DNA of 64,000 nucleotides, from contig NETF01000072.1 in NCBI GenBank assembly GCA_002172675.1, positions 1-64,000 of the forward strand. The letters are read 5' to 3'. The stretch is from an unicellular cyanobacterium SU3 (GTDB taxonomy: Bacteria > Cyanobacteriota > Cyanobacteriia > Cyanobacteriales > Microcystaceae). Positions 1-64,000 of this stretch are shown piece after piece. Positions within the stretch are counted from its first letter, which is position 1, and each line of letters starts with the position of its first letter. The notes beneath the pieces are model-generated. The model saw only the letters and a program-made list of their open reading frames with translations. It searched no databases and was not told the DNA's origin. The translations under genes and the position numbers were made by a program.

Positions 1-38
1 TTAAGTCCAATCTTCTATTATATAAAACAAACTTATGT

Positions 39-290
39 TTAAGGAGGTTTTTTGGGCTGTTTCAACGTAAATTGGCGATCGCAGATTAACGTTTCGCCTC
101 TCTGAAACTGAGTTTGTGATCTACTGAGTCTTTCTAACTCGTCAATACAATTTTTTGCCTCATCCTCTCCGTAAAGCAAAGATAAACGAGATAATAATTT
201 TTCTCGAATATCTGGTGTAATTTCTAATAAAGGTTGAGTATAGTCCGGTTGGGAATAATAGGTGCTTTTTTGGTTTGGGTAGGAAGTCAT
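39..290 (-). CDS. small hypothetical protein (83 aa)
   Basis: I do not recognise this gene. It encodes 83 residues without a signal peptide or membrane segment. The middle (about residues 23-55) is a predicted charged helix with a phrase like LSRLSLLYGEDEA. That phrase faintly recalls the N-terminus of cyanobacterial sugar phosphorylases, but no catalytic domain follows, so it could be a relict or a chance likeness. It lies 33 bases downstream of another small minus-strand gene and may be cotranscribed with it. A HIP1 site lies inside the gene. Confidence 0.45.
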   Translation of the reverse strand: MTSYPNQKSTYYSQPDYTQPLLEITPDIREKLLSRLSLLYGEDEAKNCIDELERLSRSQTQFQRGETLICDRQFTLKQPKKPP

Positions 291-323
291 CGAATTATTG
301 CTGGTAGAGCTTAGATTGACAAT

Positions 324-509
324 TTAATCTGAGTCTTTTCTTAAGATTAAATAACCACGACTTACTAATTCATCATAAAAATGATCTGTTAATTGACGAC
401 ATTCGCCCCAACTTTGACTGCGAAGAGACTCCTTATTAAATTTTATACCTTGCCAATATTGAGGATTTTTATAGGTTTCTTGGTAACATTTCATGTCAAA
501 ATTATTCAT
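324..509 (-). CDS. small hypothetical protein (61 aa)
   Basis: This unrecognised 61-residue soluble protein is rich in aromatic and charged residues. A good Shine-Dalgarno sequence (GGGAGG, read on the minus strand just upstream of the ATG at 509) supports translation. It sits directly upstream of the 83-residue gene on the same strand, which suggests a two-gene unit. No conserved motif is obvious to me. Confidence 0.4.
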   Translation of the reverse strand: MNNFDMKCYQETYKNPQYWQGIKFNKESLRSQSWGECRQLTDHFYDELVSRGYLILRKDSD

Positions 510-1112
510 GATATAATCCTCCCTTAGAAAAGAGCTAACATCTCAAAACTACCTGAAGGGAACTAGACAGTTGTAATTTTATTCTTTGATACTTTTATTA
601 TGAATACTTTTATTATGACTCAAGGTTATTAATGCTCGTTTCAAACCTAACTAAAATAAAATAATTTTTAACAAAAATATAGATTGATTATCTTTCACTA
701 TTTGAGCGGTCGAGACCTCGACTTGAATGGGTACAGCCAAACAACTTTTATCCTATCATGCAATAGGATGTAGGGACATAATATATGATTGCTGTAACTT
801 TGAAATACAGGAGTGTGAGCATCCTGCTTACTTTTTTAACAATAACGGAGATGAGTTTTGTCCCATTTTGTCTGAATGAACTAAGTAGTCGGACATAAAT
901 ATAGTTAACTGTCTTAAGAAATGTAAATAAACCGTAACCCCTTAAGGTGCGCTTTCCCTGCTCCCTTTGCTCCTCGGTCCCCCGCTCATTTCAGAGTAAT
1001 GTTTATTTTTGTCCAGGTACTTATAGGAGCTAGGAGGTTAGTTAAAACTGCCCCACTGTTCCCTGTTTCCTATCAAAACTAACTAAATTTAAACAAGGTT
1101 AAAGATGTGATT
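510..1112. other. intergenic region, no gene seen
   Basis: This stretch of about 600 bases holds no convincing gene. It contains a perfect inverted repeat with ATCCTAT and ATAGGAT arms (750-769), a near-palindrome GTGAGCA-TCC-TGCTTAC (815-831) of a kind scattered in cyanobacterial genomes, a short duplicated AT-rich phrase near 595-618, and a C-rich tract at about 955-985 built from CCCTGCT-like heptamers. It probably includes the terminator side of the solute-binding protein gene and the promoter of the small genes. Confidence 0.5.
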
Positions 1113-2849
1113 TTATTCAAATTTCCAGTCTTTAATATTCCAAGTATTTCTATCCCAAGGGGTCAATTCAAATCCTTGTAGACGGTTACTAATCGCAGTA
1201 ACATCCGCTCGATGAACTAAGGGAATAATCACCACATCATTAACAACAATATCATTCATTTTAATAAACAACTCTTGTCGTTTGTTGGGATCTAATTCTT
1301 GAGTCGCAGCTTCCCATACTTGATCATATTCGGGATTACAATAACGGGTGTAATTATCCCCTACCCAATTATTAGCTTTTTGGGGAATTTCATCACATTT
1401 ATAACCTTCCATATAATTGGTTGGATCTGGGCTATAATTTCCAGTGGTAAACATCTGTAAATCAGCATAAAAATGCTCAACAGTATCATTATTTGAGGGA
1501 TCACCAGAGAAGAAAATACTAGCATCAATACTCTTTAATTCTACCCCTACGCCAATGGTTTCTAATCCTTGTTTAACGATTTCTTGAGTTTTTTGCCTTA
1601 GAGGATTGACTGAGGTTTGAAACACCACTTGCATTTCTACTCCATTTTTATCTCTTGTGCCATTATTATTGGTGTCTTTCCATCCAGCTTCATCTAATAA
1701 TTGTTGTGCTTTTTCTAAGTTAAATTCATAGGAAGTATTGGGAGAGTTATATTCTTCGGGTAAGAGCAAAATATTAGCGGCTGGTTGCCCTGTAATACCA
1801 TATAATTGCTGACTAATCGTATCGCGATCAATGGCTAAACTAAAGGCTTCTCTAACCATTTTATCGCTCAAAAAAGGATGGGGATTGTTAATATTTGATC
1901 GTTCTCCCTCTGCTGTTGCTTCATTGGGGTCAGAAAAATTTAATAAAATACGTTCACTTAATGTACCTAAAATAGAAACAAGTTTTCCTTGTCCCCCTGT
2001 TTCCAATTGTTGTAAAATAGGAGCCTCTACTTGCAAGTTAAAAGCATAATCTGCGTCTCCTGTTTGTAACACTGCTCTCGCTGCAGACGTTGCGTCTCCT
2101 CCTCCTTTTAATTCAATGCGTTCAAAGCCTAATTCCTCAGCATTTCTAAAGTGTTGATTCGGTTCATAAATAACCACATCACCGGGTTTAAATTCAACAA
2201 CTTTATACGGTCCGGTTCCAATGGGTAATAAATTGGCAGGTGCTTGTCTGGCATTTTCTCCATTATATTGTTTATAAATATGACGGGGTAAAATAAGTCC
2301 GGATGAGCCAATAAAAAAGCGATTCCAAGCCGGATTTACCCGTTTAAAAGTAATCTTTACTGTGTCATAGTCAAGGGCTTCAACGTTCTCAATAATTTCG
2401 TAATCTCCTGCACTGGTTGCACCAACTTTAGGGTTACTTAAAAACTCATAGGTAAATACTACGTCATCGGCGGTAAATGGAGTCCCATCAGACCATTTTA
2501 TATCGGGTTTCAACTTCCAAATAACGGACTTGCCATCTTCTGCAATTCCCCCATTTTCACGGGTAGGAATTTCTGCTGCTAAAAAGGGAATTAATTCCCC
2601 ATTTTTATCATAACTGGCTAAAGGTTCTAAAGTAATTCGACTGGCTTCTGTATCTTTTAATCCTGTAGATAAATGAGGGTTGAGAATGGTGGGAGCTTGC
2701 CAATATAATAATCGTAAAGTATCACTATCACTTTGGCTATTTGTGGTGGTTTGTTGCTGAGAATTACAGCTAGTTAAAAGAAGTGAAGTTCCTAAACATA
2801 AAGAGAATAACCAACGGCAGGATTGATAATGAAATAGTTTCTTCGACAC
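1113..2849 (-). CDS. ABC transporter substrate-binding lipoprotein, family 5 (peptide/nickel type)
   Basis: This is an extracytoplasmic solute-binding protein of SBP family 5, the class that delivers oligopeptides, nickel or other small ligands to ABC importers. It has a positively charged N-terminus, a hydrophobic core and a lipobox ending LTSC at about residue 28, so it should be a lipoprotein. The mature part shows family phrases such as WSDGTPFTADDVVFTYEF, GTGPYKV and VREAFSLAIDRD. At 578 residues it has the normal full length. No cognate permease or ATPase genes lie next to it, so it either serves a transporter encoded elsewhere or is an orphan binding protein. The ligand cannot be told from sequence alone. 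Confidence 0.9.
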   Translation of the reverse strand: MSKKLFHYQSCRWLFSLCLGTSLLLTSCNSQQQTTTNSQSDSDTLRLLYWQAPTILNPHLSTGLKDTEASRITLEPLASYDKNGELIPFLAAEIPTRENGGIAEDGKSVIWKLKPDIKWSDGTPFTADDVVFTYEFLSNPKVGATSAGDYEIIENVEALDYDTVKITFKRVNPAWNRFFIGSSGLILPRHIYKQYNGENARQAPANLLPIGTGPYKVVEFKPGDVVIYEPNQHFRNAEELGFERIELKGGGDATSAARAVLQTGDADYAFNLQVEAPILQQLETGGQGKLVSILGTLSERILLNFSDPNEATAEGERSNINNPHPFLSDKMVREAFSLAIDRDTISQQLYGITGQPAANILLLPEEYNSPNTSYEFNLEKAQQLLDEAGWKDTNNNGTRDKNGVEMQVVFQTSVNPLRQKTQEIVKQGLETIGVGVELKSIDASIFFSGDPSNNDTVEHFYADLQMFTTGNYSPDPTNYMEGYKCDEIPQKANNWVGDNYTRYCNPEYDQVWEAATQELDPNKRQELFIKMNDIVVNDVVIIPLVHRADVTAISNRLQGFELTPWDRNTWNIKDWKFE

Positions 2850-2935
2850 AGATAGACCACTTCCTCAGAGCATTGGGTTCAGGGTAGATTGTAACTTATA
2901 TCTTGCCTCTTCGATAACAGTAGCTAGTTTAGAGA

Positions 2936-2963
2936 GGGAATAGGGAATAGGGAACAGGGAACA
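2936..2963. repeat. heptanucleotide tandem repeat (STRR), 4 units
   Basis: Four head-to-tail heptamers are visible: GGGAATA twice and then GGGAACA twice. Short tandemly repeated repetitive sequences with a 7-bp period are characteristic of many cyanobacterial spacers. A looser related G-rich tract follows at about 3007-3033. Confidence 0.8.
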
Positions 2964-3070
2964 AGTTTTTATACCAAATCCGATTCTAAAACCCATCTAA
3001 TTTGCTAGAAGAGGCAGGAGGCAGAGGGCAGAAGGGTTTTACTATACCGCTTGCGGTTAGTTGGGGTAGT

Positions 3071-3865
3071 TCACCCAAATCGTCCACTAACATAGTCTCT
3101 AGTGGCTTCTTCGGCAGGATTCTGGAATACTTTCTCGGTTTCGTCGTATTCTACAAGATAACCGACTTTACCCCCTCTATTGGTGGCTTCTGCGTTGTAA
3201 AACGCCGTTAAATCAGATACCCGTGACGCTTGCTGCATATTGTGAGTCACAATAACAATGGTGTAATCCCTTTTTAATTCGTGAATGAGTTCTTCAATTT
3301 TTAGGGTAGAAATAGGGTCCAAAGCAGCGCAAGGTTCATCCATTAAGATAACATCTGGTTTAACTGCGATCGCCCGTGCAATACATAATCGTTGTTGTTG
3401 TCCCCCAGACAAGGCTAACCCACTTTGATGTAATTTATCTTTGGTTTCATCCCACACGGAGGCTTTTTTTAAAGCGGTTTCGACTAACTCCCCCATATCT
3501 CCTTTATATCCATTGATTCTTGCACCAAAGGCAATATTTTCATAAATAGATTTCGGAAAGGGGTTGGGTTTTTGGAATACCATACCAATACGACAGCGTA
3601 AGTCTACAGGGTCAACTTTTTTAGCATAAATATCTTTACCATGATAGGTAATTTTCCCATCAATTCTGGCACTAGGAATCAGATCATTCATGCGATTAAA
3701 ACAGCGTAATACTGTACTTTTTCCACATCCCGAAGGGCCAATAAAAGCGACAACTTTATTGAGGGGAATATCTAAAGTAACATCTCTAACGGCTAAATTT
3801 GAACCGTAGAAAACGTTTAAGTTTTCAGTGCTTAATACGGTTTCTGTTGCAACATCAGTCATCAT
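3071..3865 (-). CDS. pstB: phosphate ABC transporter ATP-binding protein PstB (second copy)
   Basis: PstB hydrolyses ATP at the cytoplasmic face to drive high-affinity phosphate import through PstC/PstA. The 264-residue protein has Walker [10 protein letters not shown] (about residues 43-51), the ABC signature LSGGQQQR, the Walker B ILMDEP typical of PstB, and the switch His in VTHNMQQA. It is the last gene of the pst block, 44 bases after a second pstB. Two adjacent pstB genes are also known at the end of the Synechocystis pst1 operon. The copies are clear paralogs, and which one is used may depend on conditions. Confidence 0.97.
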
Positions 3866-3909
3866 TTTTTTAAACCTTAATCATTTGAGTAACAATAAAT
3901 TTAAGCAGA

Positions 3910-4725
3910 TTAACCAAATTTTCCACTTACATAGTCTTTAGTATCTTGGTGTTTAGGATTACCAAAAATAGTCTCTGTGTGATCATATTCCACGAGAAAA
4001 CCCACTTTACTCCCTTTATCCGTTGCTTCTGCATTGAAAAAGGCGGTGTAATCAGCAACCCGGGTCGCTTGCTGCATATTATGGGTAACGATAATAATGG
4101 TATAATTTTCCTTTAATTCGTGCATTAATTCTTCAACTTTCAAAGTTGAAATCGGGTCTAATGCTGAACAAGGTTCGTCCATTAAGACCACTTCAGGTTG
4201 AGCCGCAATGGTACGAGCAATACAAAGTCTTTGTTGCTGTCCTCCAGATAAAGAAAAGCCACTTTCTCCTAATTTATCCTTAACTTCATCCCATAAAACC
4301 GCCCGTCTTAAGGAGGTTTCTACTAACTCGTCTAAATCTCCTTTAAAGCTATTAACCCTAGCACCGTAGGCAATATTATCATAGATAGTTTTAGGAAAAG
4401 GATTAGGTTTTTGAAACACCATACCGATGCGTTTTCTAACCTCAATGGGATCGATATCAGAGGCATATAAATCCTGTCCATGATAGTTTATTTTTCCATC
4501 CAGGTGAAAACTATCAATAAGATCATTGAGTCGATTGAAACACCGTAAAATGGTACTTTTTCCACATCCCGAAGGACCGATAAATGCCGTTACTTTATTT
4601 TTTGGAATAGTAAACGTAACATCCCGAACAGCCCGATAGGTTCCATAATAAATATCAACATGATCCAGAGAAAAAACAGTCTCTAACTTATCTATTGACA
4701 TTGTATCTTGTTCAACACTTCCCAT
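3910..4725 (-). CDS. pstB: phosphate ABC transporter ATP-binding protein PstB (first copy)
   Basis: This is the ATPase subunit of the high-affinity phosphate importer. It has Walker [10 protein letters not shown], the signature [15 protein letters not shown], Walker B VVLMDEP and the H-loop VTHNMQQA. An AAGGAG ribosome site lies 9 bases before the ATG at 4725 but only 3 bases before the alternative ATG at 4731, so I prefer 4725. It is closely related to the following pstB, with most differences in the N-terminal 30 residues. It is separated from pstA by about 200 bases holding a heptamer repeat, so the two pstB genes could have their own promoter or rely on readthrough. Confidence 0.97.
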
Positions 4726-4879
4726 GATCATTTACTCCTTAAACAATTCATAAAATCCCTCATTTTTTTTGTTAACCGACTGAACAATTAACCAATGATT
4801 GCAATAACCAATAACTGTCATGTAAATTTGATTGAGATCCTCTTTTTTAAAAGTGATCTCTGAAAGCTTAAAATCCCTC

Positions 4880-4907
4880 CTGCCTTCTGCCTTCTGCCTC
4901 CTGCCTC
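4880..4907. repeat. heptanucleotide tandem repeat (STRR), 4 units
   Basis: Two CTGCCTT units are followed by two CTGCCTC units in the pstA-pstB spacer. The open frame that crosses this repeat on the minus strand (4732-4920) is explained by the repeat and is not annotated as a gene. Confidence 0.8.
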
Positions 4908-4920
4908 GCCCGAAGGGCAA

Positions 4921-5802
4921 TTAATAGGTTTTCTGACGAGTGGCGATACGTGCCGTAACACTGGTAATTAAGACCAATAACACTAAAATGAGAGATCCTG
5001 CCCAAGCTAGTTCCTGTTGAGGCTTAAATGGGACAATGGCGTAGTTGTAAACCAATACTGATAAAGTAGCAATGGGTTCGAGGAGTCCTTTGGGGGGTGG
5101 ACTGGGCCAGAAATTAGAGTAAAGTGCCGTAAAAATAAGCGGAGCCGTTTCTCCGGCAGCACGAGCGATCGCTAAGGTAACGCCAGTTAAAATAGAAGGT
5201 ATAGCAGCCGGTAAGACCACTTTAATCACCGTTTGATAATTATAAGCCCCAACACCAAAGGCCGCCCAACGTACCTCTTGAGGTACAATTTGTAAGGCTT
5301 CGTCGGTGGTTCTAATAATGGTAGGTAACATTAAAACGGCTAGGGCAACACCCCCGGCAATGGCCGAAAACCCTACTACGCCAGTGGCCACCAATAAACC
5401 ATAGGCAAATACCCCGGCAATAATGGAAGGAACTCCACTTAAAACGTTAGTGGCAAATCTCACCCATCGAGCAATTTGGTTATCACCGCTAAATTCCGAG
5501 AGATAAACCGCAGCTAATACACCAAAAGGAACCGAAATAATCGTTCCGATGCTCACTGTAATTAACGTGCCAATAATAGCATTGGCAATACCACCTTCTG
5601 AAAGGCCAGGGGGAGGCGGTAACTCAGTAAACAGGTTGAAATTAATCCGACGAAACCCTTGAATAGATACGAAGATTAACACCGCAAACAGAGGAATAAG
5701 GGTGATAATCATACATAAAGAAGCAATTGTTGTCCAGAAAACATCAAATAAAGCACGAGTCGAAGTCGGCTTTTTTTTAAGACTTAATCCTTTGTCTTCC
5801 AT
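4921..5802 (-). CDS. pstA: phosphate ABC transporter permease PstA
   Basis: PstA is one of two inner-membrane permease subunits of the phosphate importer. The 293-residue protein has six predicted membrane spans, the first at about residues 27-50, and the cytoplasmic coupling loop with the BPD_transp_1 EAA-like phrase around ALQIVPQEVRWAAFGVGA. It follows pstC on the same strand after a spacer of 154 bases that contains two heptamer repeats. Length and order match the standard pstSCAB arrangement. Confidence 0.96.
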   Translation of the reverse strand: MEDKGLSLKKKPTSTRALFDVFWTTIASLCMIITLIPLFAVLIFVSIQGFRRINFNLFTELPPPPGLSEGGIANAIIGTLITVSIGTIISVPFGVLAAVYLSEFSGDNQIARWVRFATNVLSGVPSIIAGVFAYGLLVATGVVGFSAIAGGVALAVLMLPTIIRTTDEALQIVPQEVRWAAFGVGAYNYQTVIKVVLPAAIPSILTGVTLAIARAAGETAPLIFTALYSNFWPSPPPKGLLEPIATLSVLVYNYAIVPFKPQQELAWAGSLILVLLVLITSVTARIATRQKTY

Positions 5803-5854
5803 AACTCATAAGTATCTCAATAAAAATAAACGTTACGGTTGAGATGAGAGAAAA

Positions 5855-5925
5855 GGCAACAGGCAACAGGCAATAGAGAAAAATATACTATTATTGCTGT
5901 CGATAAAATCTCCCTGCTCCCTGCT
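5855..5925. repeat. two heptanucleotide STRR tracts between pstC and pstA
   Basis: Positions 5855-5875 hold GGCAACA twice and GGCAATA once. Positions 5912-5925 hold CCCTGCT twice, followed by CCC. Both have an exact 7-bp period and belong to the same class as the other heptamer tracts in this region. Confidence 0.75.
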
Positions 5926-5956
5926 CCCATACCGTCTCAACTAACAACTTCATGGT

Positions 5957-6919
5957 TTAATATTTAGCCCGAACTTGACTAACGATATAATCGGCTAAAA
6001 TATTGACGATTAATGTCAAAATCATTAACACTAACCCTGCATACATCAGGGCAGCCACCTGCATTCCCGATGCTTCAGCAAACTGGTTAGCAATTAAAGA
6101 TGAGATGGTATTCGCTGGTTCTAAAATAGAAATACTAATTTTGTTGACATTGCCAATAATCATGGTGACGGCCATAGTTTCTCCCATTGCTCGACCCAAA
6201 GCTAACATAATGCCCCCCACAATACCAGAAAAGGCAGCCGGAATTAACACACGGAAAATGGTTTCCCAACGGGTTGCCCCCAACCCTAAAGAAGCTTGGC
6301 GTAACTCAGGGGGAAGGGAGGCTAAAGAGTCCCGCGAAATAGCAGTAATGATGGGTAAAATCATGATCGATAGCACAATACCAGCAGGAAACATCCCTGG
6401 ACCACCAGCAGGAGGCGTGCTAAATATAGGTATCCAACCAAAATTATTATGTAACCACTCAGCCAAAGGTTGAACCACGGGAATTAAGACAAAAATCCCC
6501 CATAGTCCATAAACCACACTGGGAATAGCTGCGAGTAACTCCACTAAGAAAACTAAGGGCGTGCGGAATTTTAAGGGGATAAAATTTTCACTTAAAAATA
6601 TAGCCGTTCCAATGCCTAATGGAATGGCTATTACTAGAGAAATTAAAGAACTGACTAAAGTTCCATAAATAACTGGTAATGCGCCGTATTGTTCTCGCCC
6701 TTTAACGGGGTTCCAGGAACTACTAAATAAAAAACTCAGTCCATATTCTTGGATAGCTGGCCAAGCACGCCAAGTGATAATTAAAGCAATAGAAACCAGA
6801 ATAACACCAATACCAATGGCAAAGGCTAAAGTCAGCCAAAGAAACCAATTATCGACGGTTTTCTCCATTGCAGAGCGAAAGCCTACTCCAGTTTGTCGTC
6901 TAGAAGATGATGCAGTCAC
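5957..6919 (-). CDS. pstC: phosphate ABC transporter permease PstC
   Basis: PstC is the second permease subunit of the phosphate importer. The 320-residue protein has about six hydrophobic spans, the first at about residues 28-50, and the family phrases GALPVIYGTLVSSLISLVIA and PPELRQASLGLGATRWETI, the latter being the coupling loop. It lies between pstS and pstA on the minus strand. The spacer to pstS is about 135 bases, so a partial terminator or an RNA processing site between pstS and pstC is possible, as in many pst operons where pstS mRNA is more abundant. Confidence 0.96.
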   Translation of the reverse strand: MTASSSRRQTGVGFRSAMEKTVDNWFLWLTLAFAIGIGVILVSIALIITWRAWPAIQEYGLSFLFSSSWNPVKGREQYGALPVIYGTLVSSLISLVIAIPLGIGTAIFLSENFIPLKFRTPLVFLVELLAAIPSVVYGLWGIFVLIPVVQPLAEWLHNNFGWIPIFSTPPAGGPGMFPAGIVLSIMILPIITAISRDSLASLPPELRQASLGLGATRWETIFRVLIPAAFSGIVGGIMLALGRAMGETMAVTMIIGNVNKISISILEPANTISSLIANQFAEASGMQVAALMYAGLVLMILTLIVNILADYIVSQVRAKY

Positions 6920-7054
6920 AATAAATTAGCAAGCTTAATTGCCTAGAAAAACAACAGTGAAAAAAAAGTGAGGAGAGAAGAACGAAATATTTGAGTATCA
7001 GGGAAAGTTATCAGTTTTTATTATGCTTTTTCCCCTCACTCATTATGTCATTAA

Positions 7055-8212
7055 TTATTCAACTTCAATATCATAATCAGGACTAATGACATCGGCTGCT
7101 TCAGCCACTTTCTCTCTCACACTGGGAGGTAAAGGAACATAACCCAATTGTTTACTTTGTTCTTGCCCTTCGGTTAAACCGTACTGGATCATGGTTTCCA
7201 TAGCGATCGCTGTTTGGGGATCTTCGTATTCTTCATACGCTAACATCCAAGTGTAGGTAACAATGGGATACGAATTATCTCCTTCTGGATCAGTAATAAA
7301 TGCCCGTAGGTTTTCGGGTAAGGTAACAGCGTCTAATGTGGCTGAGGCGGTTTCCTCCGTGGGGACAATATAGTTCCCTGAAGCATTTTCTAATTCCGCT
7401 ACAGGAATATTATTTTGTTTGGCGTAACCATATTCAATGTAACCGATCGCTCCTTCATTTTGCTGAATGGATGCAGTTACCCCTTCGTTTCCTTTACCGC
7501 CAATAAATTTACCTTTGTTGGTGGGCCATTCAACACTTTTACCTTGGCCGATGGTGGTTTCCCATTCGTCACTAATGGAACTGAGGTGCATCGTAAATAC
7601 TCCTGTTGTACCACTACCATCGGAACGGTGAACCACGGTGATGGGTTGATCAGGTAAGTCGATATCGGGGTTAACTTCGGCGATCGCAGGATCATTCCAG
7701 TTGGTAATTTCACCTCTGAAAATACCGACATAAGCTTCTCTAGAGAGTTTTAGCCCTTCAACTCCAGGTAAGTTATAAGCCATAACAATACTACCCGCCG
7801 TCATGGGTAGTAAAATAACACCTCTATCAATTTGGGCAATTTCTTCGTCTGTCATGGCTACGTCACTCGCCCCAAAGTCAACGGTTCCGGCGGTAAACTG
7901 TTCGACTCCGGCACCACTTCCCACGGACTGATAGTTAACTTGTAGTTCCGGGACTGCCTTATTCAGTTGCACAAACCAGTTTTGATATAAGGGTGCAGGG
8001 AAAGACGCACCCGCACCGGTTAAGGAGACATTCCCTTCTAGGGGAGGGTTTAAGGCGGTGGTTGACCCTTCGCTTCCACTGTCGGGGGTGGTTGTCGCCG
8101 TATCAGGGGCATCGGAGGAACCGCCTCCACAGGCTCCTAAACTAAGGGCTAAACCGAGAATTGATAAGGATCTTATTATGGTACGTTTACTTGATTTCAC
8201 AGGTGTGAACAT
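7055..8212 (-). CDS. pstS: phosphate-binding lipoprotein PstS
   Basis: This is the periplasmic phosphate receptor for the Pst importer. A signal peptide ends in the lipobox LGAC, so the protein should be lipid-anchored. After a Ser/Thr/Pro linker the mature domain shows the PstS signatures GAGASFPAPLYQNW, SVGSGAGVEQF and VHRSDGSGTTGVF, which form the phosphate pocket. The 385-residue length includes the linker and is slightly longer than E. coli PstS. It is first in the pstSCABB block, and its upstream region carries Pho-box-like direct repeats. Confidence 0.97.
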   Translation of the reverse strand: MFTPVKSSKRTIIRSLSILGLALSLGACGGGSSDAPDTATTTPDSGSEGSTTALNPPLEGNVSLTGAGASFPAPLYQNWFVQLNKAVPELQVNYQSVGSGAGVEQFTAGTVDFGASDVAMTDEEIAQIDRGVILLPMTAGSIVMAYNLPGVEGLKLSREAYVGIFRGEITNWNDPAIAEVNPDIDLPDQPITVVHRSDGSGTTGVFTMHLSSISDEWETTIGQGKSVEWPTNKGKFIGGKGNEGVTASIQQNEGAIGYIEYGYAKQNNIPVAELENASGNYIVPTEETASATLDAVTLPENLRAFITDPEGDNSYPIVTYTWMLAYEEYEDPQTAIAMETMIQYGLTEGQEQSKQLGYVPLPPSVREKVAEAADVISPDYDIEVE

Positions 8213-8272
8213 AAGGCTTTAATTGTTAATTGGATAAACTAAACAAATCTTAAAGCAGAATCTAACAATTTA

Positions 8273-8302
8273 TGGTAAACGTTAGGTTAAGAAAGTTATA
8301 AA
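8273..8302 (-). promoter_or_regulatory. putative Pho box upstream of pstS
   Basis: Read on the minus strand, three 8-mers are spaced by 3 bases: TTTATAAC, CTTAACCT and GTTTACCA. The middle one fits the cyanobacterial PhoB/SphR consensus (C/T)TTAA(C/T)(C/A)(T/A) exactly; the flanking ones fit in part. The 11-bp periodicity is typical of Pho boxes. The site lies about 60-90 bases upstream of the pstS start codon, so SphR activation under phosphate limitation is a fair inference. Confidence 0.5.
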
Positions 8303-8471
8303 CTCCAGAAATTTGAGACTTTTTTTTGCAGATCAAACTTCCTCTTATAAAAAAAAGATTAATTTTTATCTCTCGCTGATAATCCAAGATTATCATGACA
8401 TCATTATTAGAAAAGGTCTTATTTCTCTTCAAAGTACCCTGAATAAGGGATGTCTAAGGGAATGTTATTTG

Positions 8472-8490
8472 TTTAAGTTTAAGTTAACTT
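8472..8490 (+). promoter_or_regulatory. possible Pho box upstream of sphX
   Basis: Two 8-mers, TTTAAGTT and GTTAACTT, are separated by 3 bases. Each matches the SphR/PhoB consensus at about six of eight positions. They lie about 55-70 bases before the sphX start. The match is weaker than at pstS. Confidence 0.35.
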
Positions 8491-8543
8491 CTTGGTTCAA
8501 ATTAATTGCTAATTACTATCATTAAAGAAAGGTAAAACTACAG

Positions 8544-9581
8544 ATGATAACGAATATTTACGAAATTTTCAAGGCCAGAACCCGAGGTCTCGGTCTGATT
8601 TTTTTATCTTTATTATCCGCTTGTGCATCTGTTCCTGAATCAGCCATTGAACCGATTAAAATTGATGGTTCAAGTACGGTGTTTCCCATCACAGAACGGA
8701 TATTAGAAAGCTATGAAAGTGAAGCGGTTGACCAACCCATCAAAGAACTCAACATAGAAGGGGAGTTTTCAGGAACGGGTGGCGGATTTCAGAAATTTTG
8801 TGCAGGGGAAACCGATATTAATGCAGCCTCTCGTCCCATTTCCACAGAAGAGATGAGGGCCTGTAGTAATAATGAAATCCGTTTTATTGAGCTTCCCATT
8901 GCTTTCGATGCCATTACCGTTGTGGTTAATCCTAGCAATGATTGGACAGATACGTTAACCGTTGAACAATTAAAAAGGATGTGGGAACCCACAGCACAAA
9001 ATCAGGTGACTCAATGGAATCAAGTTGATCGAGCTTATCCCAATCGTCCGTTAACCTTATATGGACCTGATGAACTCTCCGGTACCTACGACTACTTCAC
9101 CAAAGCCATTGTGGGAGAAACCGGAGCGAGTCGTCAAGATTACGTTCAAAGCGAGGATGATGAGGTATTAGTTAAAGGGTTAGCTCAAGATCCTAACGCG
9201 ATCGGTTATTTTGGCTATGGTTATTATCAGCAAAATCAAGATAAACTCAAGGCTGTGGCTGTTGATAGCGGTAATGGTGGGGTCATTCCTTCGATTGAAA
9301 CGGTGAAAAATGAGGAGTATCAGCCTTTATCCCGTCCTTTGTTTATCTATGTTAATGCCAAGCGAGCGCAAGAAAACCCTGCTTTAGAAGTCTTTGTCGA
9401 ATACTATTTAGATAAGGCTCCAGAATTAGTAGCAGATGCAGGTTATATTCCTTTGCCTGACGATGCTTATCATCTGGCTAAAATCCACTTACAACGGTTT
9501 GATGTGGGTAGTGTTTTTGAAGGTAAACCCCAAATTGATCTCGCTATTAGTGATGTCATGCGACAACCCGCTAAATTTTAG
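8544..9581 (+). CDS. sphX: phosphate-binding lipoprotein SphX (PstS-like)
   Basis: This is a second phosphate-binding protein of the PstS/SphX family. The signal peptide ends with the lipobox LSAC near residue 27. The mature part has the pocket motifs DGSSTVFPIT, GTGGGFQKFCAGETDI and GPDELSGTYDYF, and the 345-residue length matches SphX. It is transcribed away from pstS across a spacer of about 330 bases that contains Pho-box-like repeats on both sides. In Synechocystis sphX is the first gene of the pst1 operon, so here the same partners are present but the gene is inverted. Confidence 0.9.
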   Translation: MITNIYEIFKARTRGLGLIFLSLLSACASVPESAIEPIKIDGSSTVFPITERILESYESEAVDQPIKELNIEGEFSGTGGGFQKFCAGETDINAASRPISTEEMRACSNNEIRFIELPIAFDAITVVVNPSNDWTDTLTVEQLKRMWEPTAQNQVTQWNQVDRAYPNRPLTLYGPDELSGTYDYFTKAIVGETGASRQDYVQSEDDEVLVKGLAQDPNAIGYFGYGYYQQNQDKLKAVAVDSGNGGVIPSIETVKNEEYQPLSRPLFIYVNAKRAQENPALEVFVEYYLDKAPELVADAGYIPLPDDAYHLAKIHLQRFDVGSVFEGKPQIDLAISDVMRQPAKF

Positions 9582-9586
9582 AAGAA

Positions 9587-9696
9587 ATACCCATATTTTA
9601 ATATTTTAGGCTTCGGCCGTAAGCTCAGAGTGATCACGCCGAAGTCCGAACGGTACGCACAAAATTGCACTTACCAATACGGCAAAGTATGGGTAA
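9587..9696. repeat. nested inverted-repeat element between sphX and trnL
   Basis: An outer inverted repeat TACCCATA (9588-9595) / TATGGGTA (9688-9695) encloses an inner hairpin CTTCGGC (9611-9617) / GCCGAAG (9638-9644). No gene is present. It may be a terminator region for sphX and trnL, which converge here, or a degenerate miniature element. Confidence 0.45.
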
Positions 9697-9698
9697 TA

Positions 9699-10011
9699 TG
9701 GGGGCGGAGAGACTTGAACTCTCACGACCTTGCGGTCAACGGATTTTCATTCTCTTGCAGCTTTCGCTACTGCACAAGTTGAGCTTTGAGAATTGGACTC
9801 TCCCTTTACCCTCAGCTTGATCTGTTAGGGTAGCTCCCGTCGAGTCTCTGCACCTTCTAAACCCTGTCGGCTTTAGCTTGGCTCAGGATTGCCCTATCTA
9901 TATTCACTAGACGTAGGTTTCCCTGAATTTGAGAGCTGACACTTGTAAGATTTCTCTAACAAGGCTCAATTTTACTTAAGTCCGTAGCGTCTACCATTCC
10001 GCCACGCCCCC
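9699..10011 (-). tRNA. trnL-UAA: tRNA-Leu (UAA), interrupted by a group I intron
   Basis: The 5' exon (10011 down to 9978) begins GGGGGCGTGGCGGAATGG and the 3' exon (9747 down to 9699) ends with CGCCCCC plus discriminator A. The 7-bp acceptor stem GGGGGCG/CGCCCCC pairs fully. The anticodon stem ACGGA/TCCGT closes a loop containing TAA once the exons are joined. The long variable arm and the GTTCAAGTC T-loop fit a type II leucine tRNA, with a mature length of about 83 nt and no encoded CCA. The intron splits the anticodon between U34 and A35, as in the classic cyanobacterial and plastid trnL-UAA. Confidence 0.96.
9748..9977 (-). ncRNA. group I intron in tRNA-Leu(UAA)
   Basis: The 230-nt intron follows a U at the 5' splice site and ends with the obligatory G (complement at 9748) before the AAAA of exon 2. 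The start AAGTAAAATTGAGCC supplies the P1 and P2 strands. Conserved core segments typical of the trnL intron (CAGGGAAACCTA, GGCAATCCTGAGCCAAG and AGAGACTCGACGGGAGCTACC, the last two shortened to their recognisable cores) occur in the expected order. No open frame is present inside, so it is a compact, probably self-splicing intron. Confidence 0.93.
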
Positions 10012-10100
10012 GTCAGGTCAGAAGCTAAACTAGCTTTTTTCACCGACAATTATTAATAGTAGCACAAGATTGTCGTTTGGTTAACAAGTTTTTGAATTTT

Positions 10101-10763
10101 TTAGATTTTTTTTCTTGGCCCTTGATTTGGTGGGATTTTCCGACGTTTCGGGGATAATAAACCAGTGATAGCCACAACAGTTAAACCGAGTCCACAAACA
10201 ACCCCATAGCAGCAATGCAACCAAGGATAGTGTAGCCAACTACCATTATGAACAGTACGACTCAGTTGATAAACTGACTCAGAGGGATGATTAGATAAAC
10301 AAACATTTGTCCAGCCACTTATGGCAAAAATAACGCCCATTGTCCCAAATAATGGGGATAAAAGAGAATGATATTTCCTCATAAGAGGAGTTTTGTCAGG
10401 CTTTTTTGATTTTTTCCTCTTAGTCCCTCTCCAGATAACTAGGCCACTAACAAACAGGGCGAGTATGGATAAACTAACCAATCCATTGATCACTTGATAG
10501 GTTAATGGATTCACCGGTTGAAAGCTATGCCACTGTTGAAAAAAACCGTAAATTTGATCTAGATGAAAATCCCGTGCGATCGCAATTATTGTTCCTGACA
10601 AAGCGTACCAGATGATAGGTAAGGCAATGATAATTGTACCCAAACGCTTATGGAACAAAATCCACCGACGAAGAAACTCTCGACGAGATGATTGCTTTTT
10701 GAGTTGATCAGGTTTCGTTGATAACTCGGTACTGTTTGATTGTGATGTTTGACTCATAATCAC
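10101..10763 (-). CDS. PepSY-associated TM-helix family membrane protein
   Basis: This 220-residue protein has a basic cytoplasmic N-terminus and four predicted membrane helices (about residues 38-58, 88-108, 135-155 and 183-205). The phrase RWILFHKRLGTIIIALPIIWYALSG, here spanning the first helix, is characteristic of the PepSY-associated TM helix family found in iron-uptake reductases and cytochrome-like membrane proteins. The large periplasmic PepSY domain itself is missing. The first loop has a His (in FHK) that in relatives can be a heme ligand. Function is unknown; a role in membrane redox or metal uptake is only an inference. Confidence 0.7.
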   Translation of the reverse strand: MIMSQTSQSNSTELSTKPDQLKKQSSRREFLRRWILFHKRLGTIIIALPIIWYALSGTIIAIARDFHLDQIYGFFQQWHSFQPVNPLTYQVINGLVSLSILALFVSGLVIWRGTKRKKSKKPDKTPLMRKYHSLLSPLFGTMGVIFAISGWTNVCLSNHPSESVYQLSRTVHNGSWLHYPWLHCCYGVVCGLGLTVVAITGLLSPKRRKIPPNQGPRKKI

Positions 10764-10941
10764 AAAGTTATTAACCCATTTTCAAGAATGGTTTGGCACG
10801 TTTATCATAAAATAGCCACTACATCATAGCGGTTGTCAATAAGGTGTATCAAAAGTTTAATTAAGTTGAGTGGGGGGAGTGTGGGGAGAATTTTTTATTT
10901 CTATAGATTTGCTATTTTTAAATCCTTCTCGATTAATCTAA

Positions 10942-11952
10942 TCAATTTATCAAATTTTTTCCTATATAAATATCTTCGGGTAAAATTTCTTGCATGATCG
11001 TATTATCAAAATTAGAAATTTTTGCTAATCGATTCGCTTGTTTTGCAATGATTTTTTCAAAAATATTCCTAACTAATCGACCATTTCCAAAACTTTTATT
11101 ACGATTATTATATAATTCTTGAAATTGTGATAATAATTGTTCTTCTGCTTGTTGAGTTAAATGATAATGATGTTTATTAGAAATACTTTGAAAAATTAAT
11201 AATAATTCTTTTGGTGTATAATCTTCAAAGTTAAAATAACGAGTAAAACGAGATTAGAGACCAGGATTTGATTCTATAAAGCGGTTCATTTCTTCTCCAT
11301 ATCCGGCAACAATAACCACCAATCTATCTCGATGATCTTCCATTCTTTTTAGTAATGTATCAATGGCTTCTTGACCAAAATCATTACCAGAATCCATAGG
11401 TTTTAGGGTATAAGCTTCATCAATAAATAATACCCCATCTAAAGCAGATTCTACTATGTCATTGACTTGTTTGGCTGTATATCCGATATATCCTGCAACC
11501 ATTCCGGATCTATCTGTTTCAATTAAATGGCCTTTTTTTAGTATTCCTAATTCTTTATAAATTTTACCCATTAATCTAGCTACGGTTGTTTTTCCTGTTC
11601 CTGGAGAACCACAAAAAACAGAATGTAAAGTAATAGGAATGCCCGATAATCCTTGTTGTTTTCTTAGGTTTTGAATTTTGATAAAATTTACATATTCTCT
11701 GACTTCATCTTTTAAGCTATTTAGTCCAATTAATTCGTTTAAGTCTTTTAAAATAGTTTCTATTTCGTTATTATTATCTGGATTATTATTTATTGTATTA
11801 TTTGAGTTAGGACTATTATTGATAGAATTTTGAATAACTTCTTTTTTTAATCTTTCTAACTCGTTATCTATTGAGTCAGGATGTTTATAATAATTAGATA
11901 ACTGTTTTCTTTCTTCTTCTACGATAGCACTGTAATCTTTATCTAAATCCAT
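10942..11952 (-). pseudogene. AAA+ ATPase (CbxX/SpoVK-like) interrupted by one TAA codon
   Basis: The frame encodes a 336-residue AAA+ protein: Walker [16 protein letters not shown], Walker [12 protein letters not shown] and the phrase [12 protein letters not shown] single in-frame TAA at 11256-11254 falls where the intact paralog at 14164-15348 has Lys (AAA) in the sequence GLKSRF. Beyond it the same frame stays open for 103 codons and matches the paralog's lid domain (EDYTPKELL, KSFGNGRLVRN, EILPEDI) to the natural stop at 10944-10942. I chose the ATG at 11952 because GAGG lies just upstream. The lesion removes sensor 2 and the small domain, so the truncated product is probably inactive. 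It is a young pseudogene or a sequencing error. Confidence 0.8.
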
Positions 11953-12051
11953 ATTAAATACCTCATCTAGAAAATAAATAAGTAATAGGTTCATGTCAAG
12001 ATAAGCATTGATAGCAGTACAAAAATCTACTGATATGAAAACGGCTATCAA

Positions 12052-12729
12052 GACATAAGATGAGTATTCCCATAACAGACTAAAAAATTAACAAGATAAG
12101 AAAAAATATTTAGGTAAAGGTTAACAAGGAAATGTAGCGGTAGCGGAATGAAGTAGTCTCTATGTTTATGATAGATTGCTTTGGGGTATTTTCGGTAAAA
12201 ATCAAAGCATACTGTTTATATTACCCCTCGCAATGACGACTTATTGCTATAGATTGCTTCGGAGATAAAATTAATTTTTAAATGAACCTACAATAAATGG
12301 TAGGATGGAGAGTGCATCGTTCTATAGTTTTTAAATTTTACTTAAGAAAACGAAAAAAATTAAATTATTTAATTATTAATCAATCAATATAGTTGATATT
12401 TAGAAAATATCAAAATTAGTATGTATTACAATTCATAAGATTATGTTACATACTAGAGAGACATAAACTATTCTCATAAAAGTCTTGACAATCGATATAA
12501 CAATAGAAAATACTTAACCTTAAGTTAAGGGTAATTAATTAATAGATAATCATCTCTTTTATCTTTACTCAGGGCAACAAAGTAACACGCTTGATCTACT
12601 AAATCTTTTAAATAGTCATGGATTAAAGAAATTAAATAAAACTTCATATTTATGATACATTGATTAATAGTATGACTGACTTAATTAAAGTTAGTCTGTC
12701 AAAAAAACTTAGCAAACGGAAGGATAGAT
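12052..12729. other. long spacer upstream of ocp
   Basis: No gene is visible in about 680 bases. Near 12175-12270 two phrases of the type GATTGCTT(T/C)GG flank ACCCCTCGCAATGACG, a sequence common as a dispersed intergenic repeat in many bacteria. The last 250 bases are very AT-rich and probably hold the ocp promoter; AACGGAAGGA just before the ATG at 12730 is the ribosome site. Confidence 0.5.
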
Positions 12730-13689
12730 ATGCCTTTTTCTATAGATTCGGCCCGCAACATTTTTCCGAATACCTTAGCTGCTGATGCGGTTCCTGCAAC
12801 CATCGCTAGATTCGAGCAACTCAGTGCTGAAGACCAACTGGCACTGATTTGGTTTGCTTATCTAGAGATGGGTAAAAATATTACCGTTGCTGCGCCTGGT
12901 GCAGCGAATATGCAGTTTGCTGAAGGGACTATCAAAGATATAATCAACATGACTCCTTTAGAGCAAAGTCAGGCCATGTGTGACTTAGCCAACCGTGCTG
13001 ATACACCCATTAGTCGGACGTATGCCACTTGGAGTCCTAATATTAAGCTTGGTTTTTGGTACGAACTAGGAAAATTAATGGAAGACGGTAAAGTTGCGCC
13101 TATTCCTAAAGGTTATAAGCTTTCAGCCAATGCTAATTCTGTCCTCGTAACCATTACAGGTTTAGAACCGGGTCAACAAATTACCGTTCTCCGCAACTGT
13201 GTGGTAGATATGGGTTATGACCCCAGCAAAATGAGCAATTTCCAAAAGGTAACAGAACCAGTTGCTCCCCCCAAAGAAATGTCACAACGGACTCAGGTGA
13301 AGATTGAAGGGATTGATAATCCAACTATCCTGAACTACATGAATAATCTGAACGCTAATGATTTTGATGCTTTAATTAAATTATTTACTGAAGATGGAGC
13401 CTTACAACCTCCGTTCCGCAGACCTATTATTGGTAAAGAAAACGTGGTGCGCTTCTTCCGTGAAGAATGTCAAAATCTCCAATTAATTCCCAAACAAGGG
13501 ATAAGTGAACCAGCAGAAGATGGTTTCACTCAAATTAAAGTGACAGGAACCTGTCAAACCCCCTGGTTTGGTGGTGGTGTTGGTATGAATATCGCTTGGC
13601 GATTTTTACTCAATCCTGAAGGTAAAATTTTCTTTGTGGCCATCGATTTACTTGCGTCTCCTAAAGAGTTATTGAACTTAGCTCGCTAA
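12730..13689 (+). CDS. ocp: orange carotenoid protein (OCP)
   Basis: OCP is a soluble photoreceptor that binds one keto-carotenoid, is photoactivated by blue-green light, and quenches phycobilisome excitation. The 319-residue protein has the all-helical N-terminal domain (about 1-165), a linker, and an NTF2-like C-terminal domain (about 195-319). Key residues are present: Tyr44 and Trp110 around the carotenoid ring, Arg155 for the interdomain salt bridge with Glu246, and Tyr203 and Trp290, which correspond to Synechocystis Tyr201 and Trp288 that hydrogen-bond the keto group. It is followed by frp, so quenching and recovery factors are encoded together. It is an OCP1-like form, judging by the neighbouring frp. 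Confidence 0.98.
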   Translation: MPFSIDSARNIFPNTLAADAVPATIARFEQLSAEDQLALIWFAYLEMGKNITVAAPGAANMQFAEGTIKDIINMTPLEQSQAMCDLANRADTPISRTYATWSPNIKLGFWYELGKLMEDGKVAPIPKGYKLSANANSVLVTITGLEPGQQITVLRNCVVDMGYDPSKMSNFQKVTEPVAPPKEMSQRTQVKIEGIDNPTILNYMNNLNANDFDALIKLFTEDGALQPPFRRPIIGKENVVRFFREECQNLQLIPKQGISEPAEDGFTQIKVTGTCQTPWFGGGVGMNIAWRFLLNPEGKIFFVAIDLLASPKELLNLAR

Positions 13690-13745
13690 TTAGTCGGATT
13701 TTTGCTATATTTTTAGAGATAGTAAAACCACAATTAATACGATAG

Positions 13746-13770
13746 ATACGCTCTACTGGTTAGAGCGTAT
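13746..13770 (+). terminator. strong hairpin between ocp and frp
   Basis: A perfect 10-bp stem, ATACGCTCTA paired with TAGAGCGTAT, closes a 5-nt loop. It is followed by TCTAATGAATT rather than a clear U tract, so it may attenuate or stabilise the ocp message rather than end it fully. It lies 24 bases before the frp start. Confidence 0.5.
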
Positions 13771-13793
13771 TCTAATGAATTGAAAACTCCGAT

Positions 13794-14123
13794 ATGAAAA
13801 CGAACACTCAAGAATGGTCACAGACTGATCAAAAAATTGCTCACGAAGCATTAACAAAAGCCTATGCTAGAGAAACGGAAGCCCTCATAGCTGAAATTAA
13901 CCAAAAAGCTAGTCAAGTTAATCATATTGACGAGATTTGGGCTTTAAACGATTATCTGAGTAGTAAACGATACAATATTGATGGTAAGTATGACTTTAGA
14001 GAGTCTGCATCGGTTTTTGTATTGGCTCAGTTAGTTAAAGAAAGATGGTTAACCCTTGATGAATTAACAGGTTTAACACCGTCGACAAAAGCTAAAGTGG
14101 CTGCTCTAACAAAGATGTCATAA
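13794..14123 (+). CDS. frp: fluorescence recovery protein (FRP)
   Basis: FRP binds the C-terminal domain of photoactivated OCP, speeds its return to the orange form and its release from phycobilisomes, and so ends quenching. The 109-residue, mostly helical protein carries family phrases such as EIWALNDYLSSKRYNIDGKYDFR and a C-terminal helix KERWLTLDELTGL, here given as adjacent segments. The start ATG at 13794 gives the short form, equivalent to the functional Synechocystis protein. It lies about 100 bases after ocp in the same direction, with a hairpin between that could lower its expression relative to ocp. Confidence 0.95.
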   Translation: MKTNTQEWSQTDQKIAHEALTKAYARETEALIAEINQKASQVNHIDEIWALNDYLSSKRYNIDGKYDFRESASVFVLAQLVKERWLTLDELTGLTPSTKAKVAALTKMS

Positions 14124-14135
14124 TCTTTATAGTAA

Positions 14136-14165
14136 GGTGGGCAATGCCCACCCTACAATGTTTTT
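14136..14165 (+). terminator. terminator-like hairpin after frp
   Basis: GGTGGGC and GCCCACC form a 7-bp stem around AAT, followed by CTACAATGTTTTT. The same GGTGGGCAATGCCCACC core occurs at 21938-21954, so it is a dispersed repeat serving as a 3' end between convergent genes. Confidence 0.5.
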
Positions 14166-15348
14166 AACTATTAACCATTAAAGCAATATCTTCAGGTAAT
14201 ATTTGTTGCATCGTATAAGTCGTGACATCAGGAATAGTAACTAAACGATTCGCTTGTTTTTCAATGGTCTTTTCAAACATATTTCTAACTAATCTACCAT
14301 TACCAAAACTTTTATCACGATGATCATATAATTCTTTAAATCGGGTTAATAATACCTCTTTAGCTGCTTCGCTTAAACTGTAACAATGTTGATTGCAAAA
14401 ATTTTCAAAAATAGCTAATAATTCTTGTGGTGTATAATCTTCAAAATAAAAATAACGGCTAAAACGAGATTTTAAACCAGGATTAGAATTAACAAAGCGG
14501 GTCATTTCATCTCCATAACCTGCCACAATAACCACTAATCTATCTCGATAATCTTCCATTCTTTTTAATAACATATCAATGGCTTCTTGACCGAAATCAT
14601 TGCCAGGATCAACAGGTTTTAAAGTATAAGCTTCATCAATAAACAAAACCCCATCTAAAGCAGAATGAACTAATTCATCAACTCTTTGTGCGGTTTGTCC
14701 TACATATCCAGCCACCATTCCTGATCTATCTGTTTCAATTAAATGACCTTTTTTAAGAATACCTAATTGCTGATAAATTTGTCCCATTAATCTGGCTACG
14801 GTTGTTTTTCCTGTTCCGGGAGAACCACAAAAAACGGAGTGTAAAGTAATAGGAATAGGTTGTAACCCTTGCTTTTCTCTTAGCTTTTGAATTTTGAGAA
14901 AATTGATATATTGACGAACTTCATCCTTTAAATGATTGAGTCCAATAAGTTTATCTAATTCTTTTAATTGATCTTCGACGGTAGCATGAGAAGAAGGAGA
15001 ATAAGAAGGGGATGATGATTTATTTTGTAACTCTTGTTTTCTAACTTTTTGCCGATCTGATTGAATTTGCTGTTTACGTCTTTCTTCTCTATTAAATGTT
15101 TCTTGTTTAATTCTTTCTTGTTCTGCTTTGATTTCTTGTCTGCGTTTAATTTCTGCTCGTAACTTAGCCTTTTCTCGTTCTAATTCCCGTTGTTTTTTTC
15201 GCAGTAATTGATATTCTTCTTCTTGCTGAACTAAACGGCGATCGCGTTCCATTTCTTGTTGTCGTTGAGACTTTTTTTGTTGTTCTTGTTGTTTCAGTTT
15301 TTCTAAGTCTTCTTTAATGCGATCGCTATAATTGGGAAAATCTGACAT
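14164..15348 (-). CDS. AAA+ ATPase, CbxX/CfqX-SpoVK family, with coiled-coil N-terminus
   Basis: Residues 1-110 are a highly charged coiled coil rich in Gln, Glu, Arg and Lys. Residues from about 125 form a single AAA+ module with Walker [16 protein letters not shown], Walker [12 protein letters not shown], the sensor phrase [11 protein letters not shown] and a lid with GNGRLVRNMFE. Relatives include the Rubisco activase CbbX and sporulation protein SpoVK, both ring-forming remodelling ATPases, but the substrate here is unknown. It is convergent with frp (stop codons about 40 bases apart). A disrupted paralog lies on the same strand beyond ocp. It is intact and uses ATG at 15348. Confidence 0.88.
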   Translation of the reverse strand: MSDFPNYSDRIKEDLEKLKQQEQQKKSQRQQEMERDRRLVQQEEEYQLLRKKQRELEREKAKLRAEIKRRQEIKAEQERIKQETFNREERRKQQIQSDRQKVRKQELQNKSSSPSYSPSSHATVEDQLKELDKLIGLNHLKDEVRQYINFLKIQKLREKQGLQPIPITLHSVFCGSPGTGKTTVARLMGQIYQQLGILKKGHLIETDRSGMVAGYVGQTAQRVDELVHSALDGVLFIDEAYTLKPVDPGNDFGQEAIDMLLKRMEDYRDRLVVIVAGYGDEMTRFVNSNPGLKSRFSRYFYFEDYTPQELLAIFENFCNQHCYSLSEAAKEVLLTRFKELYDHRDKSFGNGRLVRNMFEKTIEKQANRLVTIPDVTTYTMQQILPEDIALMVNS

Positions 15349-15520
15349 TGATTTAACTCCAAGATATTGAATTTCTCCTAAACATTCCTTAATTTAAGGT
15401 TATCATGATTAATAATCATAAAAATTTTCTAAATTTTTTCTCGATTTTTCATTAAGTTTCCCCTCAATCCCTAGACATTCGATAGACTATACGGGAGTGT
15501 GTGTAAGTATTGTTCATAAT

Positions 15521-15979
15521 ATGACCTATTTGTGTGGTAAAGTCTCCTATCGTTCTTTAATGATCGCTTTATTTTCTCTAATGGTGGGTTTAACTGCTGT
15601 TCCCGTGCGAGGACAACAAGCTATTTATAATCCCATTCCTATTAAATCTAACGGAGCCATTGCTGATCGTCTCTCAGATAAGGATATTCCGACGGGAGAA
15701 GGTGGGTTTGCCAAGGATTATGAAATAGATCTCGAAAAAGGGGATCAAGTGGCGATCGATCTAACTTCTGATGAATTTGATAGTGTAGTGTTATTGTTAG
15801 GGGCCGACGGGGCAACCATTGCCGAAAATGATGATGGGCCTGATGGGAGTACCAACTCCTTATTATTTTCGCGTATCACCGAAACTGGCCGCTATATTAT
15901 CCGTGTTCGTGCCTTTGGTGAAACAGGAGGCGGTAACTTTAACCTCAAAGTAACTCGTTTACGCCCTGTGGATCGATAA
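15521..15979 (+). CDS. secreted PPC-domain protein
   Basis: The protein has a signal peptide (hydrophobic stretch LMIALFSLMVGLTAVP then a probable cleavage after VRG) and one bacterial pre-peptidase C-terminal (PPC) beta-sandwich domain, with the phrases YEIDLEKGDQVAIDL, SVVLLLGADGATIAENDD and GRYIIRVRAF. PPC domains are usually accessories of secreted proteases; here the domain stands alone, so a periplasmic or cell-surface role is likely but unknown. A GTG at 15497 would add eight residues; the ATG at 15521 gives a more normal signal peptide. Its 3' end overlaps cobS by 21 bases on the opposite strand. Confidence 0.75.
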   Translation: MTYLCGKVSYRSLMIALFSLMVGLTAVPVRGQQAIYNPIPIKSNGAIADRLSDKDIPTGEGGFAKDYEIDLEKGDQVAIDLTSDEFDSVVLLLGADGATIAENDDGPDGSTNSLLFSRITETGRYIIRVRAFGETGGGNFNLKVTRLRPVDR

Positions 15980-16741
15980 TAGACACAAGATCAAGGTTTC
16001 AGTCCATTCGACAACCGCCCCGTAGGTGTCTCCGGTATGACCTCCAAACCGATAATTAAACCAAACACCCACCCCTAACGCGATCGCCATTCCTATCCCT
16101 GTTACCCTTAACCCTAACTGCCATAATTCAGGGTAAAATGCAATAAATAACCCTGTCATTCCCCATAAACTAACTAAACCTCCTAGTAAGTCTTGAGGGA
16201 CTTTGAGATAGTGTTTATGAAAGGCTCCTTTTCCTGTGGGTTTGAGATAGGGATAAAAGGCGATCGCACTCACTTGTCCCCATCGTCCCCAACCAGCAAC
16301 CATCATTAACACCCAAGCACGATGGTCAACAATAGCACTTAAAGCGACGATTTTGAGGAGAATGACCATAACACCGGCCATTACCCCAAATGCCCCAGTA
16401 ACGCTATCTTGCATCACTTGTAACCGTTTTTCAGGATCAGTAACAGCTAAACCATCAGCACTATCGAGAACTCCATCTAAATGTAATCCACCGGTGATAT
16501 AAATCCCTAAACCAATAATTAAAGCACTGCTTACGGTTAGGGGAAACCCTATCCAGCTTAATAATGTATCGATGATGCTTAATAATCCTCCTATTCCTAA
16601 ACCAATAATAGGAGACCAACGGGCGATCGATTGAAAATTTTTTGGCCACTTATTAGGTAGCCGAATAACTGTATAAAAGGTAATCGCTCCTAACAAAGAT
16701 GTAAAAAAATCTGTCAAGTTATTATAAATTGTATGGAACAT
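15959..16741 (-). CDS. cobS: adenosylcobinamide-GDP ribazoletransferase (cobalamin synthase) CobS
   Basis: CobS joins adenosylcobinamide-GDP with alpha-ribazole (or its phosphate) to give the final (pseudo)cobalamin. It is an integral membrane enzyme. The 260-residue sequence has five or six hydrophobic helices and the diagnostic acidic motif GLHLDGVLDSADGL in the first half. The gene stands alone, tail to tail with the PPC protein and overlapping it by 21 bases. No B12 riboswitch is obvious upstream. Confidence 0.94.
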   Translation of the reverse strand: MFHTIYNNLTDFFTSLLGAITFYTVIRLPNKWPKNFQSIARWSPIIGLGIGGLLSIIDTLLSWIGFPLTVSSALIIGLGIYITGGLHLDGVLDSADGLAVTDPEKRLQVMQDSVTGAFGVMAGVMVILLKIVALSAIVDHRAWVLMMVAGWGRWGQVSAIAFYPYLKPTGKGAFHKHYLKVPQDLLGGLVSLWGMTGLFIAFYPELWQLGLRVTGIGMAIALGVGVWFNYRFGGHTGDTYGAVVEWTETLILCLLSIHRA

Positions 16742-17100
16742 TGAACATTTAACTAGATATGTATAGAAAATTTACAATCCCAAAATTCACCCCTTTCTCC
16801 TAGGGCTTTAAGAAATGCTTAGGGAATATTGCGGTAACATGATGTTAGATGGCACCTGGCTAAGGGTATTCTTAAACGCTTGGCTAATGTTAGTCTTGCC
16901 TTAACCTAAATGCCTAATTTTATCTCATCTCATCATGCTACAAGACAACACACCAAAAATGTCCCATAGCATGGATGATAAGTCGTCAGCCAATTTGTTT
17001 CTCTGCTCCTAGGAAAGAGAAGAGCTTCTTCGAGCTTTATTTTTCCACTCCTACAGTCTTTCGACTGGCTACCAATCGTCGTGCTTTCAGGCAATTTCTT
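16742..17100. other. spacer between cobS and the 17.1 kb gene
   Basis: These divergent genes are separated by about 360 bases. I see no RNA gene or repeat. An open frame runs through from 16975 in phase with the gene at 17101, but its N-terminal part has no protein-like character and no ribosome site, so I treat it as leader. Confidence 0.4.
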
Positions 17101-17556
17101 ATGAGTCATCATCACCCCTCACACCCGTTCCCGGCCCCTTGTATCATTGATTTTGGGATTATTGTTAATGCTGAGGACATGAAACGTATTCTCAACGATC
17201 TCGGAAGGGTTCGTTATATTCATACCCTCGATGGAAATATAGAAAGCGAAGGGGAGGGATGGATTGTTGAAGTATTTAATGATCCGAGTCAAGCCACTAT
17301 CGTCGTTAATCGCTCTTTGTACCTTAATGTTCAAAGTTTCGATTATTTACAACTTCAGCGATCGCAAAAGCAAGAAGCGTATTTTGATTTGATTCAGGAT
17401 CGTCGTTGTTTACGTTTGATTCCCATTACCTATTCTTCTCCTATTCCTGATCATGATTCTAATCTTGATGCTAATGCTTTAGAGGCTATGGTTACTCAAG
17501 TTTTAGCAGCAAAATGGGATATGCAATTAGATGATGAGGATGATTGTCCTTTTTAG
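17101..17556 (+). CDS. conserved hypothetical protein (cyanobacterial)
   Basis: I place the start at ATG 17101, giving 151 residues beginning MSHHHPSHPFPAPCIIDFG. An upstream in-frame ATG at 16975 would add 42 residues of poor quality. The protein is soluble with no signal peptide. It contains phrases such as VEVFNDPSQATIVVNRSLYLNV and ends in a very acidic tail, DDEDDCPF. It looks like a conserved cyanobacterial protein of unknown function. A hairpin GGCTTC/GAAGCC at about 17590-17615 is a likely terminator. Confidence 0.6.
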   Translation: MSHHHPSHPFPAPCIIDFGIIVNAEDMKRILNDLGRVRYIHTLDGNIESEGEGWIVEVFNDPSQATIVVNRSLYLNVQSFDYLQLQRSQKQEAYFDLIQDRRCLRLIPITYSSPIPDHDSNLDANALEAMVTQVLAAKWDMQLDDEDDCPF

Positions 17557-17733
17557 GGTATTTACTCAAAATTTCTTCTTTTATAGAGGGCTTCTACTAC
17601 AATAACGGTGGAAGCCTGATTATTCTATAAAAATATTGTTAAACGTAACTAATTTCACTGTTATAATAGTTTTAATAAACAAGCTATTTCAAATGAAAAA
17701 TTTCCAAGTTTTATGAATTAAAATGGTTTATAT

Positions 17734-18059
17734 ATGGTAGAAAAGACAGTTAAAAAAGAGCTAATAGACGGAGAAAAAGATTTTTCTTAATATTAATTAG
17801 TCTTGTACAAGATGTAATTTTTCTGGTCATTTGGTATATTTTACAATCTTTATTAAATAAAATAGTGGATTCAACTATTACTTATTTCCCACTATCGGGA
17901 ATCGACAATTTTACTGGATTAACCTTTAAACTCTTCTCTTCTGTTCTGACTTTTTCTTCAGTCCTTTATTTTGTTGTAATAGATTTTCTAGAATTATATA
18001 AAAAACTTACTCAAGAAATTCAAGACATCTTATCTAAAGAAAAAAACAATCATGAATAG
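17734..18059 (+). CDS. small membrane protein, apparently frameshifted near 17775
   Basis: A two-span membrane protein is visible in the frame 17754-18059: first span around FLILISLVQDVIFLVIWYIL, second around LFSSVLTFSSVLYFVVIDF, then a charged tail ending NNHE. This frame has no ATG before the first span; only an internal GTG at 17865 is available. In another frame, ATG 17734 opens MVEKTVKKELIDGE and would join the membrane frame exactly if the A run at 17774-17778 had one more A. I therefore read it as one gene of about 108 codons with a one-base deletion or sequencing error. Its end overlaps the next gene by 8 bases, indicating translational coupling. Confidence 0.55.
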
Positions 18060-18576
18060 TAACAAACTTCCCTGGGAACTTCCCATAAAAGAAGCTCTTA
18101 AAATTTATCTAAATAGGCTACAAATCTTGTTAACTTTATTTTTGATTAACTTACTGCTAATTTTCCCTATTTTCATTTTAGTAAGTTTATTAATTTCATC
18201 TCAATATCGTTGGTTAATCTTATTAGGGTTAATTTCCATTATTATTGGATTGGGACTTGTCCTTAATATTTTAATTAGACCTCTATTTTTTGAGAACAGA
18301 AAACTGATAGACAACATCAAGAATAATCAAGAGGATTCTGACAAAGAAAAAATAGTCTTCAAGGAACTTCTTCGTCAAGCTCAATACACTTTTAATATGT
18401 CTTTAATAGCAACTGGAACTGCTTTGATTATTAGTTTGATTGGTGTCATTTTGATAATTTCTGGCAAAGCTACTGAAGGAAGTGTGATATCAGCAACAGG
18501 TTTATTATCAACTACCCTATGCTCTCAAATAGCCAAAGAGTCGAGTAGAAGATTGGAAGATTTACCTAAGAAATAA
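18052..18576 (+). CDS. four-span membrane protein resembling the cyanobacterial TRADD-N-associated 2TM family
   Basis: The 174-residue protein has two helical hairpins: residues about 22-50 and 55-78, then a charged segment, then about 118-138 and 142-160. The C-terminal part, QAQYTFNMSLIATGTALIIS with ISGKATEGSVISATG and a final IAKESSRRLEDL, resembles the two-helix domain described in Pfam as cyanobacterial TRADD-N-associated. That family has been linked by others to signalling and conflict proteins. The match is from memory and unverified. The start overlaps the preceding small membrane gene by 8 bases, so the two proteins probably form one complex. No effector domain is fused. Confidence 0.6.
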   Translation: MNSNKLPWELPIKEALKIYLNRLQILLTLFLINLLLIFPIFILVSLLISSQYRWLILLGLISIIIGLGLVLNILIRPLFFENRKLIDNIKNNQEDSDKEKIVFKELLRQAQYTFNMSLIATGTALIISLIGVILIISGKATEGSVISATGLLSTTLCSQIAKESSRRLEDLPKK

Positions 18577-18594
18577 GTACAATTTAACAATTTA

Positions 18595-19488
18595 TTACAC
18601 TTGTTCAGCTATCCATAAAACAAAAGGTAAGGTGAGAAAACTGAGCAACGTTGTGACAACAATGGTACGAGCAACTTTGATCGCTTCACCCCCGAATTCT
18701 GTGGCTAAAACCACTGTATTGACTGCGGTTGGCATAGCACTTTGTAAAATAAAAACTTGTAAATCTAAAGGATTTAATTGGATTATTTTACCGACTAATA
18801 AAGCAATTAATGGTGCTAAAATTAATCTAAAATTAAGAGAAATTATTTCAAACTTAGTAACTTTAAATTGTGTTGTGACTAATTCCATTCCCAAAATAAT
18901 TAATGCAACAGGAATGGCAGCCCTTCCTAATAAGTGTAAAGCTTCTCCTAAATTAAAAGGAAGCTCAATTTGAAGAATCCTTAAACTTATTCCTGCTAAC
19001 ATTGCCCACATCAAAGGTAATTTAAAAGTTACCATTAAACTATGTTTTAAGCTAGTTCCTGCTAGAATTGCCGGGGCAATACCAAATAACAGAATACTCG
19101 AACCAATCATATAAATAATTGCTCTTTCCAAACCGGCCGCCCCTAATGCAAAATCTACCAAAGGTAGTCCCATATTACCATTATTAGGATGCAAAGCAGT
19201 CGCAATTAAACTTTTGCGAGTAATAGGAGGAAATTTTAAAATAGAACTAATAATTGAAACTAATAAGTAAAGAATAAAAGCAACAATAAACACCCCTAAT
19301 AGTAATTGTGCTGCATTCTGTGCCGATATAGTTGTCGTATATAAACTATCAGCTACCAAAGCAGGGGCTAAAATATAAACAATTAATTGGGATAACGTTT
19401 GTTTATGAATGGTTAATGTTTTACCAGCAATAACCCCAATAATAATGATAAAGGCAACAGGGATAATCGCAGGTAATAAAACAGTCAT
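18595..19488 (-). CDS. AEC family permease (auxin efflux carrier-like)
   Basis: The 297-residue protein is almost wholly hydrophobic, with eight to ten predicted spans, and fits the AEC/Mem_trans family of secondary exporters. Signature phrases include LHPNNGNMGLPLVDFALG around residues 100-120, with the conserved Asn-Gly residues of the family, and the late segment ILQSAMPTAVNTVVLATEFGG. Substrates in bacteria are usually organic acids or amino-acid derivatives; none can be assigned here. It is convergent with the membrane pair, with stop codons less than 25 bases apart. Confidence 0.88.
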   Translation of the reverse strand: MTVLLPAIIPVAFIIIIGVIAGKTLTIHKQTLSQLIVYILAPALVADSLYTTTISAQNAAQLLLGVFIVAFILYLLVSIISSILKFPPITRKSLIATALHPNNGNMGLPLVDFALGAAGLERAIIYMIGSSILLFGIAPAILAGTSLKHSLMVTFKLPLMWAMLAGISLRILQIELPFNLGEALHLLGRAAIPVALIILGMELVTTQFKVTKFEIISLNFRLILAPLIALLVGKIIQLNPLDLQVFILQSAMPTAVNTVVLATEFGGEAIKVARTIVVTTLLSFLTLPFVLWIAEQV

Positions 19489-19633
19489 TTAGGTTATGAA
19501 TGGGTTATTTTTTAGATTATAACAAAATATAAAAAACAAGAATTAATCTATTAGCAAAAGAGCAAGAAGCCAATTATAACAAGGTTTGAAGTCTTTCTAC
19601 TGTCTCATTTTGTTATTGTACAATAATAATACA

Positions 19634-20245
19634 CTAAAAGTTTTTAGCTGTATGGTTTAAAGGGTCAAATTCCCATCGCTGTTGATAATTAGTTGGTCCG
19701 TAAACATTGAAGGTAACTAGAGGTTCGTCTCCTACTACCTCAATTGAATGAATAGCTGAATTAGTAAAACAAATAATGTCTCCAGGTACCATATTTTTTT
19801 CTGCTACTCTTTCAATTTGCTCAGAATTAGAAGTCTGAGGCACTCGTCGCCAAAACGTATTTTTTTCTACTCCATCAATTACTGCCACTATTCCCCAAGT
19901 TCCATGATTGTGAATCTTAGAAACTTGTCCGGGTAGCCAAGCAACCATTTGAATCGTTAGAGCAAAATTCATTTCATCATATAAATCGACAACTGACCAT
20001 CCTTGTTGAACATTAGGCAATCTATATTCTCCTTGTAGCCAATAGGAGCTAGTGAGTAAACGGCGGACTAAAGGACGAACGGCGAACAGAATTTGCTCTT
20101 CTTCTTTCGTTTGCTCTAAAATATCCTCTAAATCCGTTAAAAATCGATAAAGACGATAAGTCTTATCTTTCCACTCCCAGTTTTTAGATAACTGGCATGG
20201 TTCACACAAACCATTCTCTCTAACTAACCAATCTTGGCAGTCCAT
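19634..20245 (-). CDS. cupin-fold metal-dependent protein, cysteine dioxygenase-like
   Basis: The 203-residue protein has a cupin core with H112-N-H114 in KIHNHGTWG and a second-motif His166 in AIHSIEV, the expected metal ligands of the cysteine dioxygenase/thiol dioxygenase group. A Glu that often completes the site is replaced in the first motif region by Trp/Gly, so the site resembles three-His thiol dioxygenases. The N-terminal part has Cys14 and Cys17 as CEPC. Substrate is unknown; a thiol oxygenase or a sugar/metabolite cupin are both possible. Confidence 0.7.
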   Translation of the reverse strand: MDCQDWLVRENGLCEPCQLSKNWEWKDKTYRLYRFLTDLEDILEQTKEEEQILFAVRPLVRRLLTSSYWLQGEYRLPNVQQGWSVVDLYDEMNFALTIQMVAWLPGQVSKIHNHGTWGIVAVIDGVEKNTFWRRVPQTSNSEQIERVAEKNMVPGDIICFTNSAIHSIEVVGDEPLVTFNVYGPTNYQQRWEFDPLNHTAKNF

Positions 20246-20342
20246 AAATAATTCTCAGGAAATTTTCAGTTTTTTTTAAAAAAGTTATCCTACAATTATT
20301 ACCAAAAGATGTGACTAAATTAAAGTTGAGGAGAATTTAATC

Positions 20343-20537
20343 ATGAAACTAAAATATTTAACACTTTTAGGAACCAGCTCTATATTAAGTTTGGGTCTAG
20401 TTGTTGGTTGTGGCACCCCCTGTGCTGGAAAATCTGACCCTTGTGCTGGTAGTAAAACAGAGGCAGTGGAAACTGACCCCTGTGCTGGAAAATCTGACCC
20501 TTGTGCTAGTAAATCTGACCCTTGTGCTGGAAAATAA
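20343..20537 (+). CDS. short lipoprotein with PCAGK repeats
   Basis: This 64-residue product has a signal peptide ending LVVGC, with lipid Cys23. The whole mature part is repeats of PCAG(K/S), usually as DPCAGKS, giving Cys27, 34, 47, 54 and 61. The DNA repeats are also direct, for example GACCCTTGTGCTGG. A GAGGAG ribosome site lies upstream. Regular Cys spacing on a lipid-anchored peptide suggests metal binding or thiol chemistry at the envelope, but this is inference. It converges with nrdB over a hairpin at 20546-20595. Confidence 0.75.
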   Translation: MKLKYLTLLGTSSILSLGLVVGCGTPCAGKSDPCAGSKTEAVETDPCAGKSDPCASKSDPCAGK

Positions 20538-20545
20538 TTAGTTAA

Positions 20546-20595
20546 GTAGGGTAAGGCAAGTTAAGTATGTCTAATCTAATCCTTACTTGCCCTAC
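20546..20595. terminator. inverted repeat between the Cys-repeat gene and nrdB
   Basis: GTAGGG (20546-20551) pairs with CCCTAC (20590-20595), and adjacent AAGGCAAGTTAAG and CTTACTTG partly extend the stem. It lies between two convergent genes and could end both transcripts. Confidence 0.45.
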
Positions 20596-20608
20596 AAATT
20601 AAGATAAA

Positions 20609-21667
20609 CTAAATTTCATCCCATCCCGTTACACCAGAAGACATCACATAACTGGTGACTGTTGCTTCAAAGAAATTAGCTTTAGTATGCGCTTCTTTTT
20701 TGGTATCAGAAAACCGTTCTAAATGAGTATAAGGACTCTTATTATATTTGGGTTCAGGATAAAGCGGTTCTAAACCAATGGAACGTAATCTAATATTAGC
20801 CAAATACTTCGTATATTTTTCCGTACTAGACTCAGTAATTCCCAAGATATTATTGCCGACAATATGATGAGTCCAGCGACATTCATAATTCACCGCCATG
20901 TCAAACATTTCATAAATTTGATCAACAGAATGAGGAAAGACTTTTCTAGCTTCTGGAATCAATTTTTGATACAATCTAACATGACTTAATTCATCTCTAT
21001 TAATCATTTTAAAGATGTCTGCTGAACCTGGCATCAACATCCGAGAGGCTAAATTGTAGAAGTAAATAAAGCCATTATAAAAATATAGTCCTTCTAACAA
21101 AAAGTCAGCCATCAAAGCAATAAAATAGTTTTCTGAAGTCGGATCATCAATATATTTTTGATAAAGTTTAGCGATAAATTCACAGCGATCTTTTAGCACT
21201 TTATCGGTACGCCAAAATTCATAAACTTGAGTTCTCCTTTCTGGGGGTATAATGGTTTCAATTAGATATTGATAACTTTGGTTGTGCATTCCTTCTTGGG
21301 AAATCTGTTCAGCCATACATAGGCTAATTTCTGGGGCGGTAATACTACTTTTTAGGTGAGGAATATTACAAGTTTGAACAGAATCTAAAAAAGTAAGATA
21401 TGATAAAATACCGTCGTAAGCATACCGTTCATCGTCCGTTAAATTAGCATAATCTGTCACATCCTGAGTAACGTCTAACCGTTGAGGAATCCAAAAATTT
21501 TCCCTCATTTGTTGATATAAACCCACAGCCCAAGTATAACGAACATCATTTAATTGCATTAAATTTGTTGTGTTACCAAACCAAATAGAACGGTTTTCAA
21601 TCGCATCATCTCCTCTCGGATTAAAGATAGGATTAATGGACATTTTTGTTTGATTAGTGACAGCCAT
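20609..21667 (-). CDS. nrdB: ribonucleotide-diphosphate reductase subunit beta (class I)
   Basis: NrdB houses the diiron-tyrosyl radical cofactor that starts ribonucleotide reduction in the large subunit. The 352-residue protein shows the ligands in order: Asp95 in FLDSVQ, Glu125 and His128 in QEGMHNQSY with Tyr132 as the expected radical residue, then Glu and His pairs in EGLYFYNGF and DELSHVRLY. All key residues are present, so this looks like a standard tyrosyl-radical enzyme. No nrdA lies in the window, as is common in cyanobacteria, where the two genes are unlinked. Confidence 0.95.
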   Translation of the reverse strand: MAVTNQTKMSINPIFNPRGDDAIENRSIWFGNTTNLMQLNDVRYTWAVGLYQQMRENFWIPQRLDVTQDVTDYANLTDDERYAYDGILSYLTFLDSVQTCNIPHLKSSITAPEISLCMAEQISQEGMHNQSYQYLIETIIPPERRTQVYEFWRTDKVLKDRCEFIAKLYQKYIDDPTSENYFIALMADFLLEGLYFYNGFIYFYNLASRMLMPGSADIFKMINRDELSHVRLYQKLIPEARKVFPHSVDQIYEMFDMAVNYECRWTHHIVGNNILGITESSTEKYTKYLANIRLRSIGLEPLYPEPKYNKSPYTHLERFSDTKKEAHTKANFFEATVTSYVMSSGVTGWDEI

Positions 21668-21773
21668 TTGTAACTTAAAAATTAATGTACATCACTTAAT
21701 TATATAAGATTTTTTTCTATTGCTTAGTGGTCGAGGTTTTTTTAAAGAAAAAATCAATAAACTTACCAATATT

Positions 21774-21900
21774 AAGTAGGTAGGCAAAAATAAACGTAAG
21801 TTTGTAGTAAGTCCTTTAGGACGAGAAACCTAGTCATTATCAAGGCTGAAGCCTTGACCACGGGCTTTTTTATTTTATATTTAATTACACCTATCTACTT
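21774..21900. mobile_element. 127-bp MITE-like repeat, copy 1
   Basis: The element runs from AAGTAGGTAGG to CTATCTACTT, so its ends are imperfect inverted repeats. Inside is a palindrome CAAGGC-TGAA-GCCTTG and a small one GTCCT-TTAGGAC. A second copy of the same length is at 43881-44007 with the same ends and palindrome. It encodes nothing and is likely a miniature element mobilised by a transposase elsewhere. Confidence 0.65.
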
Positions 21901-21937
21901 ATACTTATTTAGACCTAACAAAAAAAGATTATTGTAG

Positions 21938-21966
21938 GGTGGGCAATGCCCACCTTATAAGGTTTT
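21938..21966 (-). terminator. terminator-like hairpin after pdhA
   Basis: GGTGGGC/GCCCACC around a 3-nt loop, identical in core to the hairpin after frp. On the minus strand it follows pdhA, with a T run about 14 bases beyond the stem. Confidence 0.45.
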
Positions 21967-22998
21967 TTAATCTTCAGCAAAAACGTAACGATATAAGTCT
22001 TTGGGATCAGGTTCGGGACTTTCTTCAGCAAATTTAACCGCGTCATCCACCTTGGCTTGAACCTGTTGCTTAATTTCGTTTAAATCATTTTGATTGGCTA
22101 AGTTATGCTCAACTAAATAAGCTTCTAATCGTTGAATAGGATCTTTGTTCCCCCAAAACTGTTTTTCATCCGGCGATCGCAGTTCATCGGGATCAGCTAA
22201 GGAATGGCCTCGGAAACGATAGGTTAACGCTTCAATCAAAGTGGGTCCTTCTCCTGCCCTGGCTCTGGCAACCGCTTCTTGGGCGACTTTTCTCACCGCT
22301 AAAACGTCCATCCCATCCACTTCTACCCCGACCATATCAAACACACTGGCTTTTTTGTAGATTTCAGGTTGAGAGGTGGCGCGGTTGTGGGCCATACCGA
22401 TCGCCCATTTATTATTTTCTACCACATAAATAATGGGTAATTTCCAGAGAGCCGCCATATTCAAACATTCAAAAAATTGACCGTTATTACTGGCCCCATC
22501 CCCGAAGAAACAGGCCGTTACTTGATCAGCACTATCGTCTCCCATGGCTTCCCGTCGATACTTACTTTGAAAGGCTGCCCCGGTGGCCACGGGTATACCT
22601 TCTGCGACAAAAGCGTAACCCCCTAACAGACGGTGTTGTTCTGAGAATAAGTGCATCGAACCTCCTCGGCCTTTACTACAACCGGTCTGCTTCCCAAATA
22701 ATTCGGCCATCACTTCACGGGGAGGAACCCCACAACTGAGGGCATGAACGTGATCCCGATAGGTACTCGCTACATAATCTTCATCGGCACGTAACGCTTT
22801 AATAATACCGGTAGATACAGCTTCTTGTCCGTTGTAGAGGTGGACAAAGCCAAACATTCGACCTCGATAATACATTTCTGCACACTTATCCTCGAATAAG
22901 CGTCCTAACGTCATATCTTCGTATAACATCAATCCTTCTTCTTTGCTGAGTTGAATTGACGTTGTATTAAATTCAGGTAAAGTACGTTCAGAAACCAT
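21967..22998 (-). CDS. pdhA: pyruvate dehydrogenase E1 component subunit alpha
   Basis: With PdhB this forms the thiamine-diphosphate enzyme that decarboxylates pyruvate and acetylates lipoyl-E2, feeding acetyl-CoA synthesis. The 343-residue protein has the ThDP motif [17 protein letters not shown], with the closing VENN, about residues 165-195, and the phosphorylation-loop homologue [15 protein letters not shown] near 270. Length is normal for a cyanobacterial E1 alpha. It stands alone; pdhB and E2 are unlinked, as usual in cyanobacteria. Confidence 0.96.
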
Positions 22999-23352
22999 AA
23001 CAATTCAAACAATAATTAAGAACAATTGAACTAACTATTAAAGAAGCAAACCAAGAATCAAAAATATCGCTACAATCGTATATCGAGGTAAGCTATTGTA
23101 ATCCGTTTTAGAAAAAAAGAATTTCTTCCTGTTCTAGTTTAAACTGAATAGGGACACTAAGGTGAAGTGGCCATGTTTACCATAAGTAAAAAAAACTTTT
23201 ACTAAAATGAATCTTTAAGTTACAATTTTGCCAATCCTTTATTTTTGATGTAATAATCAAATTCCCTAAATTCTTATAGATGATTCTGTATCATCATTGT
23301 TGTTAATTATAAATATATAAAGTTAAGCCACCCTGCTCTGAGGAAGTCAACC
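22999..23352. other. divergent promoter region between pdhA and ftn2
   Basis: About 350 AT-rich bases separate two divergent genes. No open frame, RNA gene or clear repeat was found. Promoters for both genes should lie here. Confidence 0.45.
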
Positions 23353-25476
23353 GTGCGCATACCGCTAGACTACTACAGGATATTAGGAATTTTTCCCCAA
23401 GCGACAGATGAGCAAATTCGTCAAGCTCATCGCGATCGCAGTGTTCAGTTACCCCGTCGAGAATATAGTAACCAAGCGATTCAAGCCCGCAGGCAGTTAC
23501 TAGAGCAAGCTCATGGTGTTTTATCTCATCCTGTTCAAAAAGCCAAGTATGAAAAACAATTTTGGCAAGATCAAGCCTCTCACCAAGAAGAAGGGGAAAA
23601 TATTGTACCAAGCACTTCAGAAATAGAGATCGAGCCAGAGCAAATTCCTGGTAGCCTTTTAATTCTCCATGAATTAGGAGAATATGAGCTAGTTATCAAG
23701 TATGGTGAAAGTTATCTTCAAACCCTTCCTACCTCTTCTCTTTCCTTAGATATTGATGATACAGCAACCAAGCAGCGTACCGATACAATCTTAAGCATTG
23801 CTTTAGCTTATTTAGAAATTAGCCGAGAACAGTGGCATCAAGCAGCCTACGAGGCAGCAGCGTTAGCAGGAAGCCAAGGATTAAGCCTACTAGAAAAAAA
23901 TAGTCTGTTTCCCTCCATACAAGCAGAAATTCAAGCAGAACTCTATAAACTCCGGCCTTATCGCATTTTAGAATTATTAGCAGCCCCTCTAAAAAACAAG
24001 ATCCCCCGTCAAACAGGGATTGAGTTATTAAAATCGATGTTAGAAGAGCGTCAAGGGATCGATGGCAAGGGAGATGATCACTCAGGATTAGGCATCGATG
24101 ATTTTTTACGCTTTATTCAGCAAATTCGGACTTATTTAACAGCCGCCGAACAAAAAGACATTTTTATGGAAGAGGCTCAGCGTCCTTCCTCCGTGGCTGC
24201 TTATTTAGGAGTATATGCCTTAATTGCCCAAGGTTTTGCCCAGAAACTACCGTCCTTAATCTTAGAAGCAAAAACGGTACTCGAGGGGTTAGAACCTCGT
24301 CAAGATGTGTCTATTGAACAGTCCATTGTTGCCTTATTATTGGGGCAGACCCAAGTAGCAGCCCAAGCCTTAGAGCGATGCCAAGACCAACAAGCGTTAA
24401 ACTTTATCAGAGAACAGTCCAAAGGCGCGCCGGATCTCCTACCAGGATTATGTCGTTATAGCGAACATTGGCTACAAGCAGAGGTTTTTGCCCATTTTCG
24501 AGATTTGAGAGAAAAAACCGCTTCTTTAAAAGAATATTTTGCCGACCAAGATGTTCAAACCTATCTCAATCAACTCTTCAGTCCCCCTCGTCCTAAACCT
24601 CAAAGGGTGACGACCCCTGAAAAAACGCCATCATCTCGTAGTCGTCTGCATAATAATCGTCGTTATCCTAGCTATCAACCCTTAGAACAAGGAAATGTGG
24701 CCTTAGATCCGGTTCGTTTGCCGGCTCGCTCCCTCTCTCCTGTGGATATTCGGGATGTACGTCGTCGTAAGCGCAAGCAATATTCTCCAAAACCTGACCC
24801 AAAGCCATTGACTCAAACGGTTTCCGAACAATCCCTAAGTTTAAAGCCGTCCGCAGTCCAAACCGTTCCCCTAACAACGACGAACCCAGTTCGTCAGCCA
24901 CGGCGTAGTTCAAAATTAAATCTAACCGTGGTGGCTATTTTGGGAGGAGTCGGATTAATGGCCTTGGGAATCACTTGGATATATAAAGCGAATTCTCCCT
25001 TATCAGCACTCGAACAAGGACAATATTCCGTTGCTCTTCATCGACCCCTGATCGATATTCCGCCGGCTGATGCTCAAATGGTAACAGCGACTGGAATGTT
25101 GACCCTAGAAGGAGCGCAGCAAGTAGTAGAAACCTGGTTATCCAGTAAATCTCAAGCCTTTGGTCAAGACCATAATATCGAATCTTTAAATAAAATTTTG
25201 GCTGAACCTATCCTCTCTCGCTGGAAAAGACAGGCTCAACAATTACAACAAAATCAGAACTACTGGAGTTATGAACACGAAGTGAAAATAAATTCCTTTA
25301 AGCCAAGTAGCAATAATCCTAATCAAGCAGTCGTTGATGCTAATGTTCAAGAAGTCGCTCAATATTATCAAGGAAATAGGGTGAGTCGCTCTTATAACGA
25401 TAATTTACGGGTTCGTTATGATTTAGTTCGTCAAGGCGATCGCTGGTTGATTCAAGGAATTGATGTTATTAATTAA
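23353..25476 (+). CDS. ftn2: cell division protein Ftn2/ZipN (ARC6 homologue)
   Basis: Ftn2 (ZipN) is the cyanobacterial ancestor of chloroplast ARC6; it tethers the FtsZ ring to the membrane. The 707-residue protein has an N-terminal J-like domain, RIPLDYYRILGIFPQATDEQ, where the usual HPD is HRD (residues 26-28), so it is not expected to stimulate Hsp70. A long helical region follows, then a basic Pro-rich linker, one membrane span at about 521-545, and a C-terminal ARC6-type IMS domain with GDRWLIQGIDV. The start is GTG at 23353. All expected parts are present. Confidence 0.93.
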   Translation: MRIPLDYYRILGIFPQATDEQIRQAHRDRSVQLPRREYSNQAIQARRQLLEQAHGVLSHPVQKAKYEKQFWQDQASHQEEGENIVPSTSEIEIEPEQIPGSLLILHELGEYELVIKYGESYLQTLPTSSLSLDIDDTATKQRTDTILSIALAYLEISREQWHQAAYEAAALAGSQGLSLLEKNSLFPSIQAEIQAELYKLRPYRILELLAAPLKNKIPRQTGIELLKSMLEERQGIDGKGDDHSGLGIDDFLRFIQQIRTYLTAAEQKDIFMEEAQRPSSVAAYLGVYALIAQGFAQKLPSLILEAKTVLEGLEPRQDVSIEQSIVALLLGQTQVAAQALERCQDQQALNFIREQSKGAPDLLPGLCRYSEHWLQAEVFAHFRDLREKTASLKEYFADQDVQTYLNQLFSPPRPKPQRVTTPEKTPSSRSRLHNNRRYPSYQPLEQGNVALDPVRLPARSLSPVDIRDVRRRKRKQYSPKPDPKPLTQTVSEQSLSLKPSAVQTVPLTTTNPVRQPRRSSKLNLTVVAILGGVGLMALGITWIYKANSPLSALEQGQYSVALHRPLIDIPPADAQMVTATGMLTLEGAQQVVETWLSSKSQAFGQDHNIESLNKILAEPILSRWKRQAQQLQQNQNYWSYEHEVKINSFKPSSNNPNQAVVDANVQEVAQYYQGNRVSRSYNDNLRVRYDLVRQGDRWLIQGIDVIN

Positions 25477-25487
25477 ACTGCCCTAAT

Positions 25488-25627
25488 ATGATAGATGAAG
25501 CTGAACTATTGAATATAGCAATAACAAATATTAGGAAAGTTTTGAAGTTCGTTCTTGTTATCAAATTGGTGATTCAAAAAGAATTCAAGCTGATTACGAT
25601 TTGAGAGATTTTATGTGTTTCCATATA
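25488..25627 (+). pseudogene. short decayed coding fragments, family unclear
   Basis: Between ftn2 and the methyltransferase fragment two overlapping frames look protein-like. ATG 25488 opens IDEAELLNIAITNIRKVL, and a second frame carries SCYQIGDSKRIQADYDLRDF. The phrase QADYDL recalls the end of HEPN-type proteins. I think this is the remains of one small gene broken by a frameshift, but the evidence is thin. Confidence 0.25.
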
Positions 25628-26035
25628 TCAATAAAATATTTTGATAAGATAGTCATCTAATAGATTCAGATTGTTTATATTCCATATTAAAGATTTATTT
25701 CCTACTTGTTGTAGTAGAGGATTAATTTCGATATCTAAGGATTTGATTCCTTGTTTTTGACATTGAATGGAGGTTGTTCCTCTTCCACTAAAGGGATCGA
25801 GAACATAATCTTTTTGGCTAATTTGTAGTTCTTGTATCAAAAATTTTACTAAATCTGGAGAATAACTAGGAGTTAGACGATACCATCTATGTATTGGTTC
25901 AGTTTGACCAGATTTAAAAGTAATATCACCAATATCAATCTCTTCGTAATTAAAACCAGACTCTTGAATATTTTTTTTAAATTGCTTTTTTTCTGCTTCA
26001 ATATTCTCGGAAAACAATGATAGTTGTTTAAACAT
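25628..26035 (-). pseudogene. N-terminal fragment of a DNA methyltransferase
   Basis: The 135 residues contain methyltransferase motif I as DPFSGRGTTS, followed by a short segment ending LDIEINPLL. This is the S-adenosylmethionine-binding part of a class of DNA N4/N6 methylases. The catalytic DPPY-type motif and target-recognition region are missing, because the frame stops at 25630, so it cannot be an active enzyme. No restriction gene is near. It is best read as a relict of a restriction-modification or orphan methylase gene. Confidence 0.65.
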
Positions 26036-26230
26036 TTCAATAATTAGTTTAGTCGTGCTTAGCCTATCATAATATATTTGATCTAATTAGCACCAGTCAA
26101 TGCTAAAGAAAATGTTTGGTTGCCAAAATGTTATAATGAAGTAAATAGAGTAGTTCAGAATGTCCCCATCTAGGTTATACTCGATAGGTTGAGAAAATGT
26201 GCCTAAATAGGCTTTAATAAAAATAAGGTA

Positions 26231-26250
26231 TGTTAGCCTTGTAGCTAACA
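26231..26250 (+). promoter_or_regulatory. hairpin in the rpsU leader
   Basis: TGTTAGC and GCTAACA form a perfect 7-bp stem with a 6-nt loop. It ends 40 bases before the rpsU start and about 22 bases before the strong AGGAGGTG ribosome site. It could be a translation or stability element for ribosomal protein S21, but no function is shown. Confidence 0.4.
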
Positions 26251-26290
26251 ATGATAAACTCAAACAAAAAAGGAGGTGTAAAGTTAAATA

Positions 26291-26473
26291 ATGACCCAAG
26301 TAGTTGTTGGTCAAAACGAACCCATTGAATCTGCGTTACGTCGATTTAAACGACAGGTTGCTAAAGCTGGAATCTATACAGACTATAAAAAGCACCAATT
26401 TTTTGAAACGCCACAGGAAAAACGCAAACGCAAAGAAGCCACTCGGCGAAGACAGCGATCGCGCCGACACTAA
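26291..26473 (+). CDS. rpsU: 30S ribosomal protein S21
   Basis: This small basic ribosomal protein helps base-pairing of the mRNA leader with 16S rRNA. The 60-residue sequence has the S21 signature [16 protein letters not shown] and a basic tail [24 protein letters not shown] lies 11 bases before the ATG at 26291. An overlapping +1-phase frame is only a shadow. A strong terminator follows at 26553-26586, so it is probably monocistronic. Confidence 0.96.
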
Positions 26474-26552
26474 GTTTTGGCAATTCTTTGCTGATAGCGA
26501 TATGTGAATTCATATAATAATCCTTCACCCTAGTCTCTAGAGAAGGTTAAAT

Positions 26553-26586
26553 AGCCCTAACCATAAAAATAAAGTTAGGGCTTTTG
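26553..26586 (+). terminator. rho-independent terminator after rpsU
   Basis: AGCCCTAAC and GTTAGGGCT form a perfect 9-bp stem around a 12-nt AT-rich loop, followed by TTTG. Confidence 0.75.
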
Positions 26587-26705
26587 AATATGGTTGAATA
26601 ACCCTATTCTGCAATAATGATAATTGTTTTTGGTTTGAAGGGTATCCTATTTGATAGGATCTTTATGATTGGTTGTCACTAATGCTTATTTCTCAATGAC
26701 TTCTT

Positions 26706-27074
26706 ATGCCTACAATTTTACTAGCCGATGATAGCACTGCTCAACGTGAACTAATTGCTGGTTTACTAATAGACAATGGTTTTTCTGTCACTACCGCCAT
26801 GGATGGGGTTGAAGCTTTAGAAAAGTTAAAATCCCTGGCTCCGGATCTGATCATTCTCGATGTGGTTATGCCCAATCTCAATGGTTATCAGACTTGTCGT
26901 AGTATTAAAAGTGATCCGAAAACAGAACATATTCCTGTCATTCTTTGTTCAACTAAAAACACTCAAGTTGATAGTTATTGGGGATTAAAACAAGGGGCTG
27001 ATGCTTATATTGTTAAGCCATTCCCTCATGAGGAATTACTCGGAACAGTAAAACAATTATTAAGGAATTCTTAA
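26706..27074 (+). CDS. receiver-only response regulator (CheY/PilH type)
   Basis: The 122-residue protein is a single receiver domain with Asp8, Asp9, phosphorylation site Asp52 (ILDVVMP), a Ser/Thr at 82-83 and Lys104 (VKPFP). There is no output domain. It resembles PilH/PatA-type regulators used with chemotaxis-like systems for phototaxis in cyanobacteria. No kinase lies near, so the partner is unknown. A palindrome ATCCTAT-TTG-ATAGGAT at 26644-26660 sits about 45 bases upstream of the start and could be a control site. Confidence 0.92.
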   Translation: MPTILLADDSTAQRELIAGLLIDNGFSVTTAMDGVEALEKLKSLAPDLIILDVVMPNLNGYQTCRSIKSDPKTEHIPVILCSTKNTQVDSYWGLKQGADAYIVKPFPHEELLGTVKQLLRNS

Positions 27075-27164
27075 CAACGAGAAAATTTGTACACACTGTT
27101 ACACAGAGAATATTTTTGGGTATCCTTTTCAATGAAACTTAATTCTCTGCGATAATAATTACCA

Positions 27165-27611
27165 GTGTACTTAGTAATGTTAGAAATTTTTTTGATTGCC
27201 CAGTGTTCTTTAACGCTTCCTGATGGTAGTACACAGCATTTTGAATTTTGTGGAAATACCCCAACCTCTATTCCTTCCCCACAACCATCTCAAGATTTAT
27301 CTTCCCCTAATTCCCCTTACTCTGAACAATCTTCTTCAGAATCTAATGCTCCTATCTCTTATCAGTATTTGACTAATAATAATTATGAGCAATGGAGAGC
27401 AATGGTCAAAAACTTCGATCCTATTAGTGGCAATTCACAAGCTACTTTAGACGATGCTAATTCGCTTTTTGGTTCGGGTCAGGTGATACAAAGGAAAAGT
27501 CCAGAAATGCAAAAGATTCAATGGAAAGAGTTTGATCGTTCTGTTGAAGCTTGGTTTAAAAAAGAAGGCTCTTTATGGGTTGTTTTTAATTGGAAAGGTA
27601 AAGGTTTCTAG
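27165..27611 (+). CDS. hypothetical exported protein
   Basis: I do not recognise this 148-residue protein. The short hydrophobic N-terminus and a CSLTLPDGS segment suggest export, followed by a Ser/Pro-rich linker (about 35-65) and a compact C-terminal domain, with YEQWRAMVKNFDP and WVVFNWKGKGF, which could bind small ligands or proteins. The start may be GTG 27165 or ATG 27177. It is flanked by unrelated genes. Confidence 0.5.
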   Translation: MYLVMLEIFLIAQCSLTLPDGSTQHFEFCGNTPTSIPSPQPSQDLSSPNSPYSEQSSSESNAPISYQYLTNNNYEQWRAMVKNFDPISGNSQATLDDANSLFGSGQVIQRKSPEMQKIQWKEFDRSVEAWFKKEGSLWVVFNWKGKGF

Positions 27612-27661
27612 TTTGATTTCTGCTCACGTCTAATTATTCTCACTGTTGTTCCCTTTCCTAT

Positions 27662-29791
27662 TTAGGTTATTTCTTGAGAACCATTAACTAAAGTTAATAA
27701 AGGCCCTGTTTGTTCTGTTCCCTTAACACTTAAATCACTGTGACATAAAATAATTTTTTCTTCTACTCTCCCCAATAAATCCCTCAAAATTCGCTTTAAA
27801 CGTGCTTGATCCGCTTCAAATTCATCTTCAGGGGTTAGGGTAGATCCAGACCATTTTCGGAGGAATAAGGGGGCGCAAAATAGCACGGAAGCCCCTCCTT
27901 TTTCCCATAGATTCGATGAAATATCTAACCAAAATTGCCAACGGTGACAAGTTCGTAAGGACCGATATTGGAAAATTGTTGCTAAAGTAACATAACTGGG
28001 TTTTTTTCCTAAGTAATAGAGGGGTCGAGGATTAGCTGTAATAGTTCCCCGTTGTAATAATTGAATAAACTCCATTAGGGTTTCTTGTACAGATTTAGGA
28101 TTAGCATTATATTGTCGTACACGGCGATCAATTTCCCAAAAATGTCGAGTGGTTTCTGTTAACTCTCTTAGAGCAGATAATTGTTGATAGGATAATTGAT
28201 AATTGACTTCTATTAGTTCTTGAATAGCCTTATCTAAAACTATCATCGGACTCGAAATTTGCTCTTGCTTTACTTGCTCTTTGGTTACGTTTATCCAATC
28301 AATAAGACGATTATAAGCGGCTGTCGCTTGATGACCAATTCTATCCCAACGAGGATAGGTTTCAATGGGTAATAGTTGAGGTGTTTTAAATTTAACTTCA
28401 TAACAACTATCGGCAATTAATCCGGCTCTCACAAGATCGATAATTGTCATTTTTTGGTCAGCATCATAACTCAATGTGGTAAGCATTTGAGCAATATCAT
28501 CTGCTTTGAAACAATCCGCCAAACCTGGATAAACAAGTCCTAACAAAGTCAATAAAGCTTTAATTAAAGGAAAACTGATTAAAGAACGTTGTTCATTTAA
28601 TGGCTTGACGGGAATATTCGCAGTCGATAAGATTTCAATTAATGTATAACGAGCAATTTCGTCTAATCCTGGAGCAATAATGGCTACATCTTCGGGATTA
28701 ATTCGGTTACTTTTGATAGTATCAACAATAAAATTAGCAGTATTTCGTAATAGTTCAGCACGAGAAATTGTTTGAATAGAGGTAAAACAATCGGGTAAGG
28801 TTTCTACCGATAAAGGATTACTGGATAATTGTATGATTAAGTCACTATAATTACTCTGAATTCGAGGATAATTAGATAATAGTTTTATCTCGCAATGAGA
28901 TGATAATTGATATAAATATTCAGGATCTGCATTTAATCCTAAGCGAACTTGTCCATCAGGGTTGTAAGTAAAAACTCCAAATGCGTTATTCTCCAAGAGA
29001 AACTGGAATAAATCTTTAGCAATCGCTGGATAATCATCCACATCATCAGCAAAAATTCCCTGATAACGAGGGATTAAATGGTGTTGATATTGGGGATTGG
29101 GTAATAAATATCGCCAATACAGAGTATAAATTAATCCATAAGTTAAAAAACCCCGTTTTAAACACCAGTCTTGCCATTCTAAAATGAAATCACCCCGTAA
29201 TTGAGCAACGTTAGTCTCCTCTATATCTGAATTATTTAACTCTTCTAAAAAATGCTCCCCTCCTTCTAAACCATGTTCTAGAATGTAGGGGATATGCTCA
29301 ACCATGATCCCACTTGCACCGGCTAATTGTAATAAGTCCAAAGTTTGACGGATAAAGCGAAACTCACTATTTCCGGTTAATCTTGTTGAATATTGGTTGA
29401 AGTCGGATCTATATAACTGAGTGGCGAGGAATTGTTCTGTTTCGGGACGTAAGAGTAAGGGAAACTGTGCTTTTAGGGAAAGTTCCTCAAATAATAGGGG
29501 CCAAAACAATTGGATTTCATCTCTCATCCATCCCATAGGAGTTTTACAGTGAATGGGGTAACTACCCTCAACAGCTAAAGACAGTCGATCAGCCAAATCT
29601 CGACGATTATCATCATTAACGGAAAAAATTAACACTGATGACGCGAGATTTTGGGTTACTGATTGAATTGAGGATGTTATCTTATTTTGACGTTTATTTT
29701 CAACCCAGTCACAAAACTCTTTAACTAATTGGGTTGTTTTTCCGGTACGGGTGGTTCCTTCAATCCACAGAGAGCTTCGCTTCACGGACAT
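27662..29791 (-). CDS. RecB/AddB/UvrD-like superfamily I helicase-related protein
   Basis: The 709-residue protein starts with a Walker A, GTTRTGKT (residues 12-19), and contains IFADDVDDYP where motif II of UvrD-type helicases would be. The usual DExx is replaced by DDVDD. A later segment, VAIIAPGLDEIARYTLIEIL, matches the domain-2 region of AddB/RecB proteins, in which fork-repair ATPases are often degenerate. It lacks an evident C-terminal PD-(D/E)XK nuclease. It may be an inactive or specialised recombination ATPase typical of cyanobacteria. The precise role is unknown. Confidence 0.65.
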   Translation of the reverse strand: MSVKRSSLWIEGTTRTGKTTQLVKEFCDWVENKRQNKITSSIQSVTQNLASSVLIFSVNDDNRRDLADRLSLAVEGSYPIHCKTPMGWMRDEIQLFWPLLFEELSLKAQFPLLLRPETEQFLATQLYRSDFNQYSTRLTGNSEFRFIRQTLDLLQLAGASGIMVEHIPYILEHGLEGGEHFLEELNNSDIEETNVAQLRGDFILEWQDWCLKRGFLTYGLIYTLYWRYLLPNPQYQHHLIPRYQGIFADDVDDYPAIAKDLFQFLLENNAFGVFTYNPDGQVRLGLNADPEYLYQLSSHCEIKLLSNYPRIQSNYSDLIIQLSSNPLSVETLPDCFTSIQTISRAELLRNTANFIVDTIKSNRINPEDVAIIAPGLDEIARYTLIEILSTANIPVKPLNEQRSLISFPLIKALLTLLGLVYPGLADCFKADDIAQMLTTLSYDADQKMTIIDLVRAGLIADSCYEVKFKTPQLLPIETYPRWDRIGHQATAAYNRLIDWINVTKEQVKQEQISSPMIVLDKAIQELIEVNYQLSYQQLSALRELTETTRHFWEIDRRVRQYNANPKSVQETLMEFIQLLQRGTITANPRPLYYLGKKPSYVTLATIFQYRSLRTCHRWQFWLDISSNLWEKGGASVLFCAPLFLRKWSGSTLTPEDEFEADQARLKRILRDLLGRVEEKIILCHSDLSVKGTEQTGPLLTLVNGSQEIT

Positions 29792-29892
29792 TCCTCAACT
29801 AAATGGGTTAACATACAATTATTTTGCATTGATTCATTGTAGTTTCTCTATCTATTTTATTTTTTCTTTGTTGCAGGTAAGTAGCAATTATT

Positions 29893-31260
29893 ATGAAATT
29901 TCGGTCCTTAATTAAAAAGACATCTAACTGGTTAACAGCTACCCCAGAAAGATCCTTAGATAACGCTTATAAAGCAGCTTTAAAAATAAAAGAAATCGAA
30001 GATAATCATTTTGGTGGAAAAAAAGTATCAAAGGAAAACGCTGACTATGGAGACAGTGTGATCTCTTATTTTAAAACAGAAGTCAATGGTTATTTACAAA
30101 AAATTAATATGGGATTAGGTGTCTTTAAAACCAGCCGCCTTTTCCTGAATATCTCTAATATACAAGAATATCCCCAAGAGCAGATAACGGAACGAGAATT
30201 ACAAAAAAATACAACATCTGCTGCTATTCTTTTTGAAAAATTAGAGTTTATTGACCAAGTGGCGGCTAAATATCAATCCCGTGATATAGAGGAAGTTTAT
30301 GATGGTTCTTTGGTATTGGCAAAAGAAGCGTCACAGGACAAAGAAAAAGAACCATTAAATAGTAAGTATCCTAATCAAACTAATGCGAAACTCCCTAAGA
30401 ATCTAAATAAGACATATTCTGCTGAAGAAAGCGATCGCCGTTTAGAATCTGCTTCTCAAAAAACAGGTGTTTTACCCCGATCTTTTATTAATACTCTTAA
30501 TAAAATAAAACAAGAAATCGATCCAAAATCTGGAGAAAGTGAAGAACAAGTTATTAACAAATATCGCAAATCCCGTTTAAGAACAGCCCTATCAATTAAG
30601 TTTATTTTATTATTGATTATTGTTCCTTTGTTAACGCATCAATTAACTAAAACTTTTTTATTAACTCCAATTATTAATCAATATTTTAATAATCACGAAG
30701 AAGTTGTTTTTATTAATAAGGATTTGGAAGAAGAAGCCTTTGAAGAGTTGAGTCATTATGAAGAAATTTTACGATTTCAAGGGTTAATTGGATTAAGAGA
30801 ACCGTTAACAGATGAAGAAGTTGAAGAAAAAGTACAAGAAAAAGCCCAAGAAATCACAGAAGTGTATCGCGGACAAGGAATTAATGCGATTGGCAATGTT
30901 TTTGCTGATTTATTTTCAGTCACTGCTTTTGCTATTGTAATTGTGAGTAGTCGCAAAGAAATTGAAGTCCTAAAATCCTTTTTGGATGAAATTTTATATG
31001 GTTTAAGTGATCCAGCGAAAGCTTTTTTGATTATTTTGTTCACTGATATGTTTGTCGGTTTCCACTCCCCTCATGGTTGGGAGGTTATTTTAGAAGGAGT
31101 GGCTCATCATTTTGGTTTACCTGAAAATCAAGAATTTAACTTCCTTTTTATTGCTACTTTTCCAGTTATTTTAGATACGGTTCTCAAATATTGGATCTTC
31201 CGTTATCTTAATCGTATTTCTCCTTCTGCGGTAGCTACTTATAAGAATATGAATGAGTAA
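29893..31260 (+). CDS. pcxA: proton extrusion protein PcxA (CotA/CemA family)
   Basis: PcxA is needed for light-induced proton extrusion and helps CO2/Na+-dependent growth in cyanobacteria; the chloroplast homologue is CemA. The 455-residue protein has a charged N-terminal half with a helical segment and a hydrophobic C-terminal half with four spans, the last near FIATFPVILDTVLKYWIFRYL. The opening phrase FRSLIKKTSNWLTATPERSL is typical of the family. It is followed by an ABC permease gene after a normal spacer, so the two are probably separate units. Confidence 0.92.
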   Translation: MKFRSLIKKTSNWLTATPERSLDNAYKAALKIKEIEDNHFGGKKVSKENADYGDSVISYFKTEVNGYLQKINMGLGVFKTSRLFLNISNIQEYPQEQITERELQKNTTSAAILFEKLEFIDQVAAKYQSRDIEEVYDGSLVLAKEASQDKEKEPLNSKYPNQTNAKLPKNLNKTYSAEESDRRLESASQKTGVLPRSFINTLNKIKQEIDPKSGESEEQVINKYRKSRLRTALSIKFILLLIIVPLLTHQLTKTFLLTPIINQYFNNHEEVVFINKDLEEEAFEELSHYEEILRFQGLIGLREPLTDEEVEEKVQEKAQEITEVYRGQGINAIGNVFADLFSVTAFAIVIVSSRKEIEVLKSFLDEILYGLSDPAKAFLIILFTDMFVGFHSPHGWEVILEGVAHHFGLPENQEFNFLFIATFPVILDTVLKYWIFRYLNRISPSAVATYKNMNE

Positions 31261-31385
31261 GTTGAGTGTGGGGTCTCGTAACATTGTTTAATACGATAAA
31301 ACCAAGAACGCGATCACTCTAGGAACTATCGCGCTATGGTAAAATCGCGGAAAATTTAATATTTACGATCGCCCTACAGTGTCGA

Positions 31386-32210
31386 ATGATGACCCAACAA
31401 TCTTTCATCCAACGTTTTGGCCTTTATGTACTGTTAACTGTGATAGCAGTAGCCATGTTATTTCCCTTACTATGGTTACTCAGTACCGCCTTTAAATCTC
31501 CGACAGAAGATGTTTTTACCACTTGGTTTCCAACCCAACCCACCTGGGAAAATTTTCGTGTTGTTTGGCAAACTTATCCGTTTGGGCGATATTTAGGGAA
31601 TAGTACCTTAATTGCCGTTTTAACAGTGGGTTTAAATCTACTGTTTTGTTCTTTAGCTGCTTATCCTCTAGCCAGACTTAATTTTTGGGGACGAGATAGT
31701 ATTTTTGCGGCGGTGATCGCTACCATTATGATTCCTTTTCAGATTGTCATGATCCCGTTGTACATTCTCACCGTACAGTTAGGATTACGGAATACTTATT
31801 TAGGGGTAATTTTCCCGAGTTTAGCCTCTGCTTTCGGGATTTTTCTCTTGCGTCAAGCGTTTCAAGGGGTTCCCAAGGAATTAGAAGAAGCAGCCAGGAT
31901 TGATGGGTGTTCAGAATTAGGAATCTGGTGGCATATAATGATACCGTCAATTCGTCCTGCATTGGTTACTTTAGCTATTTTTGTCTTTATTGGTTCCTGG
32001 AGTGACTTTTTATGGCCTCTGATTGTATTAGATCGTCCTGAATACTATACGTTGCCTTTAGGCGTAGCTAAACTGGCCAGTGCGTTAGATTTAGACTGGC
32101 GACTGATTGCTGCTGGATCAATTATTTCTATTGTTCCGGTTGTGCTTTTATTTGTGTTTTTACAACGCTATATTATCCCCACAGAAAGCGGAAGCGGTGT
32201 TAAGGGTTAA
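31386..32210 (+). CDS. carbohydrate ABC transporter permease (MalG/GgtD type)
   Basis: This 274-residue inner-membrane subunit has six spans and the EAA coupling loop VPKELEEAARIDGCSELGIWW. It is of the sugar class (CUT1), such as GgtD for glucosylglycerol/sucrose/trehalose uptake. No second permease or binding protein is beside it, which suggests the transporter is scattered. The ATPase at 40976-42157 is of the matching type (shared CUT1 ATPase). Confidence 0.87.
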   Translation: MMTQQSFIQRFGLYVLLTVIAVAMLFPLLWLLSTAFKSPTEDVFTTWFPTQPTWENFRVVWQTYPFGRYLGNSTLIAVLTVGLNLLFCSLAAYPLARLNFWGRDSIFAAVIATIMIPFQIVMIPLYILTVQLGLRNTYLGVIFPSLASAFGIFLLRQAFQGVPKELEEAARIDGCSELGIWWHIMIPSIRPALVTLAIFVFIGSWSDFLWPLIVLDRPEYYTLPLGVAKLASALDLDWRLIAAGSIISIVPVVLLFVFLQRYIIPTESGSGVKG

Positions 32211-32232
32211 TTCGAGTGCGCACCGCAAAGCG

Positions 32233-32247
32233 GATCTCTTCGAGATC
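32233..32247. repeat. short palindrome GATCTC-TTC-GAGATC
   Basis: A perfect 6-bp inverted repeat in a G/C-richer patch after the permease gene. A nearly identical ATCTC-TTC-GAGAT occurs at 49833-49845, also followed by CGC. It belongs to a common class of dispersed palindromes in cyanobacteria. Confidence 0.45.
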
Positions 32248-32432
32248 GCAGATTAGATTAAATTTTGAACTTGGTATTTATTCATTTACCGTAACTTGTT
32301 TTCTTAACTAAAATTAACATTTTATACATCATTTAGTTACTGAGAAATTTCGTTAATTCAAAGTCGTTTGTCTAGATATTTGGTAAAATTTTGATAGCAT
32401 AAGGATACTATTTTCTCTTCAACGTCAAATCT

Positions 32433-32954
32433 ATGCCTAGAACTCAACGGAATGATAATTTTATCGATAAAAGCTTTACTGTAATGGCAGATATTATTCT
32501 CAAAATGCTGCCAGCTAACAAAAAAGCCAAAGAAGCTTTTGTCTATTATCGAGATGGTATGTCAGCCCAAGCAGACGGTGAATATGCTGAAGCCTTAGAT
32601 AACTATTATGAAGCACTCAAGTTAGAAGAGGATGCCAACGATCGCAGTTATATTCTTTACAATATTGGCATTATTCACGCCAGCAACGGAGAACACGCCA
32701 AAGCCCTTGACTATTATGAACAAGCAGTGGACTTAAATCCACAAATGCCCTCAGCTTTGAATAATATTGCTGTCATTTATCATTATCAAGGGGAAAAAGC
32801 TAAATCTGAAGGGAATATTAACGAAGCAGAAGCTCTCTTTGATAAAGCGGGGGAATATTGGAAACAGGCTATCCGTCTTGCCCCAAATAACTACATTGAA
32901 GCCCAAAACTGGTTAAAAATTACGGGACGCTCAGAAATGGATGTCTTTTTCTAA
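32433..32954 (+). CDS. ycf3: photosystem I assembly protein Ycf3
   Basis: Ycf3 is a peripheral thylakoid protein that chaperones PsaA/PsaB during photosystem I assembly. The 173-residue protein holds three tetratricopeptide repeats: phrases [42 protein letters not shown] and later [16 protein letters not shown]. The N-terminal [20 protein letters not shown] is diagnostic. It is followed 24 bases later by gatC, which suggests cotranscription. Confidence 0.96.
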
Positions 32955-32978
32955 ATTTAATTACAGGAACCTTTATTT

Positions 32979-33275
32979 ATGTTAGACCGTCAACAAGTGC
33001 AGAAGATTGCTCATTTAGCTCGTTTAGATATCACCCCAGAAGAAGAAGAAAAGTTTGCTGGTCAGTTAAGCGACATTTTAGACTATTTTGAACAGTTAGG
33101 TGAGTTGGATACGGAAAATGTTCCACCCACAACTCGCGCTATTGAACTGAGTAATATCACCCGTCAGGATAATTCTCAAGTTTATAGTCATCGAGACGCT
33201 TTGTTGAAAGAAGCACCCAACCCAGAAGAAGGCTTTTTTAGAGTTCCGCAAATTCTCAATACTGATGAGGAATAA
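32979..33275 (+). CDS. gatC: aspartyl/glutamyl-tRNA amidotransferase subunit C
   Basis: GatC is the small scaffold of the GatCAB enzyme that converts misacylated Glu-tRNA-Gln (and Asp-tRNA-Asn) to the correct amide form. The 98-residue sequence has the family phrases [18 protein letters not shown] and [17 protein letters not shown] and ends FFRVPQIL. It lies between ycf3 and the SRP RNA gene. Confidence 0.95.
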
Positions 33276-33311
33276 TTATCATCTATATGTTTTTATGTTA
33301 TGATAATAACT

Positions 33312-33405
33312 GACTCGGACCTACGCAATTACAACGCCCAAACCTTGTCAGGACCGGAAGGTAGCAGCAATACGGGATGCTTGTAATAGGCGTGGACTCC
33401 GAGTC
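33312..33405 (+). ncRNA. ffs: signal recognition particle RNA (bacterial small type)
   Basis: The transcript starts GACTCGGA and ends TCCGAGTC, forming the terminal stem, followed by TTTTT as a terminator. The apex carries the conserved SRP core GTCAGGACCGGAAGGTAGCAGC (shortened here to CCGGAAGGTAGCAGC). At 94 nt it is the normal bacterial 4.5S size. The RNA pairs with Ffh protein in co-translational membrane targeting. It lies 36 bases after gatC. Confidence 0.93.
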
Positions 33406-33462
33406 TTTTTATTAAATAAAAAATTTTTTAAAGTTTCTGTATTATAAAATTTGTTTAACATA

Positions 33463-33654
33463 TCATGAAACATTTGTCAAGTAAGTTAGACAATGACCCA
33501 TGAGAAAATAGACCACCAACATAGCCGCAGCAGACAGGGCGACTAATGTTCCTGCTAACATCAGGGAAAACTCTTGGTGTTCGATGGCTTCCTGCATCAA
33601 ATGCAGAGACCAAGCAACTAAGGCAACGTCGAATATTAAAATTGGTATCAACAT
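33463..33654 (-). CDS. small two-span membrane protein
   Basis: The 63-residue protein has two hydrophobic segments: LIPILIFDVALVAWSL and LAGTLVALSAAAMLVVYFL. Between them is a His/Glu-rich turn. It looks like a conserved small cyanobacterial membrane protein but I do not know its function. Confidence 0.55.
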   Translation of the reverse strand: MLIPILIFDVALVAWSLHLMQEAIEHQEFSLMLAGTLVALSAAAMLVVYFLMGHCLTYLTNVS

Positions 33655-33726
33655 ATTTTAAAAAATGTTAACTTTTCTTTCTATTCTAATACACAATCCT
33701 TAGCTAAGGAGGAACAATTGGCAAAA

Positions 33727-34521
33727 TTAAGATTTGCTCAATATGTAGTCAGGGTTACTACGGACAGGAATTTGGCGATCGCTTAGGTAATTTTTGACCT
33801 CAGCAATGGTTAATTGCCCATAATGGAGCAAAGAAGCAAGTAAAGCTGCTTCTGCGTTCCCCTCTGTCAATGCTTCGTAGATATGCTGGCAATTTCCTGC
33901 ACCTCCTGAAGCAATAACGGGAATTTCCACCTGTTGGGCAATGGTACGAGTTAGCTCTAAGTCATAACCAGCCTGGGTTCCATCCGCATCCATACTCGTA
34001 ATTAATAATTCTCCTGCCCCTCTTTTTTCCATTTCAACAGCCCATTTTACGGCATCTAAGCCTGTATTTTCCCGTCCTCCCCGAACATAGACATCCCAAC
34101 CTGGATCATTAGGGTTATGACGGCGTTTTGCATCGATCGCCACCACAATACACTGTTTTCCAAAGCGATCGCTTGCTTTATTAATAAAGTCTGGATTTTT
34201 TACAGCCGATGAGTTAACACTCACTTTATCAGCACCGGCTCTTAACAAAAGTTTAATTTGTTCTAAGGTAGAAATACCTCCCCCAACGGTCAACGGGATA
34301 AACACAACTTCGGCGGTACGGTAAACCACATCAATGATCGTATCCCGTTGTTCATGGGTGGCTGTAATGTCTAAAAAGACTAATTCATCAGCCCCTGCAT
34401 CATTATACACTTTTGCCAGTTCTACTGGGTCCCCTGCGTCTTGAAGGTCAACAAAATTGACCCCTTTGACAACGCGGCCTGCATTAACATCTAAACAGGG
34501 TAAGATTCGTTTGGCTAACAT
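33727..34521 (-). CDS. hisF: imidazole glycerol phosphate synthase cyclase subunit HisF
   Basis: HisF forms imidazole glycerol phosphate and AICAR from PRFAR, using ammonia from HisH, in histidine synthesis. The 264-residue TIM barrel starts [19 protein letters not shown] with catalytic Asp11; the second catalytic Asp is in VVAIDAKRR; the phosphate loops VGGGIS and ASGGAGN are present. Length is standard. No other his gene is in the window, so it is unlinked. Confidence 0.97.
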
Positions 34522-34618
34522 TGATGAGTTTTTTTATTTATTGATATTACTACTTTTTATGTTGACATAATCTTGTGATACTCCTAGAAAAATTTTCATT
34601 AATTTTAAGTTTAATCTC

Positions 34619-35122
34619 TTACAAATGGGACTTTTTTTTATGCTTTTTCGCTTTCGACTCAGATAACAAAAATGAGTCTCCTGGATGAACTAAAAAGCGG
34701 TTGCGAACCGCTTCCCGTCCTAGCAACATCCGAAACCCCATTACATCCCTATTGGTTAAAGTTAATTCTATATTCCAAACTTGTCCTCCTATTTCTACAG
34801 GGGTTAAAATAACCGGACGATATTGTTTATGTCCACCGGAGTCTTTCACGTTTCGCCATTCTAATAGTTTAGCTTCACAATTAATAGTGATTTCTTTATC
34901 TTTTTGGTAGGGATGAACTTGAAAATGAATCATCCTTTTACCATCTTTTTCAATTTCTTTGATATGAAAAGCGTGTAACGCTGATGATCTTGCCCCCGTA
35001 TCTATTTTAGCTTTAATTTCAGTAATTCCTAATTCGGGTAAATCTAACCATTCTCTCCACCCAATAATACCGAAAGCGTCTTTATCTTTTTTGCTATGTT
35101 TCTGTTCCATGAAAATTGACAA
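34619..35122 (-). CDS. retropepsin-like aspartic protease (RimB / ATP-dependent zinc protease family)
   Basis: The 167-residue protein contains the active-site phrase KIDTGARSSALHA, characteristic of the RimB/YcjX-like retropepsin-type family formerly called ATP-dependent zinc proteases. Relatives act with RimK glutamate ligase to trim poly-glutamate tails. The opening IGWREWLDLPELGI is also typical. It lacks a signal peptide. No rimK lies near, so the substrate is inferred only. Confidence 0.82.
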   Translation of the reverse strand: MSIFMEQKHSKKDKDAFGIIGWREWLDLPELGITEIKAKIDTGARSSALHAFHIKEIEKDGKRMIHFQVHPYQKDKEITINCEAKLLEWRNVKDSGGHKQYRPVILTPVEIGGQVWNIELTLTNRDVMGFRMLLGREAVRNRFLVHPGDSFLLSESKAKKHKKKSHL

Positions 35123-35299
35123 CTCCTTATCTTCTTTTACTCACAATACAGTAAAAGATGACCTTCAGGAAGTCTTGGATCTAAAATATTAATAAAAATA
35201 GTTTTGGAAGTTAACTAAGCAAATAGATATAATAGATATTGATTAAATTATCTTCTGCTGAGAATAATTCTTCGATTGTATTACTTCCTATAAAAAATT

Positions 35300-36073
35300 A
35301 TGAAAGTGTTTGATTGTTTAAAACAAACTTCGGCTTTACGAGTTAGTGATGGTAAGATTGTTCCTATTTTAACTAATCGTCAATCTTATTCTCGCTTGTT
35401 AGTGATCCTTTGGTCACAACTAGGGGATTTTGATACCCTTGAATATGCTTGGTGGTTAAATGAAAAATCATCAGAAATTGCAGCTAATAACATAATAGTA
35501 AAAGCCATTGGTATTGGTAATCGTGAATCAGGTTTAAAATTTTGTGAATACACTAAATTTTCCAAAGAAAACTTATTTGTTGATCCTAATGCTAATCTTC
35601 ACGAACAATTAGAATTATATGAAGGATTATCTTGGAATATTCCAGGACTCAATGATAGGCAAAATGCTTGGGTCAATTTAATGTTAATGTGTGCAGGAAT
35701 TGGTAGCAAAAGAACGTTAAAAGAAGTGTTGAGAGGGTACACAGGAGATAAAAAAGCCCCTCAATTAATTGGAGAGAAAGAAGTGGTTGATACTAATATT
35801 TTACCACCCCTAAAAGGCTCATTTTTTAACTTAGCAGGAGGCAAAGGATTTCAACGACCTTTCGAGTTAGCAACCTTAAGATTAAGGAACATGACCGAAG
35901 TATTAAGTAACTGGAAAATTTATGTGCCTAATGCTGCTTATTTAACTCAAAGAGGAGCAACATTTTTGTTTGACAAAAAAGGTAATTTATTATATGAACA
36001 TCGAGATCAAGGGGTTCTCGGATTTGCTGAAAACATGAGTAATCCTTTGTCATTTTTGTCTCCTAATTTGTAA
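35300..36073 (+). CDS. peroxiredoxin-like (AhpC/TSA-2, PRXL2) family protein without catalytic Cys
   Basis: This 257-residue protein resembles the PRXL2/AhpC-TSA_2 family: a thioredoxin-like first half (RLLVILWSQLGDFDTLEYAWWL) and a C-terminal strand (RGATFLFDKKGNLLYEHRDQG). At the position where the peroxidatic Cys is expected the sequence is WSQLGDF, with no Cys. The only Cys residues lie elsewhere (FDCLK, KFCEY, LMCAG). It is therefore probably not a classical peroxidase. Function is unknown. Confidence 0.7.
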   Translation: MKVFDCLKQTSALRVSDGKIVPILTNRQSYSRLLVILWSQLGDFDTLEYAWWLNEKSSEIAANNIIVKAIGIGNRESGLKFCEYTKFSKENLFVDPNANLHEQLELYEGLSWNIPGLNDRQNAWVNLMLMCAGIGSKRTLKEVLRGYTGDKKAPQLIGEKEVVDTNILPPLKGSFFNLAGGKGFQRPFELATLRLRNMTEVLSNWKIYVPNAAYLTQRGATFLFDKKGNLLYEHRDQGVLGFAENMSNPLSFLSPNL

Positions 36074-36112
36074 TTAATAAAATTTGATATATCAATGTCC
36101 AGCAACCAATCA

Positions 36113-36293
36113 CTAATCTTTATCCTTATTAATTTTAGATTTAAAAATTCCTTCTACTTCTTCATAAGATATTTCATAAGGATAGGTAGGGATAAATTTT
36201 AGCGTTAGGGTTGCGACGTTTAATGAATAATTCTCGAATGGCTTCATCATCTGTTGGATGAGATAAGACATATTTTTTTAATTCTTTATTCAC
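36113..36293 (-). pseudogene. small DUF6887-like gene with a one-base frameshift
   Basis: From GTG 36293 the frame reads NKELKKYVLSHPTDDEAIRELF and then IKRRNPNA. A one-base shift in the run of A near 36180 moves the rest into another frame, which continues YPYEISYEEVEGIFKSKI to TAG at 36115-36113. The joined sequence resembles the DUF6887 family of small cyanobacterial proteins that often sit in tandem with DUF6888. It lacks that partner. It is a broken gene or a sequencing error. Confidence 0.45.
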
Positions 36294-36382
36294 AACTCAA
36301 AGGTAAAAAAATAGATCATTAATTTAATTAATAATATTTGTTAAACTAAAACAGAGAAAATAATTAACTTGAAATCAATCCT

Positions 36383-37555
36383 ATGTCTCAACGTCCAATA
36401 TATCTAGACTACCATGCTACTACTCCGACGGATAAAAGGGTCTTAGAGTCAATGTTACCCTATTTTACTGAACATTTTGGCAACCCTTCTAGTATTAACC
36501 ATTTGTATGGTTGGGAAGCAGAAGCAGCTGTAAAAAAAGCGAGAGAAACCATTGCTAATGCTATTAATTGTAGTCCAGAAGAAATTATTTTTACCAGTGG
36601 CGCAACCGAAGCTAATAACTTAGCCATAAAAGGCATTGCTGAGGCTTATTTTAATCAAGGACAGCATATTATTACAGTTCAAACCGAACATCGTGCCGTT
36701 TTAGATCCCTGTCACTATTTAGAAAGTTTGGGCTTTGAAATTACTTACCTTACTGTACAAAAAGACGGGTTAATTGATTTAGAATTTTTAGAAAAAAGTA
36801 TTCGTCCCGAAACAATTTTAGTCTCAGTTATGGCAGCAAATAATGAAATAGGAGTGCTTCAACCCTTGAAAGAAATTGGAGCAATTTGTCAAAAAAATGA
36901 TGTTCTATTTCATAGTGACGCAGCTCAAGCGATCGGCAAAATTCCTTTAGATGTTCAAGATATTAATATTCATTTACTATCACTAACTGCCCATAAACTT
37001 TATGGACCTAAAGGAATTGGTGCTTTATATATTCGTCGTCGGAATCCAAGGGTAAATATTGCTTCACAATTACACGGCGGTGGCCAAGAAAGAGCCATCA
37101 GATCAGGGACATTATACACCCCTCAAATTGTTGGCTTTGGCAAAGCTATTGAGTTAGCCTTAAAAGAAATAGAAACAGAAACTAAACGTCAAAGCGAACT
37201 TAGAAATAAACTACAAGAACAGCTTTTAAAGATAAAAGGAGTGCATCTTAATGGACATCTTACCGAACGTTTACCCAATAACCTTAATGTTAGTATAGAA
37301 GGAGTCGATGGCGCAGCATTATTATTAGGTTTACAAGGAATTGTTGCCCTTTCTTCTGGTTCTGCTTGTACCTCAACTACCACTAAACCATCTCATGTTC
37401 TTAAAGCATTAGGACATACTGATAAACTAGCTTATGCGTCTTTAAGATTTGGATTAGGAAGGTTTACAACTAGCCAAGAAATTGATACTGTAGCGCAACA
37501 AGTGATTAATACCATTCAATCTTTACGTCAAGCAAATATCACCGCTAAAGTTTAA
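36383..37555 (+). CDS. cysteine desulfurase (NifS/IscS family)
   Basis: This PLP enzyme removes sulfur from cysteine for Fe-S cluster and thiocofactor assembly. The 390-residue protein opens RPIYLDYHATTPTDKRVL, has the PLP lysine in SLTAHKLYGPKGIGALY (about residue 206), and the active Cys in SSGSACTS near 330. This is the class I IscS/NifS layout. No isc or suf genes lie near, so it is one of several desulfurases and its partner is unknown. Confidence 0.95.
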   Translation: MSQRPIYLDYHATTPTDKRVLESMLPYFTEHFGNPSSINHLYGWEAEAAVKKARETIANAINCSPEEIIFTSGATEANNLAIKGIAEAYFNQGQHIITVQTEHRAVLDPCHYLESLGFEITYLTVQKDGLIDLEFLEKSIRPETILVSVMAANNEIGVLQPLKEIGAICQKNDVLFHSDAAQAIGKIPLDVQDINIHLLSLTAHKLYGPKGIGALYIRRRNPRVNIASQLHGGGQERAIRSGTLYTPQIVGFGKAIELALKEIETETKRQSELRNKLQEQLLKIKGVHLNGHLTERLPNNLNVSIEGVDGAALLLGLQGIVALSSGSACTSTTTKPSHVLKALGHTDKLAYASLRFGLGRFTTSQEIDTVAQQVINTIQSLRQANITAKV

Positions 37556-37580
37556 ACAATACTCTGGTTTAAACTGCTGA

Positions 37581-38129
37581 TTAGACTTTTTTATTCATAT
37601 CATCAAAAAAGTCATCAGATATAACTTCTATTTGAAAACAATTACAGAGTTTAGTCAGTTTAGTATAAAAGATATTAGAAAGATAGGCTTGACTTAAATT
37701 AACATCAATTAGGGTAGAATCTGTTAAATCAGTTCTTATAAAGTGAGCGCCTTCTACAGAGACATTTCGTAAGTAACCTTCACTAAAGTCAGTTCTTTCT
37801 AAACAAGTATAATCTAGACAAGCATTTTCCATCAAAACACAATGGAAATTAGCTTCTTTTAAGTTAGAGTGAACTAGATTAGCATAACTTAGGTTTGCCC
37901 GATAAAAATTAGCTCTGTAAAGATGACAGTTACTAAGATTAGCCCCGATTAAATTTGCTTTTTCTAAATTAATTCCTTCAAGATTAGACCCTTGCAAATT
38001 AGACCCTTGCAAATTAGCATTTTCTAAGTTAACTCCACTCAAGTCTAGACCACTGAGATCAACATGAGTAAATTCTCTTTCTCCTAAAGCGTACCTCTGT
38101 TGAAGTTTCCTTGATCTCAACTTAAGCAT
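37581..38129 (-). CDS. pentapeptide-repeat protein
   Basis: The protein is made of A(N/D)LxX repeats, for example LSGLDLSGVNLENANLQGSN, from about residue 25 to 150, predicting a right-handed quadrilateral beta helix. I prefer the ATG at 38129 (MLKLRSRKLQQRY) over an upstream ATG at 38171, which adds a lysine-rich tail. These proteins are abundant in cyanobacteria and of mixed or unknown function; some mimic DNA to block gyrase. No neighbour suggests a specific role. Confidence 0.85.
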   Translation of the reverse strand: MLKLRSRKLQQRYALGEREFTHVDLSGLDLSGVNLENANLQGSNLQGSNLEGINLEKANLIGANLSNCHLYRANFYRANLSYANLVHSNLKEANFHCVLMENACLDYTCLERTDFSEGYLRNVSVEGAHFIRTDLTDSTLIDVNLSQAYLSNIFYTKLTKLCNCFQIEVISDDFFDDMNKKV

Positions 38130-38171
38130 TTTTTCTTTCTTAAAAATTTTTAATATAAGTTTACATTTCAA

Positions 38172-38900
38172 ACATATCAGTGCAAAATAGTTGAAGTCAA
38201 TAGGTATTATTATATAATCTCATAATCTTAATGTAATTATGGAATAACGGAGAGAAAAAATACTTTAACTAAGACGAAAGCTAAACTTGAATGATTTTTA
38301 CTGATTTAGGGCAAAAAAGCCAATAGACAATTGGTACTTCCTTAGTATTATTACTCAGTATTGTCAAAGATATAGCTTTTAGGTTATATTCGGGTTAAAA
38401 TAAGAAATAGTTGTGTCAAAGCCTAATATAAAAGGCGGCATAATCTCCCTAACTTAGGGAAAGATTACCCAAAAGCACAACATTGGAAGATTAATCAAGC
38501 GTGATTAATCAGTTTAATCAAAAAAGTTGATAAAACTCCAACGTCTTTATCGAGGTTACCTATCTCATAACTATCCACCTAGACAGCGTCTTAATATAAA
38601 TGTCAACGAAGCGCAAGTTTATTCTTCAGGATTTTCCAAAATATTGAATAAACCCTCTTGTTGTGAAATGGGTAGAGACACCCTAAAGCAACAAGTAATT
38701 TTTCCAGATGGGAACAGTCAGTACCCATAGCCAACTGACATTAGGTTAAGGATAAAAATGAGTCGAGTTCACTACCGTTGACCCTTGACTTAATTAATAT
38801 GTCAAAATGTTCGATTGTAAACAATTTTTCCAGCAATTTAAGTAAAAAACTCAGGAATTATAACCTGTCATCGTCTCTTACAGAAGTTTGAGGGAATTGA
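38172..38900. promoter_or_regulatory. long leader and promoter region of rne
   Basis: About 730 bases separate the pentapeptide gene from rne. The rne transcript is likely to include much of this as a 5' UTR; long, AU-rich rne leaders that permit autoregulation are known in bacteria. An open frame at 38527-38730 (TTG start, 67 codons) has a phrase LYRGYLSHNYPP that recalls DUF4278, but no ribosome site, so I leave it unannotated. Confidence 0.45.
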
Positions 38901-40925
38901 ATGCCAAAGCAAATTATTATCGCAGAAAAACATCACATTGCTGCCGTTTTTTGGGAAGATCAAATACAAGAATTAGTGGTTGCCACAGGGAACCAACAAG
39001 TTAGCGACATTTTTCTAGGAGTCGTTGAAAACGTCATCCCCGGCATTGATGCAGCCTTTGTTAATATTGGAGATGCAGAACGAAACGGCTTTATCCACGT
39101 TACCGACTTAGGACCATTGCGCCTCAAACGTAGCGCCGGTGCCATCACAGAACTCTTAACTCCACAACAAAAAGTGCTGGTGCAGGTGATGAAAGAACCT
39201 ACCGGTAACAAAGGTCCGAGATTAACCGGCAATATTAGCCTTCCTGGACGCTACTTAGTATTGATGCCCAACGGCAAAGGGGTTAACCTCTCTAGGCGTA
39301 TTCGCAACGATGATGAACGGAGTCGCTTACGGGCTTTAGCCATCCTCATTAAACCAGCCGGCATGGGCTTATTAGTACGAACCGAAGCTGAAGGCAAAGC
39401 CGAAGAAGCCATCATGGAGGACTTAGAATTTTTACAACGGCAATGGGAGTCTATCCAAGTTCAAGCCACCTCAACCCGCGCCCCTTCCCTACTAAACCGT
39501 GATGACGACTTTATCCAAAGAGTCTTACGGGATATGTACAGTGCAGATGTCAACCGCATTGTGGTAGATAACCCCTCCGGCGTTAAACGGGTTAAACATC
39601 ATTTAATGAACTGGAGTGGAGGACGACCCCCCGAAGGCGTATTAATTGATCACCATCGGGAATCTATGTCGGTTTTAGACTATTTCCGAGTTAATGCAGC
39701 CGTTAGAGAAGCCCTAAAACCCAGAGTCGATTTACCATCTGGGGGTTATATCATCATCGAACCCACTGAAGCCCTCACCGTCATTGATGTCAACTCAGGG
39801 TCCTTTACCCGTTCAGCCACCTCCAGGGAAACCGTACTATGGACTAATAGCGAAGCGGCCACCGAAATCGCCCGTCAGTTACGATTAAGGAATATTGGAG
39901 GGGTCATCATTATTGATTTTATCGACATGGACTCTCGAAGAGACCAACTTAAACTACTTGAACACTTCAATAAAGCCCTCAAAGTTGATAAAGCCAGACC
40001 CCAAATTGCTCAACTCTCAGAATTAGGATTAGTAGAATTAACCCGTAAACGTCAGGGTAAAAATATTTATGAGTTATTTGGTCAACCCTGTCCCCAATGT
40101 GGCGGATTAGGACATTTAGCCCATCTTCCAGGGGAATCTCAACTGGTCGCCCTTGAGTCGACCGCCACTGCGACTCTTCCCGTTCCTGCTCCAACCCCCG
40201 TAACCCCGAAACCCGTAGAAAAACCAGAACTCAATGACAGCAGTTGGGACGCTTCCTTTGAAGACGAAGATAAAGACAATTCTGACGAATTAGAATTGTT
40301 ACACCATCCCAGTTATCAAGAACAAAATAGTAACGCCAATAATCGTCGTCGTCGCCGTCGTCAGACTCCTAACCTGGTTATTAAAGACGATTCTCCTAAG
40401 CCCAGCAATAATAGCCCGACAAAAGAAGGAGATGATAATAACGAATCTGGTAATGAAAACCGTAGAGAACGGCTTCCGCGCCATTTGCGTCGAGAAGAAG
40501 GCCCAGTCGAACGAGTCTCAGTAGAAATGACTCCCGTAGAACAAGATATTTACGCTTTAATGGGAATTTCTCCTTTGGTACGTCTTGATAAAGAATTTAA
40601 AGATCCCAAATCTGTGGTGGTATCAGTCAAATCCCCAGAAGGTGTAGAAAGAAAAACCATCGAACCCGCACCAACCTCCACCCCAGACACAGAAACCTCT
40701 GCCAATCAAGAACAACAGATGGTGATTGACTTAAGCGATATTAGTAATGACCAATTGAGTGAGTCTCAAGAGATAGAAGAAACACAAACAATAGAAGAAA
40801 CACAAACAATAGATGATAATGACGACAATGAAACTGAAACCACTTCCTTATCACAAGAAGACGGGGCGAAACCAGTCATCCGTCGTCGCCGTCGTCGGTC
40901 TTCGGCCAAAGACTCCGATGAATAA
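38901..40925 (+). CDS. rne: ribonuclease E/G (cyanobacterial RNase E)
   Basis: RNase E makes endonucleolytic cuts that start mRNA turnover and process rRNA/tRNA/sRNAs. The catalytic half has the S1 domain (about 35-120), the DNase I-like metal site with DVNSGS near residue 300 and FIDMDSRRD about 40 residues later, and the zinc link CPQCGG. The C-terminal tail from about 430 is acidic and basic by turns and ends with RRRRRRSSA, the nonapeptide known in cyanobacteria to bind PNPase. An 18-bp direct repeat at 40773-40808 duplicates EETQTI. Length 674 residues is normal. Confidence 0.97.
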   Translation: MPKQIIIAEKHHIAAVFWEDQIQELVVATGNQQVSDIFLGVVENVIPGIDAAFVNIGDAERNGFIHVTDLGPLRLKRSAGAITELLTPQQKVLVQVMKEPTGNKGPRLTGNISLPGRYLVLMPNGKGVNLSRRIRNDDERSRLRALAILIKPAGMGLLVRTEAEGKAEEAIMEDLEFLQRQWESIQVQATSTRAPSLLNRDDDFIQRVLRDMYSADVNRIVVDNPSGVKRVKHHLMNWSGGRPPEGVLIDHHRESMSVLDYFRVNAAVREALKPRVDLPSGGYIIIEPTEALTVIDVNSGSFTRSATSRETVLWTNSEAATEIARQLRLRNIGGVIIIDFIDMDSRRDQLKLLEHFNKALKVDKARPQIAQLSELGLVELTRKRQGKNIYELFGQPCPQCGGLGHLAHLPGESQLVALESTATATLPVPAPTPVTPKPVEKPELNDSSWDASFEDEDKDNSDELELLHHPSYQEQNSNANNRRRRRRQTPNLVIKDDSPKPSNNSPTKEGDDNNESGNENRRERLPRHLRREEGPVERVSVEMTPVEQDIYALMGISPLVRLDKEFKDPKSVVVSVKSPEGVERKTIEPAPTSTPDTETSANQEQQMVIDLSDISNDQLSESQEIEETQTIEETQTIDDNDDNETETTSLSQEDGAKPVIRRRRRRSSAKDSDE

Positions 40926-40975
40926 AATGTTATCCTACTACCATAAAATGCTAAAAACTTAAATAAAACAAGAGA

Positions 40976-42157
40976 ATGGCTAAGTTAAGACTAGAAAACT
41001 TAACAAAACAATATCAGATTGATAAAGGAAAAACCCTCGATGTGGTTAAAGGCATTAGTGAGGTTGAGGTTCAAGACGGAGAATTCTTAACCTTACTCGG
41101 TCCATCGGGTTGCGGAAAATCAACCCTTTTGAGGTTGATTGCAGGCTTAGAACCTCCAACCAAAGGGGATATCTTTATTGGAAAAAAAAAGGTCACTAAT
41201 ATTCCTCCTGGCGATCGCAATATCGCTATGGTGTTCCAAAGTTATGCCCTTTATCCCCACATGACAGCTAAAGAAAATATTGCCACAGCCTTAAAAATTC
41301 GTGATCTTTCCGATGAGGAAATTGATAGACGGATTCAAAAAGCTGCTAAACAATTAAAACTCCAAGAAGGAAAAGATTGTTTACCCGAAAAACCTGGCAA
41401 ACTCTCAGGGGGACAACGGCAAAGGGTGGCTTTAGCTCGCGCCTTAGTGAGAAATCCTGATGTTTTCTTATTGGATGAACCCTTAAGTAACCTAGATGCT
41501 CTTCTCAGAGAACAAGTGAGAGCCGAACTCAAACAAATTTTTACCGAACAAAATAAACCCGTAGTTTATGTCACCCACGATCAAACCGAAGCCATGACTT
41601 TATCGGATAAGGTAGCGGTCTTATTTGGCGGTGAAATTCAACAACTGGCTTCTCCCCGTGAAATTTATCGATATCCGGCTAATCAATTTGTCGCCGGGTT
41701 TGTGGGGAGTCCTCAGATGAATTTGCTAGAATTAGACTGTGAGAATAATCAGGCTATCTTAGGAAAATTTCTCATTCCTTTAACCAATGTTGCCCCTGAG
41801 AATATTCCAGAGTTAAAAGATTCGTCTCCAGGGCTTAAACATATCGTTTTAGGTATTCGTCCTGAAGAAATTTATGAAGCTACTGAAACTGATTCTTTAG
41901 TTATCGAAGGTCAAATTAAATTAGTAGAAGAACTCGGTAAAGAAAGTTTAATTAGCGTTCAAGTTGAACAATCAGACTTAGTAATTCGAGCTTTACTTAA
42001 AGACGATGGAGAAAAGAAAAATGGAGATCATATATCCTTAGCCCTGCCTGAAAATAACATTCATTGGTTCTATTGGGATGGAAGTGGCTATGATCCAGAT
42101 GGTAAACCGTTACTTTCTTATCATCAACGTTATCGTCTTAATCAAAAAGTCTCTTAA
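40976..42157 (+). CDS. sugar ABC transporter ATP-binding protein (UgpC/MsmK/GgtA type)
   Basis: The 393-residue ATPase has Walker [10 protein letters not shown] (42-50), Q-loop, signature LSGGQRQRVALARAL, Walker B and H-loop, plus the C-terminal TOBE/OB-like regulatory domain typical of CUT1 sugar importers (IRPEEIYEA). Such ATPases often serve several sugar transporters. In Synechocystis the compatible-solute importer's ATPase (GgtA) is also unlinked from the permeases. The permease at 31386 is a plausible partner; this is inference. Confidence 0.92.
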   Translation: MAKLRLENLTKQYQIDKGKTLDVVKGISEVEVQDGEFLTLLGPSGCGKSTLLRLIAGLEPPTKGDIFIGKKKVTNIPPGDRNIAMVFQSYALYPHMTAKENIATALKIRDLSDEEIDRRIQKAAKQLKLQEGKDCLPEKPGKLSGGQRQRVALARALVRNPDVFLLDEPLSNLDALLREQVRAELKQIFTEQNKPVVYVTHDQTEAMTLSDKVAVLFGGEIQQLASPREIYRYPANQFVAGFVGSPQMNLLELDCENNQAILGKFLIPLTNVAPENIPELKDSSPGLKHIVLGIRPEEIYEATETDSLVIEGQIKLVEELGKESLISVQVEQSDLVIRALLKDDGEKKNGDHISLALPENNIHWFYWDGSGYDPDGKPLLSYHQRYRLNQKVS

Positions 42158-42301
42158 AACTATGACAAAACTGGGTTAAGAAAAGATAAGCATCTAGGTT
42201 TATTTAATGTTACCTTTTGATACTTAAATCGTTCTATTGGGTACAGTTTAAAAAGTCAGGTTAATATTGTAGAGTAATCAACCGATAAATTTTTTTTGGT
42301 C

Positions 42302-43450
42302 ATGATCAAAAAAGTTCCATTAATACTATTGCTGAGCTATATCGCTCTTACGTCAGGAGGGTGTAACCTTTTTCAAAGTGGTCAAGACTCCTCAGAAGAA
42401 CCGCCCGTGGCTGAGTCTCCTGAAACCCCTGAAACCCCTGAAGAAAACCCAGACGAAGTCTTGGAAGACTCTGAGCCCACTCCTGCCCCCCCTCAAGTCT
42501 CCGCTACTGAAGGCTTGCTACCCTCCACACCCCCCAGTGAACGGAGAAAAAACATTCAAACCGGTCGGGATAACCCCTTTGCTGTCATCCCTATTCAACC
42601 CGTTGTTCGGCAAACAAGTAGCGCAAATGGCACTGCTCCGACTGGCACTGCTCAAAATGGCGTGGCCGCCAATGGCGTTGCTGCACCAGAAAAGCTGTGT
42701 ACATTGGAGCAAAGACCGGTCGCCACTGTAGCCCAAGCTCCAGGCATGGCAACCCCTGTCTCCGATGTTGGGTCAGCACCTCTTCTTGAACTAATTTTAC
42801 CCATTCCTAACGAAGCAAGAGGAGTTGAGGTATCAGGAGTCATGCAACTCAGTGGAACTCCTGTGGCTATTGTTAAAGCCCCTAACGAAAACGTCGCTCG
42901 TCAAGTAAGAGTAGGGGGAACTCTATCTAATGGACAGGTTAAAGTTAAAGCTATCAATGTCAGTAGTCAAAGACCCTATGTGATTTTAGAACAGTATGGG
43001 TTAGAAATTCCCCGTGGCGTTGGAGAACCCCCAGAAGAACCAGTAGACCCACCCACTCCTAGTGCATCTCAACCTGTTGCCTCCTCAGAGTCTTCTTCTG
43101 TTCCCTCGCCCGGACCAGATGGCTTCGGAACAGTTAAAAATGTCACGCTTTTGACCTTAAATATTGGTGATGTTCCTTTAGGAGAAGATGAGGGAGACGA
43201 AACAGAAAGTCAAGCAAGAGCCAGTGGAATTATTTGTAATGACGGGTTGTCTGCTGTAACAGTCAAAGAATTATCCTTGCAAGTAGAAGATAAAACCACA
43301 GGAGCGGTACTCGATAGTTTTGACATCTCATTAGGAAGTACAGGTTACACCATAGGTCCAGGACAAAAAGGAGAATTTGATGGTAGAATTCCCAAATTGC
43401 GAGGTCGTAAACAGGAAAATGTTAACATCAAATTAATAGGCTGGAGTTAA
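42302..43450 (+). CDS. proline-rich lipoprotein, conserved cyanobacterial, function unknown
   Basis: The signal peptide ends TSGGC, giving a lipoprotein with its Cys near residue 21 when ATG 42302 is used; a TTG at 42296 is an unlikely start. The region to about residue 85 is Pro/Glu-rich, then comes a low-complexity Ala/Asn/Gly patch (GTAPTGTAQNGVAANGVAA). The C-terminal domain from about 265 (FGTVKNVTLLTLNIGDVPLG) is a probable beta-sandwich. No motif points to a function; an envelope role is likely. Confidence 0.6.
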   Translation: MIKKVPLILLLSYIALTSGGCNLFQSGQDSSEEPPVAESPETPETPEENPDEVLEDSEPTPAPPQVSATEGLLPSTPPSERRKNIQTGRDNPFAVIPIQPVVRQTSSANGTAPTGTAQNGVAANGVAAPEKLCTLEQRPVATVAQAPGMATPVSDVGSAPLLELILPIPNEARGVEVSGVMQLSGTPVAIVKAPNENVARQVRVGGTLSNGQVKVKAINVSSQRPYVILEQYGLEIPRGVGEPPEEPVDPPTPSASQPVASSESSSVPSPGPDGFGTVKNVTLLTLNIGDVPLGEDEGDETESQARASGIICNDGLSAVTVKELSLQVEDKTTGAVLDSFDISLGSTGYTIGPGQKGEFDGRIPKLRGRKQENVNIKLIGWS

Positions 43451-43471
43451 GCAAATAATCCTTAAGTAATA

Positions 43472-43753
43472 GTGAAACACACAAAAGAAAAAATCACTTA
43501 TCCTCATTTATCCTTAGCCGTTTATCGAGAATTGGCTGCTCATTTGCGTCAAATAAAAGGGGTGACTATTGAGTTAATTCCTCAACAATCTCAACAGTTT
43601 GACTACTATAACAGCCAAATTGATCACTTAGAAATGGGTTATCCTGTTAATCTTTCTATCTCAGAAAAAGAGCGATTATCAGACATTCTTAATTATTATG
43701 CTGGAGTTCACGGCTCTTACACCAGAGAAGTTAAAGAATGTCTCCCTTCCTAA
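43472..43753 (+). CDS. small conserved protein (DUF5340-like)
   Basis: The 93-residue soluble protein, starting at a GTG, has the phrase HLSLAVYRELAAHLRQIKGV and ends REVKECLPS. I recall similar small proteins in cyanobacteria under DUF5340, but I cannot verify this. It lies 21 bases after the lipoprotein gene in the same direction and is probably cotranscribed with it. Confidence 0.6.
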   Translation: MKHTKEKITYPHLSLAVYRELAAHLRQIKGVTIELIPQQSQQFDYYNSQIDHLEMGYPVNLSISEKERLSDILNYYAGVHGSYTREVKECLPS

Positions 43754-43880
43754 TTAAGTTTTGTCGTCAACTCCTCACGCTTTTTTGTTTTTTTCATGGC
43801 AAAAATTTAATCATCATTGAGAAGATAGGTAAGCAGTGCAAGGCAACGAAGTTAATTATTTCGTTTACTTTTAAAAGGGT

Positions 43881-44007
43881 AAATAGGGAGGCAAAAATAA
43901 ATCCACGTTTGTAGTAAGTCCCAAGATAAGAGAAAGCTAGTCATCATCGAGGCTGAAGCCTTGACTACAGACTTTTCTATTTTATATTCGATTACACCTA
44001 CCTACTT
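43881..44007. mobile_element. 127-bp MITE-like repeat, copy 2
   Basis: Starts AAATAGGGAGGCAAAAATAA and ends ACACCTACCTACTT, with the same internal palindrome (GAGGCTGAAGCCTTGA region) and TTTGTAGTAAGTC as copy 1 at 21774-21900. Identity is high but not complete. It lies about 170 bases before pyk and may sit in its leader. Confidence 0.65.
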
Positions 44008-44180
44008 ATTTGCTATAAAATACAAGTCTTGAAAATTGCCGTAATAGAAATAAATTAATTTTTATTTATTATTTGTTTATCATAAAGTTAAAAATATTTT
44101 TTATTTTATACTAAGGAAAATATCAGCAACAATGACGCACTAAATTTAATCTTGTTCATGGTTCAAAAAAAGTAACTTCT

Positions 44181-45608
44181 ATGAAACCGTTGATTTTTCG
44201 CACCAAAATAGTTGCTACCATCGGGCCGGCTTGTCATTCTCCTGATGTGTTGCGTCAAATGATGCTGGCTGGAATGAATGTTGCTCGCTTGAACTTTTCC
44301 CACGGAAACTATGATAATCATAGCCAAATGATCAAGTTATTGCGTCAACTTTCTCAAGAATTAGACCTACCCCTAACCATTTTACAAGACTTACAAGGGC
44401 CAAAAATTCGGGTGGGAGAAATACCCAACGATAATATGACTTTGACAGAAGGTGATTCTGTCACCATCGTTCCTTTACAACAATGGGAAAATCAAAAAAA
44501 TACCATTGGTATCGATTATCCTTATGTCGCCCAAGAAGCCCAACCTGGTACACAAGTGTTACTCGATGATGGCTTATTAGAATTAACCGTTGAAAGCGTT
44601 GAAGGTGATGCAGTGACTTGTAAAGTCGTCGAAGGTGGCATTCTCAAAAGTCATAAAGGGGTTAACTTTCCCTCTCTTAATTTACAACTGCCTTCGATGA
44701 CAGAAAAAGATAAAAAAGACCTAGAATTTGGCATTTCTCAAGGGGTTGATATTATTTCTTTAAGTTTTGTTCGTCAAGCAACCGATATTAAAGCCCTTAA
44801 ATCCTTTTTAGCTGCTAGGAACGCCGATATTCCCGTATTGGCCAAAATTGAAAAGCCCCAAGCCATCGAACATTTAGAAGAGATTGTCGACGAATGTAAT
44901 GCCATTATGGTAGCCCGTGGGGACTTAGGGGTAGAAATGCGCCCTGAAAAAGTTCCGTTGCTACAAAAACATATTATTCGGATGTGTAATCAAAAAGGTA
45001 TTCCCGTGATTACAGCCACCCAGATGTTAGATAGTATGATGCGTAACCCGCGTCCGACTCGTGCAGAAGCCAGCGATGTCGCTAATGCCATTATTGATGG
45101 AACCGATGCCGTAATGCTGTCAGGAGAATCAGCCGTTGGAGACTTTCCGATACAAGCGGTTACGATGTTGGCTAGTATTGCCCGTGATGTTGAGCCAGAA
45201 ATCTCTTTTACTAATTATCCCCCACGACACCAAGATAAAGCTCACGCCTTAGCTGAAGCCCTTAATGCTATCGACAAAGTCCTTGAGCTTCACTGTATTG
45301 TGGCCTTTACTGAAACAGGTTACTCAGCAAAATTAGCGGCAGCAGAACGTCCTCGAGTACCAGTTTTGGCTTTCACCCCTAATATAGAGGTTTATCACCG
45401 TCTCAACTTAGTTTGGGGAGTACGCCCTGTTTTGTTTAAATATGATGGGTTAACCTTAGAACAACTACTTGAACAAATGGAATCCGTCTTATTAAAGAGA
45501 AATTTCGGAAAAAAAGGTAATCAAGTTTTAGTTTTGGGTGGTTTACCTTTAAGAGAAACGAGAACCACTAGCTTTCTCAATATTCATACCATAGGACAAG
45601 ACCATTAA
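44181..45608 (+). CDS. pyk: pyruvate kinase
   Basis: Pyruvate kinase makes pyruvate and ATP from phosphoenolpyruvate and ADP. The 475-residue protein has the N-terminal RTKIVATIGPA, the active site IMVARGDLGVEM with catalytic residues in LAKIEKPQAIEH, and the TATQMLDSM motif. It lacks the extra C-terminal PEP-utilising domain seen in some cyanobacterial pyruvate kinases, so it is the short form. Its stop codon overlaps the convergent thioredoxin gene by 4 bases. Confidence 0.97.
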   Translation: MKPLIFRTKIVATIGPACHSPDVLRQMMLAGMNVARLNFSHGNYDNHSQMIKLLRQLSQELDLPLTILQDLQGPKIRVGEIPNDNMTLTEGDSVTIVPLQQWENQKNTIGIDYPYVAQEAQPGTQVLLDDGLLELTVESVEGDAVTCKVVEGGILKSHKGVNFPSLNLQLPSMTEKDKKDLEFGISQGVDIISLSFVRQATDIKALKSFLAARNADIPVLAKIEKPQAIEHLEEIVDECNAIMVARGDLGVEMRPEKVPLLQKHIIRMCNQKGIPVITATQMLDSMMRNPRPTRAEASDVANAIIDGTDAVMLSGESAVGDFPIQAVTMLASIARDVEPEISFTNYPPRHQDKAHALAEALNAIDKVLELHCIVAFTETGYSAKLAAAERPRVPVLAFTPNIEVYHRLNLVWGVRPVLFKYDGLTLEQLLEQMESVLLKRNFGKKGNQVLVLGGLPLRETRTTSFLNIHTIGQDH

Positions 45609-45922
45609 ACTAAAAGATTAAGATGTTGCATTAATTGAGATGCTTGCATCGCCCCTTCAATCTTTTCTACAGGTTGTCCTTGTTTGAAGAGAACTAAAGT
45701 CGGTAAAGATTGAATGCCATACTTTGAGGCAATACCTGGATACTTATCAGTATCGATTTTAACCACTTGTACGCGATTTCTCATTTGGGTTCCCACTTGT
45801 TCTAAAATGGGACTCATCATTTGACAAGGACCGCACCAAGTTGCATAAAAATCTACCAAAACAGGAACAGTTGAGGCCGATAACATTTCTTCAAAACTAG
45901 AAAATTGTTTTTTAATTGTCAT
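45605..45922 (-). CDS. trxA: thioredoxin
   Basis: The protein has a full thioredoxin fold with the active site WCGPC (about residues 27-31 from this start) and the cis-Pro motif SLPTLVLF. I choose ATG 45922 (MTIKKQFSSFEEML); an ATG at 45949 would add nine residues. Cyanobacteria have several thioredoxins; whether this one is the main m-type or a y/x-type is not clear. Its gene overlaps the end of pyk on the other strand by 4 bases. Confidence 0.9.
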   Translation of the reverse strand: MTIKKQFSSFEEMLSASTVPVLVDFYATWCGPCQMMSPILEQVGTQMRNRVQVVKIDTDKYPGIASKYGIQSLPTLVLFKQGQPVEKIEGAMQASQLMQHLNLLV

Positions 45923-45949
45923 AATCGTTGAGAGAGATTCAGTTAACAA

Positions 45950-46471
45950 TAATTATAAGATAGGAAAATCTATTCCTTTTGGCATAGATTGATCCCTTTT
46001 TTCATCAATAATACAATACTCTCTTATCAGAGGTTCTGTCTTGCACATATCATTGATTAATGTTAATATGCTCAGTGTCACCATAGACACTAAAAATAAA
46101 ACCACAAAATTTGAATGTTTCTTAATTTCTTAATGTAATCTTTAATATTGTTAAGTAAGAGAATGAAAAACAAATATCCATATTAGTCACCTTACTTCAA
46201 CCAGCCTGATAAATAATACTTAACAATAAATAATTAATCCCTCTTAAAACTAGAGTATTTCACCATTCAAGGGGAGAGACTCGTAGTCTATGGAGACAAA
46301 ACAGCTTAACTATGCTAAAGTAACCATGATATCTCGAGTATAATCTTAAGGTGATTGTGTTAGTATCATAAACAAAAGAATCGTTCTTTAATGACTTATT
46401 TTTCTCATTGTCTTTGATTTAGCTAAGGTTAAATCAGCAAACTCAAGTAAAAACAAACAGAGAAACAGCTT
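45950..46471. promoter_or_regulatory. upstream region of ggpS
   Basis: About 520 bases without a convincing gene. A perfect inverted repeat AGTGTC-N6-GACACT lies at about 46074-46091, and several short frames (17-21 codons) occur but none is supported. Salt-controlled ggpS expression would be directed from here. Confidence 0.45.
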
Positions 46472-47983
46472 ATGAAATCTTCCCTTGTTATTTTATATCA
46501 CCGTGAACCTTATGATGAAGTAATAGAAAACGGGCAAGTAAGATATCTGCCTAAGAAAAGTCCTAATGGTATTGTTCCAACCTTAAAGAGCTTTTTTGCT
46601 GATGATAATAATCAAGGAACTTGGATTGCCTGGAAACAAGTTTCACCCGAACAAAAAAACCAATTTAATAAGAATGTTGTTGTAGAAGATGATGGAAATT
46701 ATCGAGTTTCCCGTATTCCTTTGACGGCTGAACAAGTGAGGGATTTTTATCATGTCACCTCGAAAGAAGCATTTTGGCCGATTCTACACTCATTTCCCTA
46801 TCACTTTACCAGTGAATCATCAAATTGGGAAAACTTTGTAAAAATTAACCGCCTTTTTGCTGAAGCAGCTTGCGAAGAAGCGGCCGATGATGCCTTAATT
46901 TGGGTTCATGATTATAACCTTTGGTTAGCTCCGCAATACATTCGGGAGAAAAAACCTAACGCAAGAATTGCTTTCTTCCATCATACGCCTTTTCCTTCGG
47001 TGGATATATTTAATATCTTGCCTTGGCGAGAAGCTATTGTGGATAGTCTTTTATGTTGTGATGTGGTTGGCTTCCACATTCCTCGTTACTCAGAAAACTT
47101 CGTTAATGTTGCCCGTAGTTTGCGGCCCATTGATATCGTAGAAACAACGAAAGTGACAGGACATATGACCCCTGTGGGTATTGCCTTAGCTGAACCAGAA
47201 GTTAACACCAAGTTAAAATACAAAAACCAAATTGTGAAGGTGGATGCTTTTCCTGTAGGAACGAGTCCCCAAAACATTTTAGATGTCTTGCATACTCCAG
47301 AAGCCGAGGCCAAAGTCGCAGAAATCCGAAAGACGATTGAGGGTCGTAAACTGATTATTGCAGCTGGTCGGGTGGACTATGTGAAAGGAAATAAAGAAAA
47401 ACTAGAAGCGTTTGAGCGTTTATTAGAACGTCGCCCCGAAATACACGGTAAAGTCAACTTTGTTATGACTTGTGTACAAGCAGCAAAAGGGATGGAAGTT
47501 TATCAAGAAGCGCAAAGAGAAATTGAGTATTTAGTGGGTAAAATTAACGGACGTTTTGCTGAGTTTGACTGGCTTCCCGTTCGCCTATTTACTCAACCCA
47601 TTCCTTTACTTGATTTATTCTGTTACTACAAAGCGGCCGATATTTGCTGGACAACCCCTTTAAGAGATGGCTTAAATTTGGTAGCTAAAGAGTATATTGT
47701 TGCCCATGAAGGAAAAGACGGGGTCTTAGTCTTATCCGAGTTTGTTGGGGCAGCCATTGAACTTCCTCAAGCGATTTTAACTAATCCTTATTCCGTTAAA
47801 TTAATGGATGAAGCCATTGATAAAGCCTTAGATATGTCTCCTGAAGAACAACAAGAAAAAATGGCGAAGATGTACGACACGGTGACTAAGTATGATGTTA
47901 AATACTGGTCTGACCGTCTCTTGGACTACTTTGCTAAGATGACCCGTGAATTTGTTGATGAAAAAGAACCAGCATTAAACTAA
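46472..47983 (+). CDS. ggpS: glucosylglycerol-phosphate synthase GgpS
   Basis: GgpS (GT20 family) joins ADP-glucose and glycerol-3-phosphate to form glucosylglycerol phosphate, the key step for the compatible solute glucosylglycerol. The 503-residue protein has the family's phrases VHDYNLWLAPQYIREKKP, FFHHTPFPS and GLNLVAKEY, with the nucleotide-sugar site near residue 300. Length matches the 499-residue Synechocystis enzyme. Its presence implies a moderately salt-tolerant organism. A terminator follows at 48021. Confidence 0.97.
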   Translation: MKSSLVILYHREPYDEVIENGQVRYLPKKSPNGIVPTLKSFFADDNNQGTWIAWKQVSPEQKNQFNKNVVVEDDGNYRVSRIPLTAEQVRDFYHVTSKEAFWPILHSFPYHFTSESSNWENFVKINRLFAEAACEEAADDALIWVHDYNLWLAPQYIREKKPNARIAFFHHTPFPSVDIFNILPWREAIVDSLLCCDVVGFHIPRYSENFVNVARSLRPIDIVETTKVTGHMTPVGIALAEPEVNTKLKYKNQIVKVDAFPVGTSPQNILDVLHTPEAEAKVAEIRKTIEGRKLIIAAGRVDYVKGNKEKLEAFERLLERRPEIHGKVNFVMTCVQAAKGMEVYQEAQREIEYLVGKINGRFAEFDWLPVRLFTQPIPLLDLFCYYKAADICWTTPLRDGLNLVAKEYIVAHEGKDGVLVLSEFVGAAIELPQAILTNPYSVKLMDEAIDKALDMSPEEQQEKMAKMYDTVTKYDVKYWSDRLLDYFAKMTREFVDEKEPALN

Positions 47984-48020
47984 AAAGTTTGCTCCCTGAT
48001 GAACCTCAGTAAGTTCCGTT

Positions 48021-48049
48021 TCCCTACATTGATATGTGGGGATTTTTTC
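48021..48049 (+). terminator. rho-independent terminator after ggpS
   Basis: CCCTACAT and ATGTGGGG form an 8-bp stem (one G-U pair) with a TGAT loop, followed by ATTTTTTC. Confidence 0.8.
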
Positions 48050-48092
48050 TTATAATAAACAAATAAGAATCTTTTTAATCAATTAATAAGTT

Positions 48093-48260
48093 ATGATATC
48101 GTCCTTAGAAAACAATCAAAAAAATTTACACGAAACAACCCATCAACAAACATCAGAAAGTTCATCAAACCAAGAACCAATTTTATGTCCCCATTGTAAA
48201 CGGACGGCAAGCAATGGTATTAAATGCAAAGGAATTTGTGTTGCTGATGATGATTATTAA
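48093..48260 (+). CDS. small zinc-ribbon-like protein (55 aa)
   Basis: A 55-codon frame ends with CPHCKRTASNGIKCKGICV, a CxxC...CxxxC arrangement that would bind one metal ion, while the first 30 residues are polar and probably unstructured. It lies 26 bases before the DUF2281-like gene on the same strand. I know no named family for it. Confidence 0.5.
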   Translation: MISSLENNQKNLHETTHQQTSESSSNQEPILCPHCKRTASNGIKCKGICVADDDY

Positions 48261-48285
48261 TCATTATATTATTCAAGGATAAATC

Positions 48286-48513
48286 ATGAGTATTGATACA
48301 GAAATCTTACAAACCGTTTCGACAATGCCACAATCTCTTAAGCTAAAACTTCTACACTATGCCAAGTATCTGATGGAAAATTATGCTCAAGACTCGCTAT
48401 CAAAACCAGAACAAAAGCCTGTTAAAAAACGTCGCTCAGGTATATTAAAAGGAACCTTTGTTTTATTGGCTGATAATTTTGATGAACCTTTAGAAGATTT
48501 TATTATTTCTTAG
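48286..48513 (+). CDS. DUF2281/VapB-like antitoxin-type protein, no toxin beside it
   Basis: The 75-residue protein starts with a helical part TVSTMPQSLKLKLLHYAKYL and ends with a short hydrophobic tail, GTFVLLADNFDEPLEDF, the usual layout of DUF2281 antitoxins. A PIN or RelE toxin would be expected just downstream, but the next gene is on the other strand and unrelated. It is either an orphan antitoxin or uses a toxin elsewhere. Confidence 0.7.
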   Translation: MSIDTEILQTVSTMPQSLKLKLLHYAKYLMENYAQDSLSKPEQKPVKKRRSGILKGTFVLLADNFDEPLEDFIIS

Positions 48514-48579
48514 AAAATAAGAATGATGCCCCTCAACTGAATTAAAGTAAAGGGGAAATCAGTTATATTAAAAGGCAAT

Positions 48580-49383
48580 TTAGCCTACTTTTGTGGTTTC
48601 TTTTTCGATGGAATTAGAGGGTTTTAATTTGCGTTTTAGGGTTGCACCTGCGCCAAGTATTCCAAGGGAAAGAAGGCTTAAGGTTGAGGTAGGTTCTGGT
48701 ACTTGAACTTCGTAAACTAAAGTATTTCCTGATGAAACAAATCTTGAACCAGTAGGCATATTTATCAATTCAATTGTCCCTGTTAATATACCTCCCCCAT
48801 CTATGATAGCAGGTTCTCTTCTAGAGATTTCAGAAAAGACTGTTGCAGCATCAGCCTCTAAATGTCCATCTTGCGCCATGATCATATTGGGATTAGACGA
48901 TGTTGCTGTAGTCGTTCCTTTTGCCTGTACGTTAGTTTGTCCGTCAGGCATTTCAATGACTTCATTTCCCGGATTTCCGATAAATCTACCATCGATCTTA
49001 ACTCCGATACTCCCATTAATTTTAGGTGGATTTGGAGCTGGGGGGAAATCATAAGCTAATGAGGGAAATATAAAATTAAAACTGTTTGGACTTCCTGAAA
49101 TATTACGAAACTCAAACGGATCAATACTAATTACAGCTTTACTTTTTGTAGAAGTTGCTGTCAGCTGATAATCATATTCCAGTCCTCCTTGCGTACCAGT
49201 TATGTTTACAAAACAAAAAACCTCATTAATAGGTATCTTGATCATTCCTAGTTCAATTGAGCATACAGGAAGGTTTTGCGGTGTCAAAGATGAAGCTAAT
49301 GCTCTTGGGTTACTTAAAACCAATGATGTGCTAGCTAGGGTAATACTAAAGCTAACCAACTTGATAACTTCAAGTTTAATCAT
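48580..49383 (-). CDS. PEP-CTERM sorting domain protein
   Basis: The protein has an N-terminal signal peptide and a C-terminal PEP-CTERM tail: VPEPTSTLSLLSLGILGAGA and then a basic cluster KRKLK. Such proteins are thought to be exported and processed by exosortase at the cell surface. The central 200 residues are beta-rich with no recognised catalytic motif. 267 residues in all. Confidence 0.85.
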   Translation of the reverse strand: MIKLEVIKLVSFSITLASTSLVLSNPRALASSLTPQNLPVCSIELGMIKIPINEVFCFVNITGTQGGLEYDYQLTATSTKSKAVISIDPFEFRNISGSPNSFNFIFPSLAYDFPPAPNPPKINGSIGVKIDGRFIGNPGNEVIEMPDGQTNVQAKGTTTATSSNPNMIMAQDGHLEADAATVFSEISRREPAIIDGGGILTGTIELINMPTGSRFVSSGNTLVYEVQVPEPTSTLSLLSLGILGAGATLKRKLKPSNSIEKETTKVG

Positions 49384-49620
49384 AATCTTCTGCTTATTGA
49401 TTAGATGTACATTTCATCAAAGTGTAAACAAGCCAAAATTAACTTTCAAGACTTTTAAAGCTATAAAAAAACAGATAAAGCAGTATTAAGAAAAATAACA
49501 AAATATTTAAAAATCTTAAAATATTATAAGCTTGATGATGTCATTTAATTGAGTAAAGCTAATCTCAAGTTTAGTCTGTGAAGATATTATTATAGTGTTG
49601 CTAAAGATAATGTATTTGGA

Positions 49621-49812
49621 ATTCAAATTAGTGAAGGTAATGTCTGTAATAATAGACCAGAAAATTAATTACAGAAACAAACTTTTGATAAAGAATATAA
49701 ACTAAAAATTGCTAAAGAATTGCTCAAAGAAGGGTTAACGGTTGAACAAATTGCTAGAGTGTTAAAACTTCCCTTAGAATTAGTAAAAGAGCAAATTAAG
49801 AAAGATGTATAA
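49621..49812 (+). pseudogene. relict of a Rpn/transposase-associated or HTH-tailed gene
   Basis: The frame 49669-49812 reads TFDKEYKLKIAKELLKEGLT then VEQIARVLKLPLELVKEQ, a helix-turn-helix-like tail often found at the C-terminus of Rpn-family nucleases/putative transposases. An in-frame TAA at 49666 and the lack of the preceding domain make it a remnant. The rest of the 49384-49870 spacer shows no other gene. Confidence 0.4.
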
Positions 49813-49871
49813 TTTTGCGGACTACGGAGTGTATCTCTTCGAGATCGCTTATCTTGTAGACTGGTTTTATT

Positions 49872-50129
49872 TTAATAAATCTTGCTTCGATGAGAAATTT
49901 TAATAATAATTACTTGAACAGTCTGATCATCAACTTCATAAATGATGCGATAATCTCCTACACGATAACGATAATATCCTTTTAACTTACCCTTAAGAGA
50001 TTTAATATTAGGATGTTGATAAGGAGTTTGTTCTAAAATTTCAAAACTTTTGGCTAAAAAGTTAGCCAAAACTGGCTCAGCATTTGCGTAAAATGCCTTA
50101 GCTTTTCTGGTTAAAACAACCTTATACAT
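49872..50129 (-). CDS. RelE/ParE-family toxin
   Basis: The 85-residue protein (start at ATG 50129, MYKVVLTRKAKAFY) has the RelE fold phrases SLKGKLKGYYRYRVGDYRIIYEV. RelE toxins cut mRNA on the ribosome; ParE members poison gyrase; basic residues and Tyr here favour the RelE side. The ATG at 50141 is also possible. It overlaps the antitoxin gene by 8 bases, the normal coupled arrangement. Confidence 0.9.
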   Translation of the reverse strand: MYKVVLTRKAKAFYANAEPVLANFLAKSFEILEQTPYQHPNIKSLKGKLKGYYRYRVGDYRIIYEVDDQTVQVIIIKISHRSKIY

Positions 50130-50355
50130 CGCTTCTAACATCTCGCCAATCTGTCAATTCTCCATGCTCAATATCTTGTTTACCTAACTCGATATCATCT
50201 AATAAATCAGGAACTTCTAACAATTCTGTAGTTGCTTCTTCTCTTTCTTTTTCTGCTAAATTAGATATGAATTCATAAACCATTTCTAAGTTAGATTCAG
50301 ATAACTGATCAATATATTCACCAAGGGATTTTTTGAGATTTTTAACCTTTGACAT
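50122..50355 (-). CDS. antitoxin of the RelE-type pair
   Basis: The 77-residue acidic protein begins MSKVKNLKKSLGEYIDQLSE and ends with the segment LDDIELGKQDIEHGELTDWRD that would wrap the toxin. It lies just upstream of the toxin on the same strand with overlapping stop and start. I do not see a full ribbon-helix-helix; the family may be a cyanobacterial one. It should neutralise the toxin and autoregulate the operon. Confidence 0.8.
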   Translation of the reverse strand: MSKVKNLKKSLGEYIDQLSESNLEMVYEFISNLAEKEREEATTELLEVPDLLDDIELGKQDIEHGELTDWRDVRSDV

Positions 50356-50452
50356 AACTCAACATATAAAACCACGAGCAGCCTAATTTTAACATATTAT
50401 CAAAGTTAACAGTGCGATCGCATTATTGTAGATCGGCTCATGATCATGATTA

Positions 50453-51958
50453 TTAATGGTTAATTATTTCCTCGACTTTTTGAGGAGAAACTAACGTATT
50501 CGCGCACAAAATACCGGAACCAGCAACCGCGGGAACCCCAATACCGGGTAAGGTACTATCTCCCACACGATAAAGTCCTGAAATTGGAGTATGACAGCTA
50601 GGAAACATCCCTTTTCCTGCCGCTATTGCGGGTCCATAAGTTCCCTGATAACGACGGAGAAAGCGACTATGAGTTAAAGGAGTTCCTATTAATTCTAATA
50701 CGACTCGTTGACGAATATCAGGAATAACTTTTTCTAACGCTTTATATAAAGATTGCGATCGCTGTTTTTTCTTGTTTTCATACCCTTCATTTTTTTCCCA
50801 TCCTTGATAAGGTTCTAGAGTATAAGCATGAACCACATAATGACCGTCAGGGGCTAAATTTTTATCCCAAACTGAAGGAATAGAAATCATACAAGTATTA
50901 CCAGGAACGGTAATGTCTTTATTACTATCATGAACCACCACATGATGACCGATTAAATGGTCTAATCCTTCTGCTTTTATGCCTAGATGAAGGTGCATAA
51001 AACTTTCAACGGCAGGAGTTTCTAGTTGTTGGTGGAGGTAACTTTTAGGTAAATTTTCTGGATCTAAAAGATGTTGATAAGTATCCCAAAGGGTGGCGTT
51101 AGAAATAACAATAGGTGCGTTAATTACATCTCCTTTTTTTAGTTTAATTCCTGTTACTTTTCCTGATTTTACAATAATTTTATCTACATGGGAATTTAGA
51201 TATAATTCTCCTCTATATCGCTTTAAACCATTGATCAAAGCATCAATAATTGCAGCACTTCCACCGATAGGATATTCGACACCAGCGCGGGTTCTTTCTC
51301 CCAACATAAAGGCAATTTCTGGAGCTACAGTTCCTTTTGCTTTTAATCCTGAAAGTAAAAAACATTCAAGATCAATTAAACGACGAACCCAGGGATCTTT
51401 TACGGTTTTATCCATCACATCTCCTGCTGAACCGCTAATCATTCCCACTTGAAATAAACTTTTCATTAAAGAGGGAAAATAGCGAGTTAATAAAACAGGA
51501 AATAATTGCCAATCTGATCGTAAAGCAATAGTAGGAATATCTTTTAAGCAGTCATAGAGTCCTAGCATTTTTGACTCAAAATTAGCTAATTCTTTAGCCC
51601 CTTGAGGAGTTACTTCTGCAACCGCTTGACGGTACTTTTCTAAATCGCTATAAACAGGAAATTTACCTTCTGGAAAATGATAATGACCTAGAGGATCATA
51701 AGGAATAACATCTAAACTTTCCCCTAAACTATCTAATACTTGTTTTAACGGATTAAGAGAGGGTTTATCATTTCCTAAACCACAGTAAAACGAAGGACCC
51801 GAATCAAAGATAAATCCTTGACGAGTAAAGGTATGGGCTGCCCCACCGGGGATAGAATGACTTTCAAAAATAGCAACCTTTTTCCCATATTTTGCTAATA
51901 AAGATCCTGCGGTTAATCCACCGATTCCACTGCCAATGATAACAACATCAAAACTCAT
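50453..51958 (-). CDS. CrtI/CrtH-family FAD-dependent oxidoreductase (carotenoid desaturase or isomerase-like)
   Basis: The 501-residue protein has an N-terminal FAD-binding GxGxxG, VVIIGSGIGGLTAGSLLA, and the C-terminal GDSTLPGIGVPAVAGSGI typical of phytoene-desaturase/carotene-isomerase enzymes and retinol-saturase-like proteins. Length fits this family. Which reaction it performs is uncertain: it could be a CrtH-like prolycopene isomerase or a different carotenoid or lipid oxidoreductase; CrtH proper has a different N-terminus (VERYLIPGGS-type) so I do not assign the symbol. Confidence 0.8.
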   Translation of the reverse strand: MSFDVVIIGSGIGGLTAGSLLAKYGKKVAIFESHSIPGGAAHTFTRQGFIFDSGPSFYCGLGNDKPSLNPLKQVLDSLGESLDVIPYDPLGHYHFPEGKFPVYSDLEKYRQAVAEVTPQGAKELANFESKMLGLYDCLKDIPTIALRSDWQLFPVLLTRYFPSLMKSLFQVGMISGSAGDVMDKTVKDPWVRRLIDLECFLLSGLKAKGTVAPEIAFMLGERTRAGVEYPIGGSAAIIDALINGLKRYRGELYLNSHVDKIIVKSGKVTGIKLKKGDVINAPIVISNATLWDTYQHLLDPENLPKSYLHQQLETPAVESFMHLHLGIKAEGLDHLIGHHVVVHDSNKDITVPGNTCMISIPSVWDKNLAPDGHYVVHAYTLEPYQGWEKNEGYENKKKQRSQSLYKALEKVIPDIRQRVVLELIGTPLTHSRFLRRYQGTYGPAIAAGKGMFPSCHTPISGLYRVGDSTLPGIGVPAVAGSGILCANTLVSPQKVEEIINH

Positions 51959-52021
51959 TATAAAACGCTTATATTAGTTAATGGGTTTAGCATTGCTAAA
52001 CCCCTAGAGAGTTATTAAAAT

Positions 52022-52357
52022 TTATGATTCAGATTCAGATTTATTCTGAATTAATACACGATATAATCCGTAAAGAACAACTCCTAAAATTCCGACAACA
52101 ATCAAAGAGGTGACTAATTTTAAAATGCCATTAAGAATGGATAATCCAACTATCACACCAACCACAGCAACACCTACTTTAGCAGGGGTTTCTAACCCTT
52201 GATACCAAGTAGCAACACGAGTTAAGATGCCGTTACTATTTTCTTCATTGGGGTTAAAAGGACGGACTGGTGTAGTTTGATTATTTATTTCTGCTTCGAG
52301 ATCCTTAAACTTCTCTTCTAATTGTTGTTCCCAGTTGGGACTATTGCGATCGCTCAT
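52022..52357 (-). CDS. hypothetical membrane protein with acidic N-terminus
   Basis: The 111-residue protein has a charged first half, then hydrophobic spans at about 58-78 and 82-100 (VGVAVVGVIVGLSIL; LIVVGILGVVLYGLY). It is a conserved-looking cyanobacterial small membrane protein, following the CrtI-like gene in the opposite order (its start is upstream at 52357, 64 bases before the CrtI-like gene's start). Function unknown. Confidence 0.6.
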   Translation of the reverse strand: MSDRNSPNWEQQLEEKFKDLEAEINNQTTPVRPFNPNEENSNGILTRVATWYQGLETPAKVGVAVVGVIVGLSILNGILKLVTSLIVVGILGVVLYGLYRVLIQNKSESES

Positions 52358-52522
52358 AAAATAACTATCCTAATTGAGTAACCATCTATACTATTTATGT
52401 TAATGCAATTTTAGAGTTTACGGCCAACTACATATAAGTCATCACTTTGCTGTAACAATGCCATACAAAAGACACAAAAAAATGTCAATGTGATAAGTGG
52501 CCATTAAATTGCTTATATCACT

Positions 52523-52666
52523 ATGAAACTCACGGTTATTCTCATCAATACTGTTGTCATTGCTTCTTTTCTAACTGGGGTTGGCGTTCTCTTGGATAAA
52601 ATAGAAAGTGCTTCTTTATCCAATCCTTTTAGAGTGAAAACAGCACAACTTCACAAAACTAATTAA
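52523..52666 (+). CDS. possible 47-residue secreted or membrane peptide
   Basis: ATG 52523 opens KLTVILINTVVIASFLTGVG, one hydrophobic helix, followed by a polar tail to TAA at 52664-52666. It could be a signal-anchor peptide. The spacer from 52358 to 52885 otherwise holds no large gene. Support is limited to codon-like hydrophobic pattern. Confidence 0.35.
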   Translation: MKLTVILINTVVIASFLTGVGVLLDKIESASLSNPFRVKTAQLHKTN

Positions 52667-52770
52667 TTAGATTTAATCTGTTTGGGTCACTCTATTGGGG
52701 GAAGTCTCAAAGTAATATTTCAGATAAGTTGATAAAAGATTCTGAATAACGAAACCGAAGAGATTGAACA

Positions 52771-52875
52771 ATGAAAAAAACAACAGAAATCAAAAATTTC
52801 AAACTATTTATTACCACGTTTGTTTATATCTTTTCTTTGTTTCAATCTTTTCTTCCTCAAAAACAAGTCAATTAA
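52771..52875 (+). CDS. possible 34-residue membrane peptide
   Basis: ATG 52771 gives a basic start (MKKTTEIKNFK) and one short hydrophobic stretch LFITTFVYIFSLF. It sits just after the 47-residue frame. I hold it as tentative because such short frames arise by chance in AT-rich DNA. Confidence 0.25.
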   Translation: MKKTTEIKNFKLFITTFVYIFSLFQSFLPQKQVN

Positions 52876-52885
52876 TCATGATTGA

Positions 52886-53158
52886 TTATTGATTATTAAT
52901 GGTTTCTCGGTATTGTTCTAATTTTTGCGCTAATCTATCTACAGAAATACGAGGAGAAAACCGAGGGATAGTTTTTTCTCCTTGAGGTAATTGCATTCGT
53001 AAAACAGGAATTTCGTATTGATAGGCGTTAAACCAATCGTCACGGGTAGTAATATCTCGTATTTCTAATTCAAACGTTAGGGTTTCTATTTGTTTTAATT
53101 TGTCTTCAAGTCCTTCACATAAATGACACCCTGGTTTGCTATATAAAATAAGTCGCAT
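52886..53158 (-). CDS. glutaredoxin-like protein (DUF836)
   Basis: The 90-residue thioredoxin-fold protein has a CxxC at residues 11-14 (KPGCHLCEGL), a DUF836/glutaredoxin-like mark, and the cis-Pro segment YEIPVLRMQL. It could reduce disulfides or bind Fe-S clusters. It is divergent from the MgtC-family gene with 56 bases between them. Confidence 0.85.
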   Translation of the reverse strand: MRLILYSKPGCHLCEGLEDKLKQIETLTFELEIRDITTRDDWFNAYQYEIPVLRMQLPQGEKTIPRFSPRISVDRLAQKLEQYRETINNQ

Positions 53159-53214
53159 AGATTAATTAATAAAGAATAAAATAATATTGTAAATCTTAAG
53201 ATGATATTTAGACA

Positions 53215-54480
53215 ATGGATTTAACCGTTGCCACTCAATTAGCGATCGCCTTAATCTTGGGCTTAATTATTGGCATAGAACGAGGCTGGAAGACCCGTGA
53301 AGACCCTGACGGTCTGGGAGATGGGGGGATTCGTAACTTTGGTTTAAGTGGTCTATTTGGGGGCATAGCTGCGGTCTTAGCGGATAAATGGGGCATCGGT
53401 ATATTAGCGGTGATTTTTTTGGGGTTATCTCTCGTTATTGTCACCTCTTATGCTTTAACGGCGAAAAAATCTAAAGATTATGGAACCACCACAGAAATAG
53501 CCTTATTGATGACTTTTAGTTTAGGGGCTATGGTAGTTAGTGGTTGGATGATAGAAGCAGTAGCGATCGCTGTTATTGTTGCTTGGTTGTTGGGGTTAAA
53601 AGAAGAGTTAAGACGTTATTTATTATTATTGCAACGTCGAGAATTAATTGCTACTTTACAATTACTATTAATCGCTTCGGTTTTTTTCCCTCTTTTGCCG
53701 AATGAAAATATAGGTCCTTGGGACGCCATTAACCCCCGTTCTATTGGCTTATTAGTGTTATTAATTTCAGGAATTTCCTATTTAGGTTATTTTTCCATTC
53801 GCATTTTAGGCAATAAAGTCGGTTTATTATTAACAGGCTTTTTCGGGGGAATTGCTTCCTCTACGGCCTTAACTTTAGCCTTTTCTCGTATGGCAAAAAC
53901 CCGTCAAGATATTACTATTTTATTAGCTGCTGGTATTGCTTTGGCCAATGGCATGATGGCACCGAGATTATTAATAGAAATTATGGTGGTTAATGGTAGT
54001 TTAGCCCAACAATTAATTATACCGTTAATCGTATTAGCTATTATTCCCTTAGTTTGCGCCGGTTTATTAGTTTGGCGGCTATCTCCTCCGAAGTCAACTA
54101 CTCCCGTTAAGCTATCAAATCCAGTAGAATTAGGTGCAGCTTTACAATATGCTGCTTTATTAGCTATTTTATCTGTATTGGTTCGTGCTGCTCAAAGTTG
54201 GTTTGGAGATAGCGGAGTTTATCTATTATCAGCTATTTCTGGACTGGTTGATGTGGATGCGGTCGGCATTTCTTTAGCTAAAGCTGCTAATGATACAATG
54301 GCCTCACAAGTTGCTATGATTGGCACGTTATTAGCAATCACTATGAACACAATTGTTAAAGTAGGAATAACTGCTATAATCGGGGGTAAAGTGTTAGCTT
54401 ATTGGTGTGGTGGGATTCTTTTTGGTTCCTTAGCATTAAGCATCATAATTTTTATAGCTAATGTTTCAGTGATCAGTTGA
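53215..54480 (+). CDS. MgtC/SapB and DUF4010 membrane protein
   Basis: The 421-residue protein has ten or more spans. The N-terminal part has the MgtC/SapB phrase LALILGLIIGIERGWKTRE, and the rest fits DUF4010, with the tail GLVDVDAVGISLAKAAND. Such proteins are linked to Mg2+ homeostasis and stress, but their transport activity is not established. Start ATG 53215. Confidence 0.85.
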   Translation: MDLTVATQLAIALILGLIIGIERGWKTREDPDGLGDGGIRNFGLSGLFGGIAAVLADKWGIGILAVIFLGLSLVIVTSYALTAKKSKDYGTTTEIALLMTFSLGAMVVSGWMIEAVAIAVIVAWLLGLKEELRRYLLLLQRRELIATLQLLLIASVFFPLLPNENIGPWDAINPRSIGLLVLLISGISYLGYFSIRILGNKVGLLLTGFFGGIASSTALTLAFSRMAKTRQDITILLAAGIALANGMMAPRLLIEIMVVNGSLAQQLIIPLIVLAIIPLVCAGLLVWRLSPPKSTTPVKLSNPVELGAALQYAALLAILSVLVRAAQSWFGDSGVYLLSAISGLVDVDAVGISLAKAANDTMASQVAMIGTLLAITMNTIVKVGITAIIGGKVLAYWCGGILFGSLALSIIIFIANVSVIS

Positions 54481-54725
54481 CAGTCATCAGTGATCAGTTA
54501 TTCAGTAATAATGATCAGTTGTCAGTCATTAGTGATGAGTTATTCAGCAACGGTGATTAATCATTTAGTAACCCTGATCAATTATTCAGTAACAGTGATT
54601 AATGATTTAGTAATAGCGATCAATTATTCAGTAACAGTGATCAATAATTCAGTAACAGTGATCAATAATTTAGTAACCCTGATCAGTTATTCATCACCGT
54701 TAACTGGTCACTGATCACCGTTAAT
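54476..54725. repeat. 21-bp tandem repeat block
   Basis: About seven imperfect units with a 21-bp period follow the MgtC-family gene, such as GTAACAGTGATCAATAATTCA and GTAATAGCGATCAATTATTCA. The block also has the phrase CAGTCATCAGTGATCAGT at its start. Because 21 is a multiple of three, an open frame (54490-54714) reading I-N-Y-S-V-T-V repeats crosses it; I regard the frame as a product of the repeat. Confidence 0.8.
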
Positions 54726-54765
54726 TGTTAACTGTTCTTAGTTTATTGTTAAAATTTACATCAAT

Positions 54766-55359
54766 ATGGCTTTAAAATTCTTTCAAAAACCCGAACCCGA
54801 TAATAGCGATCGCTTTCCTCCAGGTCAATATTTAGCTAAAGGGTTTCCCGTTTTGACCTACGGTGACACCCCACAAATAAGTACAGATAATTGGCAATTT
54901 AAAGTTTGGGGTTTAGTAACACCAAAAACCTTTTCTTGGTCAGATTTTATGAGTTTACCACATCATGAATTTACCAAAGATTTTCACTGTGTTACTCGAT
55001 GGTCAAAATTAGATGTGAAATGGACAGGAATTAAAATTACAGACTTTATCAACTTATTAGATATTGACGCCAAAGCAACCCATGTCATGCAACACTGTTA
55101 TGGAGGTTATACCACTAATCTTCCTTTGAAAGATTTTGTTTTAGACGATAACTTTTTCGCCTTTAAACTATTAGGAGAACCCTTACCCCCTGATCATGGT
55201 GGCCCCATGCGTACGGTTATTCCTCATCTCTACGCTTGGAAAAGTGCAAAATGGATTAATGGGTTAGAATTTTTGCCAAAAGATCAATTAGGTTTCTGGG
55301 AAAAAAACGGTTATCATCGACGGGGTGATCCCTGGAAAGAAGAACGATATGGGGGATAA
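54766..55359 (+). CDS. molybdopterin-dependent oxidoreductase (sulfite oxidase/YedY-like)
   Basis: The 197-residue protein is one Mo-cofactor domain of the sulfite-oxidase superfamily. Cys75 in DFHCVTRWS is the expected molybdenum ligand, and phrases VMQHCYGGYTTNLPL and GGPMRTVIPHLYAWKSAKW form the pterin pocket. It has no signal peptide or heme domain, so it looks like a cytoplasmic stand-alone version. The electron partner and substrate are unknown. Confidence 0.88.
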   Translation: MALKFFQKPEPDNSDRFPPGQYLAKGFPVLTYGDTPQISTDNWQFKVWGLVTPKTFSWSDFMSLPHHEFTKDFHCVTRWSKLDVKWTGIKITDFINLLDIDAKATHVMQHCYGGYTTNLPLKDFVLDDNFFAFKLLGEPLPPDHGGPMRTVIPHLYAWKSAKWINGLEFLPKDQLGFWEKNGYHRRGDPWKEERYGG

Positions 55360-55406
55360 TTAATAATTGATAATTAATAATTAATAATTTAGGAGAAAAA
55401 ACAACC

Positions 55407-57485
55407 ATAATTAATCAAAATTCTTTGCCTTACTCTGTTAGTATTGTTCTGTTTACTAGATATCCCGATCCAGGAAAGGTAAAAACCCGTTTAGCTTGGG
55501 ATATTGGCGATCGCACAGCAGCAGAAATTCATCGTTATCTCATGAGTAAAATGTTGAGGATATTACTTCGTGAGATGGATGGGGTTAATATTATTGTAAA
55601 TTACACAGGAGTCGATACTGTCAGCAAAATGATCGACAGTTTTGATCCTGATTTACTATTAGATATCAAGCAAAATATTAAGTCTGATGTCCTTTCTTTT
55701 ATTCAACAACCATCTTCCTCTTTTGGGGAACGAATGAATGCGATCGCTAAACAGTTAGAAAAAGTAATAATAATCGGATCTGATATCCCAGGCATTACTG
55801 CTAATATTTTAAATGAAGCTATCGAATGTATAAACCAAGATAAAGCAGCGATCGCTTTAACTAAAGATGAGGGTTACTATCTCATTGCTTTACCTTATTA
55901 TCGTGACGTTTTTACTCCCATTAATTATGGTTTAGAAAATGTTTATCAACAGACTTATGCTTTGATGCAAAAAAACTATCCTTCTGCATCTATTCTTAAC
56001 CATACTTTAGTCGATATTGATGAAGTTAAGGATCTTCAATCTCTCAGATTAACACAGTTAATAGAACAAAATCAAATTGAATTTTCAGTTATTATTCCTA
56101 CTTTAAACGAAGTTAATTCTATTTATAATACTTTAGTTAATATAGTTAAGCAGGCCAAAACAGTAAATAATATAGAAATTTTAGTCATTGATGGAGGAAG
56201 TGAAGATAATACGTTACAACGGGTTGAAGAGTTTAAAAAAGACTATCCCCATATTTTAATACAGTCATTAACTATATCATCTTTAGGTCGTGCTTTTCAG
56301 ATGAATACAGGGTTAAGACATTCATCAGGGAAGTATCTGATTTTTTGTCATGCAGATACCTTATTACCATCAGAATGGGACAAAAAAATCGTATCAGTAT
56401 TAAACAATGAAAATGTGAAATTAGCTTATTTTGAATTACAATTTAACTCTGATCATTTAGGATTAAAATGGGTTGCTTGGACAGCTAATAATATCAGGCG
56501 ATCGCCTTATGGGGATCAAGTTTTTTGTATCAGACGAAATTATTTTAAAGCAGTAGGAGGGTTTGATTATCTTTCTTTGTTAGAAGATGTTACTTTATTT
56601 GACAATAAAATTCGTTATCAACATTGTCAGAAAATTCCTGAAACTGTCACCACAAATGCACGTAAATATAGTAATCAAAACAATGAATATAGTTACTTAT
56701 CTATTTTTAAAAATGTTAGTAAAAATTTAGCTATCATGGTAGGGACAAAAGCTTTAAAGTTACCCGCTTGTCAATTAAGAAAAATTCATTATGCTTCATC
56801 CCCTAACTCTGAATTATTAGAAGTTCCTTTTCAAGATAAAATCTATACATTCAAGTACCATTTTCCTAACAAATTAGGTCATAAACTTTCAATCTGGAGA
56901 AAAGTATATTATCAACAATCAATGAACGAATTAATTCCTAAAATTTTAAAATATTGTCAAGGTAATGATATTTTTATTAATACTAAAGCCAATGTAGGTA
57001 TTGTTAGCTGTTTACTGAGTATGAAATTAGCTAAATATCGCATCAAAACTGATATTATTGCCTTTGAACCTGTTCCTTATCTTTATCACATTTTTAAAGA
57101 AAATTACGATCTTTATATTAATGAAACAAGAAATAAAATTTATCTAGAAAATTTAGCTTTAGAAGATAAAAAGAAAAAAAATAATCTTAACGAAATCAAA
57201 CAAATAGCTTTAGATGATTATCAGTTTCCTATTAAGAAAAAAATTAGTATTATTAAAATAGACTTAGACGGAAAGGAATACAATGTACTCAAAGGAATGA
57301 TAAATATAGTTAAAAAACATCAGCCTATTTTAGTCTTAACCTCATCAATCAGTTTATTTGATCATAATCAAAGTGAGGCTAAAAATGATATTAACCCTAG
57401 TTTGAACTTACTTAATAAGTTAAACTATCAAATACATAAATGTAGTTTGATGAATTATATTGCTTATCCTAAGCACAAAATATAA
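55407..57485 (+). CDS. three-module protein: DUF2064 nucleotidyltransferase-like + GT2 glycosyltransferase + FkbM-like methyltransferase
   Basis: The first 220 residues match the TIGR04282/DUF2064 family (LFTRYPDPGKVKTRLA; EKVIIIGSDIPGIT). Residues about 223-450 are a TIGR04283 family 2 glycosyltransferase (FSVIIPTLNEVNSIY; IDGGSEDNTLQ; FCHADTLLP). The last 200 residues look like an FkbM-type methyltransferase (IAFEPVPYLYHIFKENY; IIKIDLDGKEYNVLKG). The three together suggest one sugar- or lipid-modifying pathway. AGGAG at 55391 sits before ATA at 55407, where an ATG could once have been; TTG at 55425 is another possible start. About 693 residues from ATA or 686 from TTG. Confidence 0.8.
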   Translation: MINQNSLPYSVSIVLFTRYPDPGKVKTRLAWDIGDRTAAEIHRYLMSKMLRILLREMDGVNIIVNYTGVDTVSKMIDSFDPDLLLDIKQNIKSDVLSFIQQPSSSFGERMNAIAKQLEKVIIIGSDIPGITANILNEAIECINQDKAAIALTKDEGYYLIALPYYRDVFTPINYGLENVYQQTYALMQKNYPSASILNHTLVDIDEVKDLQSLRLTQLIEQNQIEFSVIIPTLNEVNSIYNTLVNIVKQAKTVNNIEILVIDGGSEDNTLQRVEEFKKDYPHILIQSLTISSLGRAFQMNTGLRHSSGKYLIFCHADTLLPSEWDKKIVSVLNNENVKLAYFELQFNSDHLGLKWVAWTANNIRRSPYGDQVFCIRRNYFKAVGGFDYLSLLEDVTLFDNKIRYQHCQKIPETVTTNARKYSNQNNEYSYLSIFKNVSKNLAIMVGTKALKLPACQLRKIHYASSPNSELLEVPFQDKIYTFKYHFPNKLGHKLSIWRKVYYQQSMNELIPKILKYCQGNDIFINTKANVGIVSCLLSMKLAKYRIKTDIIAFEPVPYLYHIFKENYDLYINETRNKIYLENLALEDKKKKNNLNEIKQIALDDYQFPIKKKISIIKIDLDGKEYNVLKGMINIVKKHQPILVLTSSISLFDHNQSEAKNDINPSLNLLNKLNYQIHKCSLMNYIAYPKHKI

Positions 57486-57694
57486 GTTAAAATAAACAGG
57501 GATTAGCATTTTGTCTTGAGAGTTATCTTATGTGAATAAGTTAGATAAAAAAGACTGTTATCAGCATTTTGTAGTTAATAAGTCTTATTTATTCGATTAT
57601 CCTGATTTGTTTAAGTTGCAGTTTTCTCTAAATTGCTTAAGATAAAGGAATAAACTTATACTGGTTTCCAGGATCTAAAGGTAAAGATAACTCC

Positions 57695-59461
57695 ATGCTC
57701 TCGTTATTGCAGATTAAAAATTTTGCGTTAGTCGATCGCTTAACCCTACAGTTTGGTCAAGGGTTGAATGTGTTGACAGGGGAAACCGGGGCCGGAAAAT
57801 CTATCATACTCGATGCAATTGACGTTGTACTAGGGGGAAAAGTTAATAACCGTCTCATTCGTCAAGGAACTCAACACGCATCCCTAGAAGCAACTTTTGA
57901 GGGGAATAAGAAGGTATTAGAGTGGTTACAACAGCAAGAAATTGATCCTTTGGATGATGGGACTGTGGTATGTTTACGAGAGTTGTCCTTAACAGGGGAA
58001 ACTGTGCGATCGCGCTCTCGGATTAATGGTGTTCTCGTAAACTTGCAATTAATGGCACAATTCCGCGATTTTCTCGTAGAAATCACCGCACAAGGTCAAA
58101 CCGTCCAATTAATGGATGCAACCCGACAACGGGAATTATTGGATCTCTATGGGGGGAATATTATCCTCAAACAACGAAAGTTAGTAGAATCTGCTTACGA
58201 AAATAGTAAAAAAGCAGAAAAAGCTCTAGAAAAACGCAAGAAATCGGAACAGGAACGACTGCAACGCCTCGATTTATTAGAATATCAATTAAAAGAACTG
58301 GATGAAGCACAATTAAGCGATCCCGATGAACTTGAACAACTCGAACAAGAACGCGATCGCCTTTCTCATGTGGTAGAGTTACAAAAATTAAGTTACGAAA
58401 CCTATCAACTTCTCTATCAAAATGATAGCGGAGAACCAGCGATCGCCGATCGTCTGGGAGAAGCAGAAATGCTCTTGACAGATATGACAGAATATGATAA
58501 GGAAATTGAGCCATTATTAGAGATGATACAATCTGCTTTAACTCAGGTAGTAGAAGCAGGACAAGAGATAAATAGCTATGGGGACAGACTAGAAGCCGAT
58601 CCCCAGAGATTAACAGAAGTAGAAGAGAGAATTAACTTAATTAAGCGTATTTGTCGCAAATATGGACCCAATTTATCAGATGCGATTAGTTTCTATGAGA
58701 AATTAAAGGCAGAATTAGATGAATTAAATGATAGTGAACAGTCCATTGAAAAGCTAGAAAAAGAGTACGATATTGCTTACGAAAACTTAGTTAAAATCTG
58801 TCAAGACTTAACCCTATTAAGACAGAAAGCAGCCACAAAATTAGAGAAACAATTAGTCAAAGAATTGAAACCTTTAGCTATGGATAAAGTGGTTTTTGTC
58901 TGTCAAATTACCCCTTGTTCTCCTAGTATCAATGGTAGTGATAAAGTAGTGTTTTATTTTAGTCCCAACCCGGGGGAAAAAATACAACCCCTATCCCGTA
59001 CTGCATCAGGGGGAGAAATGAGTCGTTTTCTTTTAGCATTAAAAGCGTGTTTTGCGAAGTCAGAAAAATCTTCAAGTACCTTAATTTTTGACGAAATTGA
59101 TGCTGGGGTATCGGGAAAAGTTGCCCAAGCGATCGCAGAAAAATTACATAGTTTAAGCGAAACCTATCAAGTTTTATGTGTTACTCATCAACCCTTAGTC
59201 GCAGCGATGGCCGAAAATCATTTCCGTGTAGAAAAACAAATTATAGAAGAGTTATCTAAACTAGAAAACGAAGAAAATGGACAATTAAGTTTACCTGAAC
59301 TCAGAACAGTTGTAAGGGTAAAAGCATTAGAAAATATTCAAACCAGAAGAGAAGAATTAGCGCAATTAACGGGGGGACACTCTTCAGAAGATGCAATGGA
59401 GTTTGCAACATCATTATTAGTTAAAGCAGAATCTTATCGCTTGGGGAAGCAGTCAATTTAG
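57695..59461 (+). CDS. recN: DNA repair protein RecN
   Basis: RecN is an SMC-like ATPase that holds broken DNA ends together in recombination repair. The 588-residue protein starts MLSLLQIKNFALVDRLTLQF with Walker A GETGAGKS (29-36), has two coiled-coil arms in the middle, and ends with signature TASGGEMSRFLLALK, Walker B TLIFDEIDAG and VTHQPLVAA. All elements are present. It follows a 200-base spacer after the three-module gene. Confidence 0.96.
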   Translation: MLSLLQIKNFALVDRLTLQFGQGLNVLTGETGAGKSIILDAIDVVLGGKVNNRLIRQGTQHASLEATFEGNKKVLEWLQQQEIDPLDDGTVVCLRELSLTGETVRSRSRINGVLVNLQLMAQFRDFLVEITAQGQTVQLMDATRQRELLDLYGGNIILKQRKLVESAYENSKKAEKALEKRKKSEQERLQRLDLLEYQLKELDEAQLSDPDELEQLEQERDRLSHVVELQKLSYETYQLLYQNDSGEPAIADRLGEAEMLLTDMTEYDKEIEPLLEMIQSALTQVVEAGQEINSYGDRLEADPQRLTEVEERINLIKRICRKYGPNLSDAISFYEKLKAELDELNDSEQSIEKLEKEYDIAYENLVKICQDLTLLRQKAATKLEKQLVKELKPLAMDKVVFVCQITPCSPSINGSDKVVFYFSPNPGEKIQPLSRTASGGEMSRFLLALKACFAKSEKSSSTLIFDEIDAGVSGKVAQAIAEKLHSLSETYQVLCVTHQPLVAAMAENHFRVEKQIIEELSKLENEENGQLSLPELRTVVRVKALENIQTRREELAQLTGGHSSEDAMEFATSLLVKAESYRLGKQSI

Positions 59462-59499
59462 AACCAATAATTGAGGTTCAATCCTTTAAACTAATAAGT

Positions 59500-59565
59500 A
59501 TGATGCTTATTTTAACTCTATTTATTTTAATTTTATCCTGGGGAGTTTTAACCTTAGTTCATTAA
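59500..59565 (+). CDS. possible 21-residue membrane peptide
   Basis: ATG 59500 opens a single hydrophobic helix, MLILTLFILILSWGVLTL, ending at TAA 59563-59565. The size recalls single-span photosynthetic subunits, but I recognise none. It may be chance. Confidence 0.2.
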   Translation: MMLILTLFILILSWGVLTLVH

Positions 59566-59600
59566 ATAACTAAACCGTAAACTGTATTGACAACCTAAAA

Positions 59601-60395
59601 ATGACTTTAACAAAACTCACCAAAGAATTATTAACGAATCAGTTCAAACAGATAAAAGTAATTGCTACTGACATTGATGGAACTTTAACTAAAAAAGGTG
59701 AATTTAGTAGTCAATTATTATCAACGCTAGAACAATTACAAAAACATAATATACAAGTTATACTGATTACAGGAAGATCAGCCGGATGGTGTCAAGGACT
59801 TGTTAATTATTTGCCTGTTTGGGGTATTATTGCTGAAAACGGAGGGGTTTATTGTTTAAAAGACAATCAAGAAATAACCCCTTTAACAGCTATTAATGAT
59901 ATAAAAAAACATCGTAAATCATTACAGTATAACTTTGAATATTTAAAGTCTCAATTTCCTCAGTTAATAACCTCTAGTGATAATCAATTTAGAATTACAG
60001 ACTGGACATTTGATTGTCATGAATTAACACAAGGAGAATTACTAAATATCAAACAAATTTGTGATAAAAATAACTGGGGATTTACCTATAGTCATATTCA
60101 AGGACATCTTAAACCCATCGAACAGAATAAAGCAAAAGCATTAATGATGATTAAAGAAACATATTTCAAACAATTATCTTTTCAAGAAATTATGACCGTA
60201 GGAGATAGTCCTAATGATGAAAGTTTATTTAATGCTGATATATTTCCTATTTCGGTTGGGGTTAGTAATATTCTGAAATATACAGAAAGATTACAATATA
60301 AACCTATCTATCTAACTAACTTATCAGAAATTTATGGATTTTGTGAGTTAGCAAACTTTTTGATTGAACTTAAGAAAAGACTAGATTATGAATAA
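59601..60395 (+). CDS. HAD-family phosphatase (Cof/mannosyl-3-phosphoglycerate phosphatase-like)
   Basis: The 264-residue protein has HAD motif I IATDIDGTLT, motif II LITGRSA, and the C-terminal motif IV GDSPNDESLF, with an inserted cap of the IIB type. These enzymes dephosphorylate sugars or phosphoglycosyl compounds. A link to compatible-solute metabolism is possible, but ggpP-type partners are not adjacent, so substrate is unassigned. Confidence 0.85.
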   Translation: MTLTKLTKELLTNQFKQIKVIATDIDGTLTKKGEFSSQLLSTLEQLQKHNIQVILITGRSAGWCQGLVNYLPVWGIIAENGGVYCLKDNQEITPLTAINDIKKHRKSLQYNFEYLKSQFPQLITSSDNQFRITDWTFDCHELTQGELLNIKQICDKNNWGFTYSHIQGHLKPIEQNKAKALMMIKETYFKQLSFQEIMTVGDSPNDESLFNADIFPISVGVSNILKYTERLQYKPIYLTNLSEIYGFCELANFLIELKKRLDYE

Positions 60396-60569
60396 AAAGC
60401 CATTATAATCTAATCTATTGAATTGATATCTTGCATCAGAAAAAATAAACTTAATAATTATAATAATGTGATCAATTCTGAATAATAAGCTATAAAAATT
60501 GAACACTTTTGCCTTTTGTCTCTTGCCTATCCTCACTATCTAGTTTTATCGAAGCTGCAAGATATGAGT

Positions 60570-62120
60570 TTATCTTGAGTTAGTATTTAATTTTAATACT
60601 CTCATAATAATGCCAACAATAAAGACAATAATGATTCCTAATATAATATAACTCAAGGGATTCGCTAAATAGAGATAAGGAATTTCTAGGACTATTTTTT
60701 CAAGGAAATCAGGTAACGTAAAACGAACCAAGAAACCTAAAACAAAAGAAATCACAACCGCAATAACTAGCCACATTACAATACGAATAGTATTATAAAT
60801 TGAAGTCACAGAAGGTTGAGGCCATCCTAAAGAAGGTTTTCCAGGTTGAAAAGAATTCCCCTCTAATATCCAATCTGCTAATTGTTTGATTAATGGTGTT
60901 TTTCGACTTGGTTTATAATTCAAATATTCAACATGACTTAACAAATGTATTCCCTCTGCTTTATATGCAATTTCTTGGGGTTGTTGCTTATTTCCAGTGG
61001 TTTTAAAATTAAAAAATTCAGTTTTTCCTGCCACTGGATCTGTAGGATCGTAAATATTTAACCATTCAAACTTAGGGTTAAAAACACTGTTATCTTTATT
61101 AATAGGAACAATCGCCGGCCAAACCACGCCAAATTTACTTAAAGGAGAACCATAAGTAACAAATCCTTGCAACTTTTTAAACAATTCAGAACGAGAAATA
61201 ATATCATCGTTATTTAACCAAGCAGGACGAGAAGGAAACATATTTTCTTCTTCTTCTGGTGTTAGACTTGCCTCTGCTTTATGAGATTTAAAATCTGATT
61301 GAGTTTTCCATTTTTTCCATAATTCTTGATTCAAATAATTCGGTAAAGCTTCCTCTGTTTCCATTATGCCATTAAACGCAACAACGGTTCCTAAACTATG
61401 AGATAAAACATACCAGCGATCATAATCTCTCAAACTCATTTTTACTAATCCTTTTACCATCCGTCGTCGAACGGAAACACGGGGAGGTTGTCCTAAATCT
61501 ATTAAAGGGCCTTTTCCTGTTCTTGTTCCTTCTTGATAAAGCTTAATATCCCCTAAATATTGAACTAAAATGTCAGGTCGTAAATCAAAGCCTAATACTT
61601 TACGTAAAATAACACTTAAAAACGAAAGAACAGGAAGAACTAACAAAATAACTAAAGAGACCCAAAAAAACCTTAAGCGACCTTTCCAGTCCATCTCAGG
61701 TCTGTTTCCCTTCATATCTTCAGGCGGCCTAACTTTATTACTTGTTGCTAAATTAGGATTCTTATATTGTTTTCTTGACCATAAAGATAAACCCCAAGCC
61801 CAAAAACTGAGTTCCGTTTTTAAAGTAGCTGGATCTCCGAGATCAGCCCACCAAACTTCACTAAAAGCTAACTCGGTTATCTGATTATTTTTATCTTTAA
61901 CTTCAATAATAAGAGGTTCTTTATCATCAGCTTCCCAAGTTTGTTGACTAGCTCCGTAAGCTCCTGTATTTTGATCGTTAATAATAATTCTAACTTGAAG
62001 ATTTTTTTGTTTATCAGCTTTTAAAGCCGTTGCCATATCCCTAACAATTTCTTCAACTGTCTCAAATTTCTTCTGTTCACCAATACCGTGAACCACTAAA
62101 ATTCCAACTTTTGTCACCAT
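60570..62120 (-). CDS. membrane-anchored alpha/beta hydrolase-like protein
   Basis: The 516-residue protein starts VTKVGILVVHGIGEQ, an oxyanion-type HGxG phrase (His11), and has a nucleophile-like SHSLG (Ser242) and a late His in LLSHVEYLNY, fitting a hydrolase triad with an Asp between (YDPTDPVAG). Between the HGIG part and the Ser lies a membrane span (about 150-172), and two more spans close the C-terminus (about 435-460 and 485-508). It therefore resembles a lipase or esterase tethered to the membrane. I know no named family. Confidence 0.65.
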   Translation of the reverse strand: MVTKVGILVVHGIGEQKKFETVEEIVRDMATALKADKQKNLQVRIIINDQNTGAYGASQQTWEADDKEPLIIEVKDKNNQITELAFSEVWWADLGDPATLKTELSFWAWGLSLWSRKQYKNPNLATSNKVRPPEDMKGNRPEMDWKGRLRFFWVSLVILLVLPVLSFLSVILRKVLGFDLRPDILVQYLGDIKLYQEGTRTGKGPLIDLGQPPRVSVRRRMVKGLVKMSLRDYDRWYVLSHSLGTVVAFNGIMETEEALPNYLNQELWKKWKTQSDFKSHKAEASLTPEEEENMFPSRPAWLNNDDIISRSELFKKLQGFVTYGSPLSKFGVVWPAIVPINKDNSVFNPKFEWLNIYDPTDPVAGKTEFFNFKTTGNKQQPQEIAYKAEGIHLLSHVEYLNYKPSRKTPLIKQLADWILEGNSFQPGKPSLGWPQPSVTSIYNTIRIVMWLVIAVVISFVLGFLVRFTLPDFLEKIVLEIPYLYLANPLSYIILGIIIVFIVGIIMRVLKLNTNSR

Positions 62121-62392
62121 GAGAATAACTCCTATTTTTTATTTTAAAAAATACAAGATATTTTTTGAGGATTGATAGGGTTATTTTAACTGAGATTCAC
62201 TAAACAATTAGATAAATTTTTATTACATTCGCTGTTTAAAATATATTTTTTTAGTAAATAAAATTATCAATTATTAATCATTTACCCAAGCTTGCTAGTT
62301 CTCCACGCCGAAGACGCAACTATGGTATTCTATTGTGAAACTTACAACAGATTAAAAATCTTTTAGTAAAACTCCCTAATCTCATAGTTTTC

Positions 62393-63271
62393 ATGACGAC
62401 TCAACTCTCCTCTTATGAATTCGAGGTTGTCACAGTCAACCCCCAAGGCGAAATTACTCAACGGGAAAACAAAAAAACCTTATATTTCCTAGAAAAATTA
62501 GAACACGAATCCACCTTAGAAATGGTAGCCATTCCAGGGGGAACCTTTTATATGGGTTCTTTGAAGACAGAAGAAGGATGTTTATCTTCCCAAACCCCTC
62601 AACACTTAGTCACCCTCAAACCCTTTTGGATAAGTAAATATCCCATCACTCAACACCAATGGAAAGCTGTAGCAAAACTGCCTTGTATTAAACAATCTCT
62701 TGATCCTGAACCGGCTAATTTTTCTGACCCAAATCGTCCTGTTGAACAGGTTTCTTGGTACGATGCTCAAGAATTTTGTGCTAGGTTATCCGGATATAGT
62801 AAACGGTCTTATTATCTGCCTAGTGAAGCCCAATGGGAATATGCTTGTCGTGCTAATACTAGCACCCCTTTTCATTTTGGGGAAACCATAACTACAAACT
62901 TAGCTAACTATTCAGGGGTTAATTGGGAGTATCAAGGAAAAGTTTGCAGTAAAGGGTCTTATCGTCAAGGTCCATCGGGAGAAGATCGACGGGAAACCAC
63001 TCCCGTAGGACATTTTGGAGTCGCTAATAGTTTCGGACTCTATGATATGTACGGTAATGTCCGAGAATGGTGCGAGGATCTCTGGCATAAGAATTATGTG
63101 GGTTCTCCTGATAATGGCCAAGCTTGGATCAGCCATAGTGAGGAAACCAGACGAGTCCTCAGAGGTGGATCATGGAATTGTTCTCCCCATAAATGCCGTT
63201 CAGCTTACCGAGCTAAACTTGATCCCCTGACATCTCTGTATGATATTGGCTTTCGTGTCGTTCATTATTAA
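62393..63271 (+). CDS. formylglycine-generating enzyme (SUMF1) family protein keeping CxxxxC
   Basis: The 292-residue protein shows the SUMF1/FGE fold: MVAIPGGTFYMGS, QVSWYDAQEFCARLS, LPSEAQWEYACRA and FGLYDMYGNVREWCEDLW. Near the end RGGSWNCSPHKCRS places Cys263 and Cys268 in the CxxxxC spacing of true FGE, where many relatives have only one. FGE oxidises a Cys in sulfatases; relatives modify other targets, such as EgtB. It lies just upstream of ccmK3. Confidence 0.85.
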   Translation: MTTQLSSYEFEVVTVNPQGEITQRENKKTLYFLEKLEHESTLEMVAIPGGTFYMGSLKTEEGCLSSQTPQHLVTLKPFWISKYPITQHQWKAVAKLPCIKQSLDPEPANFSDPNRPVEQVSWYDAQEFCARLSGYSKRSYYLPSEAQWEYACRANTSTPFHFGETITTNLANYSGVNWEYQGKVCSKGSYRQGPSGEDRRETTPVGHFGVANSFGLYDMYGNVREWCEDLWHKNYVGSPDNGQAWISHSEETRRVLRGGSWNCSPHKCRSAYRAKLDPLTSLYDIGFRVVHY

Positions 63272-63344
63272 TTAGCATAGGACAATCCCTATCGTGATAT
63301 GATAGGTGAGCAAGAAAAACCATGCTTTTCCCATCATTACCCTT

Positions 63345-63656
63345 ATGCCTCAAGCCGTTGGTGTTATTCAAACTGTAGGATTCCCCGCCGTGTTAGCAGC
63401 AGCTGATGCAATGGTCAAAGGAGCAAGGGTGACAATTGTTTATTCTGATAAAGCCGAACGTGGAGAATTTTTAGTAGCTGTTCGCGGGCCTGTTTCTGAG
63501 GTAAAAATTGCTATGGAAGCAGGAAAAGAAGCGGCTGAAAAATCCTACAACGGTAAGATATCGAGTCATTACATTGTCCCTAACCCACCAGAAAATCTGC
63601 TCAGCATCCTACCCCTAGACTTCACAGACGAAGTGGAACCATTTCGCGTTTCATAA
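63345..63656 (+). CDS. ccmK3: carboxysome shell protein CcmK3
   Basis: This BMC-domain protein forms hexamers or mixed hexamers in the carboxysome shell. The 103-residue sequence starts MPQAVGVIQTVGFPAVLAAA (ATG 63345) and has the BMC phrase MEAGKEAAEK with the tail of the CcmK3 type. It is followed about 200 bases later by ccmK4, the usual satellite pair separate from the main ccm operon. The GTG at 63306 would add 13 residues and is not preferred. Confidence 0.9.
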   Translation: MPQAVGVIQTVGFPAVLAAADAMVKGARVTIVYSDKAERGEFLVAVRGPVSEVKIAMEAGKEAAEKSYNGKISSHYIVPNPPENLLSILPLDFTDEVEPFRVS

Positions 63657-63851
63657 AGTTATCAAGATAAAGGATTTAAACACCCTGACTGTTAATTGTG
63701 TTACAGGGTAACTTCCTATGAATTTTGATGATTGCTCTGTCATCGTACCAAAGTTTAACTATTAAACGTCTGACTTCGTTATTGCACCCTTTCACCATAA
63801 AATTAATCCTATTGTTAACAACGCCATCAATCACTATTTAGGAGACTTACT

Positions 63852-64000
63852 ATGACTCAAAAAGCTGTCGGATCAATTGAATCAAAAGGTTTTCCAGGAA
63901 TTTTAGCGGCCGCTGACGCTATGGTTAAAGCAGGAAGAATTACCATTGTTGGTTATATTCGAGCAGGAAGCGCCCGTTTTACCCTCAACATTCGCGGAGA
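63852..64000 (+). CDS. ccmK4: carboxysome shell protein CcmK4, cut by window end
   Basis: ATG 63852 opens MTQKAVGSIESKGFPGILAA, the CcmK4-like start, and the pore-region phrase TIVGYIRAGSARFTL follows. Only the first 49 codons are in the window. A GGAGAC ribosome site lies 6 bases before the ATG. Together with ccmK3 it should form CcmK3-CcmK4 heterohexamers that add to the shell. Confidence 0.9.
   Translation, partial: MTQKAVGSIESKGFPGILAAADAMVKAGRITIVGYIRAGSARFTLNIRG

Follow-up and report, generated by a model that had tools for sequence, protein, structure and literature searches.

Cyanobacteria make arsenosugars, and in the synthesis of oxo-arsenosugars a radical SAM enzyme adenosylates the arsenic, according to the accessible text of PMC12159101, in whose reference list the name ArsS stands. 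Arsenosugars with a 2-O-methyl group are known in the halophilic algae Dunaliella and Picocystis (accessible part of PMC7345539), and the terms arsenosugar biosynthesis and glycosyltransferase both occur in PMC13077682. Among the titles and abstract beginnings that we surveyed, no study of the glycosyltransferases acting after ArsS was found, and in the collection of papers searched none mentions both DUF2064 and glycosyltransferase. The steps after ArsS rest in our study on the names of curated models and on gene neighbourhoods, and their chemistry as given here is presumed. The initial annotation described DUF2064 and the TIGR04283 glycosyltransferase as frequently adjacent or fused in cyanobacteria, and the two-module fusion is indeed common there: at least 49 matches of a whole-protein profile within the class cover sequence of both the DUF2064 and the GT2 part, their frames measuring 431-517 aa.

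The gene studied here joins a third, FkbM-like module to these two. It lies in the window, by which we mean the whole 64,000-nucleotide stretch of DNA that was analysed, and its features, all on the plus strand, are the following:

55407..55409, plus strand, ATA codon at the place of the ATG start of the congeners (alignment with 7 congener copies)
55425..57485 including the stop, plus strand, three-module protein of 686 aa, read from TTG (domain models, congener copies)
55443..56036, plus strand, DUF2064 / TIGR04282-like module (domain models, retained motifs)
56085..56681, plus strand, GT2 / TIGR04283-like glycosyltransferase module (domain models, retained core)
56760..57482, plus strand, C-terminal module, a linker and an FkbM-like Rossmann fold (Pfam match 56988-57344, predicted structure)
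56979..56999, plus strand, motif I (SAM loop), NTKANVG where stand-alone FkbM proteins have D-x-G-A-N-x-G
57255..57278, plus strand, K-I-D-L-D-G-K-E motif, corresponding to K-x-D-x-E-G-x-E of FkbM, with the Asp retained

A single stop-free frame of 686 codons begins on the plus strand with the TTG at 55425 and extends up to the stop codon 57483-57485, and no ATG, GTG or TTG is present in this frame 5' of that TTG. In the 7 congener copies the ATG sits 18 bases 5' of a shared Leu codon, and the window has ATA there; the shared Leu codon is TTG in the window only and TTA, CTA or CTT in the other copies (55407-55427). The start that had been placed at 55407 is thus homologous to the ATG start of the 7 congeners, but ATA is no standard start codon: either the ATA is used, or the TTG is, or the sequence carries a base error. 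The TTG at 55425 is also a possible moved start. The stop flagged within the matches of two congeners (G003 and G004) is, by its coordinates, the terminal stop of the gene.

All three modules proposed in the initial annotation are found in this one frame, in the stated order and above their Pfam cut-offs, when the whole protein is searched: DUF2064 (PF09837; E 1.2e-15, 57.9 bits against a cut-off of 25.8, best stretch aa 85-169), GT2 (PF00535; E 2.1e-24, 86.8 bits against 23.3, aa 221-356) and FkbM (PF05050; E 1.8e-9, 38.4 bits against 22.7, aa 522-640). The DUF2064 module presumably has a nucleotidyltransferase-like fold. The curated models give a more graded result. TIGR01444 (FkbM) is reached by the window protein, with 43.6 bits against a cut-off of 37.7. 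TIGR04282 (118.8-121.6 bits, aa 7-204, curated cut-off 134) and TIGR04283 (166.9-170.2 bits, aa 221-419, curated cut-off 182) are not, and both matches span most or all of the model length. The same holds in the congeners: none of the 9 Crocosphaera genomes has a protein over the TIGR04282 cut-off, which all 8 fused loci fall below, and their TIGR04283 scores of 161.7-174.8 bits are all below 182.

Three-module homologues were identified in 8 of 9 Crocosphaera genomes and, among the matches listed, in none of 705 others (the searches together cover G000-G713). A third module had been called unusual and a survey of genomes for the three-module architecture had been proposed; among the genomes searched, the matches listed place it in Crocosphaera only. 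In a whole-protein search of 59 genomes including the window's own, three-module matches occur in that genome and in all but one (G005) of the 8 other Crocosphaera genomes, the congener copies having 61-79% identity over the alignment, and no match listed for the other 50 genomes spans all three modules. The presence of the same three modules in one frame in these 7 genomes makes a chance assembly of the trio untenable. The frame is open in 8 species (683-708 aa) without an internal stop or frameshift. The collection names seven of these loci as Crocosphaera bins, C. watsonii WH 8501 and Cyanothece sp. BG0011, and the records of the latter two carry no metagenome-bin label. In the remaining Crocosphaera genome (G005, 85% complete) neither the fused gene nor the orthologue of its upstream neighbour was found.

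Two profile searches, which scored 6 (last third) and 2 (whole protein) candidates per genome in genome samples drawn from larger groups, agree with this distribution. The profile of the last third, run on 388 genomes of the order, recovered the 8 fused copies at E <= 2.1e-72, followed by stand-alone proteins from E 1.3e-18. With the whole-protein profile, run on 388 genomes of the class, the best match listed outside the genus has E 3.7e-58 and covers model positions 12-422, and among the matches listed outside the genus no frame has room for a third module after the first two. It is important to consider that a homologous full fusion would be visible despite the few candidates per genome, because it would head the list of its genome and the best E-value is given for each matching genome; an independent fusion with an unrelated FkbM protein could escape the last-third profile where that search alone covered a genome. 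Four FkbM matches in long frames (784, 766, 848 and 530 aa) were considered as candidate fusions and rejected: read by eye from the frame start, they are other proteins, two sharing the same other N-terminus and two with TPR-like repeats.

The initial annotation also proposed a survey of nearby genes, and one shared neighbour emerged from it, a sulfite-oxidase-like gene that lies directly 5' of the fused gene in 7 of 8 Crocosphaera loci:

54766..55359, plus strand, sulfite-oxidase/MsrP-like gene (weak MsrP match, 59.6 bits, cut-off 207)

No orthologue of it was found in G005, where the fused gene was not found either, or in G001, where the fused gene is present. Elsewhere in the window, two related AAA proteins, CbbX/SpoVK-like by eye, are encoded on the minus strand (11254-12051 and 14164-15348), the former apparently C-terminally shortened relative to the latter, and a 135-aa frame at 25628-26035 resembles by eye an N-terminal piece of a DNA methyltransferase.

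For the comparison with two-module relatives we aligned the fused proteins with 25 two-module proteins (all 25 loci tried yielded a frame; L013 was excluded as it stops inside the match). At the 126 positions that are at least 90% conserved in the two-module proteins, the fused proteins retain 62% on average. KTRL, D120, GYYLI, DGGSxDxT, GRA-QMN, HADT, PYGDQ and ED are retained in all 8 fused proteins. In the DUF2064 part, 3 of 8 copies have the Gly that precedes GYYLI, and none has the Cys that follows D120. All 8 fused proteins differ at many positions that are invariant in the 25 two-module proteins, including some within DUF2064 motifs, and often share the same substitute residue. These substitutions look like a changed substrate pocket around a retained GT2 core and not like decay, as far as sequence comparison can indicate.

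The association of this protein with arsenosugars comes from gene neighbourhoods on the ArsS side and from the model names. ArsS (TIGR04167) is above its cut-off in all 9 Crocosphaera genomes, each time with a 396-aa ArsM-like methyltransferase before it and a protein of 243-272 aa behind it. No glycosyltransferase was seen in these ArsM-like/ArsS clusters; the fused gene and ArsS occur in the same genome in 8 of 8 cases and are not adjacent, adjacency being seen only for the two-module or separate DUF2064 and GT2 genes of relatives. In G011, a member of the same family, the cluster order is ArsM, ArsS and the DUF2064-GT2 gene, followed by a protein like the one after ArsS in Crocosphaera; the 440-aa two-module protein is above both glycosyltransferase cut-offs (267.6 and 210.5 bits) and the ArsM scores 561.9 bits against a cut-off of 400. 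G057 has separate DUF2064 and GT2 genes inside a cluster of the ArsM/ArsS type, in G051 34 bases separate a GT2 gene from ArsS, and in G411, G425 and G438 a two-module gene lies less than 3 kb from it. ArsS is within 3 kb of the two-module gene in 4 of the 46 two-module genomes with ArsS. We discarded the co-occurrence of ArsS as pathway evidence, since its presence in 46 of 53 two-module genomes is no better than the background of 52 of 59 genomes at large; the 53 genomes comprise 49 from the class profile and 4 from the whole-protein search, without some weaker two-module-like matches of the class profile, and one match (G593) holds a stop.

The ArsM-like protein of the window's own genome (L078:7702-8892, 396 aa), the only one scanned with the models, obtains 333.8 bits with the arsinothricin-type model (cut-off 500) and 140.7 bits with the arsenosugar-type model (cut-off 400), so that it passes neither of these cut-offs, nor any other curated one; unlike the ArsM of G011, it fits the arsinothricin-type model far better. 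The 243-272 aa protein after ArsS resembles by eye a TVP38-type membrane protein, and the own-genome copy matches no NCBIfam family. In 8 of 9 Crocosphaera genomes TIGR04282 matches nothing but the fused protein, and in G003, G004, G008 and C. watsonii (G007) it is, among the matches listed, also the only TIGR04283 match above 80 bits; in C. watsonii one gene thus holds the only TIGR04282 match and the only strong TIGR04283 match of those listed. A stand-alone TIGR04283 glycosyltransferase of 244 aa, above the cut-off, is present in 4 of the 9 Crocosphaera genomes (L141, L142, L143 and L144); the surroundings of these four loci differ, and no shared neighbours were seen by eye.

Special attention was given to the third module, which according to structure prediction has a Rossmann methyltransferase fold. 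An AlphaFold2 model of the C-terminal module, built with 34 sequences of which 26 were added stand-alone FkbM proteins, reached a pLDDT of 85.1 and a pTM of 0.85 and shows a class I methyltransferase fold; a model of the full protein from 8 sequences was poor (pLDDT 51.7, pTM 0.35) and was set aside. Foldseek places FkbM 2py6 first (E 2.1e-7, TM 0.52 by query length). In VIA-align, 2py6 stands at rank 23 with Z 14.1, and the best 50 rows (Z 13.6-15.4) are mostly class I methyltransferases. Against the PDB sequences, a profile of the C-terminal module alone found nothing at E 0.1, and the profile with the 26 stand-alone FkbM proteins added found 2py6 first.

The signature residues were compared with 26 stand-alone proteins, which are the best matches of the C-module profile together with copies from the own genome and congeners, not a random sample (L059, L060 and L066, which nearly duplicate L058 and L065, were excluded, and the set was extended by three congener proteins). 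In motif I, the Asp and the first Gly are each kept in 6 of 8 fused copies, the Ala in 7 and the second Gly in 8, all of them being present in 26 of 26 stand-alone proteins, and the Asn in 4 of 8 against 23 of 26. The Glu after strand 2 (FE) is present throughout (8/8 and 26/26), and the Pro that follows it in 2 of 8 against 23 of 26. The Asp of K-x-D remains in only 2 of 8 fused copies, the window's included, against 26 of 26. Three further residues, each present in 25 of 26 stand-alone proteins, are the Gly of E-G (6 of 8 fused copies), the Glu of G-x-E (5 of 8) and the Glu at module position 194 (2 of 8). All five signature residues (D-x-G-A, the Asp of K-x-D and the Glu of G-x-E) occur together in none of the 8 fused copies and in 25 of 26 stand-alone proteins, and the solved 2py6 carries the D-x-G-A, K-M-D and E-G-x-E residues. 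The erosion differs between copies: the window protein retains K-I-D and the last Glu of that motif and has lost the Asp and first Gly of motif I, and the copy of G004 retains motif I and reads K-I-N at K-x-D. The initial annotation had tied its third module to a SAM motif in a Rossmann methyltransferase; the fold is predicted, but motif I of the window protein lacks its acidic residue and first glycine.

Selection was measured as median pairwise dN/dS (Nei-Gojobori, own script), using 8 genomes and 28 pairs for the fused gene. The medians are 0.227 for DUF2064, 0.252 for GT2 and 0.353 for the FkbM module, whose value is above that of GT2 in 23 of 28 pairs and above that of DUF2064 in 27 of 28. 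The baselines are 0.126 for ArsS and 0.085 for the ArsM-like gene (8 of the 9 Crocosphaera genomes each, matching the fused set). Two stand-alone FkbM genes of the genus have 0.057 (386 aa, 4 genomes; 4 of 5 loci were used, that of G006 being another protein) and 0.072 (284 aa, 3 genomes, 3 of 3 loci), about 5-6 times less than the FkbM module. The whole fused gene evolves fast, and its last third fastest. Nevertheless, a neutral model of the last third predicts a mean of 5.4-12.5 stops per copy at 0.1-0.41 substitutions per site, none is observed, and the frame stays open through all length changes; the FkbM-like module is therefore constrained, though weakly.

The best-supported and, from the sequence comparisons, most likely account is an arsenosugar-type glycosyltransferase with a methyltransferase-like tail whose catalysis has been or is being lost. 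The DUF2064 module would activate the phosphate of a small sugar or alcohol, and GT2 would then transfer the sugar to an acceptor. The route is most likely that to arsenosugars, with ArsM and the radical SAM enzyme ArsS as its first enzymes; in the 8 genomes with a TIGR04282-like domain, the fused protein is the sole carrier found. The ancestor of the genus probably acquired the FkbM-like tail. Because signature residues of this tail have been lost differently across species, its most likely role is structural or in binding, unless it is disappearing, rather than that of an efficient sugar O-methyltransferase. That the gene is, in all these respects, a Crocosphaera-specific, fast-evolving DUF2064-GT2 protein of a likely arsenosugar pathway with a degenerate methyltransferase-like tail is a reading on which we are evenly balanced. 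Against a degenerate tail, the core D-x-G-A-x-x-G of motif I is kept in 5 of 8 copies, in which binding of SAM may be possible, FE in all 8, and the dN/dS of the module is well below 1; against the arsenosugar route, the positions altered in all 8 fused proteins could mean another substrate altogether. The initial annotation suggested that one polypeptide transfers a sugar and then methylates it, and this stands as far as a methyltransferase fold is present; methylation itself is doubtful, given the incomplete residue sets of all 8 copies, the eroded motif I of the window and the five- to sixfold dN/dS.

An active bifunctional enzyme, whose FkbM module tolerates the changed residues and O-methylates the transferred sugar, seems rather unlikely to us: the predicted fold with FkbM 2py6 as first Foldseek match, the motif I core and FE, and purifying selection on the module speak for it, but no copy has the full near-invariant set, 6 of 8 have lost the Asp of K-x-D, and the window lacks the Asp and Gly of motif I. 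In the arsenosugar setting its product could be a 2-O-methyl arsenosugar; such compounds exist in halophilic algae, but in the accessible part of PMC7345539 they come from Dunaliella and Picocystis, not from Crocosphaera. Whether the tail methylates bears on these compounds. If Crocosphaera made O-methylated arsenosugars or arsenosugar lipids with one polypeptide, DUF2064 activating, GT2 transferring and FkbM methylating the ribose, which we consider improbable, the protein would be an enzyme candidate for the 2-O-methyl arsenosugars of halophilic algae, in an open-ocean nitrogen fixer. The protein may instead have left the arsenosugar pathway, its divergent DUF2064-GT2 part making another glycoside or glycolipid and the FkbM tail having come with the change. 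This is unlikely but deserves some weight: neither the window copy nor any other of the 8 fused loci reaches the cut-off of either glycosyltransferase model, all 8 keep the GT2 core but have exchanged many residues invariant in two-module proteins, and the gene lies away from ArsS, its neighbour in 7 of 8 loci being a molybdopterin-type oxidoreductase; yet genomes that retain ArsS and an ArsM-like gene have no other TIGR04282 match. Decay of the whole gene, furthest advanced in the window strain with its ATG replaced by ATA and its SAM loop lost, is highly improbable. Besides that start codon and motif I, it could draw on the dN/dS of all three modules, raised relative to ArsS and the ArsM-like gene, but 8 species show neither internal stop nor frameshift, dN/dS is well below 1, the GT2 core motifs are retained in all 8 and a TTG start is available.

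Compared with the two-module cyanobacterial fusion of TIGR04282 and TIGR04283 (arsenosugar biosynthesis glycosyltransferase), the Crocosphaera protein has the same modules in the same order, retains the GT2 core motifs and most DUF2064 core residues, and adds an FkbM-like module of about 240 aa, whereas it falls below both curated cut-offs with many conserved positions substituted. In the ArsM-ArsS arsenosugar cluster, the two-module homologue stands inside the cluster in G011; Crocosphaera retains ArsS beside an ArsM-like gene in all 9 genomes, but its fused gene is elsewhere, next to the molybdopterin-type oxidoreductase in 7 of 8 loci. Finally, of the FkbM-family SAM methyltransferases (PF05050, TIGR01444, 2py6), the Rossmann fold, FE and the K-x-D-x-E-G region are recognisable in the C-terminal module, which passes both cut-offs; in contrast to that family, its motif I, K-x-D and G-x-E are eroded differently by species, and it is placed behind a glycosyltransferase and evolves fast.
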